DNA of 64,000 nucleotides from Polytrichum commune (taxonomy: Eukaryota > Streptophyta > Polytrichopsida > Polytrichales > Polytrichaceae): positions 13,642,001 through 13,706,000 of the forward strand of contig OX485803.1 of the NCBI GenBank assembly GCA_950295325.1, given 5' to 3'. Position numbers and translations under genes: made by a program. Under the pieces are notes generated by a model. The model searched no databases. It worked only from the letters and a program-made list of their open reading frames with translations, and had not been told where the DNA came from. Shown here in pieces: positions 1 through 64,000 of the stretch. Each line of letters starts with the position of its first letter. Within the stretch, counting starts at the first letter, position 1.

Positions 1-1307
1 ATGGGACAACAAGTAATCATGCTTCCAACGACCTAATTTAGCCTAACAACCTTCCAAACATTTGCGTCACTCTCTCAATTGCCCTCACATGCCTATAGCC
101 TAACACTCACATCTCCCTTTTATATTCCTTATTATATTCAACTTGATCGTGCCTCTCTCAACCATTCACTCTCAAAAACTCAAAGCATTAGGTTGATGCA
201 CTTTCATATTTATTTATTTAAAAAAAAAACTAGACTTGTCTCTCTTAGATTCCTCTCGTCCTCACTTCAAGCTACATACGTTCATAGTATGCAAGGATCC
301 TCCATACCACTTCATTTGCAATTGCACTACTCGTATGCTCTTCTCTTGTTTCCAATCCTAAGGTGCTCAAACCTCGTAGTATCCCTCTTCAATATTCTTT
401 ACTCTCACACACTAGATGATATGCACAACAATTCATCCCTTTTTCCTTAAGCTCATGTGTTCTACGTGACACTTACACAAACTTACACAATGATCTTGAT
501 AAAACTTTCAAAATTGGATTGGCTACAGTCAAAATGAGCAGTATCTTCTCCTCTCACATGAGATCCATATTATATGGCAATATTCCACATGACAATCCTC
601 TCACATGCAATGTTTAATCGTCTATGACTAACTTGCTCACTATACCTATTTTCTAATTACTGGGGATGGAGCAGCTAATATGCTAACCCATGGCTATAGC
701 CTTTGTTGTTGGTTCAACAACTTCTAAATCAAAATTATGGACTATGCCTCTTGTGCTCTTGAATTATCTTGAATTATCCTGTACTCTTTGAGCTTTCTAA
801 GCTAGCTATTGCCAATTGCCACGCCTTTTTGCCACGTTTTAACTAGTGTGTGGTTGGTTTAACAATCCCTTATGGGAACTCAAACACAGTTTGACGAATT
901 CAAAGCATGCCCAAGCATCAAGAATGTAAAAATAGTATGTTCTTGATGAACTAAATAGGAACCTACAACATCACACTCAATGGTATTTACCTGTTTTATG
1001 GATATGCCTCATGGTATGTTTACACTAGTGACCGGTGATCATGATTGTCATTTTCTAACTGTTCACATCGGTTGAGGAACGAGTGGCAACTTCACTTCAT
1101 TTTACACTAGGTCACAAAAATAAGAGTGACCATGCCGAAAAATGGATGATAAAACAACATGGAAATGACATAGAACCCTATATGTCCAGCAATGGATAAT
1201 GTTTGGTGTTCACGTACTTTATATTGAGTTTTCCCCATCCTACAAGGTAAATGTCTATTGATCCAACACTAGGTAAACCTAGTAGGTCAAGATGTAGGAC
1301 TTCAATA
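1..1307. other. gene-free stretch
   Basis: AT-rich intergenic DNA. The longest open frame (79-450, +) has low-complexity, Ser/Leu/His-rich content with no recognisable domain and is not supported as a gene. I see no repeat structure or RNA gene here. Confidence 0.6.
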
Positions 1308-1315
1308 CCCTCAAC

Positions 1316-1975
1316 CAGAGTTCGGGAAGTTTTTGAAGCCTTAGTGGCTAATTGCCGGTAGTTGCTACGAAGGGTCGGATTTTTTCCAATTTACATCGGC
1401 AAGAGCCGGTCTTTTGTAAAATCAATCGGCCAATTGCCTATATTTTCATATTTTCATTGGCCAATATCCGCTTAAATGGGATTCATATCGGCACTAATTG
1501 TTTAAAAAATGTATGAAAAGTTATTAGAAATCATTTCTTAGTACAAAATCTTGAATAAGTGAAAAGAAAGGCATGTTCAAAACTTTAAATTTGAAGAGTT
1601 AATATCCTTGGCATAAATTGAACCTAGCAATGCCTTCACCACTTGAAGGCCAAGGGTCCCCCAATTCTTCATAGAAGCAAATAGATTTGGTCATGGAAAG
1701 GTTGCATAATTCAAAAAGTTTAAGGTTTAGGTTACTTCCTCAAGTGCATCATCAGATGCCCTAGACAAATAGCGCTATGGATGCTTCCGATTGAAATCCA
1801 GTAACTCACAAGAAGAATCGACTACATTTCCGGGACATTTTCTGGTCCATCGACTAATTGCCAGAGGATTGAAATTACAGACGGATTGCCATCCGATGGT
1901 TGGAAATTTGGACCGGCCATGAGGGGAAATCCATCGGCTGATAATGAACTAGCCGTCGGTTTTCCCCGAACATAG
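1316..1975 (-). mobile_element. non-autonomous hAT element (MITE), 660 bp
   Basis: The element is flanked by a perfect 8-bp direct repeat, CCCTCAAC, at 1308-1315 and 1976-1983, the target-site duplication length of hAT transposons. Its left end reads CAGAGTTCGGGAAG and its right end, reverse-complemented, reads CTATGTTCGGGGAA, sharing the core GTTCGGG. Both subterminal zones are dense in CGG/CCG motifs (about 1355-1490 and 1825-1965), as expected of hAT transposase-binding repeats. There is no coding capacity. The left end closely matches the right end of the hAT element at 59270-63155 and the right end matches that element's left end, so this copy lies in the opposite orientation and is probably mobilised by that family's transposase. 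Confidence 0.82.
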
Positions 1976-1983
1976 CCCTCAAC

Positions 1984-2454
1984 ATCTAGAGGTTAAAATG
2001 TTTAGGTTCTTCCATGGAGATCCTCTCATTAAGTTGCTATCCAGCGCAGCCAGATTGCTAAATCAAATTTATACAGATTCATCACATCATTTGATTTCCG
2101 CCTACTTTAAATAGAGTAGACTGAATCACCCCTCCTCACGCATTATACATTCACAATTGATGAATTACTGGATCCTGTATCCTGTTTGATCATAGGACTC
2201 TAGTCATTTGGAAATTGTGAAAATTAAGGGCAATTAGTTTCATTGCAATTGTGACCCAAGTAATGCCGTATACATTTACTCCATAGCTGCCCATTTCCTG
2301 AACTTGGCTCATGGCTAAACTCTTCAGAAAAAAATCAACATGACAGTCTATGCCATGAATTTTGTTGACATGCGCTAATTACGATATGGTGTGCGGGACA
2401 CAATGCAAGAGTGGGTGCAAGTATGACAACTACCAGAAGAAGTGTTATTACTCG
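1984..2454. other. gene-free spacer
   Basis: Spacer between two transposable elements. No open frame, repeat or RNA gene is recognised. Confidence 0.5.
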
Positions 2455-2625
2455 CACTACACTAAATATGATATTTAGTGTTTGATTATATTTAGTGTTG
2501 TTATCACCCTACCCTGCTCAACACTAATTTTCAATTCTTTGACACAATTGTTAGACATTCATGCGCCGCCACTTTTCCTACTGCCACCTCCCTTCCTATG
2601 AAAACTCTTTTTCAATCTCTTCAAG

Positions 2626-2700
<75 letters not shown>

Positions 2701-3105
2701 CTTCCATTCAATCAAAAACCTCACGATCTAAGATGTGTAGGTTGAGCGGAATCTCGTCAAAGATTGGGAAGAGTGCAATGCGCTTGTTCGTTTGCTTTGT
2801 CGATGGAAATCGTGTGCTCTTTTGTAGGAGATGAATAGGAGGTCATGTGCAATACATATGATTGTTTATTGAGGGGATTCAAGAGCCATGTGTCCGAGCC
2901 TTGTATCCCTACTTACAATAAATCAAGAAACGTGAAACGGAACCTTCTCATAAAATTCAGGCATGTAACTTCCACATATTACCATAGTTGACATTTAGTG
3001 TTTAAGTTTACATATAATATTACTTACTTTCATAGGGTTAGTGATATTTAGTGTATGCGTTCGTATCTAGTGTATCAAACACTAAATATCATATTTATTG
3101 TAGTG
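2455..3105. mobile_element. TIR element of the TACACTAAAT family, 651 bp
   Basis: Terminal inverted repeats of about 30 bp with a single mismatch bound the element: 2455-2485 begins CACTACACTAAATATGAT and 3075-3105 is its reverse complement with one change. Further copies of the motif ATTTAGTGT lie just inside both ends. A long CT microsatellite sits in the interior. Related copies occur at 24430-24657, 25691-26099 and 51955-52018. No target duplication of 2, 3, 8 or 9 bp is clear here, so the superfamily is unresolved. It has no coding capacity and is probably a MITE. Confidence 0.75.
2629..2697. repeat. (CT)n microsatellite
   Basis: About 69 bp of pure CT dinucleotide inside the TIR element. 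The open frame that crosses it (2598-2834) is an artefact giving a Leu/Ser repeat. Confidence 0.95.
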
Positions 3106-6100
3106 GCTAGATGATGACGCCTAACTCTGGTCGTCCATCAATGGAATTCAGTTTCACTCCCGGTGAACCCATAGACCAAACTTCAATAATCTACTAATTC
3201 GCTGTCGATGCACACAGCTGGATGTCTAGTTATATCGTGTGAGCGGCCATGAATTACTGTCCACTACATGGCCTATATATGTAGAAAGAAGTGATGGTTT
3301 TGGTCAGTCTATAGAAGAGGACCTATATGACCAATTAATGAGCACGAGAATCTCCACTTTGATAATGAAATAAGGTGTTCATGTGACTCTAAATATTATG
3401 ATGTAAATGACTACAAACACACTTTGGAATTCGCTAATCATCTCACAGTAACGGCCACTTCACACACGAGTCAAGAGCCGTGACCATGAAATTGTGAGAG
3501 CCCAAAAGAAAGTGTCCGAAGGCCGTCCCAACACACCTCCAAAATCATCAAGGAGTGTGGTCACGGACCCTCAAGTTCAATGTGAAGTCATATGTGACCG
3601 GGCCCTCAACCAAATGCTCTTTCAATAAATTTCTATTCCTCGCACGTGATAAAATAGAACAAGAAAACGGTAGAACCGTGAGGCTCTGTCCTTTACTATG
3701 AAAGACTACAATTATAGTTGTCCACTTTGCTCATGCCAATCCATGGCTATTTACTATACCAAACCTTTTTTGGATTTTGTGCACCTTCTTCTCAAATGTA
3801 GGTCAAGGATTTTGATATCACCCGAAATTTTTAGAATAAATAATCAAGAACTGCCAAAATAACTATAGTTAACTATATTTCTTTCAATGCACTTTAGGGA
3901 GCAATTATAGTTCTATATATACATATACATATACATATATATACACACACATATACATATATAATTATAGTTAACATCCACATTAAATAAAGTGGACCAA
4001 AAATAACAAGAACAAGTAACGTCCAAGTGTGAACGCAAAGTGGTTAGGAAATTTGCTCTTGAAACGAAGAAGTTGATGCATAGCCTCTGTCCTACAGACA
4101 GAGCCAATAAATCAACAGTTGTGAGCGTTCAGAGTACCATGATCTCCCGGTTTTGTGTTAGACCTACCTCCAAGAGGTGGTTCTTGAAAATAATCCATTT
4201 GATGCTATGTAGGAATCCACGTAGACTTTTACATCCATCTTGCATTCACATACTCCGTTAGTCCCTCGAGCGTAGTGTGAAGCAAACGGGGACCGGCTCC
4301 ATCTTTTCCACCAATGAGAGTGCTTGAAGTGCAATGGTCACGGGCTTTCAGTCTCGTATGTGAAGTGGCCCTAGTTGTGTGTTCCATATCCTATGAAAAG
4401 TGCCAGGTACAGAGGGAAAAGTTATCTAAATAGCACCTGTTTATGTTTAATAAACACGTGTTCCTATCATAAATTGTGAATGTCAGAGTTGTGGTTTGCC
4501 GAGACACATGCTGGCGCCCGGCTCTTTCTCAAAGTCTTCATGTTGGTTTAAGGACATGGGAGGTATCTACTATGTGTATCTTATGCTTTTCCGAAGAACC
4601 CTTTTTGATGAGATTTTGAGGTGCGGCTAATAGATATCTATGCCTTTAGGTTTAATCGCAGTTGGCTTCATGTGTTTGTCGCATTCGGAGCTTTTGACGA
4701 CATGACCTTGGTGTCCTCGATGAGTAGTAGGAGTGGGAAGAGGTGAATTCTTTTTTTTATAGGTTTGTGGACCTTTTGGTGACAAGAGTTCATCTTGACT
4801 TTAAGGTCTTTTTTGATCACTAGAAAGTAATAAGAATGATTGGTGTTTTTCGAGAATCGGGTGCGCTTCCCCGTCACTTAACTTACTTAGCCATTTCATC
4901 ATAGTCACCGTAGACTCGACATGTTCCTAGAATTTAGGACTTATAAGCCAACGATGGTCTCCTTAGAAAAGGTGGATTACGATGGTCAACTTACGAGCTC
5001 AATGATGCATGCAACCTCATCCTCAAAGAATTTCTTGTTGAGGGTGATGGCCTCTTCGGCTATTTTGAGGCCCGCGTCGATCTAAATATGAGGTTGTTCA
5101 TCTTAACAAAGTAAGTTTTTCGGATGTTTGACCATCAAGGTTACACATGTTGAAAACGTATTCGTCTAGAAATGTTGCATGGCACTCAATCATGGGCTAA
5201 ACATCATTAGCACAAGGATGTCACTCACTTACGCTAATTTGTTCACACGAACGACTTAGTTTCGAATCGAACCCATGAAAGGTGGTCATAGGATGCTCTT
5301 TCACAACGTTGCACAAGCCTAATCATTTTCAATAGCCACACACATAGTGCTACCGATTTAGCCTCAACTTACATTAAATGTCCATAAAGTTGATCAATTA
5401 GATTCTCCCTTGAACCACGTGCACGGTGACGACTATATCGTCACGACCATAGGTACCTAAACCCTAAAAGATGTGTGTTCACTTGGGCACCCGTTCCATC
5501 GCTTGACCGGACTTGATCGTGATACATATCTAAACACTTGGAAACTTAACTTATGCTACTACTTGCAAACCGTGCATGTGCAAAGCCCTAGTTGTGAGCG
5601 CATTCATCCCACCCGAACGGAAACGGAGACACATTGGGGCCCCTTTTCACATGGTGACAAGACCGAAGAAAACCATTAAGTTAATAAGCCCTCGGTCGGG
5701 TCCACCTTAAGGGCGGAGCCCTATGCGAGCGGGCGAGCGGGCGGGCGGAAGGACAACTTGAAAGCGCTTGACAAAGTAGCCTAGCTAGCCCAAGTTTGTT
5801 TTTGACGTATGTGCATATGAGGCAACACCCCGGCTGTCATCATGGCCCCCCATTGGCCCAATCCTTGCATGGACGCCATGTCCCGGGCCATGGGCCGGGA
5901 GTGAGACCACAACCACCGTGTACTTAACTTATGTATATATAAGTATATATATATGTGTGTGTGTGTATATATATATATGCAATCTCCTCACATCTCTCTT
6001 TCTATCTCTTTCTTTGCCGCACGGAAGCGACAAGCCGCGTGGGCCATTGCGCCGTGGCGGTAGAGACAAATAGTAGGGCAAAACCCACTCCTATTTCCCA

Positions 6101-6949
6101 AGCTTTGTATAACACCTTCGAATGGACCCTACCCATCCTCGGAGGCCGGAGGCTCTCCCTTCCCTTCCCTTCCGCCCGCCTTCCTCCATGTGCTTTGCAC
6201 TTTCGCCCTTATGTGTGACGTTAAAGACACCAATAAGCGTCTCATATTGTACAATGCGGGAGGGGAAAGGGGGGGGAGCATGGATCTATGTGTGTGTGTG
6301 GGTGGGGTACGAGTAAATAGGTATGTGCATGTCGTAGTACCCCCCCCCCCACCCCATCGCATTCCCAATCGTGGAAGCCTTTCGGCTAGGTCGACCCTAG
6401 CTTTTCCTCCGATGTTGTAGGCCTTTGTACCCTTAAGGCGCATTTATTACGTAGAGCGCTTTTGGAGCTCAAAAATGCTCTTTCTTTCTTTATTTCTTCC
6501 TTTCTTTCTTTCTTTTTGCCAATAAGGGAAAAAAGAAAGACATCACAACATGATTTCCAAGGTTTTTTTTGCCCCCCCCCCCCCTCCTTCATGCACCAGA
6601 GATTGAATTGCATGAGCAAAAGAAGCCAATGTTGTGGCTTACTAACCATGACGGGGATAACATGGTCTTACCGCTCGTTCTTGGACTGCATGCTTGTAAG
6701 GTAGCATCTTTGAACTGCGTTCTCAAATCTACCCTTTTCCTAAGAGCATGAAAGTATATAAAGGGTAAGAAAACTATAATTACATATAATTTAGTGTAGT
6801 TCACGTCATTCATCATCAACCCATGTATCAGATCACTTGATCCATGGGTGGCAACCGGTGAAAGTGGCATGGGACATTTGTCACTACATGATGAGTCCCA
6901 AAGGTCGCTTTCGCAAACACGACACATCAATGTCAATGACATGCTCAAT
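3106..6949. other. gene-free stretch with simple repeats
   Basis: No gene is supported. It holds a short degenerate repeat around 3850-3990 (AACTATAGTTA motifs, also found at 7590-7640), alternating TA/CA runs near 3918-3960 and 5935-5980, a GC-rich GCGGGCGAGCGGGCGG block near 5725-5755, and C-homopolymers near 6341 and 6575. The small open frames here are low-complexity. Confidence 0.55.
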
Positions 6950-7964
6950 CAAATACTAAAGTATCATACAAAGTAGTGGTAAAGACCAATATTGAATTGG
7001 TACCTATATAGTGCATGCGTATCAAAAATCAATATCGATAATGGTATTTTAAAACCTACCCGTGGGTATCAAAATTGTAATATCAATCATATATCATAAT
7101 TTAGATGTATGTCAAGTTGAGAGAATCTTTGTATACCCAAGTTATTATTTGGGCCAACATCATTGTAGACCGTATTGATATTGCGGCAACTTTACCATGG
7201 GTATGAGTGTTCTTGCATGATATATAGATCCGAATGGTATAAAAATACAAAATACCATCAAATACTCATACCCAATTCATATCCAAAAATGTGAACGTGT
7301 TATTATAAATACCCAAAATCGTATAGAACGGGGGACATTATAGTTCATATGAGCAGTTTTTTTTTTTTTTTTTTTTGGGTGTGTGTTGGGGGGGGGGGGG
7401 GTTCTCTCTCTATCCTTCTCATGACTTTCTGTCCAGATTTTTTTCTTCACGAAAAGCTTTGCCTGCCCTTGCCCGGATTGGAAAACATTGCCAAGTTGTA
7501 TTCTTGAAGGCTTGCTTGTACAATAAAACTGATAATGAGTGCACCTCTCTTCAAGGTCCAAAATATTGCAGACCTTGGACAACTACCAAAATAACTATAG
7601 TTATTTTTTAAAAATCAATATATTTTAGGGAACAACTATAATTAACTCAAAAAATCAAATATTATTATACATTCGAAGAAGTTCGCTTCTTAATTTGCTT
7701 CAGTTAAGGGTTTTTGGTATGCTCGGGTCACTAAGGATCATCAAGAAACACATTTATATGATCACCCGTAGTGTTGGGCTCCAGAACAATCTTCATGTAC
7801 ACCACTAACACACTACAACACTAAAATATAATTTTGTGACGAGGTCTCTCTCTCTCTCTCGATTAATGCCATGTTACATAAAAATTCAAGTTTAAACTCT
7901 TACATTAATAGACCTAGCAAAGGTCATCTATGTAAAATACATGATATAAACTCAGATGATACTA
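6950..7964. repeat. dispersed repeat segment related to 10.6-11.2 kb
   Basis: Bases about 7027-7270 resemble about 10930-11165 in direct orientation; both contain ACCCAAGTTATTA and CACCATCAAATA-like stretches. Bases about 7495-7570 resemble the reverse complement of about 10660-10735. A T-run followed by a G-run lies at 7357-7401. No coding content was recognised. Confidence 0.6.
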
Positions 7965-8327
7965 CTGTAACACCATAGCAGGTTCGCCACCTGCTGCACG
8001 AATATTTAATTTTTTTGAAAAAATAAGGTTCGCGTTCCAAAATATTATTTTTTTGAAATTCGTCATCTCATTTATTGGATTAAAAATCATTCGTGTTTAG
8101 GGTTGGAAAGATCTGCAGAAATTTCATCCTAATTGCGTTTTTCATCCATTTATGACGGCCCAACTTGTTTAAACCTATGTCATTCCCTAATCTTGATTTT
8201 CTGTCTTTTCGTTTTTATCACAGTATAATTTGAGAGTTATTCGTTTCTCTTTGCCTGTAATTTCTGTTTTTTTACGTTTTTTGGGGGGGGGGATTTATTT
8301 ATGAACGAACCTGCTATGGTGTTACGG
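7965..8327. mobile_element. Tc1/mariner-like MITE, 363 bp
   Basis: Inverted ends match over about 22 bp with one mismatch. The left end reads C(T)GTAACACCATAGCAGG from 7965 and the right end, ending at 8327, is the reverse complement with T changed to C at the second base. The dinucleotide TA flanks both sides, consistent with the TA target duplication of Tc1/mariner (Stowaway-type) elements, although a 2-bp duplication alone is weak evidence. The interior is AT-rich and non-coding. Confidence 0.75.
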
Positions 8328-8369
8328 TATATCTACACACATGGAAAGAAATCATACTTACCATGGAAT

Positions 8370-9282
8370 GGATGTAACAAAGATATAGATGAATGAAGTA
8401 AAAATAGGGTTACGAGAACTTACCATACGTAAGTACTACAATATAAGCCCTTAACCCTAAAAATGCCTTTTTTTTACCATTCACGCAAGTGAGAGGTGCG
8501 GCGAGCTCTGTGTATACACATTAGGGTAATAGATATGTGCTTGAAGTAAGAGTAACTAGGGTTCATCACCAAGAGGAGTTTTCTACTCGAAGTAAGCCAA
8601 TCATGGCCAAGGAACAGGTTTGAACACCCATATGTTGTTTTATTGTGAGTGTTGTATTTTGAAATGGACTAAGTATGTGAGACTTGGATAATAATTGTAT
8701 CTTGCTGTTATTTACCTCGTGTACGTAACTAATCCTCAATTGTTTGTTGGTTGGTAGCATGGGGACATGTGAGGCAGACCCTTCACACAGTCAATGCAGT
8801 GATGTATTGTGATCATGACATTTTATGCACAAATATTGATTGAGGTTACTAGGTACGTCTCCTTAGTAAGTACAACATACATGTGGTGATCTAGTTAGAT
8901 GTACTTGATAGAGAGGCAAGAAGGTTGGCAATTAACTTCCAAAGCATGGGGTAGTTAAAATCAAACATTGGGAGGTGAATACCATATGATAGCAAAAAAT
9001 CCAAATAAGGTATGTATTCTTGCAAAGCAATCTAGGTATGCAAGGTGTATATACATGGTACAACACATACTATGAGACATTAGGCAAATGACTCTATTAT
9101 GCAATGTGGTACTATACTATCAAATAGGAAGATGCAAGAAACATAGAGAGAGTCTTGTGGATGTTCCCACCCACCCACCCTTGTATTGCAAAGAGGAAGA
9201 ATTTGAAGGATTTGGCCTCTGAAAAGAGGAAGTTCAAACTTGGTAAAAAGTTTTGAAAAGTTCTCTCTCTCTCTCTCTCTCT
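8370..9282 (+). repeat. about 0.9-1 kb repeat unit, copy A
   Basis: Diverged copy of the unit at 9283-10268. Around 8700-8790 it shares the stretch that runs from TTACCTCGTGT to GACCCTTCAC in copy B (9710-9785). Like the other copies it ends in a CCCACCCACCC stretch followed by a CT tract (9260-9282). No open frame is conserved between the copies, so the unit looks non-coding. Confidence 0.7.
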
Positions 9283-10230
9283 ACTTTGTTTTACCTTAAC
9301 CATAGATAAACTGAACCAGCAACTTACTTGAAACCCAAGGTAAAATTACTTTAGGGTTAGGGAAACCTCACCTAACAAATATCCACCATAGATCTGCGAA
9401 TGGGCATCTATGGCTACAAGGGATTACCTAAATCTATATTAAGAGGGAGCATCTAGTAGAACCTCCTCTTACCGTTTAAACTGAGGATGTTGTTTACCCT
9501 AAGTAATTTTTGGGTTTAGTGTAAGTAAGGCATAACAGTGGAGCTAGGAGGTGTATGTAACCCAACTCTCACCTTGTTTGCACAGAGTTCATATGGCTAA
9601 GGAACATGTAGAATACCTCATGGAAGTATGTGTATTCTTGTTTTTGCAAAAATATGTTTGTGTTGTACATTGTTGTGTGACATAGATAACAATTGGGTTC
9701 TGTTGTTATTCACCTCGTGTGCGTTACTAACCCTCTCTTTGGATTTGGTTGGTGGCATGGGCACAGGTGAGGGAGACCCTTCACAAACATGACAACATAT
9801 TTAGGTTTTGCATATCAACTTCTATCAAAGAATATGTGTACTTAGGACCCAAACATTCTTTGATTAGGAATGTTGAACTACTTGTATGGCAATGATGAAA
9901 CTTTGAAGTAGTTATGGGTTAGATATATACTTGAGAATGATATGTTACGGATGTAAAATACCTTAGGGTATATGTATTGGTGATGTAGTATGGGAAAACC
10001 ATAGTAACAGTAGTTTACTTATGGTTATTTACTTTTTACCAAGAAAAGACATTGACCTTGATAGAATGATTACTAAGCCAATGCACGGCTGTGGGATATG
10101 AACCCACCCACCCTCCCGGGTTTTGTAAGGAACATAGGTATGCAAAAGAATAGGATGGCCTCTTGTTAAGAGGATGTGTTGCACAAGGACTAAGTTTGAA
10201 AGTAAGCTTAGCCATAAGCAAGAAAAGCCC

Positions 10231-10268
<38 letters not shown>
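9283..10268 (+). repeat. about 0.99-kb repeat unit, copy B
   Basis: The unit starts right after one CT tract (9260-9282) and ends in another (10232-10268, continuing into a TA run). Its reverse complement is found at 11198-12190 with clear similarity along the whole length: GAACCCAATTGTTATCTATGT in copy C mirrors the 9690 region here. It is arranged head-to-tail with copy A. Confidence 0.8.
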
Positions 10269-10283
<15 letters not shown>

Positions 10284-11197
10284 ATAAAGACTATAGTCGC
10301 CTAGATTTTTTGGCAACCGAATTTAGAACAACTTGCGAACAACTATAATCATGAAAGGCAACTAGTTAACTAATAGTTGAATCAATTGGTTAGTTGTTCA
10401 AGGTCTGAAATATTGCTTCACACACTAGTCAAGTTAGTTTTCAAAATTACGAAGACCACTGTAATTTGTATGTTTCAAGATATATGACCTCGTTGTCAAG
10501 ATATATGACCTCGTTGTCAACAACTTTCTGGGACTATATTGACGCCAAGGGTTTTTCTTCTTATTTTTACTTCTAGGTTTATCAAATGCATTATAAAGGG
10601 TTTCATTCCAGTGATGAAATTTTAGTCAATTTCTTATTTACCAAGTGGAAGTAGGCATTTATATTGGATTTTGGACCTTGAAGTGGAGATGTACTTATTA
10701 TGGGTTTTGTGTACACGACAATCCTTCAAGAATACAAAGACAATGTTTCTTAGGTGGGTTGCCTAGGGTTGGTGGGAAGTAGGTCTCGGTTGGATAGCCC
10801 CCCCCCCCCACTACAAATGTTTGTAGGGGAATTATGATGTCCCATCTACAAAATAAAGACAACACCGATCCAACACCGGCAAAGACCAAAAGTTGAACAT
10901 GTATGTAGGTGAAAGCATGTAATCGACATGATTAATGGTATTAAAAGAATGTGCCCATGGGTATCAAAATTAGAATACTAGTCAAATATTGATATTTGGT
11001 GAATATGTCAAGGTGAGAAAATCCTTGTGTACCCAAGTTATTACTTAGATCATTATAATTTATATTGTGTGATACTGAGATGATCTCACCTAGGTATGAA
11101 TGTCGGGGAATAATACATAGACCTTAACAATATAAAAAAGACAAACACCATCAAATATCCATACCCTGTTTTTTTTGGGGGGGGGGGGAGGGGGGAA
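10284..11197. other. spacer between inverted units, with 21-bp tandem duplication
   Basis: It contains an exact tandem duplication of 21 bp at 10476-10496 and 10497-10517, sequence related to 7.0-7.6 kb (see there), a C-run near 10800 and a T-run/G-run pair at 11169-11188. No gene. Confidence 0.6.
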
Positions 11198-12190
11198 GAG
11201 AGAGAGAGAGAGAGCTGGGTTTTTCTTGCTTAATGCTATGCTTACTGTCAAGCTTAGTATTTGTGCAATACATCCTCTTATCAAGAGGCCATACCATTCC
11301 TTTGCATATCTGTGTACCTTTCAAAACTTGGGTGGGTGGGTGGGATCATTTCTCATGGCTACTCCCTTGCATATCAAACAACTTACCATGGTCATTGTCA
11401 TCTCTTGGTATGTCTCTAAGAAAGCAAACAACCATAAGTAAACTATTTACTAAGGTTTTACCCTTGCACCCTTAATGTAAAGTAATGTATTTCATATCCA
11501 AAGTATGCCATCCTCTGGTATAAACCTTGTCCACTACTACTTAAAAGTCCTATCATTACTTAATATATTGCCTAACATTCCTCATCAGTAAAGAATGTCT
11601 AAGCCCTATATACACACTATTTTTTGACAAAAGTTGGTATGCAAAACCTAAAGATGCTGTCAAATTTGTGAAGGGTTTGCCTCACTTGTGCCCATGCCAC
11701 CAACCAAGTCCAAAGAGAGGGTTAGTAAGGTACACGAGGTGAATAACAGCAGAACCCAATTGTTATCTATGTCACATAATAATGTACAGCTCGAACATAC
11801 ATTTTGCAAAAAAGAATACACATACTTCCATGGAGTACTCTACCTGTTTCCTTAGCCATTTGAACCTTGTGCATTTGAGGTCAGAGGTGAGCTACATGCA
11901 CCTCCCAACACACCAAAATTGCACCACTTACACTAAGCTCAAAAGTTACTTAGGGTAAACAACCACCGCGGTTTAGCTAGCGAAAGGAGGTCCTTGTGAC
12001 CTCACTTTCTTAATATAGAGTTAGGTAATCCTTTGTGGCCATAGATGCAGATGCCCTAATCTATGGTGGATGTCGGTTAGTTGAGACTAACCTAACCCTA
12101 AAGTAACTTTACTTTGGGTTTAGCATAAGTTAATGGTTTGGTTCATTTATGGTTAAGACAATACATAGTAGAGAGAGAGAGAGAGAGAGA
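11198..12190 (-). repeat. about 0.99-kb repeat unit, copy C (inverted)
   Basis: Reverse-complement copy of 9283-10268. GA tracts lie at both ends (11198-11214 and about 12170-12190), the counterparts of the CT tracts that bound copy B. The CCACCCACCC-type block appears as GGGTGGGTGGGTGGG near 11330. With copies A and B it forms a large imperfect inverted repeat around a spacer of about 0.9 kb. Confidence 0.8.
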
Positions 12191-15100
12191 TTATTATACA
12201 TGGGTGTACGTCTCATCCATCCAACATAAGGACTTAACCTCCAATAGTTATGTTGCCGATTCATCTGAAATAACCTCAAGTAGACTAATTCAAGTATTTA
12301 AATTACTAATTCCGGTGTCAAAACAACTTTAAAAACTAATCATTGGGGTTGATATTATTTTAAAGAGGTACACTCATATACGACAATCCCCTCTCTCCCC
12401 CTATTGGTATCAAAGATCGTGAAATCCTCATTACATATTCCCAAATGTTATAGAAAAGAACATAATGATACCAATCCAACATTGGTAAAGACCACATGAT
12501 CAAATGATAAGGTATGTGGGTGTTATTTGGTTCATTTTTTGTGTTCTCCAACTTCCACCGGTCATATTTACACGACAAAATTTGGGTTGCATTAGCAAAT
12601 CTAGAACGAAATATCTACCCAAAAACATATTGAAAATCGGACTTCTCATGATTTAGTTATGATTATCAGAAGTGCATGTTTGCGATTTCTCAATTGGATG
12701 CATAAGTCATCCCAATTATGTATGCTATCGAATGTAGAGTAATTATTAACATTTGAAAACATAGTCCAATCTCTTTTAAACATGTATCTTTATGATGTTT
12801 GCTCTTTGACCCTCACTAAACCACGTACCAATCAATTCTAGGACGTCCAATATAATAAACAAGCCAATTAAGACCCATCTACCTTATGCACTCCATGTCC
12901 ATGTTTGCCATGTCTCCTAGTTGTAGATGATGGATAGGGAGAACTTCTCCGTGTTAGAAATTGATAGCATACAATATAGTATAAGCTCACCGTAAGTATG
13001 TAACTCCTTGTTGATTTGCAAGGGTGGCGACACCATCCGCCTCTTTTAGCTACTTGTACTTGGTATCTTTTATCTAAGCAAGACACTTTGTCGTCATGCA
13101 TGCCAAAGATCACCTAACTTACATTCTCAAGTTAGGCATGCACTCGGATGATACTACTACATGATGTGTCTATGAATGACATACAATACTATAAAAGAAT
13201 CCTTCCCTTCCGCGACTTAGTATAATATTAGTACTCACATGAGTGGCGTTGGTCCCCCCACTTGGATGGTTTAGGGTTCGTGGTGGCCAATTGCCCGCCG
13301 GGGGGGGGGGGGGGTCGGTAAAGCTTCTACATTGATTAGTGTTGCATTTTTTATTGTAGAGGTTGGAGGCGGTGTTATAATTTGTTTTAATATCAAAAAA
13401 ATGTTTTAAATGTTTTTTTTTAAATCATCAAAGACATCAATCCGTGAGGTTTTTCATGGTAAATCATTGTCGAAAACATTCCCCTTTTCTAAGATCACTT
13501 TTTTGAGCTCTTCTCCATCCAAGTATTGATCCAAGAATGAAGACATTGCAAATGCAAACACCACTCATGACTTGTCCGGTGTGCCGTGTGGTGCGTCATG
13601 TATTCCAATCTTTGTCAGTTTGTGTGGCAACACTCAAGATTCAAACACTACCATTGAATTTGAATTAATGTACTAATGCTATATGGTAATATAGAACAAA
13701 TGGCAAAGTTGAGCGTGTTTATCTTTGCCCTACTAGCATGAACTGATTGTAGTCATGAATTTATAATTAAAAAAACATAAATGCCTCAAAAATCGCTGAG
13801 CATTTTAAAATGAATTTTAAAATGGGTATTTTAGAATAGATTAAAAATAAATGCACCACTAACATTGATACACTCTGTGCAATTGGGTTGCTCTATGCTA
13901 ATGTATTGACACTCCACACTATTTGGAGTATTTGTTATCAAAATTTAAAAAATATATATAACAAGAAAGTTTTTATTGTGTTTGATGTACGGCGGAAGAT
14001 GCTAAGTTATAAGTTTTGTGATCTTGGTCTACTCCAAGGTGATCTGCATGGGTAAAGAAGGAATCCATTTTGCAAACTTATTCAATGATTTATCCCAACT
14101 TAATTTCATTGGGTTAATACGGGGTCTCAAATATCAACTTTTGGGGTGAGAAACGTTCATGTATATCAAGTTTGGTATTCGGATGAACGAGTTCTAATAA
14201 ACACTAATTGGGAACAATTATTTGGTTGCGTGACTGAGAGTAGTACATGAGTTACGTTTGGTGACCCACTTAGATGGCTTAGGGTTTCGTGGTGGCCATA
14301 TTTAGGGTTGTGGCTAGACATGTGCATCCTATGGGTTTGTAGTTGATTTGCCCCATCTTAATCACATTATATTAGTACGTGATTCCAAATACCAAGTTTG
14401 GGGTCATGTATCTCAAGTTGGGTCCTATAGGCATATGATCAATTCACCCCAACTTAATCTTATTAGATGACTATGGGGTTTCAAGTGCTAATTCTAGGGT
14501 TAAGTTTGTTAAAAACAAAATTATGAGCTATAAAGAGTTCCCAAATTATATTTCGCCTTCAATTTACATAATTATCATGAAAGTTTGGCCCGCTTGGGTG
14601 TGTTTGTACATCGTACATTGTATTTAGTGTCATGTGTACATGTGCAAAGGGTTACACTAAACAGTCTACATCTCTAGACATAACTTGTCCACAAATAACC
14701 AATGAGGACGATTTTCAGCCACATAGGTGGTTTTTTGAAATGGCTAAATGTTGATATTATGACATTCAAAACATGGAGTGAGAAATGAGTTGTGAAGTAT
14801 GGAATGACGTGGCAACCTCGTGTTGACCCATCAAACGTGGGAGGGCTATGGTAATGCTACGTTGACTTTTTATGTGAGATGGATTTTATTATCATGTGAT
14901 ACACCAATACTATATCGATCTTTACCAAACATATATTCTTATTGCCTATTGGTTCCAATGATACAACTCTTGATCTTGTTGTTGGTCCAGATTTACTTTA
15001 TTCTTCATTGTGACACCAATTAAAAAACATCTTGGTAAGTACTGTAACTTATACATAGGCTTCAATATAGAGGAAGGGACCCAAGACACTATTGAGTATG

Positions 15101-18100
15101 TGACACCAAAAAAACACCATAATGCCATAACATTGTACTACATATCATAGCATTATTTAGCTACATTAGAGGTCACGATGGGTATAGGAATATGTCTAGA
15201 TAAAATTCCTAAACAATTTCTAAGTGCAATTGCGTGTTAGAAAATTTAGCCTCAAAGTTTTTGATTTACATCCTTCGTTCTACTGGCAAATGTAATTTCT
15301 CTGCCAAACTTGCAAATCTTATAACCGGCCCCAACATGTGTCACACCTCTTTGTTATTTCCGGCACTAGCACTCCTTCTTCCCAACTTCAATTAGCTAGT
15401 AACCAACACGCTAACAATGTTATTATGCTCCACTGCTCTATGATCCCATATGCACGTTGACTTGTGGAGAAGCCATCTGCCACTTTAATGTAGGGGTCCC
15501 CATGTTGGGCCCATGGGCCTTCGCATTATGGGATGCCACTATCATTACGGTTCTTACTTTACATGATAAATTGTTATATGTGATTGGAAGCTCCGTCATT
15601 TATTATTGACAAAGGTGTTGGGTTTAGGTGACTCATGTGACATGTGGCAAACCTTTAGGAGTTGGATTTGTTTCCAAGTGACTCATTGCTTTGTTTAACA
15701 TGGGTTGTGAGTTTGCAATCTACATATGCAAGAATTGGAACCCTACAAAAAGATCAACACAACTTAATGCATGACAACCCATGATCATTTGTCAATATTG
15801 GTGCCCACATGCCTTGTTTGTCAATATCGATGTCCAATCAACTTGCCAACATCTTCTTGCACTTCCTCAATCATTTGGGACGCAAAAATTATCCTTTCTA
15901 AAGAGCATAAATTACGTGTGTAGGTTTGTGATGTATGCTATCACAAGTAGGCCATCTCGTCTTTGTCGATGCCACATGCCATGACAAAAGAATACCATTA
16001 TTTAGAGGACCCCCATAAGGCCAAGGTCCCCGTAATTCCATTCATTTTGTGTTTGCACATTTTCTCTCACCTTGATCCCATTCATCCGCCAATACCATCC
16101 TCCCTACCTAGCATCTCACGAGCATTTTGTCATCCATCTCCCACGAAACAAAATTGCAACAATTCACCTTGGCTCCTTTGGTGTGCTAGCAATTTTTGGT
16201 TTAGTGCGTCCTTCACCCACCATTTTATGTTTTCTACAATCTATTATCAATATTTTTGTCTTGTGATGTGTTCGTATTATTTGTTTTTCTATATAAAGAT
16301 ACAACCATTTCCCAAAACATGGGGTCTTCACGTTTACTAACGATGGCATGCATTCTCCATGTCATATCAATGGAGTTGGCCTAAACTACGATCCTCTATT
16401 AGATAATTTTAAAATGTGTGATTAGGGTTAACTAATTACCTTTTACATTGTTGTTTTTTTCTATCCTGCTTCATTGAGTCCATGTTGGTCTTCATTGCTC
16501 TTTCCAAGTAAGGGTGGGGAAATATGATTAGAACAACCAATGCTTGTTTGTAGTGTGCATGTTCTCATTGTGGGCATTGGGCAATGGTGTGGGGTGGGTC
16601 TTCCTTGGCTTGTTTTCTTAGTCGGACCCCTACATTTATTGGTTTGTGCTTCAGTGAGGATCAAAGACTAAACATCATAAAGACACGTGTTTAAAAGGGA
16701 TTGGACTATGTCTTCAAATATTAGTAAGTACTCCAGATTCAGTAGACAAACACAACTAGGAGGCTCTATGTATCCATGTTAAGAAATCAACAAACATGCA
16801 CATTCAATGACCATAACTGCATCAAGCAAGGTCCATTTTTTATTCCGATTTTTGCACATGTTTCACTGTGGATTTGATAACACAACATGCGTTTTGTTGT
16901 GTGCATCTAATTGGTGGAAATTGGAGAACATGCAAAACGAATCAAGTAACATTCACATACCTTATAGGGTTCAAAATGGCGTTTGAGGGCTTGGCCTTCA
17001 TCGTGTTCGTCATATTCAATTGGAGAAACATGCGAGAGTGCATATGTGTGTCCTCCATTGTTGTTCTCCGCTACATTTGAAGGGATGGGCCCTCGACTCA
17101 ACATCTTCATGATCGGTGTTCAAGCATTAACACATTCATCATATTTTTGCTTTGACCTACCATTTTCTGTGATGGTTATGTGCGGCATATTTAGGTCGGG
17201 TGAATAGTACAATTGTGGTTTGTTTTGATGCTCTACGTCACTTCCAAATATAGTTATGTGTGTCGTGTTTGATGGTGGAGATGGCGGTTTAGGGCCTTTT
17301 TAGGGCCTCTTTTTTAGTATACTACATGTACATCCTTTGTGAAACCAAACCAAAAATATGTTTCAAAGATGTGGTTTGGGGGGAGGGTGTCCTACTTGGG
17401 AGTGGGTTTGGAATTTACATTGTTTGTGTCAAACCATACTATGTTTTCCCACCATCATGTGCTTTGATTCGTTGGTGTGTCAATGTCTTCTCCTTTGGTT
17501 CTAATTTAGTATTGTTACATTTGTTATTCTAATGTTATTTGTGTGTTTGTTCGATGAAATTATTTTTTTCAAAAAAAAAATTGGTGTAAATTGTAGGGGG
17601 CGGGGGGTTTGTTTCGAGCATTTCTTATCTTCTTTGTGACTTCTACTACTCGTGTATACTATTCATAGAATGCCATACCATGTTGTTAACATTGCTCTCA
17701 AATATTTGTTCATTTCAAGTGCCAAATATAGTGTCCATGTGGCATACCATGTGCATACGGACAGTCTAATAGTCTCCAACAACTATACAAACCTCCATAT
17801 ACAGTTGCAAAATCAACTTTTGTCTGCTCGTACATTTCCATGATGAAATGATTGGTTGCATTATGAATTGTACATGTTGTTTGTCGTCTTTGTTCTGTAC
17901 AATTTAACTATGTGTGTCCATGCTTGCAGGGTGTTGGCGACAACGAAAGGCTTCAGGTGGCATGCATCGCAATATGTTCCGCACTTCACACCACATAAAC
18001 ACATATAGGTGGCTCACGCTGCTTCCATGTTGAGAATGTTGCCCCTAACTCTTACTATTGGATGCCTAAAGAACGAAGTGGTGGAATTAAAGCATAGAGT

Positions 18101-19736
18101 AACAAAGAATTTGCACACGGCCCAAGGAGCTGGACATGGCCGACTATTCACATATATTCGTGGGGTACTTCATTGTGTGGAACGAGTGTATTGAAATATG
18201 TTGGCACAATGTTTGCTTCATTGTTTGCATCATAATTTATGTAACGAATGTGTTGATCACATTTGCAAATTGTTGAATGGGATAGGACGGACCTACACAA
18301 AGAGTTCATGTCCTAGTACATGCATTTGCACATGGCATACAAGAGCATGTTGAAGGTGAGATCTTACACCAGTGTTCGTTGCAACACCATTTTAACTAAA
18401 TCGTATTTTGTAAGTTCAATCGACAAACATTGGTTGTTTTTAACATTGAGGAGTGGGAAAACACACATTGAACCAACCATTGAAATTGGCCATGAAGTAG
18501 ATTTTTTTTAATTAAATTTTTATACATGTGGCAATAGTTTGAACTAGAAAGAGGTTGAATCTATGGTTGCCCAGTTTGCCAACATTGTTATTCCGGCATC
18601 ATTGCATCAAACTTTCTGGAACCATGCCTGCGAACACACACTCAATAAAGTGTCCATGGTACATTACACGCGGGCTACTATGATAATGAACGAAACTTCA
18701 CATATTTCTCATATCAAATAATTTGTGAATTTGTACTCAATGTGTTCATGGACATTTTTATTTTTATGTATGTATCCTTGCAAAGGTATCAAGATTTACA
18801 AAGATCAAGAGATATCTTGCAAACAACTATTGATGCGGAATCCGCGCAAAACTCTTTCCGATGGATGAAGAAACGACCTCATTCCTACATTGCTCCTGAC
18901 AAAGCGCATGCCTTTTTTGCCTTACTGTGCATAGATGCCCAACATGGCGGGGGTCAATGAGGAAATGGTTGGGGAAAGGGGGGGGGGGAGGGGAGGTTGC
19001 CATAGGGGTAGGTGCCATCAATCTCTCATTTTCACAACACCGATATAGGAATATATTCATACTTTTAGTGCATTAGCCTTGAAAACTATTATTTTTGTAT
19101 ATTTGTAATTAAGACTTATCATCATATTCCATCTTTTGATTAAATGCTAGAATTTTAATGTTGTGATTGAGTTTATGTATGTACGTATGTATGTATGTAT
19201 GTAACTATCATCTATGGATTGGGTTTGTTTAATATGAAAACCAAATCTCGATAGTCATGTGAATTTGAAGTCCCAATAAATATGCGAGGCATAAACAAAT
19301 CGCAATAGAAATAATATTGTACACATAAGGAGTTAACATAATAAACTGATGAAAAACACCGAACACAACCATGAAGAATCAAGATTTTTTCTTTAAAAAA
19401 AATCTACATATTGGAACACTATTCTCACTTACATTTGAACTACCACGGATTGGATGCCCCAACTATCCTCTCCTATGACACAAGATGATCCATAGTTGCC
19501 CTCGATGGGGAATCCCAAAGCACATAGAAGCACATGCATAAATAATCACAAGCAAAACCATGAACAAACAAACTACACCGTTGCCACCAAATGCAACGAA
19601 CATCGACGAAAAGCCTGGAGAACATGGCCCGTGGAAATAGAACACATGGGTTTTTGGATTTTGAACCATGAAGTTTGAGCCTTGAATTTTCATGCCTTCG
19701 GTAGTATGCCGCGTTGTAGTCATTGGTCACATGTCT
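12191..19736. other. long gene-free stretch
   Basis: No coding region, RNA gene or intact transposon could be supported in 7.5 kb. Two short copies of a dispersed repeat occur near 12755-12790 (TAGTCCAATCTCTTTTAAAC) and, inverted, near 16680-16720. G-homopolymers lie near 13302 and 18978, and a TATG repeat near 19178-19202. Open frames of up to 125 codons (e.g. 15963-16340) have no domain-like composition. Confidence 0.5.
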
Positions 19737-19926
19737 TAGTGTTGGAAGTTAGTGTATCTTGGCCCTTGGAGGCATTCATCCATGGCTATTGACAAATGTA
19801 GCAGAGACACGGACTAAGGAAAAATAGTTTTTAGTGTTGGAAGGTAATGTATCTCAGTCCCTTGAGGGTACTCATCTACGACCAATGACAAATGCAGTGG
19901 AGACACGAACCGAGAGAAAATTAGTT
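19737..19926. repeat. 95-bp tandem duplication
   Basis: Two diverged head-to-tail copies begin with TAGTGTTGGAAG at 19737 and 19832. Each ends in a stretch resembling CGGACTAAGGAAAAATAG. It appears non-coding. Confidence 0.75.
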
Positions 19927-20922
19927 TCTAGAAGGGCAACTTCGCCAACGTGCTACGATTGTTTTTAATACATACCCAAAATCTTGACTCCATTGGTTCA
20001 ATTATCGCCTACCTTTCACTCTGTTTCGAATGTCACGTTCGCCACATGTGTTGAAAAAGATTCGAAAGCCAATCATAGCCACTTCAAGCTAGAATAACAT
20101 TACTAAAATTTGAAAAATAACTCCTTTCCAAATATACTCGTAGCCAACAAACGTCTCCACATCGTAGCCTTCCTCTTGGTAAAAAAAATCACCAAAAAAA
20201 AACAAAAACAATACACACACACACAACACAACAGCTAGAAAAGATGGTTGGTAATCACTCGAAAAGGAAGAGGAATCATGTTCGATTTTTCTGACCTCTC
20301 ACTCACAACTTTTGCATCTCAACTGCAAAGTCTGAGACCTGAAACGCCAGTAACTTTGATGTTGCAACTCATGTAACACAGTTGAAGGTGCGCTTCAATT
20401 TGACCGAATCTGAATGTGGAGTTGAAAGTGGCGACAATCATAAGACGAGACGAGACATGCACCTTAAGTGCGTGTTTGAATGTAATGTAGGATAAGCGCA
20501 GGCAGGCAGGCAGGCAGGCAGGGGAAATATGTATATAAGTATATATGTTTGAAACGCTGCCACCAATTGAACGCTGCTTGAATGCGGGAGATCTTACGGG
20601 CCCTCTCTGGGAATTTAATTGGGGGTTTTAATTGAGCGTTCGAGTGGGTGTGTCATGGCGGCCTCATATGATCATCGGCCCTCCCCTCCCACTGACGGCC
20701 TGGGGTGTGTCAGGCCTCCTTCACTTCCGCAATGAACAAAAGCCATGGCATTCATCTTGGCGTCAAGCGAAATCCATGCCATCCGCTTCCCACCCATCAT
20801 TTAGGGCAGAGAGCATTATGGTGTCTGCGTGTGGTGATGATCATGAGCCCCGCAAGTCCCTGCTACCCATTTTAATACGGTTGCTCATGACACCCTCCAA
20901 GGACAACCCTAAGGTGTAGTCC
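19927..20922. other. gene-free stretch
   Basis: No gene. It includes a GGCA tetranucleotide run near 20501-20522 and a short CA run near 20212-20230. Confidence 0.5.
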
Positions 20923-20929
20923 ATGTCAC

Positions 20930-21720
20930 TCAAGGGAAGGGGAGGGGAGGGGGGAGAAATAGGAGAAAAAGATGTATGGTTGGTGGTAGTACGTGGCCCT
21001 ATTGTAGGTGCTTCCAATTTTATAAACAAATTTTATCGTTGGATTAGATCAAGGCTTTGCTCACTCGATTCGCGATTGCAAAGTGCACTTACTGAAGTGA
21101 AGACTCGTGTTGTTGTCTTTTTGAGTAGTCGCATGACCCCTCCCTCTCAGTCGAGGGAAGGGAGGGGAGGGGAGGGGGCAGAAATAGGAGAAAAAGATGT
21201 AAGGTTGTTGGTGGTAGTGGTAGTACATGGCCTTATTGTAGGTGTTTTCAATTTTATAAACAAATTTTATCGTTGGATTAGATCAGGGCTTTGCTCACTC
21301 GATTCTCGATTGCAAAGTGCACTTACTGAAGTGAAGACTCGTGTTCTTGTCTTTTTGAGTAGTCGCGTGACCCCTCCCAATTGTGTTTTGAACACATAGG
21401 GTAGAGGTTGCGTAAACCAAGCCTTTTGGTTGGTGCAGTCTATTTTTATATTCCGAGAGAAACATGAGAAAAAGATTTCAGGTTGGTGGTGGTGGTGGGT
21501 AGTAGTACGTGGCCCTATTGTAGGCGCTTCCAATTCCATAAACGCGTTTTACCGTTGGATTAGATTAGGACTTCCCTCACTCGATTCGCGATTGCAAAGT
21601 GCACTTACTGAAGTGAAGACTCGTGTTGTCTTTGAGTAGTCGCGTGACTCCTCCCAGTTGTGTTTTGAACACATAGGGTAGAGGTTGCGTAAACCAATCC
21701 TTTGGCTGATGTAGTATGTT
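20930..21720. repeat. three-copy tandem repeat (about 0.22-0.29 kb units)
   Basis: Three copies (about 20930-21145, 21150-21430, 21440-21720) share a core running from a GGGGAGG/GAGAAA stretch through GATTGCAAAGTGCACTTACT to a GTAGTCGC..GACTCCTCCC stretch. Copies 2 and 3 also carry the downstream part TTTTGAACACATAGGG. The first two copies stay open in one forward frame (20923-21399, 158 codons) giving two similar peptide repeats, and copy 3 can be read the same way in a separate frame. I recognise no protein family and treat the openness as probably a by-product of repetition. Confidence 0.8.
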
Positions 21721-21869
21721 TTTGGAGTCCATTTGGATCTATGGTGTGCACGTGATTGCCTTAGCAAATTGACTCAGAAATGGTAGACACAAAAATATGA
21801 ATACACTGTAGATTGTGGAAGTCACTTACCCCTAGCTGCTTAATTGCGTCCCTGGGCCCACACTCGTCC

Positions 21870-22400
21870 ACCACAAACAAATCCCAAAACTGTCTTGGCA
21901 CTCGAACAAAACCAACCCTGCTTTCTCCCAAAACCGCCTCGGCCTTTCATCCAAACCGTTTTTGCACTAAAACCAACACTCCACCCAATTAAAAAGTTTG
22001 AGCCCTTATAACTTTTGCATGTGGGATATTAATAGAAGAAACATATAAACAACCCACCCCTAGCTACGTCTCGATGCTTGCCAAATCCAATCTCACATTC
22101 GCTCAAAACCAACACCGCATTCCCCAAAAAATGTCATGATAGTCGACCAAAACCACCTCTACCTTTCACATGAATTGTCTCATTAGTAAAACCAACACTC
22201 CACCCAATCAAAGTTTGAGCCCTTATAGCTTTCGCATATGGGTTGGGGGGGGGGGGTGGGACACATATAAACAACCCACCCTTGGCTATATCTCAACGTT
22301 TGTCTAAATCCAACCCCACTTTTGCCCAAAACCAACCCCACATTCTCTTGAAACCACCTCGTTTTTGGGGCTTTTTTCACCCAAATCCACCCCCCGCTTT
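21870..22400. repeat. diverged tandem pair of an AAAACCAAC-rich dispersed repeat
   Basis: Two head-to-tail copies (about 21890-22060 and 22090-22250), plus a partial third (22290-22400), share AAAACCAACACTCCACCCAAT and GTTTGAGCCCTTATA. A further copy lies at 53050-53290. Sequence composition is C/A-rich and no open frame is conserved. A G-run interrupts it near 22244. Confidence 0.75.
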
Positions 22401-23744
22401 GGTGGTGACATTTGGAGATTTTATAGGTGTGCTAAAATACTCGACCAAGGAAGCATGTATAGAGTGCGCTTTTAGAAGGACATTGGAATTAGCACCTGAG
22501 TCCAGTCTCATTGTCCTTTTGGTGTTCATTCTTTATTCCAAACCTAGCCATTTATCACTCAAATATGTAGGTGGCCAATTAAGCAGGTTGACTATATAAA
22601 GCCCACATGCCTTGAAAGTAAGTGTGTCACACTAAAGCAAGTCATTGGAAGCTAAGGTGAGTTCACCTATCATGAATACTTGTTTTTGTTGTTGTTGTTT
22701 GACCACTTCTATTGGTCTTCCGTACACAAAAAGATTAGTAGGTTTTATGCAAATGTATACGAATTAAGCGACTCTTCTGTGTGTTCACTTCAAAGTTGTC
22801 TATGAAAACTTTACACAATTCTAGACGTATCAAAGTTGCAATTCTTGTGATGAACAAGTAGGGGGCACTTGTCATAGATATCTTCACGGGGTGTCAATTC
22901 ATTGACTTTGCTTCATGTGGAATGATGGACTTCTTTCTTAATGGTCCTTCACAGTATATTATAAATTTTAGGTGCCCATTGTATGAGGGGGAAAAAAAAT
23001 CTAACAGAACAAACATTTAATGCACATGCCAAAAAAAATAGTTTGTAGCATGCCCAAACCCATGATAGGTGAACGCACCTTAAGTCAAGTAACCGTTGAC
23101 ATGAGGCATACTACCAATTGCAGGAACAACAAGCCATCATAACATTACTCAACGTAGGTTGGGTTCCTTTTGCTAAAAGGAGAGGCACGGTTCACGGGCA
23201 CAAATAATGGAAGCCCATATTTTCTAATGTAGTAACTGAGTTGGCACTATTGACATGCTTAGTGGATGCCAAGACCACGCGTCACACTAGTAGGCCAACT
23301 GCACACTCGCGACACAACAAATATAAATTGGTTTTCACTTATTAAAAACCCAAGAGTAGGCCCAACGACCATACCACCTTCACACAATGAACAGTACCAA
23401 GCCTGACAACTATTCATTTTGTGAAAACAACCTAGCGTAAGCGGGTATTACGCTTTGAAGATGCCCAAAATCCTCGACACGAGGGTGCAATACCCTAAGG
23501 TTGAGTAATGTTGTGATTTATCTCTCCATTGACTTGGTTTATCAAACATAACCGGATCTCATGCTATGTGTTTAGACGACAACATGAACAAACAATAACC
23601 CTCGGCTCATTACATGGCTCGTGCTCATGGTTTATGAGTAAAAAACAACATCTACGAAATGCCCAAAGTTGAAGAGTCTCTTGTTTATGTTGGCATCATC
23701 TGCCTCTCTCACACACATAAATGGATGTGACACATAAACAAATT
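22401..23744. other. gene-free stretch
   Basis: Nothing recognisable beyond short A/T homopolymers; no supported gene, RNA or mobile element. Confidence 0.5.
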
Positions 23745-23858
23745 CACATAAATGGATGATATACATGGATGAAATCACATAAATGGATGGCATACATGGA
23801 CGAAATCACATAAATGGATTATATGTATGGATGAAAATCACGTAAATGGATGATAAGC
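23745..23858. repeat. 31-32-bp minisatellite
   Basis: Four imperfect copies of a unit beginning CACATAAATGGAT start at 23745, 23776, 23807 and 23839. Confidence 0.85.
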
Positions 23859-23928
23859 CAGTCACAAAGAATGATGGCAAAGGGGGCGGCTGGGCCACAG
23901 GGAACTCAAACGTGAGTTAATAAGTAAG

Positions 23929-23959
23929 AGAGGGGAGGGGAGGGGAGGGGAGGGGAGGG
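23929..23959 (+). repeat. (GGGGA)n pentamer tract, possible G-quadruplex
   Basis: About six consecutive GAGGG/GGGGA units on the + strand. Runs of four Gs separated by single As meet the usual sequence rule for an intramolecular G-quadruplex; no structure has been shown. Confidence 0.8.
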
Positions 23960-24285
23960 TGCGTGTGCATGTTTGTTTGACTTTGATCCGGTTGTGGCTT
24001 GTGACGATCGTGAGCTCCACTTTTCTTTTAAGGGGTTTATGTGTGTGGAAGGCATAGCCGCTTGGCCCATAGTGCCATGATGGTCGGGTGGAAAAAACAA
24101 GTGAGGGAAAAGGGATGTAGACCCCCTTGATCATCCAAAGTGGAACCTACGGCTATTCCACAAATAAGTTAATCCCCCCCCCATGGTGTCCCACGTGATT
24201 TTGCACCTTTTCTCTCTCTCTCTATCTCTATCTCTCCCCCCACCCCTCTCTCTCTCTCACCGACCGGAGGTTCTAAAGATCCATG

Positions 24286-25200
24286 AAAATCACCACAAGT
24301 ATGCATGTGTAAAGCATTAGTATTCAAGGGTCCGGTAAAAGCTTGGGAAAAATCTTTGCATTCTAGGTTTGTGGCCGATTCAATCTCAATTGTATCTCAC
24401 TACATTGTTCATGGTATTCACCAACTTAGTACACTAAACATGATGTTTAGTGCCACTTAATATTTGGAAGTACATAGTGCTATACTTTTTTTACTATCAA
24501 TGTAATTTCTTACCCAGTAAAGATGTTAATGTTCTTATAATGTCCAAACAACCAATTTGACATTTGTTAGTTAAAAATGAGACATGAAGTAAATAGTCAT
24601 AGCATTGCGTAATACTGAATAATTATTTAGTGATACTTAATATCATATTTAGTGTAGTTTCTCTTACCTTATTACGAGGGTCACATTTGTAGGTTGCGAT
24701 GATGATGAACATCTTGACCACCACCTAGTGTAACCTCGCGACATTTGACATGAGTGTGTGTTTTAGTATTGTGGAATTAACATCTCAATAATATTATAGG
24801 ACGAGTATGCATGTGTGCGGCACAAATAAGAAAATCACTGCACATATGCACGTGTAGGGTATTCATGTTTGAAAGGGTCCACTAGGAATTTTAGAGAAAT
24901 CTACTTGTTATAGGTTTGTGGCTCATTCAATCTCAATTGAATCTCACTACATTGTTTATGACATTTTTTTGTCACATGCTTAGCAATTTACACTTACCTT
25001 ATTATGAGGGTCACATTGGTAGGTTACATTGATGATCAACATCTTGACCATTGCCTAGTGCAACTACATGAAACTTGACACCAACGTGCATACTGGTATC
25101 TTAGTATTAGCATGCTCAGAAAATATTACGAAACCTATGCCTATGTTATACAATGGTCATCAAGTTGACCATAAGTGTCAACACGTGGCACTTGGCATTA
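24286..25200 (+). repeat. tandem duplication with a MITE in only one copy
   Basis: Copy 1 (24286-24830) and copy 2 (24831 to about 25130) align from AAAATCAC through TTCAATCTCAATTG and ACATCTTGACCA. The main length difference is the 228-bp TIR element at 24430-24657, present only in copy 1. The downstream part of copy 2 (about 25068-25290) has an inverted relative at 50445-50790. Confidence 0.8.
24430..24657. mobile_element. TACACTAAAT-family MITE, 228 bp
   Basis: The left end reads TACACTAAACATGATGTTTAG; the right end, reverse-complemented, reads CTACACTAAATATGATATT. It belongs to the same family as 2455-3105 and 25691-26099 by its ends. Comparison with copy 2 of the surrounding duplication (around 24960-25000) gives a pseudo-empty site, CTTAGCAATTTACACTTACC. 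No clean target duplication is visible. Confidence 0.75.
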
Positions 25201-25690
25201 GTATGCTCAATAAAACCGTCTCATGCATAGAAACACGTAAGCATGTCATGCATCTCAAGCACTCCAATGTGCTATGTTTCTATACATCGCATTGTAAATA
25301 AGTATGCACTTCGAAGAGGTGCTTATGTTGACTTATAGTGCCATGTTTACGGATGTGCCCACTATTATACTTCCAAGTATCTAGTTTAGACCTTTTGCCA
25401 ATAGTGGGCGTGACACACCAAATACCATGAATTGTGTGGATTAATCCAAGACCCATGTTACCAATTCCAACGTTAGGCGAAACTCTCAAAAGTAGTTCCC
25501 GAGACACAAGAAGTGTTTGATGTTTTCACCTTGCAACTTACATGGGTGCCCCCGTGCGTGTATGCCTTGGTTTGGTTCCATAACTCACACCTACCGAGGG
25601 GGTATTAGTAAAAACATGTCTCCTATATGTTGGGTGCCATTGTATTTCATCCCAATTCAAGTTTACTAGACTAATTTGAGGCTTTTGAAG
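25201..25690. other. gene-free spacer
   Basis: No coding or RNA feature recognised. Confidence 0.5.
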
Positions 25691-26099
25691 CTACACTAAA
25701 TATGATATCTAGTGTTTGATTATATTTAATGTTGTTACCACCCTACCTTGCTCAACACTAATTCTCAATTCCTTGACAACTAATGTTAGACATAAATGTG
25801 TTGCTAACTTCCCTACTACCCACCTCCCTTCATGTGAAGCATGGATTTCACTGAACTTGTGATTCTAGGGATGGCGTCGCACCTTCATACTCGCTGATTT
25901 CTCATCTACCGAATTCGACGGCATTCATTTCAAATCCTTCCTGACACCAAAATCAAACACGTAACTTCCACATATCACCACAATTGATATTTAGCGTTTG
26001 AGTTTACAATTAGTGTTACTTACTGTCATAGGGTTATTGACATTTAGTGTATGCGTTCGTAGTACGTGTATCAAACACTAAACATCATATGTAAAGTAG
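25691..26099. mobile_element. TACACTAAAT-family MITE, 409 bp
   Basis: The left end, CTACACTAAATATGAT, starts at 25691. The right end is its imperfect reverse complement, ending GTAAAGTAG at 26099. Flanking octamers are TTTTGAAG (25683-25690) and TTTTCAAG (26100-26107), a 7/8 match that would fit an 8-bp target duplication. The interior resembles 2455-3105 (shared TGTTRYCACCCTACC and ACTTCCACATAT stretches) but is shorter and lacks the CT tract. Its right third forms the first unit of the adjacent tandem array. Confidence 0.75.
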
Positions 26100-27072
26100 T
26101 TTTCAAGGGCTAACTTGATCTCCAAATAGTCTTTACCATTAACATAGTCAACGGTATAGCTGTTTCACCCTCCTTCCTCGGGAGGTGTTTATGAACATTC
26201 GCATGTGTTGATATTTAGCGTTTGAGTTTACAATTAGTGTTACTTACTGTCATAGGGTTATTGACATTTAGTGTATGCGTTCGTAGTTCGTGTATCAAAC
26301 ACTAAACATCATATGTAAAGTAGTTTTCAAGGGCTAACTTGATCTCCAAATAGTCTTTACAATTAACATAGTCAACGGTTTCACCCTCCTTCCTCGGGAG
26401 GTGTTTATGAACATTCGCTTGTGTTGATATTTAGCGTTTGAGTTTACAATTAATGTTACTTACTGTCATAGGGTTATTGACATATAGTGTATGCGTTCGT
26501 AGTTCGTGTATCAAACACTAAACATCATATGTAAAGTAGTTTTCAAGAGCTAACTTGATCTCCAAATAGTCTTTACAATTAACGTAGTCAACGGTTTCAC
26601 CCTCCTTCCTCGGGAGGTGTTTATGAACATTCGCCTGTGTTGATATTTAGCGTTTGAGTTTACAATTAGTGTTGCTTACCGTCATAGGGTTATTGACATT
26701 TAGTGTATGCGTTCGTAGTTCGTGTATCAAACACTAAACATCATATGTAAAGTAGTTTTCAAGGGCTAACTTGATCTCCAAATAGTCTTTACGATTAACA
26801 TAGTCAACGGTTTCACCCTCCTTCCTCGGGAGGTGTTTATGAACATTCGCATGTGTTGATATTTAGCGTTTGAGTTTACAATTAGTGTTACTTACTGTCA
26901 TAGGGTTATTGACATATAGTGTATGCGTTCGTAGTACGTGTATCAAACACTAAACATCATATGTAAAGTAGTTTTCAAGGGCTAACTTGATCTCCAAATA
27001 GTCTTTACAATTAACATAGTCAACGGTTTCACCCTCCTTCCTCAGGAGGTGTTTATGAACATTCGCCTGTGT
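25984..27072 (+). repeat. five-copy 216-bp tandem array carrying a MITE end
   Basis: Units begin with TTGATATTTAGCGTTTGAG at 25984, 26208, 26424, 26640 and 26856. The first spacing is 224 bp because of a few extra bases near 26158; the rest are exactly 216 bp. Each unit comprises the right third of the neighbouring MITE (to AAAGTAG) plus about 100 bp of flank containing CTAACTTGATCTCCAAATAG and CCTTCCTCGGGAGG. Copies differ at only a few positions, implying recent amplification. It is not a CRISPR array: the repeat fills the whole period and there are no variable spacers. Confidence 0.93.
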
Positions 27073-29025
27073 GAGCCTCACGTGTACCATAGATTTGTTA
27101 CTCCCATGAAAGCTCACCTCCCCCCGCGTCATTCACAAGTAAAGCCTCTTGAATTGTCTGACCGTGTGTTTTGGTTTACATTTCCGTCCATTGCGGCGAG
27201 AGCATTACCGTTCACCTTTTCACTTTTTGGGCTCAACCTTTCCTCCGACCACTTACATACAATAGTATATGTACCTCCTTACGCTAGCTAGGGCTGCTTC
27301 AAGTGTAACGAAGTGTTACTTACTTACACATGATGTCAGTTTCTTCTAGTTTTTGAATAAATAAACCTCGCCTGTCCTTGCAAGCAACAATTGGCAATGA
27401 TGGAGGTTGCGACGAACGCCTTTGCAAAACGTCATTGTCCTATAGTATACTATACACACACACACACTTGGAGTAGATGGTAACATCATAATCTAGAGTG
27501 GAGGCAACGCGGTCATAACCGATCACTTAAGAGATTATGTGTCAAATATGGAGAAGTATAAGGCGCTGCAAATTTTTTTCTTCCCTCTGAACATATTAGC
27601 AATATCTAGAGTTTTCTATAACCACTCGTTCCTTCTCGTTTTTAGCACTCAGGACCAGGACGTTTGTCATGGCACTGTTGGTTCAGCCTGATCGAAATCC
27701 AATCCCAATCTAATTGAAATTCCGGTACTCTATAGATTGCCAGTGGGGTCTCGATCGGAAATAGGCGACTCTACTATAATTGTTTCCTTTTTGTGTGGGG
27801 TGGGGTCGAAGGGGGTACATAACCCTCACTCGGTTACTCTTCTTTTTAGGACACCTATATTCTAGTGGTACATGGTTTGATGTGGCTCCAAAAACGAATA
27901 CCAAAAAGACATGTATTTAAAAGAGGTTGGATTGCGTGCTCGAAATGTGATGACCATTCTAAGTTCAATAGTTAACATGATTTGGAGGGGAGGAGGAGGA
28001 GAGGAGGGGGGGAGGAGACCTATATGACCATTTAACGAGCACAAAAATCTTCACTTTGATAATGAATGAGACGTTCAGATGAGAAAAACCACTACGATCT
28101 TAATTTGGATTTTCTAATCATCTTGGACTACGTAACGGACAGACTCAAATTGGTCGTGGATGTAAAATGGTGGGTGATGGATGAAACATCCTTTGCATGG
28201 ATAAAAAAAAGTACAAGAAAGTTGCTGAAAGTGCCCTCCGCTTGAATGAAGTGACTGGTTATTATGTATTAATCGCATGTTTCACATCCTAGGAGAAGGA
28301 GGCTTATAGAAGAAAAAGAAAAGAAAAAAGGAGTAACCATTTAAGACCCATCCACCTTTTTGGTTAAACAACGAGATACACATGATCATCACAAGGGACG
28401 GAATTCCAATCAATCAATTTGGGTTTCTTCCCTGATGCCATTCTCTCCAAATAACTCACACACATCACACATCATCGGCTACTTACTAGCGCACGCATGG
28501 GGCCGGGCCATCGGAAACTCTCGTTGTTTTGTGTGATGCCCGCGGAGGCTTTAAATAATGGGAGACATCACGATAGAGGAGGTAGTATGATCATGTGAAA
28601 TTGAGCACCCAATATATGATGTTGGCATCATGCTACCACTACTACCACCACCACCACCATCACCACCACTTCCTTCTTACAACTACTAGGACATGGAAAT
28701 TCAACATATGCTTTTTCCCCACTTTATGAGCTTCTTCATGTCATGAACCCAATAATCATCATCATCACGTGCCACATAGCTCCCCTCCCCCTCCTTTTCC
28801 CCACTTGTCCTCAACTCCGAGTAAGTTAGTCCTTCTCCCAAAGCACTCTTCCACACGCTCCCTTTCTTTCCCCCCCATCGCGAGCCCCAAGCCCATTGGC
28901 CGTGCCCCGTTCTTGTTCATGTCCTACAAATGTCCCGCAAATCCGTGGGCAAGCAAAACAAAAATTCAGCCCCACGCGAAGATTTCACCCCCATCTTCCC
29001 GAAACCTAGATCCAAGAGTTCCGCA
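27073..29025. other. gene-free stretch with a dispersed-repeat copy
   Basis: No gene is supported. About 27830-28080 resembles 37140-37360 directly and 38945-39120 in inverse orientation (shared ACATGTATTTAAAAGAGGTT-type core). ACC trinucleotides lie near 28635-28668. Confidence 0.5.
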
Positions 29026-29029
29026 TGGT

Positions 29030-30070
29030 CGTAGAACCTAGGTGATGAATCTAGGATTTTTCCATGTAGATCGTACCGTGTTGCCCCACACCACCCAAGA
29101 GGATCTCCCCATCTTCCCAAAACCTAGATCCAAGAACTCCATATGCTACCGAGTCTAGGATTTTCACGTAAATCTCCCGCCCCCTATGCAGTCAGTAATG
29201 AAGATCTCCTCATCTACTGCACACTTAGATACAAGATATTAGGACAAGGGAAAAGAATCTAGGAATTGCATGTAAATCTTCCCATGTTGGCCCTTCGCCC
29301 CCTACATTCTCTTTGCATGTGGCCTAACAACCCATGAGTGAGAAACAAACCCCACATGAAGATCTTCACATCTATCCATACTGCACATCCAACCAAGAGA
29401 CCAAAGACATGAGACGCCCAGAATCTAGGAACTGCATGTAAATCTTCCCTTTGAAGGGTATCAAGCCCCTACACTGCCCCCCGACATCCATGAGTGAGAA
29501 ACAAGCCCTCCACGGACATCTTAGAATCTATGAAATCCCTAGATCTAAGACAAGACATGACACGGTGATAGGAACATGATCGGGGGGCTCTACGAGCCGG
29601 AGTCCAAAATCTAGGAAACGCACGGTCAGTTCCCTAGAAGGGCCTCAAGCGGTCAAGCCCCCTAAACTGGGCCCCCGACACCCATGTGTGAGAAACAAGC
29701 CCTAAACGAAGATCTTCACATCTACAACAGGACTAGACCCCCAAGACAAGATGCCCCAGATGCTTATGGCAGCCACACGGTGATAGGGTCAGGATGGAGA
29801 AGAATAATCTATAGAGACGAAGTCTTGAATCTAGAATCTGCATGTAAATCCTCCCTTGAAGGGCGTCAAGTGGTCAAGACCCTAAACTGGCCCCCAACAT
29901 ACATGAGTGAAAAAAACAAGCCCGAAACGGAGATCTTCACATCTACAGGACACCTAGATCCAAGACAAGACACCGCAGATGCTGCGGCTGCCGCACGGTG
30001 ATAGGGACAGGCTGGAGGAATCTACGAGACGAAGTCCAGAATCTAGGATGTGCATGTAAATCTACCCCCA
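29030..30070 (+). repeat. old tandem array upstream of the GRAS gene
   Basis: About seven diverged units share the anchor AATCTAGGA(n)TGCATGTAAATCT, near 29048, 29151, 29253, 29420, 29609, 29830 and 30038; the later units are about 210-220 bp long. They also share GTGAGAAACAAGCCC and GATCTTCACATCTAC. A forward open frame (29684-30001) crosses parts of two units, but the reading frame is not conserved between copies, so coding function is unlikely. Confidence 0.8.
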
Positions 30071-32795
30071 GATGGCCTCCCTCAGAAATGCCAAAGAAAG
30101 GAGGAGAGTGCAGTGCCACTATCGTAGGCCGTGTCGCGGAGGGGGAGGGGACGGGGGGGAGCGAGGGAAAAGATGCCGATTGCACTCTCTCACAAGCTAC
30201 ACACATGCACACAAACAAGCTTCCACACTTCGCACCCAGTTTTAACTTTAGCTTAACTTAGTAGTAGTTTTGCACACAACAGAGTGCCTGCTGCTGTTGC
30301 GCCTTTCTTCAGTTTTAGCTTGTTAGCTGCGGAGGAGAGCTCCGTTGTACGCTATGATACCGTACCCAGTCCAGGTGTGGACTCTTGTTCTCTTCACGGA
30401 GAATGAGATGCTCAAGTGTAGTAGTTGTAAGCGAAGGTCAAGCGTCAATGCGTATGGTGGAGTGTGAGTTCATGGGTGGCATTTAAGTGAGAGAAAGGGA
30501 GGTCCGTGGCTAAGTTTTCGGGGAGAAAGGAAACAAAGGGAAGGAGGGAGAGAGGCGCGAGGACGAGGAAGAGAGAGAAAGAGGAGGAGGAGGAGGAGGA
30601 GGAGGTTCGGAGTAGGGTTATTGTATTGTCTGTTTGTGGAGGAGCATCATCATGTGTATGGTGAAAGGATGATGCGGATGTGTGGGTGGAAAGTGGCAGG
30701 CAAGAAGAGAGAGGGAATGTGTGTAGGGGGAGAAGTCCAGCAAGTGGAGGAAACAAGGGAGATGATCGTGGTGCCATCATCAACACAACAGCGACGGCCT
30801 TAGGGTTGGGGGAGCAGAGCAGAGTAGAGAGAGAGAGAGAGAGAGAGAGAGGATTTGGTGTGGCAGGAAAGGAGCTTGGACGAGGTGGTTTGGTCTGGTT
30901 GTGAGGTTTGGTCTGAGGTGAGGAGAGAGATGGAATCCTTTCTTGGAAGTTATGGAATAGACGATGAAGATGACAAGGAGGAACCATCGTTACCGAGGTT
31001 ACCGTGTGTTGTGAAGCTCCTCTCCTTGGTCACAGCACTCGAAACCTTCTCCGGAGAAGCCGCTGACTCGTGTTTTGTACTTGAGGGTTGTTAGTGTTAC
31101 CGGAACAGAACAGTCACTTGTGCTCGTATAGAGGATAGTCGGTAGAGAGGACTCCTTCCGAAGGTGAAACTCTTACATATTGTGCAAACGACCTGACATA
31201 ACCAACCAAGCAAAAATCCCCGTGTGTATGTATGTATGTATGTATATTTCTGGGGTTATCTTCCACATGTCGATGGCGAGCAGCCATTGATGTTGATGCA
31301 GTTGTGATCTTGGCGTCTTCTACCACCAATGCACGCAAGCTGCCCCTGCTTGTACACTTAGCTTATTCCTTCTCCTTCTGGAAATTCCTCTGCCATACAT
31401 TTTAGGAAAGGAAGCTCGCTGGGTTTGGTGCACTCTACCTTCCAAGTTTGAGCTCCTTGTTTAACAAGAGAAGCCTCGAGAAGAGAGTGGGCGAGGCTCG
31501 AGCTCGTGGTTGGCTGCTAGAAAAGTGGGCTGCGACGTGTTGACGACGCCCTTTGACATCCATATGCAGTGAGTTTCCAACCTCTCCTCAATTCTCAGCA
31601 TCCTGGAAACCATGTAGAGGAGAGTATGTGAAGGGATAGGCGGCAAGAGTCAAGAAAAATAATAACAGAAAGGCGGGCTGGTTAGAATGGTTTTGATGAA
31701 ATCTTCATGGGTTTGAAGGATGCTCTGTACAAACCCCCCTTAAGCAGGAGGTAGGAAGAATTTGTATATTCTGACGTCTTTGTAGGAAGTAGAGAAGAAG
31801 AGAGGAGGACATGTGCTAGTGGGAATGGCCATGTGAATTTTAGAAGATAGAATGATATTTTCGTAGATGCATGTTGGTTTTTATTTTATTTTTTTATCTA
31901 CTTGCCAAGTGTTGGTGCCCTGTTCTGGGAGTATTTCAATCCTAGGGCCACGAGGCGATGGATGGATGGAGTGCGCAGAACAGTCCGAGGCTGGAGTTGG
32001 GAGTGTAATCCTCGATTCTTTGCAAAAACAATTTAGGCCAAATATTAGGAACTCCGAAAGAGTGGTACATTGTGAGGTGAGAAATGTTCAGAGTCTTATG
32101 TGAAAGATGGGTGCAGTATTTTGAGGTATACTGTGCTCAAGATCAAAGAATCTTCTCTAGCACATACCCGTCATCACATGAAAATAGCTTAGTCACGGGC
32201 ATGTGATAATCCTGAACATGAGAGTAGTTGGGAGGGATTTTTTGAAAAGATCCTGCTAGTAACTGGATGCTCGTGTATCCCGGAAAACTATTCTGTGTGC
32301 TTGTCATCTCCATGTTTTCGACATGGGATGGGAAGAAAGATGGGGGTAGAAGAGGGAATGAGTTGTCGCTATGTCTTACATCAAATGATGCCCTCCCTTT
32401 CCATATCCTAATTGAGGACCCACGCTTCTACGAAGACATTAGACATTAAATATTCTCCGGTTACTATGGTTTCAGCAGCCGGAGCCCATCAGTACCTTGC
32501 CCCGCTGATTGCTTAAGATTCTGTCTGAGAAGATCTACAGAGGAGAAATCGGGTATCTCTGCTGCAAAGTATAAAACTTGCATGGTGCTATACCCATCCA
32601 ATGACATTGTCATCACAAGTCCGAAGGCCCTTTCTAGCAATTTAATTCTGCATATGAATGTCTGGGGATTTGGTGTCATATTTGCAACCTGGGCTACGGA
32701 AGGTCAATGCAGCAGTCTTTGTGAATGTCTTGTGCTAGCAAGTCTCTCACCTCAAGCTTGTATTGTTTGTGTAGATACAGAGGTCTTAGTTGCAG
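30071..32795 (+). promoter_or_regulatory. GRAS gene upstream region, probable 5' leader and leader intron
   Basis: This 2.7-kb stretch precedes the GRAS coding region. Bases 30480-30960 are GA-rich (GAGAGA tract at 30826-30850, GGA repeat near 30580-30603), a composition typical of plant 5' leaders and promoters. The last bases, 32790-32795, read TTGCAG and make a good 3' splice site just before the start codon, suggesting a leader intron. I could not fix the matching 5' splice site or a TATA box. A forward short ORF at 30855-31094 could be an upstream ORF if transcribed. Confidence 0.45.
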
Positions 32796-32813
32796 GAACG
32801 GTGGATAGGAGGG

Positions 32814-35800
32814 ATGCTTGGAAGAGTTTCAGAGCAGCATACGGCACAAGCTGCTACCACCTACCAGCAGGATCCAGGCACGTTGCAGTATTGTGACAAT
32901 TCAACGAAGAAGTGGTTCGCATCTGCAGATGAGACTGGCTCATCATTTCAGGAACCAGTTTCTGTGTTACATGTGCGAAGCCCAAGCTCATCATCAAGCT
33001 CTCTATCATCACTCCACCAAGGCACAAACGAGAGTGGATCCAGCATCTCAACTGGTATCAATACGAGGTTGAACCAGAACCACCCTGGAGTAGTACAAGC
33101 ATCATCATCAAGCGCACAGCATCAGCATGAGGGGATGGTTTTAGGGTATGAATTGCGGGATATCCAGAAACAAATCTATGGAGGTGTAGCTCCGGGCGTA
33201 AGTTGTGGTAGGTCACGATCGGAGATGTCGAACTGCTTCACTGTTCTGGAAGGGTCTGTGGATTTTGATACAAAGGGGGTAGGGCATGACCAGCTGGGTC
33301 AAGGATATGCACTGCCTTTCCACCAGGTGAAGCTAGAGTGGCCACTCCAGATGAGTAATCCAGGGAACTCCGTGTACGGGTCGAGCCCTTTCCAAACTTC
33401 GTATGTCGGTGGTGATGGTTTCAACGATCGGCGAGGGATGCACCAAATGCCTCCCGAGTTTTACCCGAAGCAGGGGTACCAGGGGAATGCGGTGATGAGT
33501 TCTGGTGGGATGATCAGAGAATCCCAGGGTGTGTCAACAGAGGATAGTATGGTGATCAATGCAGAGAGCAGTAGTGATGGGGGGGACGGAGGTGGCAATG
33601 GCTCTGAGAGTGCCAGGCCCCTCCCCATGCGAGGAGGAATGGATGAACAGTGGTGGGAGCTCCCAACGCTGATGGGGGCGAATCCCCCTCCCATGTCCCA
33701 ACTTGATAACAGCATTCTTACTGGACATACAGAGTTTGGGATGGCAAGGCAGCCTGTTGAAGACCTGGACAGTATGTTAATTATGGCCAATGTGCACCCT
33801 CCAGACCAACAAGCGATCATGAAGTGGCACATGGGGGATGGTCAAGCGCATTCACAAGCTGGGCTTCAACAACAACAACCACCTGTTCAGCAGCAGCAGC
33901 GATCGAGAGAGGACATGGACGCGGTCATGTTTGAGCAAGATTCATGGAGCTCAAACCAGCGTCAGTTGAGCTACCAGACAGGTGGGCATGGGGAGAGTCT
34001 GTTCAATGAGCAGATATCTCATGGCCACATCAGTGGGGACACATTTTCATCGTCCCTGAATGTGTCTGTCTCTCCCTCTCCCTCGTCTCCTGTTCCCAAC
34101 TCAGATCCCAGTTACCAACATGCATCATTTTCAAGCCTGCCGCGTGCACTCTCCCTTCCGTCGCACCTGCGGAGTATCACCTTAACCTCACCCAAAGCCA
34201 GGGACAATAATGCAGCTCCTTCCAGCATTACCACTCCTGTGGGTAATGTTGAAGTAGATGGATCGAATAGCCACCCGTTTTCAGCCCCGAGTTGCTATCT
34301 TGGTGCCGTAACAGGTAATGTGGACACCTCAGCACCAGGTGACTACTATGCCCGAACGCTCTTGGCGGGAATCTGTGTCTCTGGAAGCCAACTTATGCAG
34401 GAAAGCAATTATGGTGTGCAGCGGGCGACAATGGGGATGGGGGAGGGGCCGCAGCCCATGCAAGTAGGCCAGTCATCTTCTTCGTCAATGAATGCCTTTC
34501 GCTCCACATTAGCATCCTCAGGATATTATCAAGACCCGAACAAGGAGTTTGGGCAGAAGAGTTTGATACAACGGTCACTTTCGTCCTTGCCATCCACTGA
34601 TACCCAACAGAGTCAGCAGCTGGTGAAGTTGTCCCCAGTCGTGAGCCGGGATTTTTCTCTGCAGCGACAGCGGTCATGGAACCCGGGTAGAACCAATCCC
34701 CAGCCGCGGCAACTTATGCCTGAAACTCGGAGCCCGAAAGCAGCTGGTGAATGGAAACCGGAGATAATGAAGAACCGCACAGGAGGTGCCCTCTCTCCCC
34801 TGTCATCCATTGCTGGGTTCAACTTGAGGCGGCCCCTACAGGGGGTCCTTCAAGGGGGTGTGGAAAGAAAACAACAAGAAGATTTAAAGCCAGACACCGG
34901 GCAGACCGATGGAGGGGTTATCCCCGAGGAAGGACTGACTGTTGTGAATCTTCTGCTACGTGCAGCCGAGGCTGTGGACGTAGATAATCATGAGATGGCT
35001 AAAGCGATATTGGCGCGGCTCAATCAGCACATCTCTCCAACCAGAGAAAAATCAATTCACCGGGTAGCTCACTACTTCCGAGAAGCCCTGGTAGCACGGA
35101 TCACAGGCCCAGAGAACACCACAGCTCAGTTGTCACAGGATCGCACTCTGTCTCGCCAAGAGGAGTTTGACAAGATTGACGCTTACGTTCGATTCTGTGA
35201 AGTTTCTCCGTACCCCAAATTTGCACACTTCACTGCCAACCAAGCAATCTTGGAGGCTTTAGAGGGAGAAGAATCTATGCACATTGTAGATTTTCAGATG
35301 GGTGCCGGTGCTCAATGGGCTTCCTTCATACAAGACATTGCAAGCTTGAGGACCCTCGGGAAGGTTGTACCCACATTGCGGCTGACAGCTGTTGGAACCC
35401 GGTCAGACGAAATGCGTGCAACTGGTGAAAATCTATGCAACTTTGCGCGGCTGATGAACATTTCTCTCGAGTTTCAAGCGGTCGTCACCAGCCCCGAGTG
35501 CTTGGACAAATCCATGCTGGCGTTGAGGGACAAAGAAGCAGTTGCGGCAAACTTTGTGTTTGGGCTCCACCAACTCCTGGATGGAGATGCATCAAGTGTG
35601 TTAACAACTGTCCTGAAGGCTGTGAGGGAGGCGTGCCCGAAAGTTGTTACTATTGTGGAGCAGGAGGCTAACCACAATGGTCCTTTCTTCCAGCAGCGAT
35701 TCTCTGAGGCTTTACAGTACTACACGTTCCTCTTTGACTCTCTTACGAGCTCGCTTGAGCTGGGTGTGGATTCATCCATCAACTCGAGCATCGAGAAAAA

Positions 35801-36068
35801 CCTATTGGCTCCCGAGATCATGAACATCGTTGCGTGTGAGGGTAAGGCTCGAGTGGAACGACACGAAAGGCTAGAGCAATGGCGAGTCCATATGCTCAAT
35901 GTGGGCTTCCGTCCTCGCCTTTTGAGTGACGCTTCCCAGTTCCAGGCGGAGAAGCTCGTGAGCCAAATCTCGGCACGGAAAGGCTTCCAAGTCTCCCGAG
36001 ACCAGGGAAGCCTCGTCCTCGGCTGGCAAGGCAGGCCCCTTATTTCTGCTTCATCATGGATGTGCTGA
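32814..36068 (+). CDS. GRAS-family transcriptional regulator (DELLA/NSP2-like GRAS domain)
   Basis: A single-exon reading frame of 1084 codons from the first ATG. The frame is open a little further upstream but only through non-ATG codons, next to a likely splice acceptor at 32790-32795. GRAS proteins are plant nuclear regulators acting in hormone, development and symbiosis pathways, usually through partner transcription factors. The C-terminal 380 residues (about 705-1084) form a full GRAS domain: first leucine-rich region from VVNLLLRAAEAVD (710), SPYPKFAHFTANQAILEA, the VHIID-type motif MHIVD at 822-826, a PFYRE region with VTIVEQEANHNGPF, RVERHE at 1013-1018, and a SAW end with W1082. The second half resembles DELLA and the SPY..HFTANQAILEA block is shared by DELLA and NSP2 groups. 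The N-terminal 700 residues are Ser/Gln/Gly-rich, with a Gln-rich run near 351-364, and show no DELLA or TVHYNP motif, so a DELLA role is not supported. Subfamily is uncertain. Confidence 0.93.
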   Translation: MLGRVSEQHTAQAATTYQQDPGTLQYCDNSTKKWFASADETGSSFQEPVSVLHVRSPSSSSSSLSSLHQGTNESGSSISTGINTRLNQNHPGVVQASSSSAQHQHEGMVLGYELRDIQKQIYGGVAPGVSCGRSRSEMSNCFTVLEGSVDFDTKGVGHDQLGQGYALPFHQVKLEWPLQMSNPGNSVYGSSPFQTSYVGGDGFNDRRGMHQMPPEFYPKQGYQGNAVMSSGGMIRESQGVSTEDSMVINAESSSDGGDGGGNGSESARPLPMRGGMDEQWWELPTLMGANPPPMSQLDNSILTGHTEFGMARQPVEDLDSMLIMANVHPPDQQAIMKWHMGDGQAHSQAGLQQQQPPVQQQQRSREDMDAVMFEQDSWSSNQRQLSYQTGGHGESLFNEQISHGHISGDTFSSSLNVSVSPSPSSPVPNSDPSYQHASFSSLPRALSLPSHLRSITLTSPKARDNNAAPSSITTPVGNVEVDGSNSHPFSAPSCYLGAVTGNVDTSAPGDYYARTLLAGICVSGSQLMQESNYGVQRATMGMGEGPQPMQVGQSSSSSMNAFRSTLASSGYYQDPNKEFGQKSLIQRSLSSLPSTDTQQSQQLVKLSPVVSRDFSLQRQRSWNPGRTNPQPRQLMPETRSPKAAGEWKPEIMKNRTGGALSPLSSIAGFNLRRPLQGVLQGGVERKQQEDLKPDTGQTDGGVIPEEGLTVVNLLLRAAEAVDVDNHEMAKAILARLNQHISPTREKSIHRVAHYFREALVARITGPENTTAQLSQDRTLSRQEEFDKIDAYVRFCEVSPYPKFAHFTANQAILEALEGEESMHIVDFQMGAGAQWASFIQDIASLRTLGKVVPTLRLTAVGTRSDEMRATGENLCNFARLMNISLEFQAVVTSPECLDKSMLALRDKEAVAANFVFGLHQLLDGDASSVLTTVLKAVREACPKVVTIVEQEANHNGPFFQQRFSEALQYYTFLFDSLTSSLELGVDSSINSSIEKNLLAPEIMNIVACEGKARVERHERLEQWRVHMLNVGFRPRLLSDASQFQAEKLVSQISARKGFQVSRDQGSLVLGWQGRPLISASSWMC

Positions 36069-39000
36069 TTGATGGATCTGTCCTTACTTTTGTTTTTCCT
36101 TTTGTATTTGGCAAATGAAAAAGATGCCAACCTGAAGGGGCTCTCAAATGTAGTAGTTCTTGCGCTTGTCCATTACTTTTGTCCAGTGACAGGCATTAAA
36201 AGTCTACTACCGCCCCTTCAAGCTTCTGTACCATAGAGTTTTCTCTCTTTCCTAGATGGTGTTTCAGTTTAGGCTTTTTAAAGTTCATACATGAAACCCT
36301 GACATTTCCAACTCGCTCAACTGCTGTGTTTCCCTATTATGTCCCCCCTTCCCTTTCCTCCAGTGGAACTGCCTCACTATATAAAACAGGTGAGAGAAGA
36401 TGCTCCCTCAAGAATTTTGTCTTTCAGTCAAGTGAAGGGCAACAACAAACTTACTACGCGTGGGAGCAGAAGCAAGCAGATCAAGGTCTTCCATGACATG
36501 AAGGCTCATCTGTAATAGTGTGGTACTGTCCCAATGTAAGAAAAATGCTTTCTCATAATGTTATAGAGTAGTTGAGTACTACTACTAGTTGCTTATATAT
36601 TTTTATTAGCAATCGATCACTTCTATGTTTCAGTCGCTTTTGTCAATACCCAATGTCAAAGTGATCCCTTTATCTTTCATCCAGCTTAGTTGTTAGTAAT
36701 CTGCACACTCCCACCCCTCTCTGAGACCTGCTTCAGGTTCAGTGATACCTATCACATAAATAATGTCAAAAGATATTTATCAAATGAAAAAGAGCTCTGG
36801 TTTCCCAGTCTTATCTTTGGCTGCCTATTGTTTCTTATATCTAGCAGTGTGATATACGGTGATGTTGCTGATCAGTTTTCACTTTCCTTTGTACAGTGGC
36901 TTCCAGTTTGTGTGCATGTCAAATTGTCACTATCTGCAGGAATTGTCCGAGGTGTGAAATTCTTGATGAGTTCTCGAATTTCAGAACCTAAGGGACCCAC
37001 CCAAAGTGAGCAACCAGTATCTGAGCCTGTGAATATCATTAATTATTGGGTGCATCCATAGACATGGTGAAGCCATGGTCTTGCCACTTGGAAGCAAGGC
37101 ACTTGCCCTATTCTAAGGTATGTGGGCCATGTGTGGTGGTCAATCTTCTCAATTGAACACCTATAGTTGAGTGGTATATGGCGCTTATATTAAGCATGAG
37201 CACCAAAAATACAGATTTCACAATGCAATTGCACTATGTGCTCGTAATATTATAGACACCATTACAGGATCAATAGTGAACATCACAATTGGAATTTGGG
37301 GGGGGCCTGTGTGATCGTTTGACTTAGAGAGAGAATCTTCACTTTGATTTCTTGTAACTTTCGCGTCTTAACTCTGATTCTGAAACTTGAAATGTCAAAC
37401 TGGGTGTTTTGCAATTCCTAACTGGAGGAGTCAATTACCGATCCGATACAACAGTCGAAGTTGTCCATGGAGTGGGAAGTGACCACGATATGGCCACATA
37501 CCTTTAGTTGGAACTTGGGCTTGCTCCAAGAAGATGCATTGGAGGAGTTCCTACTCCAGCACTTGCACTGGAAAGCCACTTTACCACAAGTCAACTCTGC
37601 TCAGATCAGCCAGAAAAATCTTGTCTTGTTCACCCTGAAATTCAATACTAATATACATACATGAGAAAAATCCCTTCTCAGTGGGTCCACAATCCCAATT
37701 CATGTCCACAATCTGAGGGGAGGTTTACATATCTCCTACTAATTTCAGCAACAATCCCAGAGACTTGGGAATCTACCAAGCCGCAAGATAGCTTGTGTGG
37801 TGGAAATGACTTGAATATGAGGGTAAGTCTTGTTTTACATCCTTCAGACACATCAAATATGGGTGACAAAATTATTTAGTTTCGTCAGTTGCCGGATTTC
37901 CATCCCACTTTTCCAGGACCCACCTCCCTTTATGGCCGGGAAAGCACCTATGCCCAACATGCACGTCCAGGCTTGCAACCCGGAAGTTGGAATAGTGCTT
38001 CTGCATACTTCCAAATGTTTTTCCTACTATTTACTCTGTTTCTGGATCAAACACTGGTGCCAAAAATAGGCTTGGATTAGGATGCATCCGTGTTGGTAGA
38101 TTTCAAATCAAGGAAGCTAGAGTATCCATATTTTTCTTCTTCTCTTGAATAGAACTGAATTAAAATCTGGCACAGTGCATGTGACTGGGATACTGTACAT
38201 TGTTTTGTTGCATTAAGTTAAATATAAGAGCGAGCCCCTATTAAGCCCAAAACATGAATGATGACAATTTTGCAATCCTAGTAGTATATAGTAATGCAAA
38301 CCAATGATTCTCGATAAGTGCTCCTCAGCTGCCATATTGCACATGCCATAAAGATCACTAGTGAGCAATTTACTACAAATCTGACAAACTTGCCAGATTA
38401 GGTGGTCTGCAAGTGACTTCCGTGTCTACTAAAATGGTCATGTTCAGATGATCACTACGTATTACATGGGCTCGACATTACTCAAAGGCATTTAAGGTAG
38501 ATGTGCCTTAGAAGGATACTTTTCTCTCTGCACCCACTTCTTGTAAGATATGAAACACTGAATTAGAGAAGGGGATTAGTGAATCCAAATCGTGCCCATA
38601 ACCATTTGCCTCAAAATATTCGCAGCTTAAATGAATCTCTTATTGCAACGAATAGTGGCATGACACATGTCATGCTTTTGAGTGCTAAAGTGAGGAGGAT
38701 TCAATGGTTATGGCAAACTCTAGACAATGATAATTCACAATAATTTCAATTTAAGTAATTTTTATTTAATTTTTAAGTATTTAAAAATTTTAAGCAATTC
38801 TCTTGATTTCATCTTCCTACATGGGAAAAATTTGCACTGCCTTATGTTTCTCCCAATCTAGCGCAAAATCACTAAAGTGATCGGTGATGGGTGCCTCTAC
38901 TCTAGAATCCCCCCCCCAAAACAAAAATAAAAACATAAAAAATGTTCATTATTGAGCCTAGAATGGTTAGTGCATTTTGAGCATATAGTCCAATCTCTTT

Positions 39001-39109
39001 TAAACACATGTCTTTTTGGTGCCATTTCCTAGACTCACACCTGACTACATACCACTCAAATGTAGGTGTCCAAATTATTATCGTGTTCAATTTAGGCACA
39101 TCTACTTTA
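36069..39109. other. GRAS 3' flank and gene-free stretch
   Basis: The first few hundred bases should include the GRAS 3' untranslated region, but no clear AATAAA signal is visible. A copy of the dispersed repeat seen at 27.9 kb lies at about 37140-37360, and an inverted one at 38945-39109. The forward open frame 36690-37061 has no recognisable domain and is not annotated. Confidence 0.5.
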
Positions 39110-39760
39110 CACACAACCAACGAGGATGATAATCACTTTACTTTCTTCTTGGCAAATCCAAGACCTAAACCAATCATAGATTGCGATTGAAGATTGACCC
39201 CATTATCAATCATGACCACAAGCATTTGCACAAGACAAGTGTGAAATAAAAGAAAAGAAAGGTATTTGTGGTTGATGGTTGTGGTTAACCACACCAACTT
39301 TGTAGTGAAAACTATCCTTCAAAGGTCGGTGACACTAGGGGTGGTTGTGGTTGTGGTTTAACTTCTTAGGTTTAATTTCCACAGAAATGTCATGTTAAAT
39401 GCTAACCACAACCACGCTCGACCCCATCAACCCAGTACTCCACATGATTAAGCACTCTTGGGGTGGTTGTTCGTGCTCATGTGACACCACTAGAGAGCTA
39501 CAAGGCCAAGATCCAGGAAGTTGAGGAGGCAACCACTTAAACACTAAAATCCGAGGCCAGCAAGGATAATAATCAGTTTAATTACTTCTCAATTCCAAGA
39601 CCTAAACTAATGAGATTACGAATTAGAAGACTAACCCTACCATCAACCATGACCACAAGAATTCACACAAGACAAGTGTGAATGAAAAATATTGTAGTTA
39701 TGGTTGATTATTGTGGTTAATCACGACCACAACCATGATAACAACCATCTCTGTAGTGTA
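39110..39760 (+). repeat. direct duplication with TGTGGTTAACCAC motifs
   Basis: About 39110-39330 and 39545-39760 align: both contain CCAAGACCTAAAC, CAAGACAAGTGTGAA and then a block of TTGTGGTTAA(C/T)CAC palindromic motifs ending TGTAGTG. The repeats are about 430 bp apart and non-coding. Confidence 0.7.
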
Positions 39761-40907
39761 AAACAAGCCCACAATAGTTGGCGGTTGTAGTTTGCTTTCT
39801 TTGGTTATGTTTTTGTGGGATGAGGAGGGATAAGGTGCATTGATAACAACACCACAACTACTCTTACTTGCCAAGCTTTGATATAAGTTGGGAGCAGTTG
39901 CAATGGTGGTAGGTTCATTTTCTTTGGTTTCATTCTATTTACGGATACTTTGTGGCACCGGGTGAACCTCAAGGCCAACACATGGGAGTGAATTTGTAGG
40001 AGGGACAATCATTGAGGTCAAATATACTCTTCTACTACAAGATTACTTGTGAGTAAACAAAGTTTCATCGTACACTTAATAGTTCTAATAACGTAGGCCA
40101 CAATAATTTTCTAGAGAACACTCTAATTCTCATTGTGAAAATTAATGTGGGCCGAATTAATTTTCAGTCCATGTCAAATTTCTAGGAGAAAACTAGCGTG
40201 GACCACATTAATTGTTTTCCTAGAAAAATTAATGCGGGTAATTATTTTAATTTGTGCTACTTTGTCCTATAATTAATATTAAATGTGATGGTTGGAAGTC
40301 TTCATGAAGACTTAGGGGAAGACCTGGGGTCTAGGACCCATGTAAATTCCACCTTGACTAAAAAATAGTGTGGCCCATGCTAATTATTTACATGTTAAAT
40401 ATCCACCCACACTAATAGGGACACTTTAGTGTAGTTGTGGTGGGAAATGGGCCTAGAGCAAAACCACAACCATTCAAGTAGTTGTATGTAAATGCACCTC
40501 CAACTCCTTGGGCTAATTTGTGCGCCAAGGAACATGCATGGAATTTTGTTGAATAAATGTCAGGTGAGTTGAGATTCAACACTGAAGAAGCAACTAGAAG
40601 GTAGAGACACGATGGAGGCAAAGCCTCAGCTGCACAAGGATTTGTGCCTTGTCGCAATTTTGCTTACGTGCATAGATCTAGATGCACCTTTGCGACGATC
40701 GGATTAGTGAGGCGATGGGATATTAAGTAAGGGGGGGGGGTCTAAGAGAGCAAATAGTATTGTGAACATGGCACAACAACTCAACGTCTAGATCTAAAGA
40801 CGACATCGGTACTAAGGAAAGAAAGTTTATAGCACTTAGATCAAGTTTACAACGAGAGGAAGTTGTTGAAGGGTAGCACGATCAACAAATCTATCAAGTA
40901 GATTCAA
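39761..40907. other. gene-free stretch
   Basis: No gene recognised. AT-rich, with a G-run near 40730. Its last 150 bp may be the 5' untranslated part of the LINE that follows. Confidence 0.45.
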
Positions 40908-41399
40908 ATGGAGACCTTTGTGGGAAAACCTCGCTATGGGATAGGCCCAAGGTTTGATCCTATGATGGAAGAAAGGGAAGGATGGATCATTGGAGAGGCG
41001 CCAAGGAACAATGTTGAAGATATGATTGAATTTCTGGCTGAAGCAAGTAAACAACTTTAGAGGATATCAACCCATTCAAGGCTCAACTTGGTGAGATCCT
41101 TCCAACAATCGTTGAGAGGAATTTTAGCGGTTTTCTAAAGATTAAAGATGCTATCACACTCAAAGTTGACTCTTGAAAGTTGCAAACACGTTTTGCCCTA
41201 TTGAGAGACGAACTCTTGATAGGAGAGTTTGTGGGTACCAAGCCTCCTCCTCATGCTATGGAGTTGTGGTTGCAAACCCTAAACCAAGAAATTAGAGGAA
41301 GTATGCTTATATTAAGTCAAAATGTGGGCAAAGGATATTTCCTCCTTGCTAGTAATGAAAAGGAAGCCTTACATAATGCATTGATGTTATTCCCATTTA

Positions 41400-42505
41400 G
41401 GGCCACTTTATACTTGGGGTCAGATTGAGGGCCCGAACTCTCATAATTTGGGCCAATAGGATCGCTTGGTTTCATCAAACCCGGCTCAAGGGCTTTATAC
41501 CAGGGGCTAGCCTGAACACTCACTCATCCCATGTGGCATCCTAGGTGGAACAATTTTGGCGCCAAACCATCGGGCTCTCTTGAAGAAATTGGGACGAGTT
41601 TTTCCTCAGCCCGAACTCTCAACATGGGCCAGATTGAGCTCATCTGTTGGGTTGGGCTCATCTTTACCGTCAAACTTCAAAAGGTAAATTCTTCTCCTCT
41701 CGTCTCCATTTTTTTTATGACGGAATAATTAGCAAAAAAATGATTGCATTAGACCAATAAGGCAATAATTAGGGCACTAATCACACACTCAAGATAAAAA
41801 TGAAACATTCAAGAATTTAATCAAGCACATGATATGGCTTAGGCTAGGGGTTAGTCTAAGAAGGCAACAATTAGTATAAGTATGTTAGCATTAGGCTAAC
41901 AACACAACGACTAAGGTGCTAATCACACACTTAAGATAAAAATGAATCACTTAAGCATTTAATCAAGCATATGGTATGGCTTAGGCTATGGGTTAGTTTA
42001 GTAAGGAAAAAATAGTATAAATATGGTAGCTTTAGGCTAATAACACAAAAATCAAGGCATTAATTATACACTTAAGACAAAAATGAAACATTTAAGCCGT
42101 TAATCAAGAATTTGGTGTGCCTCCTAAACCACACCCATCAGTTAATCCATTGAACAAGGTAGATAAATTTATAAGAGCATTTATTTTTAGCACGGAATTA
42201 GATTCAAAGGCCCCGATTTAGTCTAGTGTGATCCAATTTTGATTCACTAACCACAACCCTATAGAGGTCATCCCCCATGGTAAGTGTCGTGAAACTTCAT
42301 TGTCGAGAACATTGGACATTGACCATGGTAAGCTTCATGAAACTTAACCCTCAAGATCATCGGGCCCTAGAATCGGGCCTCATCACTTCATATGTGGCAA
42401 GGTTGGGCCCAAAAAAAGTTCATAAAGTGGGGCCGGATTGAGGGCTCAAAAGACATGAATCGGGCCGGTGCTCAGGCCGGCCCCAAGCCGTGTATAAAGT
42501 GACCC
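41400..42505. mobile_element. DNA transposon nested in the LINE, 1106 bp (PIF/Harbinger-like)
   Basis: It begins GGGCCACTTTATAC (41400-41413) and ends with GTATAAAGTGACCC (42492-42505), inverted repeats of 14 bp with one mismatch. Flanking triplets are TTA (41397-41399) and TTG (42506-42508), compatible with a slightly decayed 3-bp TTA-type target duplication as in PIF/Harbinger elements; CACTA elements also make 3-bp duplications. Removing the element plus one triplet rejoins the LINE ORF1 frame exactly (FPF then GSKWGTCM). There is no transposase, so it is non-autonomous. Both subterminal zones are rich in GGGCC and CGGGC motifs. Confidence 0.82.
41759..42180. repeat. three tandem copies of a 141-142-bp unit inside the nested transposon
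   Basis: Units share AATCACACACTTAAGATAAA and GGCTTAGGCTA(G/T)GGGTTAG, starting near 41759, 41901 and 42042. Internal satellites of this sort are common in non-autonomous DNA elements. Confidence 0.8.
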
Positions 42506-44463
42506 TTGGATCCAAGTGGGGGACATGTATGTTTCAAAGTTGGATCGTAGGGTTCAACCCTGAAAATCTTAGCAACTTAGCATTTCCTATGTTGGTTTCC
42601 CTTAGGAATATGCTATATGGACATCATGAATAAGCATATGCAATTGCTAAAACCCTAGGGGAGATTATTTGTATTGATGCATCTAATAAAACAACATGAG
42701 ATCCAAAATAATCTTAAAGTCAATAAAGGGTGGGTGACAAGTATTAAATTAGAATTGGAGGTGAGCAACCTTTCACATCAGAAAGTATTAATGAACTATG
42801 ATAATCTTTCTTTAAGGTGTAGACGATGTCATAGTTGGTAACACAAGATGAGAGATTGAAAGGAGAGTAAAAAAAATACCATATAGAGGTGAGAGAAGGC
42901 CAACTCATTCTATACATGCAAGAGCTCAATCATACTAACAAGCGAAAGACAAAGGTCTATCTATAGAGCAAGATGGCTTTCAACAAGTTCAATTTTTATA
43001 TATATTAAATAAATGCAAAAATATATCCCGTGAATCTATTGATGAGCAGAGGGAGCAAGAACTTGAGAAGAGGAAGGATGCACTATGGACAACTATTTGT
43101 AATCATGCTAGACAAAACAAAAATTGGCAGGTCCAAAACAAAAAGGGTTGTGGCTTTCATCACAACACCTGATAGAAAGGTTGAGGGACCAAACGAGCTC
43201 ATTCACATCAAAGGAAGGACTAAAGGCCCTAAAGGAGCAAATGATGATCCATGGAGTGGAAATACATCACTGGACACACGAAGCTGGCATCATTGGACCA
43301 ACCAAAGCCATCAAGAAATGGGGAGAGAACCGAGGTAGCTAACAAAAACGCTACTCGAATTGGTTGCGAGGAGGCCATAGAGCATCATAATGGCTTGATT
43401 GCAAACATGATCAAAGTCTGAGCAAAGCATGGTGTGGCTTTAATTGGTCCAAGAATGTCCCAACAAGTAGCTGAGCCACAAGGTAAGCAGTAGAGCCCTC
43501 CTATCAGCATACTGCCAATAGTAGACCATTGCTAGGAGAGACCCCAATGCATACAAAACCCACCTTTGAACTAGAGGATAACGAGACCATGAGTTGGTCA
43601 CCTCGAAAGATATTAGGCCACAAAAAAACAATGGCTTGACTTTTGGATGCCAAAAATACACTAGAAAAGGCGGATGATGAGAGAGAGAGAGAGAGAGAGA
43701 GATTGCTGAAGAAGACGAAGACGAACTAAAGGGTGGCATGATGAGCGAGCCTGCACTAGAAACGTGCCTGAAGTAACTGCTAAAGATGAGGAGGAATTGG
43801 AAATTAAAGAGGAAGAAGACGAAGAAGGCTTTGAGTCTAAAGGGTCGGAAGAAAAATAGGAGGAAAACAAAGTAAGAATGGAAGAAGTGAGGAAGAGCAG
43901 ACGAAAGGAGTTAAACCCTAAGGTGGAGAGATTGCTAGAGATGACTTTGGGAAGGACCTTGAAGGTGCTTAATCAGGAGCTGCCAAACTGCCACTTACCA
44001 ATACCAAAATGATATACAATGGCTAGGTAAGCATGTTGATTCCTCTTACGACCATGCCTTGGGGAATGGAGGATATCCACCCCCAAGGGTTAGCTCACTA
44101 GCCGTGGTACAAGGCACATACTTGGGTGTAATACCCGAAACACATGCAATAAGGGGCATCAAAAATAGAAAGGACTTTCATAAGGACATATTGGCAAACT
44201 TAGGGCTAGATAGTCCCATGTCATCTAGTGAAAGTAGGAGAGACGATGAGGCATTTGCAATAAATAAGAGGATGACAATTTAGTTAGTTAATACACCCAT
44301 CCACAATAGTGCGTCATGTTTGGTAGCCTTAGGCCAACATATTATATCACCAAGACAAGGCATGATTTGGGAATTTAGAGGCAAGTTGCCCCTAAGGAGG
44401 ACATAGGAATGGATTGTTGGACACTTTGCAACTCACCCTATCCATGAAATTAAACATCATTAC

Positions 44464-45080
44464 ATTAACATCCGTGGCCTAATTGACTTTGGAAAGCATC
44501 ATGAAAGAAAAAAGATTCCTCGACTCTTTAACACCTAGGGCTGACTTAGTCATGATACAAGAGCACAAACTTAGAGTTCGGTTACAAGAGAATCTTGGGT
44601 CTAGGCTCATGCTAGGATGTGCAAATTGGGTTCCTTTTGTAGCACCGGGGGAGAGGAGCTGGATTAATCCTAATAGTGGAGCGAGAGCTGCGGTGGGGAT
44701 TCTCCTCTCTAATAAATATATTAGGTTAGTTACACCACACAAGGCCATTTATGAAGATAGAGTTGTTTAGATCAAATTTGAAGGCATCGAGGGGGTAGTA
44801 TTGGATTTGTATGTGTGTATGCACCTAATATACCTATAGAGCAGAGGCATCTATGGCATATCATGGTAGATTCTCTACCCAAAGATTGTAGTTGGATCAT
44901 TGGGGGAGATTTTAACATGACTAAAAGACCAAATGATAATTCAAATGATTGTGGGAGAGCGATTAGTGACTTGGAAGATATAGTTGGGATGAGTTTCTTA
45001 ATACATTTCAAGACAAGGCACTTTTGTCTATCAAGAGAAACCCATATACGTCTACAAGGAAAACACGAAAAAATGATTAT
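44464..45080 (+). pseudogene. LINE ORF2 endonuclease (APE-type) remnant
   Basis: Apurinic-like endonuclease domain of a LINE, read across several breaks. It starts with INIRGLIDFGK and shifts frame into RADLVMIQEHKLR, where the Glu of QEH is a metal-binding residue of the family. An in-frame TAG occurs just after EDRVV (44768-44770), and a one-base shift near 44805 leads into VYAPNIPIEQRHLW and SWIIGGDFNM (44890-44920). The conserved GGDFNM block and QEHK identify the family. Similarity fades near 45080 and the reverse transcriptase part is missing. It can no longer encode a protein. Confidence 0.85.
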
Positions 45081-48000
45081 GGTCATATGACCGGATATGA
45101 CTATCGATTTTAGGGCAGTCATGTTGAACCAAAGTGATGATTAGAGGTGAATTTAGTCATCATATGACTAGGCTTTTTAGTCATATTGGACATGACCTAG
45201 ATGGGAACCGTGTAGAGAGCGTGTTGGGAACATGTTCTCTCACTATTTTTTTATTTTCATGATAGTCATAACAGACCACATAACTAGGATTAGTACTTAG
45301 CTGACTATGATTTTCAGGTCCTATTAGTGAATGGTTTTTATATTGCATTTAGACTTCCTTCGTACTTACTCATGGAGTGAGTCCCTGGTCTTTTATCATT
45401 TCAGCAAATATTTAATGGCAATGACATTTTTGCTAGTTGTATACTGAATTTTGACAATACAATCATTTTTTACTTATTTGCAATGCTTTTGAGTTTTATT
45501 AAGTTTACACAATATCATAGTTTATTTTTTGGCTTTGCAATATGCAATTACATAGTCTATACAGTCACAAAAAGAATGATATACGCTTATAGCTATTATT
45601 TTTGCCATGCGACCTTCGTTCCTAATGTCATCTTCTTCCAAATATGGATCTTCTTTTACAATGTCCAACGCTTGGTTCAATGTGTTCTATAGTTAGAACC
45701 CTGCATCCCCTCAGTACATGGGTATCAAATGTTGTGTCAATGAAAGTGGATATGGACCTTAGGCCATGATGTTCTTCGTCCATGCCTTATTACAAACTAT
45801 GCATTTCACATCTTCTGTCTACCTTTGATGATACTCTTGAGCTTTGTGGCTCTCTTCGTAAAATAATCTTCCACCCATCTTTCTTTTTGTCATATAGGGA
45901 AAGAAAAAAAAAAAAAAAAAAAAAAAAAAAACTTGATGTACATGAAGGGGAATTACAAATGAGTCTGCTGAATAAGGGATTAATCGATCAAATTTGAAGA
46001 GTGTAAATCTTGTGCACATGCATTTGATACTCCAAAAATCATGAAGCAATTTAAGAGGAGAAGCATTGTAATTACATTGGTTGTTCGAGAACCCTCGTAT
46101 AGTGGATTTATTTATTCCTTTAGAACCTTCGTGAGCTCTATCTCCTCAAACTCTTCTTCCATGGCAGTGGCATCTTCATCATCTCTCGAGTCTATCTTTA
46201 ATTACGGTAGGGTTGTTGTTGTACATGTCCAGACACAATAATATCATTCATACAACTTTGAATTCTTCATGTTCGCTTTCAGTATTTGGAAATTCAAGTA
46301 ACCATGTTAAATTTTGTAGTCATAGAATCAAAATTATGGCCTACATTTAGTCATCCATATGGTTTCAGAGTTTGTAGTCCTAGAGTCCAAAACAATGACT
46401 ATATTTTGTCATCCGTATGGAAGTTGGTTACAACAGTTGATTTTAGTGAGGATTTCTCACATCCAAAGTCTAGAATTGCTAAACTCTCAATAAACTACGC
46501 CAAATGAAGCAATGGATCCATGCCTCACTTGAGGTGGTTCAATTTACCACCTCGAGTATTATGCCACTATAGTGGTTTAATTTACTAGGTAATACGTGAA
46601 TAGCTCATCCTCCTCTTTAATTTCTCGTGTTGCTACAAGATGGCATTCTTGAGAATTAAACCAATTCTTCCAACATAGTTTTGGTGACATAATCAAAATG
46701 ATTTGAGTTGGCAAAGAAAATTTTACGTTGGATACTAATTACTAGTCTTATATACTCCTATAATGTCCTCATAAGTTGTTCTTTTAATTAATGACATTGC
46801 TATTCACAATCTCCCTTACATATTGGAGATTTTTTTCATAAAAGCCACTGCCTACCCTATTCCCATGGGGTTACCCACCCTATTACTGCGTACTTTCCCT
46901 TATAATTATGTGGTCGAGTACTTATTTTCGTGGCCACTTCCCTCTTTGCTCCAGTGTGTTATTCTTCAACCTTTCTTTGTTCTTTGGCGTTCTCCTTTTT
47001 GGTCCAGCGTGCTTGGTCCTCTCCTTCATCTCCTTAGTTGAAGTTTTGTTGCTACATTGAGGTGTGAGGTTTTTTTCTAGGTGTTTCTAAGCTTTGAATT
47101 AATTTTTGTCTCAACATTGGTCTTCCATTGCAAGGAAAATGGCTCAAATACCTCCACTCTCGCCAACTTCCTTTGTTCATGTGATACTAAGGTCCGTAGC
47201 CAATTTACCGAGCGAGCATGTGAAAGAGATATTCTAAGGAATTGCTAGAATGCCACAGATCTCGAGTGTTATTTGGATTGAATCTTAAGGTTGTTGTTTG
47301 ACATGTTTGAGAACTCCAAGGACGTCCCTATTCTAGGCAAGAGAAGGTCAACTCCTCATAGTGGCCGTTTCAAACCAGAGTGTGGACTTTCTTCCAAGGA
47401 ACTTATAACTAGATCCACTATTAGACCAAGGAAGGAGGACCTCTGCACCGGAAGTAGTGGGGATGACAACAACAACGAAAGGACAAAGTCGGACGAAGAG
47501 CGCGCAATGCCGCCAAGTCAACGACCCGCAACAAATATGCGTAACCCTAAATCCAAAACCCTTAGAGAATATGACTAAGACTAATCATTTCTATAGAAAA
47601 TGTGACTAAGACTAATCATCTAAGTCATAGCTATGATTGATTATAGTCATTAATCTCAAAAACATTATTACAGCTAGTTATGTAGTTAGTCATCGTTGGT
47701 GATTGTGTACTCACTTGTAATTCACTTATGTGTATAGGAAAAATGCCAAACATCAAAGCCTCAAATCTAGGAGGTAAGAATACGATACTAAACGATGTCG
47801 GCAGTCCCTTGGGGTTTAGGGTCTCCAAAACTCCTCTCCAAACATTAAGTAGAAAGAAACCCTACAAACAAATTAAAATGTCGAAGGAATCATGACACAA
47901 TGACGGATCCAACCATGACTACTTGAAAGAAGGATGCCAACATGGATAACCTAGTGATTCCGTCTTTGAATATTGACGACCTTGGAAACAAAGCCTCTAG

Positions 48001-49265
48001 ACATGGAACTAATAAAGCTAGAGGTGGAGTTCTTAACTGCAAAACGAGTTCATTTGTGTAGACAAAATGAATAGCAAGGCCAACCGTCTCTAAGTGCAAT
48101 TGCGTAGAGGGATGTGTTGTTACGGAACCACACATCTAAGCAATGAAGTCAAAGATGGAAGGTGTCTAAGCAAAAACTAGCAAAGGTGGCAAAAAAATAG
48201 TAGTGAAAAAAAATGTATATTATTGTGATGAGGAATAGATCGTAGCAAATTTGGTGGGTTCCAAATTCTTAGATTTTGTGTGAGTAGTTGTAGGCCATAT
48301 CTTGTTATTACCCAGCAAGTATTAATCCAACGAAAGGGAAAATTATATTAATGCAGGCAATTGAATTAGATAGGGTTTCAACACGTGAAGAAATTGAGAC
48401 GGGATTGCAGAGACAGAGTGGGGATGGAACACGGAAGGTTGGAACGAGTCACATGTCTGTTGTTTCCTGTGGATGAAGCATATTCAACCGCAACTCTCTA
48501 TCCAACCGCTTGTCAAATATAAGCCAAGACCAAGACCTACATATATGTATGAAAAAATTAGAAAATAATATGAAGTTGAAATTGGTTGCTCTCAACATTC
48601 CAGGGATGAAAAACAGAGGGACTAAAAAATAAAACATTGAAACACATGTTACAAGCAACTCGGCAAAGAACTCAGGAAAAAAAAATTTCTCCCTCTGAGT
48701 TTGGAAATGAGAGCATGGAGAAGGAATCAAAAAAAAAAACCAACAGTTTGAATAAACTATGGAAAATGTAGGATTATTTGCATCAATGTATTGCATAGTT
48801 AAGTTTGTGTAGTGTATAAATAGCAATAATCATGTCTATGAAGTGTAGGACTAGTAGTAACCATGTTTGTAAAGTGTATGACTAGAAATAGTTATCATTT
48901 TCTTAATGGTACTAGATGTAGTTATTAAATTAATATTTTTGAATTGTAGTTGATGAGGTTGTCTATTGTAAATGCTAATTGCCACAATGTCCCCTTGTCC
49001 AGTGGGCATCGGGTCATTGGCATTACGAACGGACACTTTATTCACACCGGCCCCTTGCTTGAAAGGGGTTGGAGTTTCTATCTATCTATCTATCTGCTAA
49101 TTGTCACTACACAATCATCACAGAAAAAGAAGAAAATGTGAAGAACAACCTGAAAAGATAATAGATAAGAAGCGAACAAAGGCAACGAGGAGGAAAAATT
49201 ATTGATTCAATATCAGAGCCCGAGGCTCATCCAAAAGTTTGAAAAAATAAATATGAATCACAAAG
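45081..49265. other. gene-free stretch
   Basis: No gene supported. It contains GTCAT-rich repeated stretches near 45080-45340 and 47565-47720, an A-homopolymer of about 27 bp at 45905-45931, and a TATC run near 49080. The forward frame 47291-47578 (95 codons, hydrophilic) has no recognisable domain. Confidence 0.5.
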
Positions 49266-49870
49266 GTGGAAAAACTCCAAATTGGTACAAGTTATCACAA
49301 GAAGCCAAAGATATACATTGGAACCGTAGGGGAGAAGAAGAGGCCAACGACGAAGATTGAAAAATACAAGGGATCAAGTACAAACGATGTAACGGATGAA
49401 GAAGGTAAGAAAGATGAAGGAGGAAAAAATAATAAAAATGAGCCACCAAAAATGTAAAGATAAATTCGCCAAATTGTATGACCATTTAATGCTTCATTAA
49501 ATTGCATGTTTACTTTCATCATTTCTTCGTGAAGTTTTTACGTACGTAATCATTGCAACTGCAAGTAGTTGCAATAGATGAAGAAGCCCCACCATCCTCC
49601 ACATTTTCAACAGGGGATGTTGTGGAAGTGATGAATTATGGAGAGGGGGAGGACGAAAAGGTAGTTGCACATGGAAAAACGACAAACGTAGAAGGAGGTA
49701 CATTGCATGAAGTTATAATATATGAAGGTTGTGTGTCTCTGGAAGTGCAGAGGAGCCACAACGATGAGTATAACCTCTTCAAAATCATAGAATTGGATGA
49801 CCCTCCCATCAAGAAGATTGGAGAAGTTATAAGAGACTTTATAATGTAGCCACCAATTTTCTATGCCATG
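49266..49870 (+). pseudogene. decayed transposon-related ORF fragment
   Basis: Two adjacent open pieces, 49266-49457 (Lys/Glu-rich) and 49553-49849. The second has the shape of the C-terminal domain that follows many plant En/Spm-type or 'plant transposon protein' ORFs: an acidic stretch, HEVIIYEGCVSLEVQRSH, then IKKIGEVIRDFIM immediately followed by TAG and PPIF. In the family this spot reads G-x-AI-x3-V-x-WP, so the TAG probably replaces a TGG Trp codon. No catalytic domain is present. The family assignment is from memory and tentative; the alternative is a chance open frame. Confidence 0.35.
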
Positions 49871-50444
49871 TATGTATAGAATCGCAGGTAAATGTAGGAA
49901 ACACGTTCTGGGTAGATGATGGGTAATAGTATATATCATCTGCTTAGTGGATGACATGTGTATGTAAAATGTCTCATAGTATTATCACATTGGGGTTCCC
50001 AACGGGGAAGAGTTCCCATGCAGATGCGGCCAAGAAGACCAGGCAATGAAGGAGGTGTGGGAAGGACGGGGCCCAGCCAAATGAAGATGTGATCTAACCC
50101 GGGGCATAATAAGTATACTTATATGGTTTACAACTCCATGTCCACAATTTTTCTTTTCAGAGCAGTGAAAATGTTCTCCCTACCATCTGCTATGATTTTA
50201 TATGTCTGTAATATAATACTTGTTGCTTAGGGGTAAACGTTGTGTTCCCATGCATCAAAGAAGGATATGGTGTTAAGCTGAAGAGATTGCCTCCTCAAAT
50301 CATTCATAGTACCTTCAAATAAGGTGCGGAACATAAGAACTACCGTGTTAACAATATTAAGTGCCGCATGCGTCATTAGCAAATGGTCCAAATTAGATGC
50401 TTGGAGGTTTAAAAGTGCCACATCCGTCGATTACCAACATGCCA
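49871..50444. other. gene-free spacer
   Basis: No feature recognised. Confidence 0.5.
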
Positions 50445-50790
50445 CTATTTGTTAACATAGGTAATTTTTTGAAGTGCAGAATTATTTGTGGTATGGCATT
50501 TAGCGTAGCACATTGGAGTGCTTGAGATGATAGTTTTTCGTTCTAGAATGCATGAGGAAGATGTTGTTTGCATTTCAGTATGCAAGTTGAAGATATTATT
50601 GTGTTGCATACTAATGACAAGTGCCATGTGTTCATACTTATGGTCAACTTGTTGACCATTGTGTAACCTAGTCATAACCCTCATGATATTGTTGAGCATA
50701 CTAATTTCAAAAAATTAGTAAGCAAACTAACACAAAGTGCCGATAGGTTATTGGCCGTTAATGTAACCTAGCATAGGCCTCATAACATGG
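50445..50790 (-). repeat. dispersed repeat, inverted relative of 25.0-25.3 kb
   Basis: Reverse complement of this stretch resembles about 25060-25290: both contain ACAATGG..CA..AAGTTGACCATAAGT and CACTTG(G)CATTAGTATGC. The similarity continues to CACTCCAATGTGCTA. No coding frame is preserved. Confidence 0.7.
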
Positions 50791-50793
50791 TAA

Positions 50794-51354
50794 GGGCTAG
50801 TTTACACCATGGACCATGAAGTCGGACCATGGAAGATGGCCTTTTTCCATGGTCCAACTTGATGGTCCAACTTCCATTGTCGGATTTCTTAGAGAATCAG
50901 TTTACAAAGCCTTTGGGCCCCTCATTAGGTGTAAATTGAATGTGGACCAAGAGGAATGATCATGCACCAAAAAGTTAATGTGTTGATTTTTTTGATATAT
51001 GCCCAAAAAGGGCAATTGATTTATTTTTTTAAAGTTTGGCCATTACCTTATCTTCTCTTGTCTTCTCCAAAGAAAAAATCATTAAAAAACTATTATAAAA
51101 ACATTTCTCTACCATGGGCCCTTGTGTTTTTCTACTAGACCACCTCGTTTACCTCTCCCACTGCAAAATCCGTTGGACCATGTCAGTGAATAATGTAGGC
51201 CTTGAAATATGTCTTTTGAAGACCTCAAACTCCATGGTCACTCTGACAATCTTTCCCTTGGTGTAAACGAAGTGGTTCCAGAACGAGTTCAACAGCCAAT
51301 CACAGATTTTACAAGACTTGGGACAACTTCATGGTCCATGGTGTAACCAACCCC
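50794..51354. mobile_element. Tourist-like (PIF/Harbinger) MITE, 561 bp
   Basis: Inverted ends of about 29 bp: the left begins GGGCTAGTTTACACCATGG and the right, reverse-complemented, begins GGGGTTGGTTACACCATGG; the shared core TTACACCATGGACCATGAAG is exact. Both sides carry TAA (50791-50793 and 51355-51357), the preferred 3-bp target duplication of PIF/Harbinger elements. Many TGGTCCA/TGGACCA motifs lie inside. It encodes no transposase. Confidence 0.88.
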
Positions 51355-53049
51355 TAAGTGACATTGTTACGCATGTGACACTAACGGCCTAAAGTTCACA
51401 CATTGTAACTCACATCCTCTCAAAATGACCCGATTTTGATAATGTGATTGTTGTATCAAGTTCTCTACATATTAAGAACCTGAATAGGTGCTCTTCAAGA
51501 GCGTTGATCAACCTACATAGGAATCAAAGATCATATACATCAACATATTTGCAGTAAACCTCCTGGTGTCATAGAGCCCTTCACTAAAAGGTGGCGTGCC
51601 CTGCTGCAACCGAAGTGGCTCTTCATGTACCCTTGCTTCCTCAAGCATGATTAACATGATAAGAGTTTACAATACGAGCATGGATTCACAAAGAATCAAA
51701 TGTTTCTCAACCCGTTGCATGAAATGAAGTTCACAAACGTAGTGTTCTCCGTTTACAAAGTTCTCGGGGAGGAGGCTTATAGTCCTTTTCCGAAATGCTG
51801 CCCTCTGAGGCGGCCACGTCACCAGTTACTGTGCTTCTCAACTCCTACCTTAATGAACCAAATGGAGAGCAACACCTCATACATAGTGGAGGATAATGAG
51901 TCCTCAGCTCAAAATAACTATACGAAAAATAAGTAGGCATCATTTTTCTGAGCTCTACACTAAACATTGTATTTAGTGTCACATACTGTTTGGAGTTACA
52001 CAATGCTATTTAGTGTAGTTTCTCTACACTGATATGTGCAATCAAGTTGTGCCACATCATTTTATTAAAATTTCACACTATTTTTCACATTTACTATCAC
52101 AATAACAAAGTACATGATTTTTTTTGTTTTTTTTGGGGGGGGGGGGCTATGGTCGCTATTATGAACAAAAAGCAGTATTAAGTTTTTGTAATATGATTCT
52201 TACCCAAGATAAATTGCATGAGTAAAGAGGCAACTTATTTGCAAAGGTGACCTAATTGCATATATGATCATAGACATAGAGTTAGGGTGGATTTGCATTA
52301 GGGTCCGTGTCCAAGAAACTTGGGGTCCTAAACACCCCTTAATGCACGCTATTTTTGGACTCAAGATTGGACATGAGCTTGAAGATTGGGTTTTCAAACT
52401 AGAAGTATTTTCTTGAGTGCAAACTGCCAAGATTTAAAGGGAAAGTGATGCCACATCAACACCACTTCTCTTTTTTATACCTTGGACCCAAACCCTAGTG
52501 TAATTTTTTGGGTCCAAATCTTGCTATAAACCAATTGGATTGTGTGATTCTAGGGTTTCTTTGTCTTGGACCCTAGTGTACCTTTAAAGTGCATAGGTAT
52601 TTGTTCCATTATGAAGTGGGGGTTAGCAACCACAATGACATTCTCGAGGATGTTGTGATTAATCAAACAAAGTTCCTACAAGAATCAGGTTTACTAATTT
52701 AATAAACAAATGCGATGTCTCTATAACTAACTAGGAATGGACTAACTAGGTAATCCTTGAGGGCCAGGAAGTTCCTAGCCTTGGGGGATTACTAGGCATA
52801 GCCATTTTGATAACGTTCCCTCTTGATCCTCCATTTATGGAGATCAACCTAAGGTAGGTGTTTAAAACCAACACTTTGAACAATTTAGCCCTATTTGTTT
52901 AGTCCATTTGGATTAGTGGTATGCATGATTGGTCTAGGAGATTGGCTTATACATAGTAAAATTTTATAAATGAATAAATAGTAGCACATCATGTGAATAT
53001 ACTACAATTTTTTGAATCAATTACACCCTAGCTTCCTAAATATATACCC
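51355..53049. other. gene-free stretch
   Basis: No gene. It holds the small MITE at 51955-52018 and a T-run followed by a G-run at about 52119-52146. Confidence 0.5.
51955..52018. mobile_element. 64-bp internally deleted TACACTAAAT-family MITE
   Basis: It starts CTACACTAAACAT and ends ATTTAGTGTAG. Between the ends it matches the left part of 24430-24657 (TTTAGTGTCACATA and TTTGGAGTTACA), so it looks like a deletion derivative of that element. Confidence 0.65.
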
Positions 53050-53290
53050 ACACTATTTCCACTACAATCGACTTCCAAAACCATCCCAACACTCGCCAAA
53101 ACCAACCATGCTTTCTCTAGAACCCATCCCCACCTTTTGCCAAAACCACCTCCACACTAAAACCAACACTACACCCAATAAAAAAAAATTAATCTTTTAT
53201 AACCCCTAGTTACATTCCAACACTTGTCCGCATTCTCTCAAAGCCACCCTACTTTTCACCCAAATCCACCCTTGCTTTGCACTGGAGACA
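53050..53290 (+). repeat. dispersed AAAACCAAC-rich repeat copy
   Basis: Resembles 21890-22390: shares AAAACCAACCATGCTTTCTC, AACACTACACCCAAT and CACCCAAATCCACCC in the same order. Non-coding. Confidence 0.7.
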
Positions 53291-54870
53291 TTCGAACGGT
53301 CTAAGGTGTGTCCCCGGGATGAGATTAGGAGGCATGCATAGGTGTTGGTTCTGGGTGGGGTGTTGGTTATAGCACCCTCTACCTTAGATTGAGCATAAGG
53401 GAGTGAGAGGGTTATGCTATGGGGAAGTCGTCCTCTTCCCACAGTCCCGGAATGTCACCAAATGCACAAAAACAGGTTTGTACTGCAATAGCCATTGTGA
53501 GATAACGGCAAACACCACAATGAGCCACAAAATAAGGACCGTAACAAAACAGTCTGTGCGCATATTTCCAGGAGCATACTGAAGAAGAAGAAGAAGAAGA
53601 AGAAGAACGGATCGATCCCAGGACAGGATCTCAGGCCAAGTGAGGTCTTCACCTACCTCATAACCACCAGAAAAACCCAAAAAGCAACAACCCTGCAGTA
53701 AATGCAAACTAGGAATGATCAACCAACTGTGCTACTGGAGTACTTTCTGGTGAACAGCTCTTCATGACAACATGTGCAAACAAACAACAGACTGACTGTT
53801 CACTCTTGTCATATTTCGCCACTTCTTCGATACTGTGAACGAAATACCTACACGTCCTGACATAAGAGAAAGGCCCCTCCATTAAAAAGGAAAAAAAAAA
53901 ACTCAAACTACGTACCTCCGTATAGCCTCGAAAAGCTACAAGTTAAGGACAGTAAGGTCCAAGAGCAACCCGTCATGTATTACAGCTCAAAAGAATGAGT
54001 AGGGCCTCTGCCACCCGACAGTCTTTTTTGAGCTCCTGTCAATTTTGATCGTACATGATTGTCTGCATACCTTGTACCTGATCAACAAAGAAAGCCTACG
54101 AGGGGAAGATCTGGCCATGGTTTAGCTTGGACTTCTCCCTAGGAGATCAAGCATGGAAACTAGAATCACTGTCAAATAAAAGGGCTTGCTACTTAATTAG
54201 CAAAGTGCTGATCATCGTATTCAGCAACTCTGCAATCCACGGCACTTTGTTACTGCAGGAAATAACTGGACACACAAAATTTTAGGTTTACTCGTTACAA
54301 AGTAGATTAAGTATGATATCCATTTGCTGAAGTTGATTCAATGAATCACAATTAGAGTGCAACCAAAGACATAATCCTTGCCATAGAGTGGATGAGATCA
54401 ACAGATAAAGATTGAAGCCCATGAGACACAGTACTCAATGCAGAGAAAAGTAAAACTTGTTTCAACAGTGGATGGTTTACCCACTGAAAACAAACTACTG
54501 TTTAGCATATTTTAGAACAATGTTGACTGAAGTCTACACTAAGTTCCATGACTACAAATTACATCCCACTAGTTCTGTACAACAACCTACACTTCTCTAC
54601 CCCAAGTATCATCACCTTTACACCAAATTCAGACTACCGAAACTTTCCTACCACCCAGGCATTTTGAAACTTACATCTCAATCTGCACTTGGATACACCT
54701 GAACAAATTTTCTGATGGATATGAGATACAATGACTGGTATATTGACCCTGCCTATCACCAGAGACTGGCATCACTAAGAAAATGGAATTTGCCTCAAAA
54801 AGGTTATTACACCTGCAATGTGCCATCTCACAAGGTAGCATAAGGACTTCACTACAGCACATATTGGTCA
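53291..54870. other. 3' flank of the PP2C gene
   Basis: Downstream of the PP2C stop codon on the minus strand; the part next to 54870 should be its 3' untranslated region. A GAA microsatellite lies at 53581-53606. No other gene recognised. Confidence 0.5.
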
Positions 54871-57800
54871 TCATAATGACTTTGATGACGGGTTTGCAAG
54901 CCCAGACTTGGCATTTGTGATATAAGATACAATGACAGTGATGTCGTCCATCTTGCCTCCATAGAACCTGAAGCCAGCCTCTTGAGCAGCAGTCGAGAAA
55001 GGGGTTTGTCTGTTGCGATCACCCGCTCTCTCTCTTGCAAGGGCGACAATGTTTTCGGCTGTAACCTGAGGGGCCAGCCCAGCCCGAGTGGAGTGAACTA
55101 CAACTCCCATCAACTCATTATCATACAGGTTGTCAAACAGGCCATCTGTGCCTGCAACAATAACATCTCCTGCAGCGACTTGCAATGAAAATACCTGCCA
55201 ATAGCCAACCGACAATATGAGTTACAAAATTCAAATACCCAGAACCTAACAGGGCTTTTGATCTGATCTTTGTTGATCAAGATGAATTTGAGTATCATAT
55301 GCTTCTTAGCATCATTCATTTTCCCAGAACCTAAGAGGCTTTTTGATCTGATCATTGTTGATCAAGATAAATTTGAGTATCATATGATTCTTAGCATCAG
55401 TCATTTGTACTAATGCTTTGTGTACAATCCTGGATCAGAAGTCTTAGTTCGACAAATACCACCAAGAGAATGTTCTAAAAACTAGTGTTCACGGATAGCA
55501 GATACAACAAGGTTAACTATAGATTCACAAGCAATGAAACAATAATAAGTGAGGAGTGGTGGTCTTACCTCAGCAGCACTAGGAGGGTCACTGCCACCAC
55601 TCTCCAGCTGGAAAGGTATGTTGAATTGATGTTGTTGAACTGGGGACTTAAAGATGGTACGGCCATTCCTCATTAACACAAACCCACTGTCACCAAGGTT
55701 TGCAGCTTGTAGACCCTGGATCACAAATTCCAAAGATGTTCTTAGCTGGCAAGTCCTATTAAGATGTTTTACCACTGCTCACTAATATTCATCTCAAACA
55801 ATACAATTCGTCCTAGAGTATATTGTATCATTTTAGAACTAATTGGAGAGATAATCCAGGTGCATATACTCGATGTTCACTAGATGCATTCCATAAGGAC
55901 TAAACCCATAAATCCCATGACGCTGCAAAGACCAGCAAAAGCTTCCACTTGTTACATTGCGACTTCCTCAACATGATTCCACAAAGCTAAATCTCCACCT
56001 CAACCCTCACTCTTAAAATAAAATTATGGTCCATAAATGCATGAAGATGGTCAGAGATACTTACATAATCAGAGAGGGCAAGGATACATGCAGTGGAGGA
56101 ACCACGGCACTTGGTCCTTGCATGGGCATAACGCATGACACGGGCTGGATCAATGTAACCATGAGGTTCCTGAGCAACAGCTATCATAGACTGTGACATG
56201 AGCTCTCTAGCATATTCACCAGCATTGACTCCAACATCGGCCCAGCCCCCAACTCCATCAGCTACCCCAACAACTTGCTCATCTGAACAGATGAAATAGG
56301 CATCTTCACCTCCTGTTTTCACTTTGTTTGGATGAGGAAGGCAGCATGCACCAGAAAGAAGCCTCAGAGATCTGTTGTTGACTCCCTCCCTGCATCATGG
56401 ACACAATTACAAACATTACAAACAAAACCCTGCTCCATTCACAAACAGGTGCAAACCTCTCAAGTACATCCATGCCATATGCCAATTTAGGTACTGTCCT
56501 AATTATATGAACCACCAACAGTTAGATCATCCTCTAACTCATCATGACTTTTGATAGAGAGTTGGTCGTTTTGCACACAAGACCTTCCATTGTTCGGCGA
56601 ATTTTACGTGCATGCTTGGAGGTCTGAAAGAAGAACAACCTATATTGGTTCCTTTATGGTCAAACTCCTTTTGGCATGCCAATAGCTGCTAAAATGAGTT
56701 TGGCCTTCAATTAACCAAAATTGGTTGCTCTTTTCAAATTCAAACACAACCTCTGAACACCAACCACAGGTGAAAAAGATATTATTGTAGAGCAAAACAA
56801 AAAATGGAAAATCCAAGTGGACCAACTCCAATCAAAGAAATTGTCACATTGAGTAAAAAGATGACTCTAATGTCCTAAATTTATGATCCACAAACAATGT
56901 CCACAAATGCAGGTCAATTAGGCATCAGAATAAAGTTCTTACTGGTCTGAGTTCCTTGATTGCTCCTCAGAGTACTCTGCCTCATGATTCTCATCGGCAA
57001 CTGAGCCTGGTGATTCCGCCCCTGCCAAGCTCACATCATGCAATGTTCTCCTAAATGACTCCCCAACGGCCGGTAGAGATGCACCAGGCTGAAGGAAATG
57101 ATATGCAAACGACCAATTGAGTGCTTGCTGGATCCCCAGAGCACCCTGCACTGCAAATTTCTCAAGCACCCTCCAGTCGAGCTGGTTATAATTTCCTCTT
57201 TTCCCCGCCACATCTCCTCTTTCTGCTGGGTCTGAATTCTCCTTTCCTTCAAATACATCCTTGATGCTGCTTGTGACCATCATCCGGGTGTCTGTCCTCG
57301 ACACTTTCGCCTCATATTTGAGGCCTCCCTCTTCCACGGCCCCATTTGGTTCTGGAAAGAAGTCTCTGTCATACCATGTTCGTTCTCTCAGATTATCAGG
57401 CGTTGCCGACGAGAACAACGCAATGACTTGCTTGGAGACATTCCTTTTCTCCTTTTGCAGACGAGACCGCCCCGGAAGCTGTACCGACAACAAGGATAAC
57501 CCTTTGTCCTCTCGCAGGCTGCTGCTGCTGCCATTGACATCCCCTGCGCATTCTAGTGCGGTGGTATATCCACAGCTTTGCAGTAAGGGGCCATGGATTG
57601 AGGGAGTGGCAAACACGCGAGTTAACGCCTCCGTCGCGGATAAGCTCTGATGATGAATTGGATCAACAGTCGAAGGCTGGTGATGATCTGCTGCGGGCGT
57701 CCGGCTGGTTGAGAAGAATTTGGAGAAGAACGAAGAAACAAAAGGATGGCGTGAGGGTGCTGCTGGACTCGTAGGAGAAGAAGGAACAGACGAAGCTCCT

Positions 57801-57958
57801 CCTGAAGATGATTTCGCGTTGTTGCAAGAGCTCAAAGTAGTTTTCTTCTCAAACACTGGCTTCAGGCGGCTCCCTGATGAAGCTAGCTCTCCTTTGTACC
57901 CGGATGATGTTGACCTAAAGCTTGCTTTCAGCTTCCATAAATTGTGCAACGATGGCAT
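54871..57958 (-). CDS. protein phosphatase 2C (PP2C55/PP2C80-like), four coding exons
   Basis: Mg/Mn-dependent Ser/Thr phosphatase gene, 603 residues. Coding exons are 57958-56943, 56389-56065, 55715-55569 and 55194-54871. The introns (56942-56390, 56064-55716, 55568-55195) all start GTAAG and end CAG, and the frame joins exactly (split Gln codon at 339, then phase 0 twice). The first ATG is at 57958; upstream there is only a TTG-started extension, then a stop. The catalytic domain spans about 345-590: TGGEDAYF (E367, D368), GVADGVGGW (D383), AANLGDSGF, AGTDGLFDNL (D513) and GGKMDDITVIVSYI (D579, D580), so the metal-binding acids are present. The family resembles Arabidopsis PP2C 55/80-type proteins, several of which are organellar. 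Residues 1-40 are basic and Ser-rich with few acids, compatible with a transit peptide. Residues 40-340 are low-complexity or poorly conserved linker. Confidence 0.93.
55238..55405 (-). repeat. tandem duplication inside PP2C intron 3
   Basis: Two copies of about 84 bp (55238-55321 and 55322-55405), sharing CCCAGAACCTAA and TTGATCAAGAT(G/A)AATTTGAG, with a handful of differences. They lie wholly within the intron and do not touch the splice sites. Confidence 0.85.
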
Positions 57959-59261
57959 CTTTGAGGCCACGAAGATAATGATGCACAAGGGTCAGACTAT
58001 GACATCAACTCCTACCATAGCCATCAAAACCTCCACACCTCACATACATACATCACACATGAACTCACATACATACTCCTCCCCTCCCCTCAGCAATCCC
58101 AATCCTCCAAACCACTCACAAACAGCAACCTCAAACCCAAACCCTATCTTCTGCCAAACTCCCCTACTCCGCAACCTCGGCCTACACCAAATCGACAGGA
58201 AACAAACAGACATTCACACAACAATTTTCAATCTCTCACTAACAAATGCATGGCCCACCTTCTCCACCGCAGCTTAACTCACACCTTCCCTTTCCAAGAA
58301 CCCCACCCGCCAACTGTGGTCGCCACACGTCACAAATCCAACCACCTTTTCCTTTCCTCCCTCTCACCACCGCCACGAGGCACGTGACGATGATGCCGCC
58401 ACCTTAGCACACGCAAATGTCTCCCTACTACGTGATGTTCTTCTTCTTTCCCGCAAATGGCTGGGCATCAGCAGTTTGCAAACGGCTGCAGAAGCGGCAG
58501 ACAGCAACATGTTCAACCCGCATGCGAAGTGAAATGTGCATCTATATATCTATCCTATCTATCTGCGTAAGTAAAGTACTAAAAGGTTTGAAGAGAGAAG
58601 AGAGGATGGATGTAGTAATAGGCTCGGTAAGGAGAATCGAGGGCCGGCTGCGATTCTTCCAGCGCTGCTCGCCTGGCTGGCTGGCTGGCGATGGCGACGG
58701 AGTCTGGAGCGTAAGCTTAAGTAACGAAACACCAAGACAGGAAGAACATCAGGCAGCGGAAGCAACTCGCCGGACAGTTTCTGTCCACCTTGCCAGCGTA
58801 ACCGTCCCTCAACTCTCATTCATCCTATAGGTTTCATCCGCTTTTGCCCTTCCTCATCCGCCAGTTGTGTTGTCACGCGCTCTATTTCTGATCAATAAGC
58901 GTTTCAGTCTGGATGGCATCCATAATCCACATTCATCCGCGTCCGCTCCTTTCTCGTCCACCAGATGTATTTTCACGTCCGAAGTGGGCCCCATGGTTTT
59001 CTCGTCTATTTCCGTGGTGTCGTCTGTGTTTCATCCATCCATACGTCTCAAAGGTCCACAAGTTCTAACCACCAGTCTTTCCCCTTCCGCCAAACCCGAC
59101 AGTTCTCATCCACGGGTGTTTTGGGTGTAGCGTATAGGTTCCATCCTTTACAAAAGGGATATTCTCCATCATTCCTCTCATTTGTCATCCACCATGTCCA
59201 CAGGATTGCTTCTCTTCTCATCCATAGGCGCACTCAGTCCCTTCATTTCATCCACGAGGGT
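57959..59261 (-). promoter_or_regulatory. PP2C 5' leader and promoter region
   Basis: About 1.3 kb between the PP2C start codon and the hAT element. A TATATAG-like stretch on the minus strand at 58541-58548 could serve as a TATA box, giving a leader of roughly 0.55 kb; this is a guess from position and sequence only. A GGCT repeat lies near 58672-58690. Forward open frames 57720-58277 and 58417-58830 have no domain and are not annotated. Confidence 0.35.
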
Positions 59262-59719
59262 CTTGTGTGCAATGAACGGGGAGTACCGAACTTTAGTTAC
59301 GAGCTAGCCGAAATTTTTTGAAGATTTCCGAATGAGTTTGCAATGATTCGGATGAGGTACCGACCTAAAATTAGAAAGGTCGGAAATTGACCGGTTGAAA
59401 TGAGAAAATATCGGCAATATAGCCGGTTGAGGCATCATATTTTAGGATATTTACCGAGCCAATTTTAAAATTTTAGGCAAGTAGCCGAAGGGATTAGGGA
59501 TAGGGCGCATACACCTCAAGCTTGCGTCCGACGCATACACCTCAAGCTTGCCAAACATGGAAGGTTTTGTAAGAAACTCCCTACCAAACTCATTTGAATT
59601 AAAGGATAACTCTATTACCCTAGTAAAAAAAAAATTCCCTATCCCTAATACTAGAGTCATAACTCATAAGGTTAAGATTCTAAGAACCATGAAGGCTAAG
59701 TAATTTAGGGAAGGTTCCA

Positions 59720-60506
59720 TTCACAAGGCCGATTAGGGTTTTGAGCCGCTCTAAGCATCCAAGGACACTCTGTCACGAGTATAAGGAGCTGGAGTCCTTT
59801 CTACAGAGTATCTCACTCGTCCATGGGGATTTCTCTCTGTGCCGAGTGCTCTCTCTACTGCTCTTCCGCTTCTGCTACATTCATCTTGATTTGCTATCTA
59901 GATTTGGGTGCGAAGAGGAGTTTCTGCTTGATGTGGGACAGTGGGTGCTGCTAGCCTGCGAGGAGGTCAGTTTCGGCGGAGCGCGCACAGATCGCTCACC
60001 TACCTGCTGCGTGCTGCTACCAGTTTGAACTTCGAAGGTCACTCCGTAATCGTCTACAGATCGCTCTTTAGCTTCCGGACTCGCCACAGGGTATGTCACT
60101 GATTCGATTTTGTGTTGAATATGTTCAGAGTTCAAAGTTCAAAGTTCACGAAAGTTGATATTTTGAGTCAAATCTGTTCAGAGTTCAGAGATCAGAGTCA
60201 TCGAGTTCATGAAAGTTTTGATTTTGAGTCAAATCTGAGTTCAAAGTTCAGAGTTCACGAAAGTTGATAGGGTGTGTCGAATCTGTTCAGAGTTCAGAGT
60301 TGATAATTTGAGTCGAATCTGAGTTCAAATATCAGAGTTCACGAAAGTTGATAGGGTGTGTCGAATCTGTTCAGAGTTCAGAGTTCAGAGTTCACGAAAG
60401 TTGATATTTTGAGTCGAATCTGATGTAGAATTTCATTATCGCCAACCTGATCAGAATGCAGAGTTCATGAAATTTTCTTACATGAAATGTGGGCTAGGAA
60501 TTAGGA
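59720..60506 (+). promoter_or_regulatory. hAT transposase 5' leader with probable intron
   Basis: About 59740-60090 is more GC-balanced than its surroundings and has no long frame joined to the transposase, so it may be an untranslated exon. CACAGG followed by GTATGT at 60091 is a good 5' splice site, and CTAG or TTAG at about 60494-60504 could be the 3' site just before the transposase ATG. This is inference from sequence only. Confidence 0.4.
60122..60425 (+). repeat. short tandem repeats inside the hAT leader intron
   Basis: About six imperfect units of 35-60 bp built from GTTCACGAAAGTTGATA, TTTTGAGTC(A/G)AATCTG and strings of GTTCAGA. They precede the transposase start by about 80 bp and might be regulatory or binding sites. 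Confidence 0.8.
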
Positions 60507-62721
60507 ATGGCAAAACGACAAAGATCCTTAAAGGAGCATTTTGTGACCACTCCTCGAAATATTGACATAGATGATTTAGCATCTGAAACATGTGCATTGG
60601 ATGATTTACCCTCTTCTCAACTTCCAAATGCACAAGGTATATGGAAAGACCAATGGTATAGCCAATTTGATTGGCTAGATTTTTCTCCCAATTTGGGAAG
60701 AGTGTGTTGTAAAATCTGCAAGGAGAAGGGTGGACGTTCGGTATATGCCAAGGAGGGATCCAAAAATCTAAAGGTAAGTGCATTTCATGATCATGCATGT
60801 TCTAGTGAACATAAAAAACTTTGTTGGGCTTTACAAAGTGGTGGTAAAGTGTTGGAGAAGGCGATCAAACAAGGGCAACGTGCATGTGATGAATCATTGT
60901 CATCATTGTTTCGTGCTGCCTATTTTATAGGTAAGCAATCCCTCCCTTATGCAAAATTTCCTTCTTTATGTTCATTGCTTGCTAGTGTAAAGGCTCCTAT
61001 CACTGCATCTTTGTATCATGATAAAAAATCATGTGCTGATTTAATTACATGTATGTCTAATGTCATAAAAAAAAATCATATGTAGGGTTCGAAATTCTCC
61101 TTTCTATGGTATCATGATTGATGAATCTACGGACATAAGTGTTACCAGTCATCTTGTTGTATTTGCTACAATTATAGAGGAAGGTGTGCCTTTGACTGTC
61201 TTTTTAGGTTTGTTAGAGATTGAGGGTGGAAAAAAAGATGCTAGTATTATTTTTGAATGTTTAGTCAATCATTTGAAAATTTGGGAACTTGATGTATGCA
61301 AGTGTGTGGCATTTGGTAGTGATGGTGCAAGCACCATGGTGGGATCTCATGGTGGAGTAGCAACAAGATTGAAAAACAACCTAAACCCATTCATTTTGTC
61401 TTGTCATTGTGTTGTTCATAGGACTAATCTAGCTTCACTTGATTCATCTAAAGCACCAGATTGCAAGGTAATATCCGATGAGGTTGACACGATTTTGAAT
61501 GCAATTGCTTCTTTCTTTAATATGTCATATAAACGTAAACATGCACTCACAACCTTGCAAACAATACTTTTTTATGCTAAAAAAACAATGAAACGGTATC
61601 ATAAGATACAATGGCTTAGTAGGTGGCAGGCTGTGACTACCTTATGTGATTCATTAGAATCCGTTTTGTCTTTTTTTCGTGGTGACAAAAAAAACCTTGG
61701 TCAAATGAAGTTTGTTTTAGCCAAGTTAAAACAATTTAAATACATCTATATTTTGTATTTTCTAACTGATATCTTACATTCCTTAGCATTGTTATCAAAG
61801 ATTTTTCAAAATAAATTTGTGGATGTCACAACTATTGGTAGTATTGTTATAACCGAAATAGCACAGATTATAATGTTGTTTATTGTTGAGCAAACTGATT
61901 TGAATGCTTCTACATTTAACGAAAACACTGGCTATCATGTTATTCCTGAATATGGCCCTCTTGGGGGTCATCTCCGAAAGCTTTCAAGTGAAATTCATGG
62001 AAAAATATATCATGGTTTTGAAATGGATCGGTCTAGATTAGGAGATGACCTTGAGGAAGTACTTAAATTCCAACATGCCTTTGCGGAAGCTGTTTGTGCA
62101 GGCTTGGATGCTAGATTTGTAGATAATGATCTTATTTCATGTTTTAAAATCTTAAATCCTACTAATATGCCTTCAAAGCAGATAGGCCTCCAAAATTGGG
62201 GGGTAGTTGAGTTGGAGAAATTACTAGCACACTATGGGCATGATCGCTCCCAAGAAGGTTCAAATTTTTCCCCCTTCATTGATGTGATGGCTTGCAAGCG
62301 TGAATTTCTAGCTTTCAAATTGCAAGCCACCACTGAATGGGGAGATAAGACTTGTAGAGATTTATGGGGCATGATCACATGGAATCATTCTTTGCAAACC
62401 CTATATCCTAATTTGCTTGTCCTTGCTGATTTGGCTAGAGTACAATGTGTATCGACATCCACTTGTGAAAGGGCGTTTAGTGTCCAAAATTTAATAAAAA
62501 CACGAGTGAGAAATAGACTTGGAAGTAAAAATTTAGAAGCTATGCTTAGAATTGCTTTAGAGGGACCAAATGAGAACATTGATAATATTATTGAAGAGGC
62601 AATTCCATTGTGGAAAAGTGGAACTAAATACCGGTTTTTATATGCTAATCCTTCATTTTATGTGTCTTCGGGAAGTGATGCATCTCGTTTAGTAAGTTCA
62701 ACTATGTTTTCTAATTCATAG
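60507..62721 (+). CDS. hAT transposase, one frameshift
   Basis: Transposase of the ZNF862/C17orf113-like branch of hAT. It starts at ATG 60507 in a good context. The first piece (60507-61085, 192 codons) carries a BED-like zinc finger, with CKIC and then HACSSEH, after WYSQFDWLDFSPNLG. The frame breaks in a run of nine A (61067-61075). One extra A would explain it, because the +1 frame continues without a stop into NSPFYGIMIDESTD and on through 61114-62721 (535 codons). That piece has the first catalytic Asp region (IDESTD), FGSDGAS, the family signature SCHCVVHRTNLA, and the C-terminal dimerisation block CERAFSVQNLIKTRVRNRLG starting at residue 451 of the piece. No other stop occurs. The frameshift may be a real lesion, an allele or a homopolymer sequencing error. 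Confidence 0.9.
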
Positions 62722-63163
62722 GATACGAATATCTAAGAGATGAATGTATTGTTGTACTAACTAGCCTCTTAATAATGTATGAACCCTTTTTGGATTTATA
62801 CATTTTTTCAAGGCTAAATCCTTGGCCCCAAGTTGGTGGGGGCTTGGCAAGGTTCAAATCCTTCCAAGGATACTTGGATTTTATATCAACACAAATATAC
62901 CCATTTAAAAGCATAATACCAATTTTTTTTTAATATTAAAAAAAACAAATCCGACATACAATACAAATCTTCGGAAATATACCGAATTGAAATTCACAAA
63001 ATCGGAAAATTACCGAATGAGAAAGTTAAATATCGGAATTTAACCGACAAAAAAAATTGGATTTAGGTAGCTTCCGATCAAAAAAATAAAAATCCGAATC
63101 TTTTCATAAAAGATCGGAAATCTACCGATTTTTTCAAAAAACTCCCCGGACTCTGCTTGTGTG

Positions 63164-64000
63164 AGTCTACCTGGTCTGCTTGTAGGAAGCATGCGTGGCT
63201 GACTTTCGTCCACCACAGTCATCCAATTGGCACACGGATTTTGGGTAAGGTCCATTTATCTAGGTCTAACTCATTGACCCATGGTCCCTTTGGCTTTCCC
63301 AAGTCACAAGTGGCTGTGGAATTTTTTTGACCTTTCAAATTGGAAAGTTGTTCTAAAGCATGTCCGATGTTCTCCACGTGCACCCAACTTCCTAAGCTTG
63401 CGTTTTCATGGGCTTCGTGTTCACGTGTCATGGCCCATAAGCTACTTAAGTACACTAAATGTGGTATTATCTTGTCATATGGTATTTTAATAAGTCATGG
63501 TGGTAATGCCCCCTCCCCATCCGACTTTAGCTAAGCCTAAAAGTTGGTTCTAAAAACACGGCCTTCACACCACCGACATTATCTAGTGCCGAGCCTAGTT
63601 GGCAAATGATGTGGCATGGTTTGAATGTGGAGGGTTTAAAGCCTCAAGCACCGACCCTCCCATTAGTACCTAGACATGAGGCAAGAATATAGAACCTTTA
63701 AAAGTGTCACCTCCTGCCCTTGTGATGGTTGCTTTTTAATCTTAGCTATGAGGGCACGAGGAGCTCCATTAACAAAAACCAATGGTGAGATAGATGAGTA
63801 GTAAGGCATTTGGGGATGGGACCAAAAACTATCCAACTATCATTGCTTGGTAGATAAAACCATTAACATGTGTGAAAGCTACTTAACTAAAACTTACTTG
63901 AAAATCGCCAGAGCAAGTTCCTGTAGGTGCATCAGGATAGCCGGATGCCTCCCCTGTAACCAAGGGAGCTTTACCCAGGTTTTAGGATAAACTTTGGTTA
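63164..64000. other. gene-free end of window
   Basis: No gene, RNA or element recognised. A lone TACACTAAATGTGG near 63451 resembles half of a TACACTAAAT-family end. Confidence 0.5.

Follow-up and report, generated by a model that had tools for sequence, protein, structure and literature searches.

A complete, probably inactive plant hAT element with phased, ordered end sites that are likely bound by the zinc fingers of its transposase

Introduction

Each end of a hAT transposon has to comprise hundreds of bases, and its two ends may not be alike. Among the sites at the ends of the maize element Ac, the weaker ones share a TCGG core. About 200 bp of each end of maize Ac/Ds are needed, and the transposase binds repeated CG-containing hexamers, AAACGG (PMC3260210). 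The element described here resembles Ac/Ds in being a plant hAT with 8-bp duplications, repeated CG-containing sites and deletion derivatives, whereas Ac/Ds has another repeat and a five-exon gene, with no spacing rule met in the available part of the account (PMC3260210).

In Hermes, a hAT of the house fly, two zinc fingers cooperatively bind a 17-bp quasi-palindrome and the ends are asymmetric; Hermes with symmetrised ends is inactive, and mutations in the three outermost sites at one of its ends did not restore it (PMC10368747). Hermes, with its BED zinc fingers, is like our element in being a hAT with many short subterminal sites whose left and right arrangements differ; it differs in its motif, AAG(T/C), and in that only one further palindromic pair is described, and the word ‘helical’ does not occur in the text, with no statement on phasing met in the available part (PMC10368747). 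In the present element, unlike Hermes, palindromic pairs repeat every 31 bp or so, and several families have the layout in common. Herves, a mosquito hAT, likewise has a short subterminal motif to which its transposase binds asymmetrically at the two ends, but this motif is CG/AATTCAT and no phased array was met in the accessible part of the source (PMC3143072). In the open-access literature covered, which leaves out most subscription journals, we recognised no account of a code of spacing and orientation that is conserved from one hAT family to another.

Here we describe a complete plant hAT element, probably inactive, in which short sites at both ends lie in helical phase and in a fixed order; we consider it likely that the zinc fingers of the transposase bind these sites.

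A complete hAT element and its family

The element lies in a 64-kb window (the whole stretch of DNA analysed), which also contains a GRAS gene (5.7e-116), indicating that the host is a land plant. Its boundaries are as follows.

59270 to 63155, plus strand: hAT element, 3886 bp, delimited by its target duplication, its termini and family copies that end alike
59262 to 59269: target-site duplication, left copy, CTTGTGTG, 8/8 identical to 63156-63163
63156 to 63163: target-site duplication, right copy, CTTGTGTG, 8/8 identical to the left copy
59270 to 59284, plus strand: left terminal repeat, CAATGAACGGGGAGT, matching the right terminus at 11/15 bases
63141 to 63155, minus strand: right terminal repeat, CAGAGTCCGGGGAGT as read on the minus strand

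The 8-bp target-site duplication typical of the hAT superfamily is thus present without a mismatch, and the octamer occurs three times in the window, two of these being the flanking duplications. The termini are short, of CA type, and form the short terminal inverted repeats of a hAT. An earlier note, made from the letters of this DNA, had called the duplications perfect and the termini matching; the first holds as it stands, the second fairly, since 4 of the 15 bases differ. Searching the genome assembly (407.8 Mb, 64 contigs) gave at least 97 matches to the family (40 of 673 candidates scored), of which the best 30 were analysed. Among these, 14 independent copies had both ends in view, with duplications matching at 8/8 bases in 12 and at 7/8 in two. 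The same ends and duplications across 14 copies identify these ends as those of a mobile family. We agree with the earlier note that a complete hAT element of a land plant lies at 59270-63155. The insertion preference given for hAT elements in the available part of the source is nTnnnnAn (PMC3878927). In line with it, T2 or A7 was found at 17/28 positions of the 14 duplications (p 7e-4 against 0.30); the focal duplication has T2 and lacks A7.

The nearest copies among the matches listed differ from the focal element by 2.4-2.5% over the gene, and the focal copy's own branch in the tree is about 1.3%. The proposal that the element was recently inserted is thus moderately supported: we regard the insertion, whose duplication is still perfect, as of moderate age and not demonstrably very recent. 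The copies taken from the best 30 of the 97 matches included 10 internally deleted derivatives. Two copies (L002 and L003, C3, about 84 kb apart) are identical and share the target duplication ATTAGGAG, so that this pair is either a segmental duplication or an assembly duplicate.

A transposase gene in two overlapping frames

The gene region contains the following features, the intron being a suggestion from splice-like sequence.

60091 to 60506, plus strand: putative leader intron and tandem repeats 5' of the ATG
60107 to 60422: tandem repeats in the leader with 53/84-bp units, longer and rearranged in L002 and L004
60507 to 61085, plus strand: transposase frame 1 (zinc finger), open, counted from the ATG and ending just past the A run
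61069 to 62721, plus strand: transposase frame 2 (catalytic and dimerisation parts), open, 550 aa
61120 to 61122, plus strand: presumed catalytic D1 codon, by match to the motif IMIDES
61321 to 61323, plus strand: presumed catalytic D2 codon, by match to the motif GSDGA
62467 to 62469, plus strand: presumed catalytic E codon, by match to the motif ERAFS

The two frames overlap at a run of nine A (61067-61075) and neither has an internal stop, which bears out the previous observation that the transposase is broken only once, at this run. The gene, uninterrupted in an autonomous element, is therefore split here. Frame 1 contains the Pfam domain zf-C17orf113 (PF25431) at residues 57-106 (E 7.7e-12, 45.3 bits against a cut-off of 29.5), and frame 2 the dimerisation domain expected of a hAT transposase, Dimer_Tnp_hAT (PF05699; E 6.9e-6, 26.2 bits against 21.4). 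The C17orf113-type zinc finger agrees with membership of the ZNF862/C17orf113-like branch, which the earlier note had proposed; the other domain of that branch, DUF4371, stays below the Pfam cut-off both in the focal transposase (14.6 bits against 32.1) and in the intact relative L051 (28.7 against 32.1), and the placement is indirect. Of the catalytic D, D and E within an RNase H-like fold that mark the superfamily, the motifs are present, and a single-sequence fold prediction of frame 2 had a low mean pLDDT of 35.5. A search of solved structures gave 0 matches, and no relatives were confirmed among viral contigs. In the leader, a segment at 59527-59649 (element 258-380) is inverted in L002, L003 and L007 and is missing from the deleted derivatives.

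The run of nine A in other copies

61067 to 61075, plus strand: nine-A run where the frame is lost, pure A9 in 6/17 independent copies, total lengths 6-11

We compared the stretch between the same flanks in 17 independent copies (L001-L018, with L003 left out as identical to L002 with the same target duplication). Pure A9 is found in L001, L002, L006, L007, L009 and L010. Four more copies are out of frame at other lengths (L004 7, L005 10, L008 6, L014 10), which leave the same or the second wrong frame, and the run is in frame in the remaining seven (L011, L012, L013, L015-L018). None of the 17 copies is intact; all except the focal one have at least one in-frame stop.

The earlier note had raised the possibility that the extra A is erroneous or allelic. 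That it is private to this copy in either sense is ruled out by the occurrence of A9 in six independent copies, and the comparison gave the very outcome that the earlier note had named as speaking against its reading, namely five further A9 copies with one to four in-frame stops each. It is hence most improbable that the assembly introduced A9 by mistake into an autonomous element with no other damage. The focal copy does have the fewest lesions among the 17, with none seen besides A9, and homopolymers are the most frequent type of error in long-read assemblies; however, an identical A9 stands in five other independent copies, and lengths of 6, 7, 8, 10 and 11 in others show that the assembly resolves the run. 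An intron skipping the run was also considered and rejected: splice-like GTAAG at about 60773 and about 60930 falls within conserved coding sequence.

A second homopolymer at gene position 724-731 (window 61230-61237) has a one-base loss common to five copies (L004, L006, L009, L010 and L016) that span three subfamilies, which favours a general decay of homopolymers. The run might instead serve as a switch, with slippage of RNA polymerase or ribosome on A9 giving mostly a short zinc-finger protein (a repressor) and full transposase in small amounts, much as happens in those IS elements whose two frames overlap. Slippage has been treated in print for bacterial transposases; subfamilies A and B both have pure A9 in their consensus, as do the six copies, and the run sits between the DNA-binding and catalytic parts. 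The subfamily A stem branch moreover kept a dN/dS of 0.32, against 0.85 on terminal branches (p=0.012), but for single frames p was 0.20 and 0.033, the first frame alone giving the 0.20. We nevertheless think slippage quite unlikely: lengths of 6-11 occur, as expected for an unstable run in dead copies; in other families 12/14 readable junctions (not L041 and L058) keep the frame and have no long A run; subfamily C, with its run broken up, also keeps the frame; and the mix is accounted for equally well by a source with an in-frame run, A11 or A8, from which A was lost or to which A was added after insertion.

When the consensus of subfamily A is compared with that of subfamily B, dN/dS is 0.22 in the first frame and 0.29 in the second. 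These low values, together with that on the stem, indicate functional source genes, and purifying selection was acting on these genes as the family spread. They may have worked with A9 through slippage or had an in-frame run that drifted following insertion, and the common source of the two subfamilies may have had A9, A8 or A11. The focal copy, at present, most likely yields full transposase in small amounts or not at all; we take it to be probably inactive, where the earlier note had thought it active-capable should the extra A be an error or allele.

Two different phased arrays at the element ends

The sites at the two ends, for which we use the term rulers, are located as follows.

59286 to 59488, plus strand: left ruler, YCGR sites, CG offsets from the terminus 17, 39, 59, 79, 91, 111, 122, 142, 154, 185, 216
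62951 to 63128, minus strand: right ruler, CCGA/TCGG sites, CG offsets from the right terminus 28, 39, 59, 79, 109, 120, 140, 151, 171, 182, 202
59348 to 59363: palindromic dyad TCGG-N8-CCGA, the first inward-facing one in the left ruler, with further dyads starting at 59380 and 59411

Dense subterminal CCGA/TCGG motifs had been noticed before. Counts are 9 for the outermost 231 bp on the left and 11 for 62931-63155, compared to shuffle means of 2.2 and 3.2, but the largest counts among 2000 shuffles were 11 and 12, so that density by itself does not exceed every shuffle. The helical phasing, the orientation code, the difference between left and right and the sharing across families all go beyond the earlier note. 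The 9 CCGA/TCGG sites at the left end are in phase on the helix, with R=0.94 at 10.45 bp. So are the 11 sites at the right end, with R=0.96 at 10.20 bp, and in both cases 0/20000 random placements did as well. The usual steps between ruler sites are 11, 20 and 31 bp, with a period of 10.2-10.45 bp. Periods of 25-40 bp had weak support when tested directly, with a joint p of 0.30 for the left end and 0.01 for the right, the robust signal being the 10-bp phase.

Every site also has an orientation. From the left terminus inwards these are 17+ 39+ 59+ 79- 91+ 111- 122+ 142- 154+ 185+ 216+, and from the right terminus 28- 39+ 59- 79- 109- 120+ 140- 151+ 171- 182+ 202-. The two focal rulers match each other no better than chance (3/11, p=0.23). 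The CCGA/TCGG motifs are thus two different helically phased arrays, with a code of sites and orientations for each end.

As a control we scanned the rest of the window, where four stretches have at least six sites. One of these is not phased (R=0.37); the three that are phased, all within 1301-2016, belong to a second element.

1316 to 1975, minus strand: second hAT element, 660 bp, non-autonomous, with the duplication CCCTCAAC on both sides, both rulers and its left-type end at 1975

This miniature element (MITE) has at least 39 further places in the genome at 95-97% identity (40 of 1071 candidates scored). At its ends it is almost the same as a 5-kb element, F6, at L058 and L064, which makes the two one family; judging by these end sequences, F6 is likely the autonomous relative of the MITE.

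The layout recurs in other families of the genome

The rulers were compared in five families in all, from one genome: the focal one, F3 (L039), F4 (L051, with L061), F5 (L050, with L062) and F6 (L058, with L064), F6 and the MITE counting once. The ends of a further family, F2 (L037, L038), were looked for and not found, and F2 stands outside the comparison. The transposases of F3-F6 are 51-67% identical to the focal one. F3-F6 and the MITE have 8-bp duplications, CA-type termini and a left ruler as in the focal element, with CCGR, CCGG, CCTA or CCGA as the end motif. In F4, L051 combines an uninterrupted transposase frame of 755 aa with both termini and a perfect duplication, GTTTATAG.

The main offset tests score against the focal offsets alone, and their p values are nominal because the elements share descent. 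At the left end, offsets matched the focal ones within 1 bp at 8/11 in F3, at 7/7 in F4 and at 9/10 in the MITE (0/20000 in each case). In F5, CCG/CGG is almost absent, with one per end, and CCTA/TAGG stands at the ruler positions instead: at 9/10 left places within 2 bp (p=5e-5). The two 235-bp ends of F5 hold 10 and 6 CCTA+TAGG, compared to 11 in 2200 internal bases. Thus four other families repeat the left code with its distances unchanged.

Sharing is looser for the right code. F3 matched the focal right ruler at 8/8 offsets, whereas F4 (here from L053) did so at 2/5 within 1 bp (p 0.17, not significant) and the MITE at 2/6 (p 0.23, not significant), the MITE fitting the focal left offsets better (4/6). 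F5 matched at 4/6 within 2 bp (p=0.04; 0.0015 against shuffles). The ends of F6 were located from the duplication CTGTGGCC and the termini alone; against rulers enlarged after the fact they scored 11/13 left and 6/6 right, and at 2 bp the right end fits both rulers equally. Offsets 91 (right) and 174 and 205 (left) were added after seeing the MITE, F3, F4 and F5, which makes the F6 counts and the orientation counts that follow partly circular.

Across F3-F6, in cells unambiguous in both elements, orientation agrees with the focal element at 17/18 left and 12/12 right sites by hand count, with the F4 right end taken from L051 and the MITE left out as a repeat of F6. The one contrary orientation is that of F3 at left 91, and F4 is without left sites 39-79. 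Site 59 is plus at the left end in the focal element, F3 and F5, and minus at the right end in these three and F6. Aligned without gaps, left ends are 30-58% identical over offsets 15-225 (MITE and F6 83%) and 20-31% over 240-450, and this drop beyond 240 indicates that the shared layout stops where the ruler stops.

Preferential retention of ruler sites in deleted copies

In the 10 non-autonomous copies, CpGs are retained at 231/257 in the ruler zones against 80/177 elsewhere (nominal p 2e-24). Column identity in these copies is 96.6% in motif columns and 88.7% in the other columns of the ruler zones. The left zone stands at 93.5% identity compared to 80.4% in the adjoining leader; the right zone, at 87.0%, is below the coding part at 90.4%, which counts against constraint there.

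The arrays could simply be inherited terminal sequence in slow decay, with phase and spacing set by a founding 31-bp tandem duplication and with no present function. Sites do recur at about 31 bp, Tandem Repeats Finder reports a 31-bp unit at 62971-63038, and the families are related by descent. Yet the ends of F3 and F5, and those of the focal element and F5, are 30-32% identical ungapped (offsets 15-225) while the sites stay in place; F5 carries a different motif at the same places; and CpGs, expected to decay fastest, are preferentially retained in the ruler zones. We therefore regard mere inheritance as rather unlikely.

Proposed role of the arrays

The positions, phase and orientations of the sites, their recurrence in other families and their preferential retention in copies, all observed directly, read as a transposase-binding ruler that gives each end its identity, the binding itself being what we infer. 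About 11 short sites per end lie on one helical face, with positions and orientations in a fixed order. By analogy with Hermes and Ac, the N-terminal zinc fingers of the transposase probably bind these sites. Facing pairs, TCGG-N7/8-CCGA, about 31 bp apart, could take the finger pairs of successive dimers of a multimeric transposase, and outer sites that differ between the ends, such as site 59 with its plus orientation on the left and minus on the right, would allow the transposase to bring one left and one right end together.

More tentatively, and with the odds somewhat against it, the arrays might act as an address code, in which the position and orientation of zinc-finger sites on one helical face, unlike at left and right, stay fixed while the letters change with transposase specificity (CCGA to CCGG to CCTA). 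Geometry and not sequence would then define an end, and would forbid left-left and right-right pairing.

A layout that recurs down to about 50% transposase identity, with one switch of motif, provides natural variants for testing positions and orientations. With the ruler, end types can also be told apart and a MITE can be assigned to the autonomous element it is related to, as for the MITE of the window and F6.

Elsewhere in the window, 25984-27072 consists of a 216-bp tandem repeat in five copies that are 96% alike.
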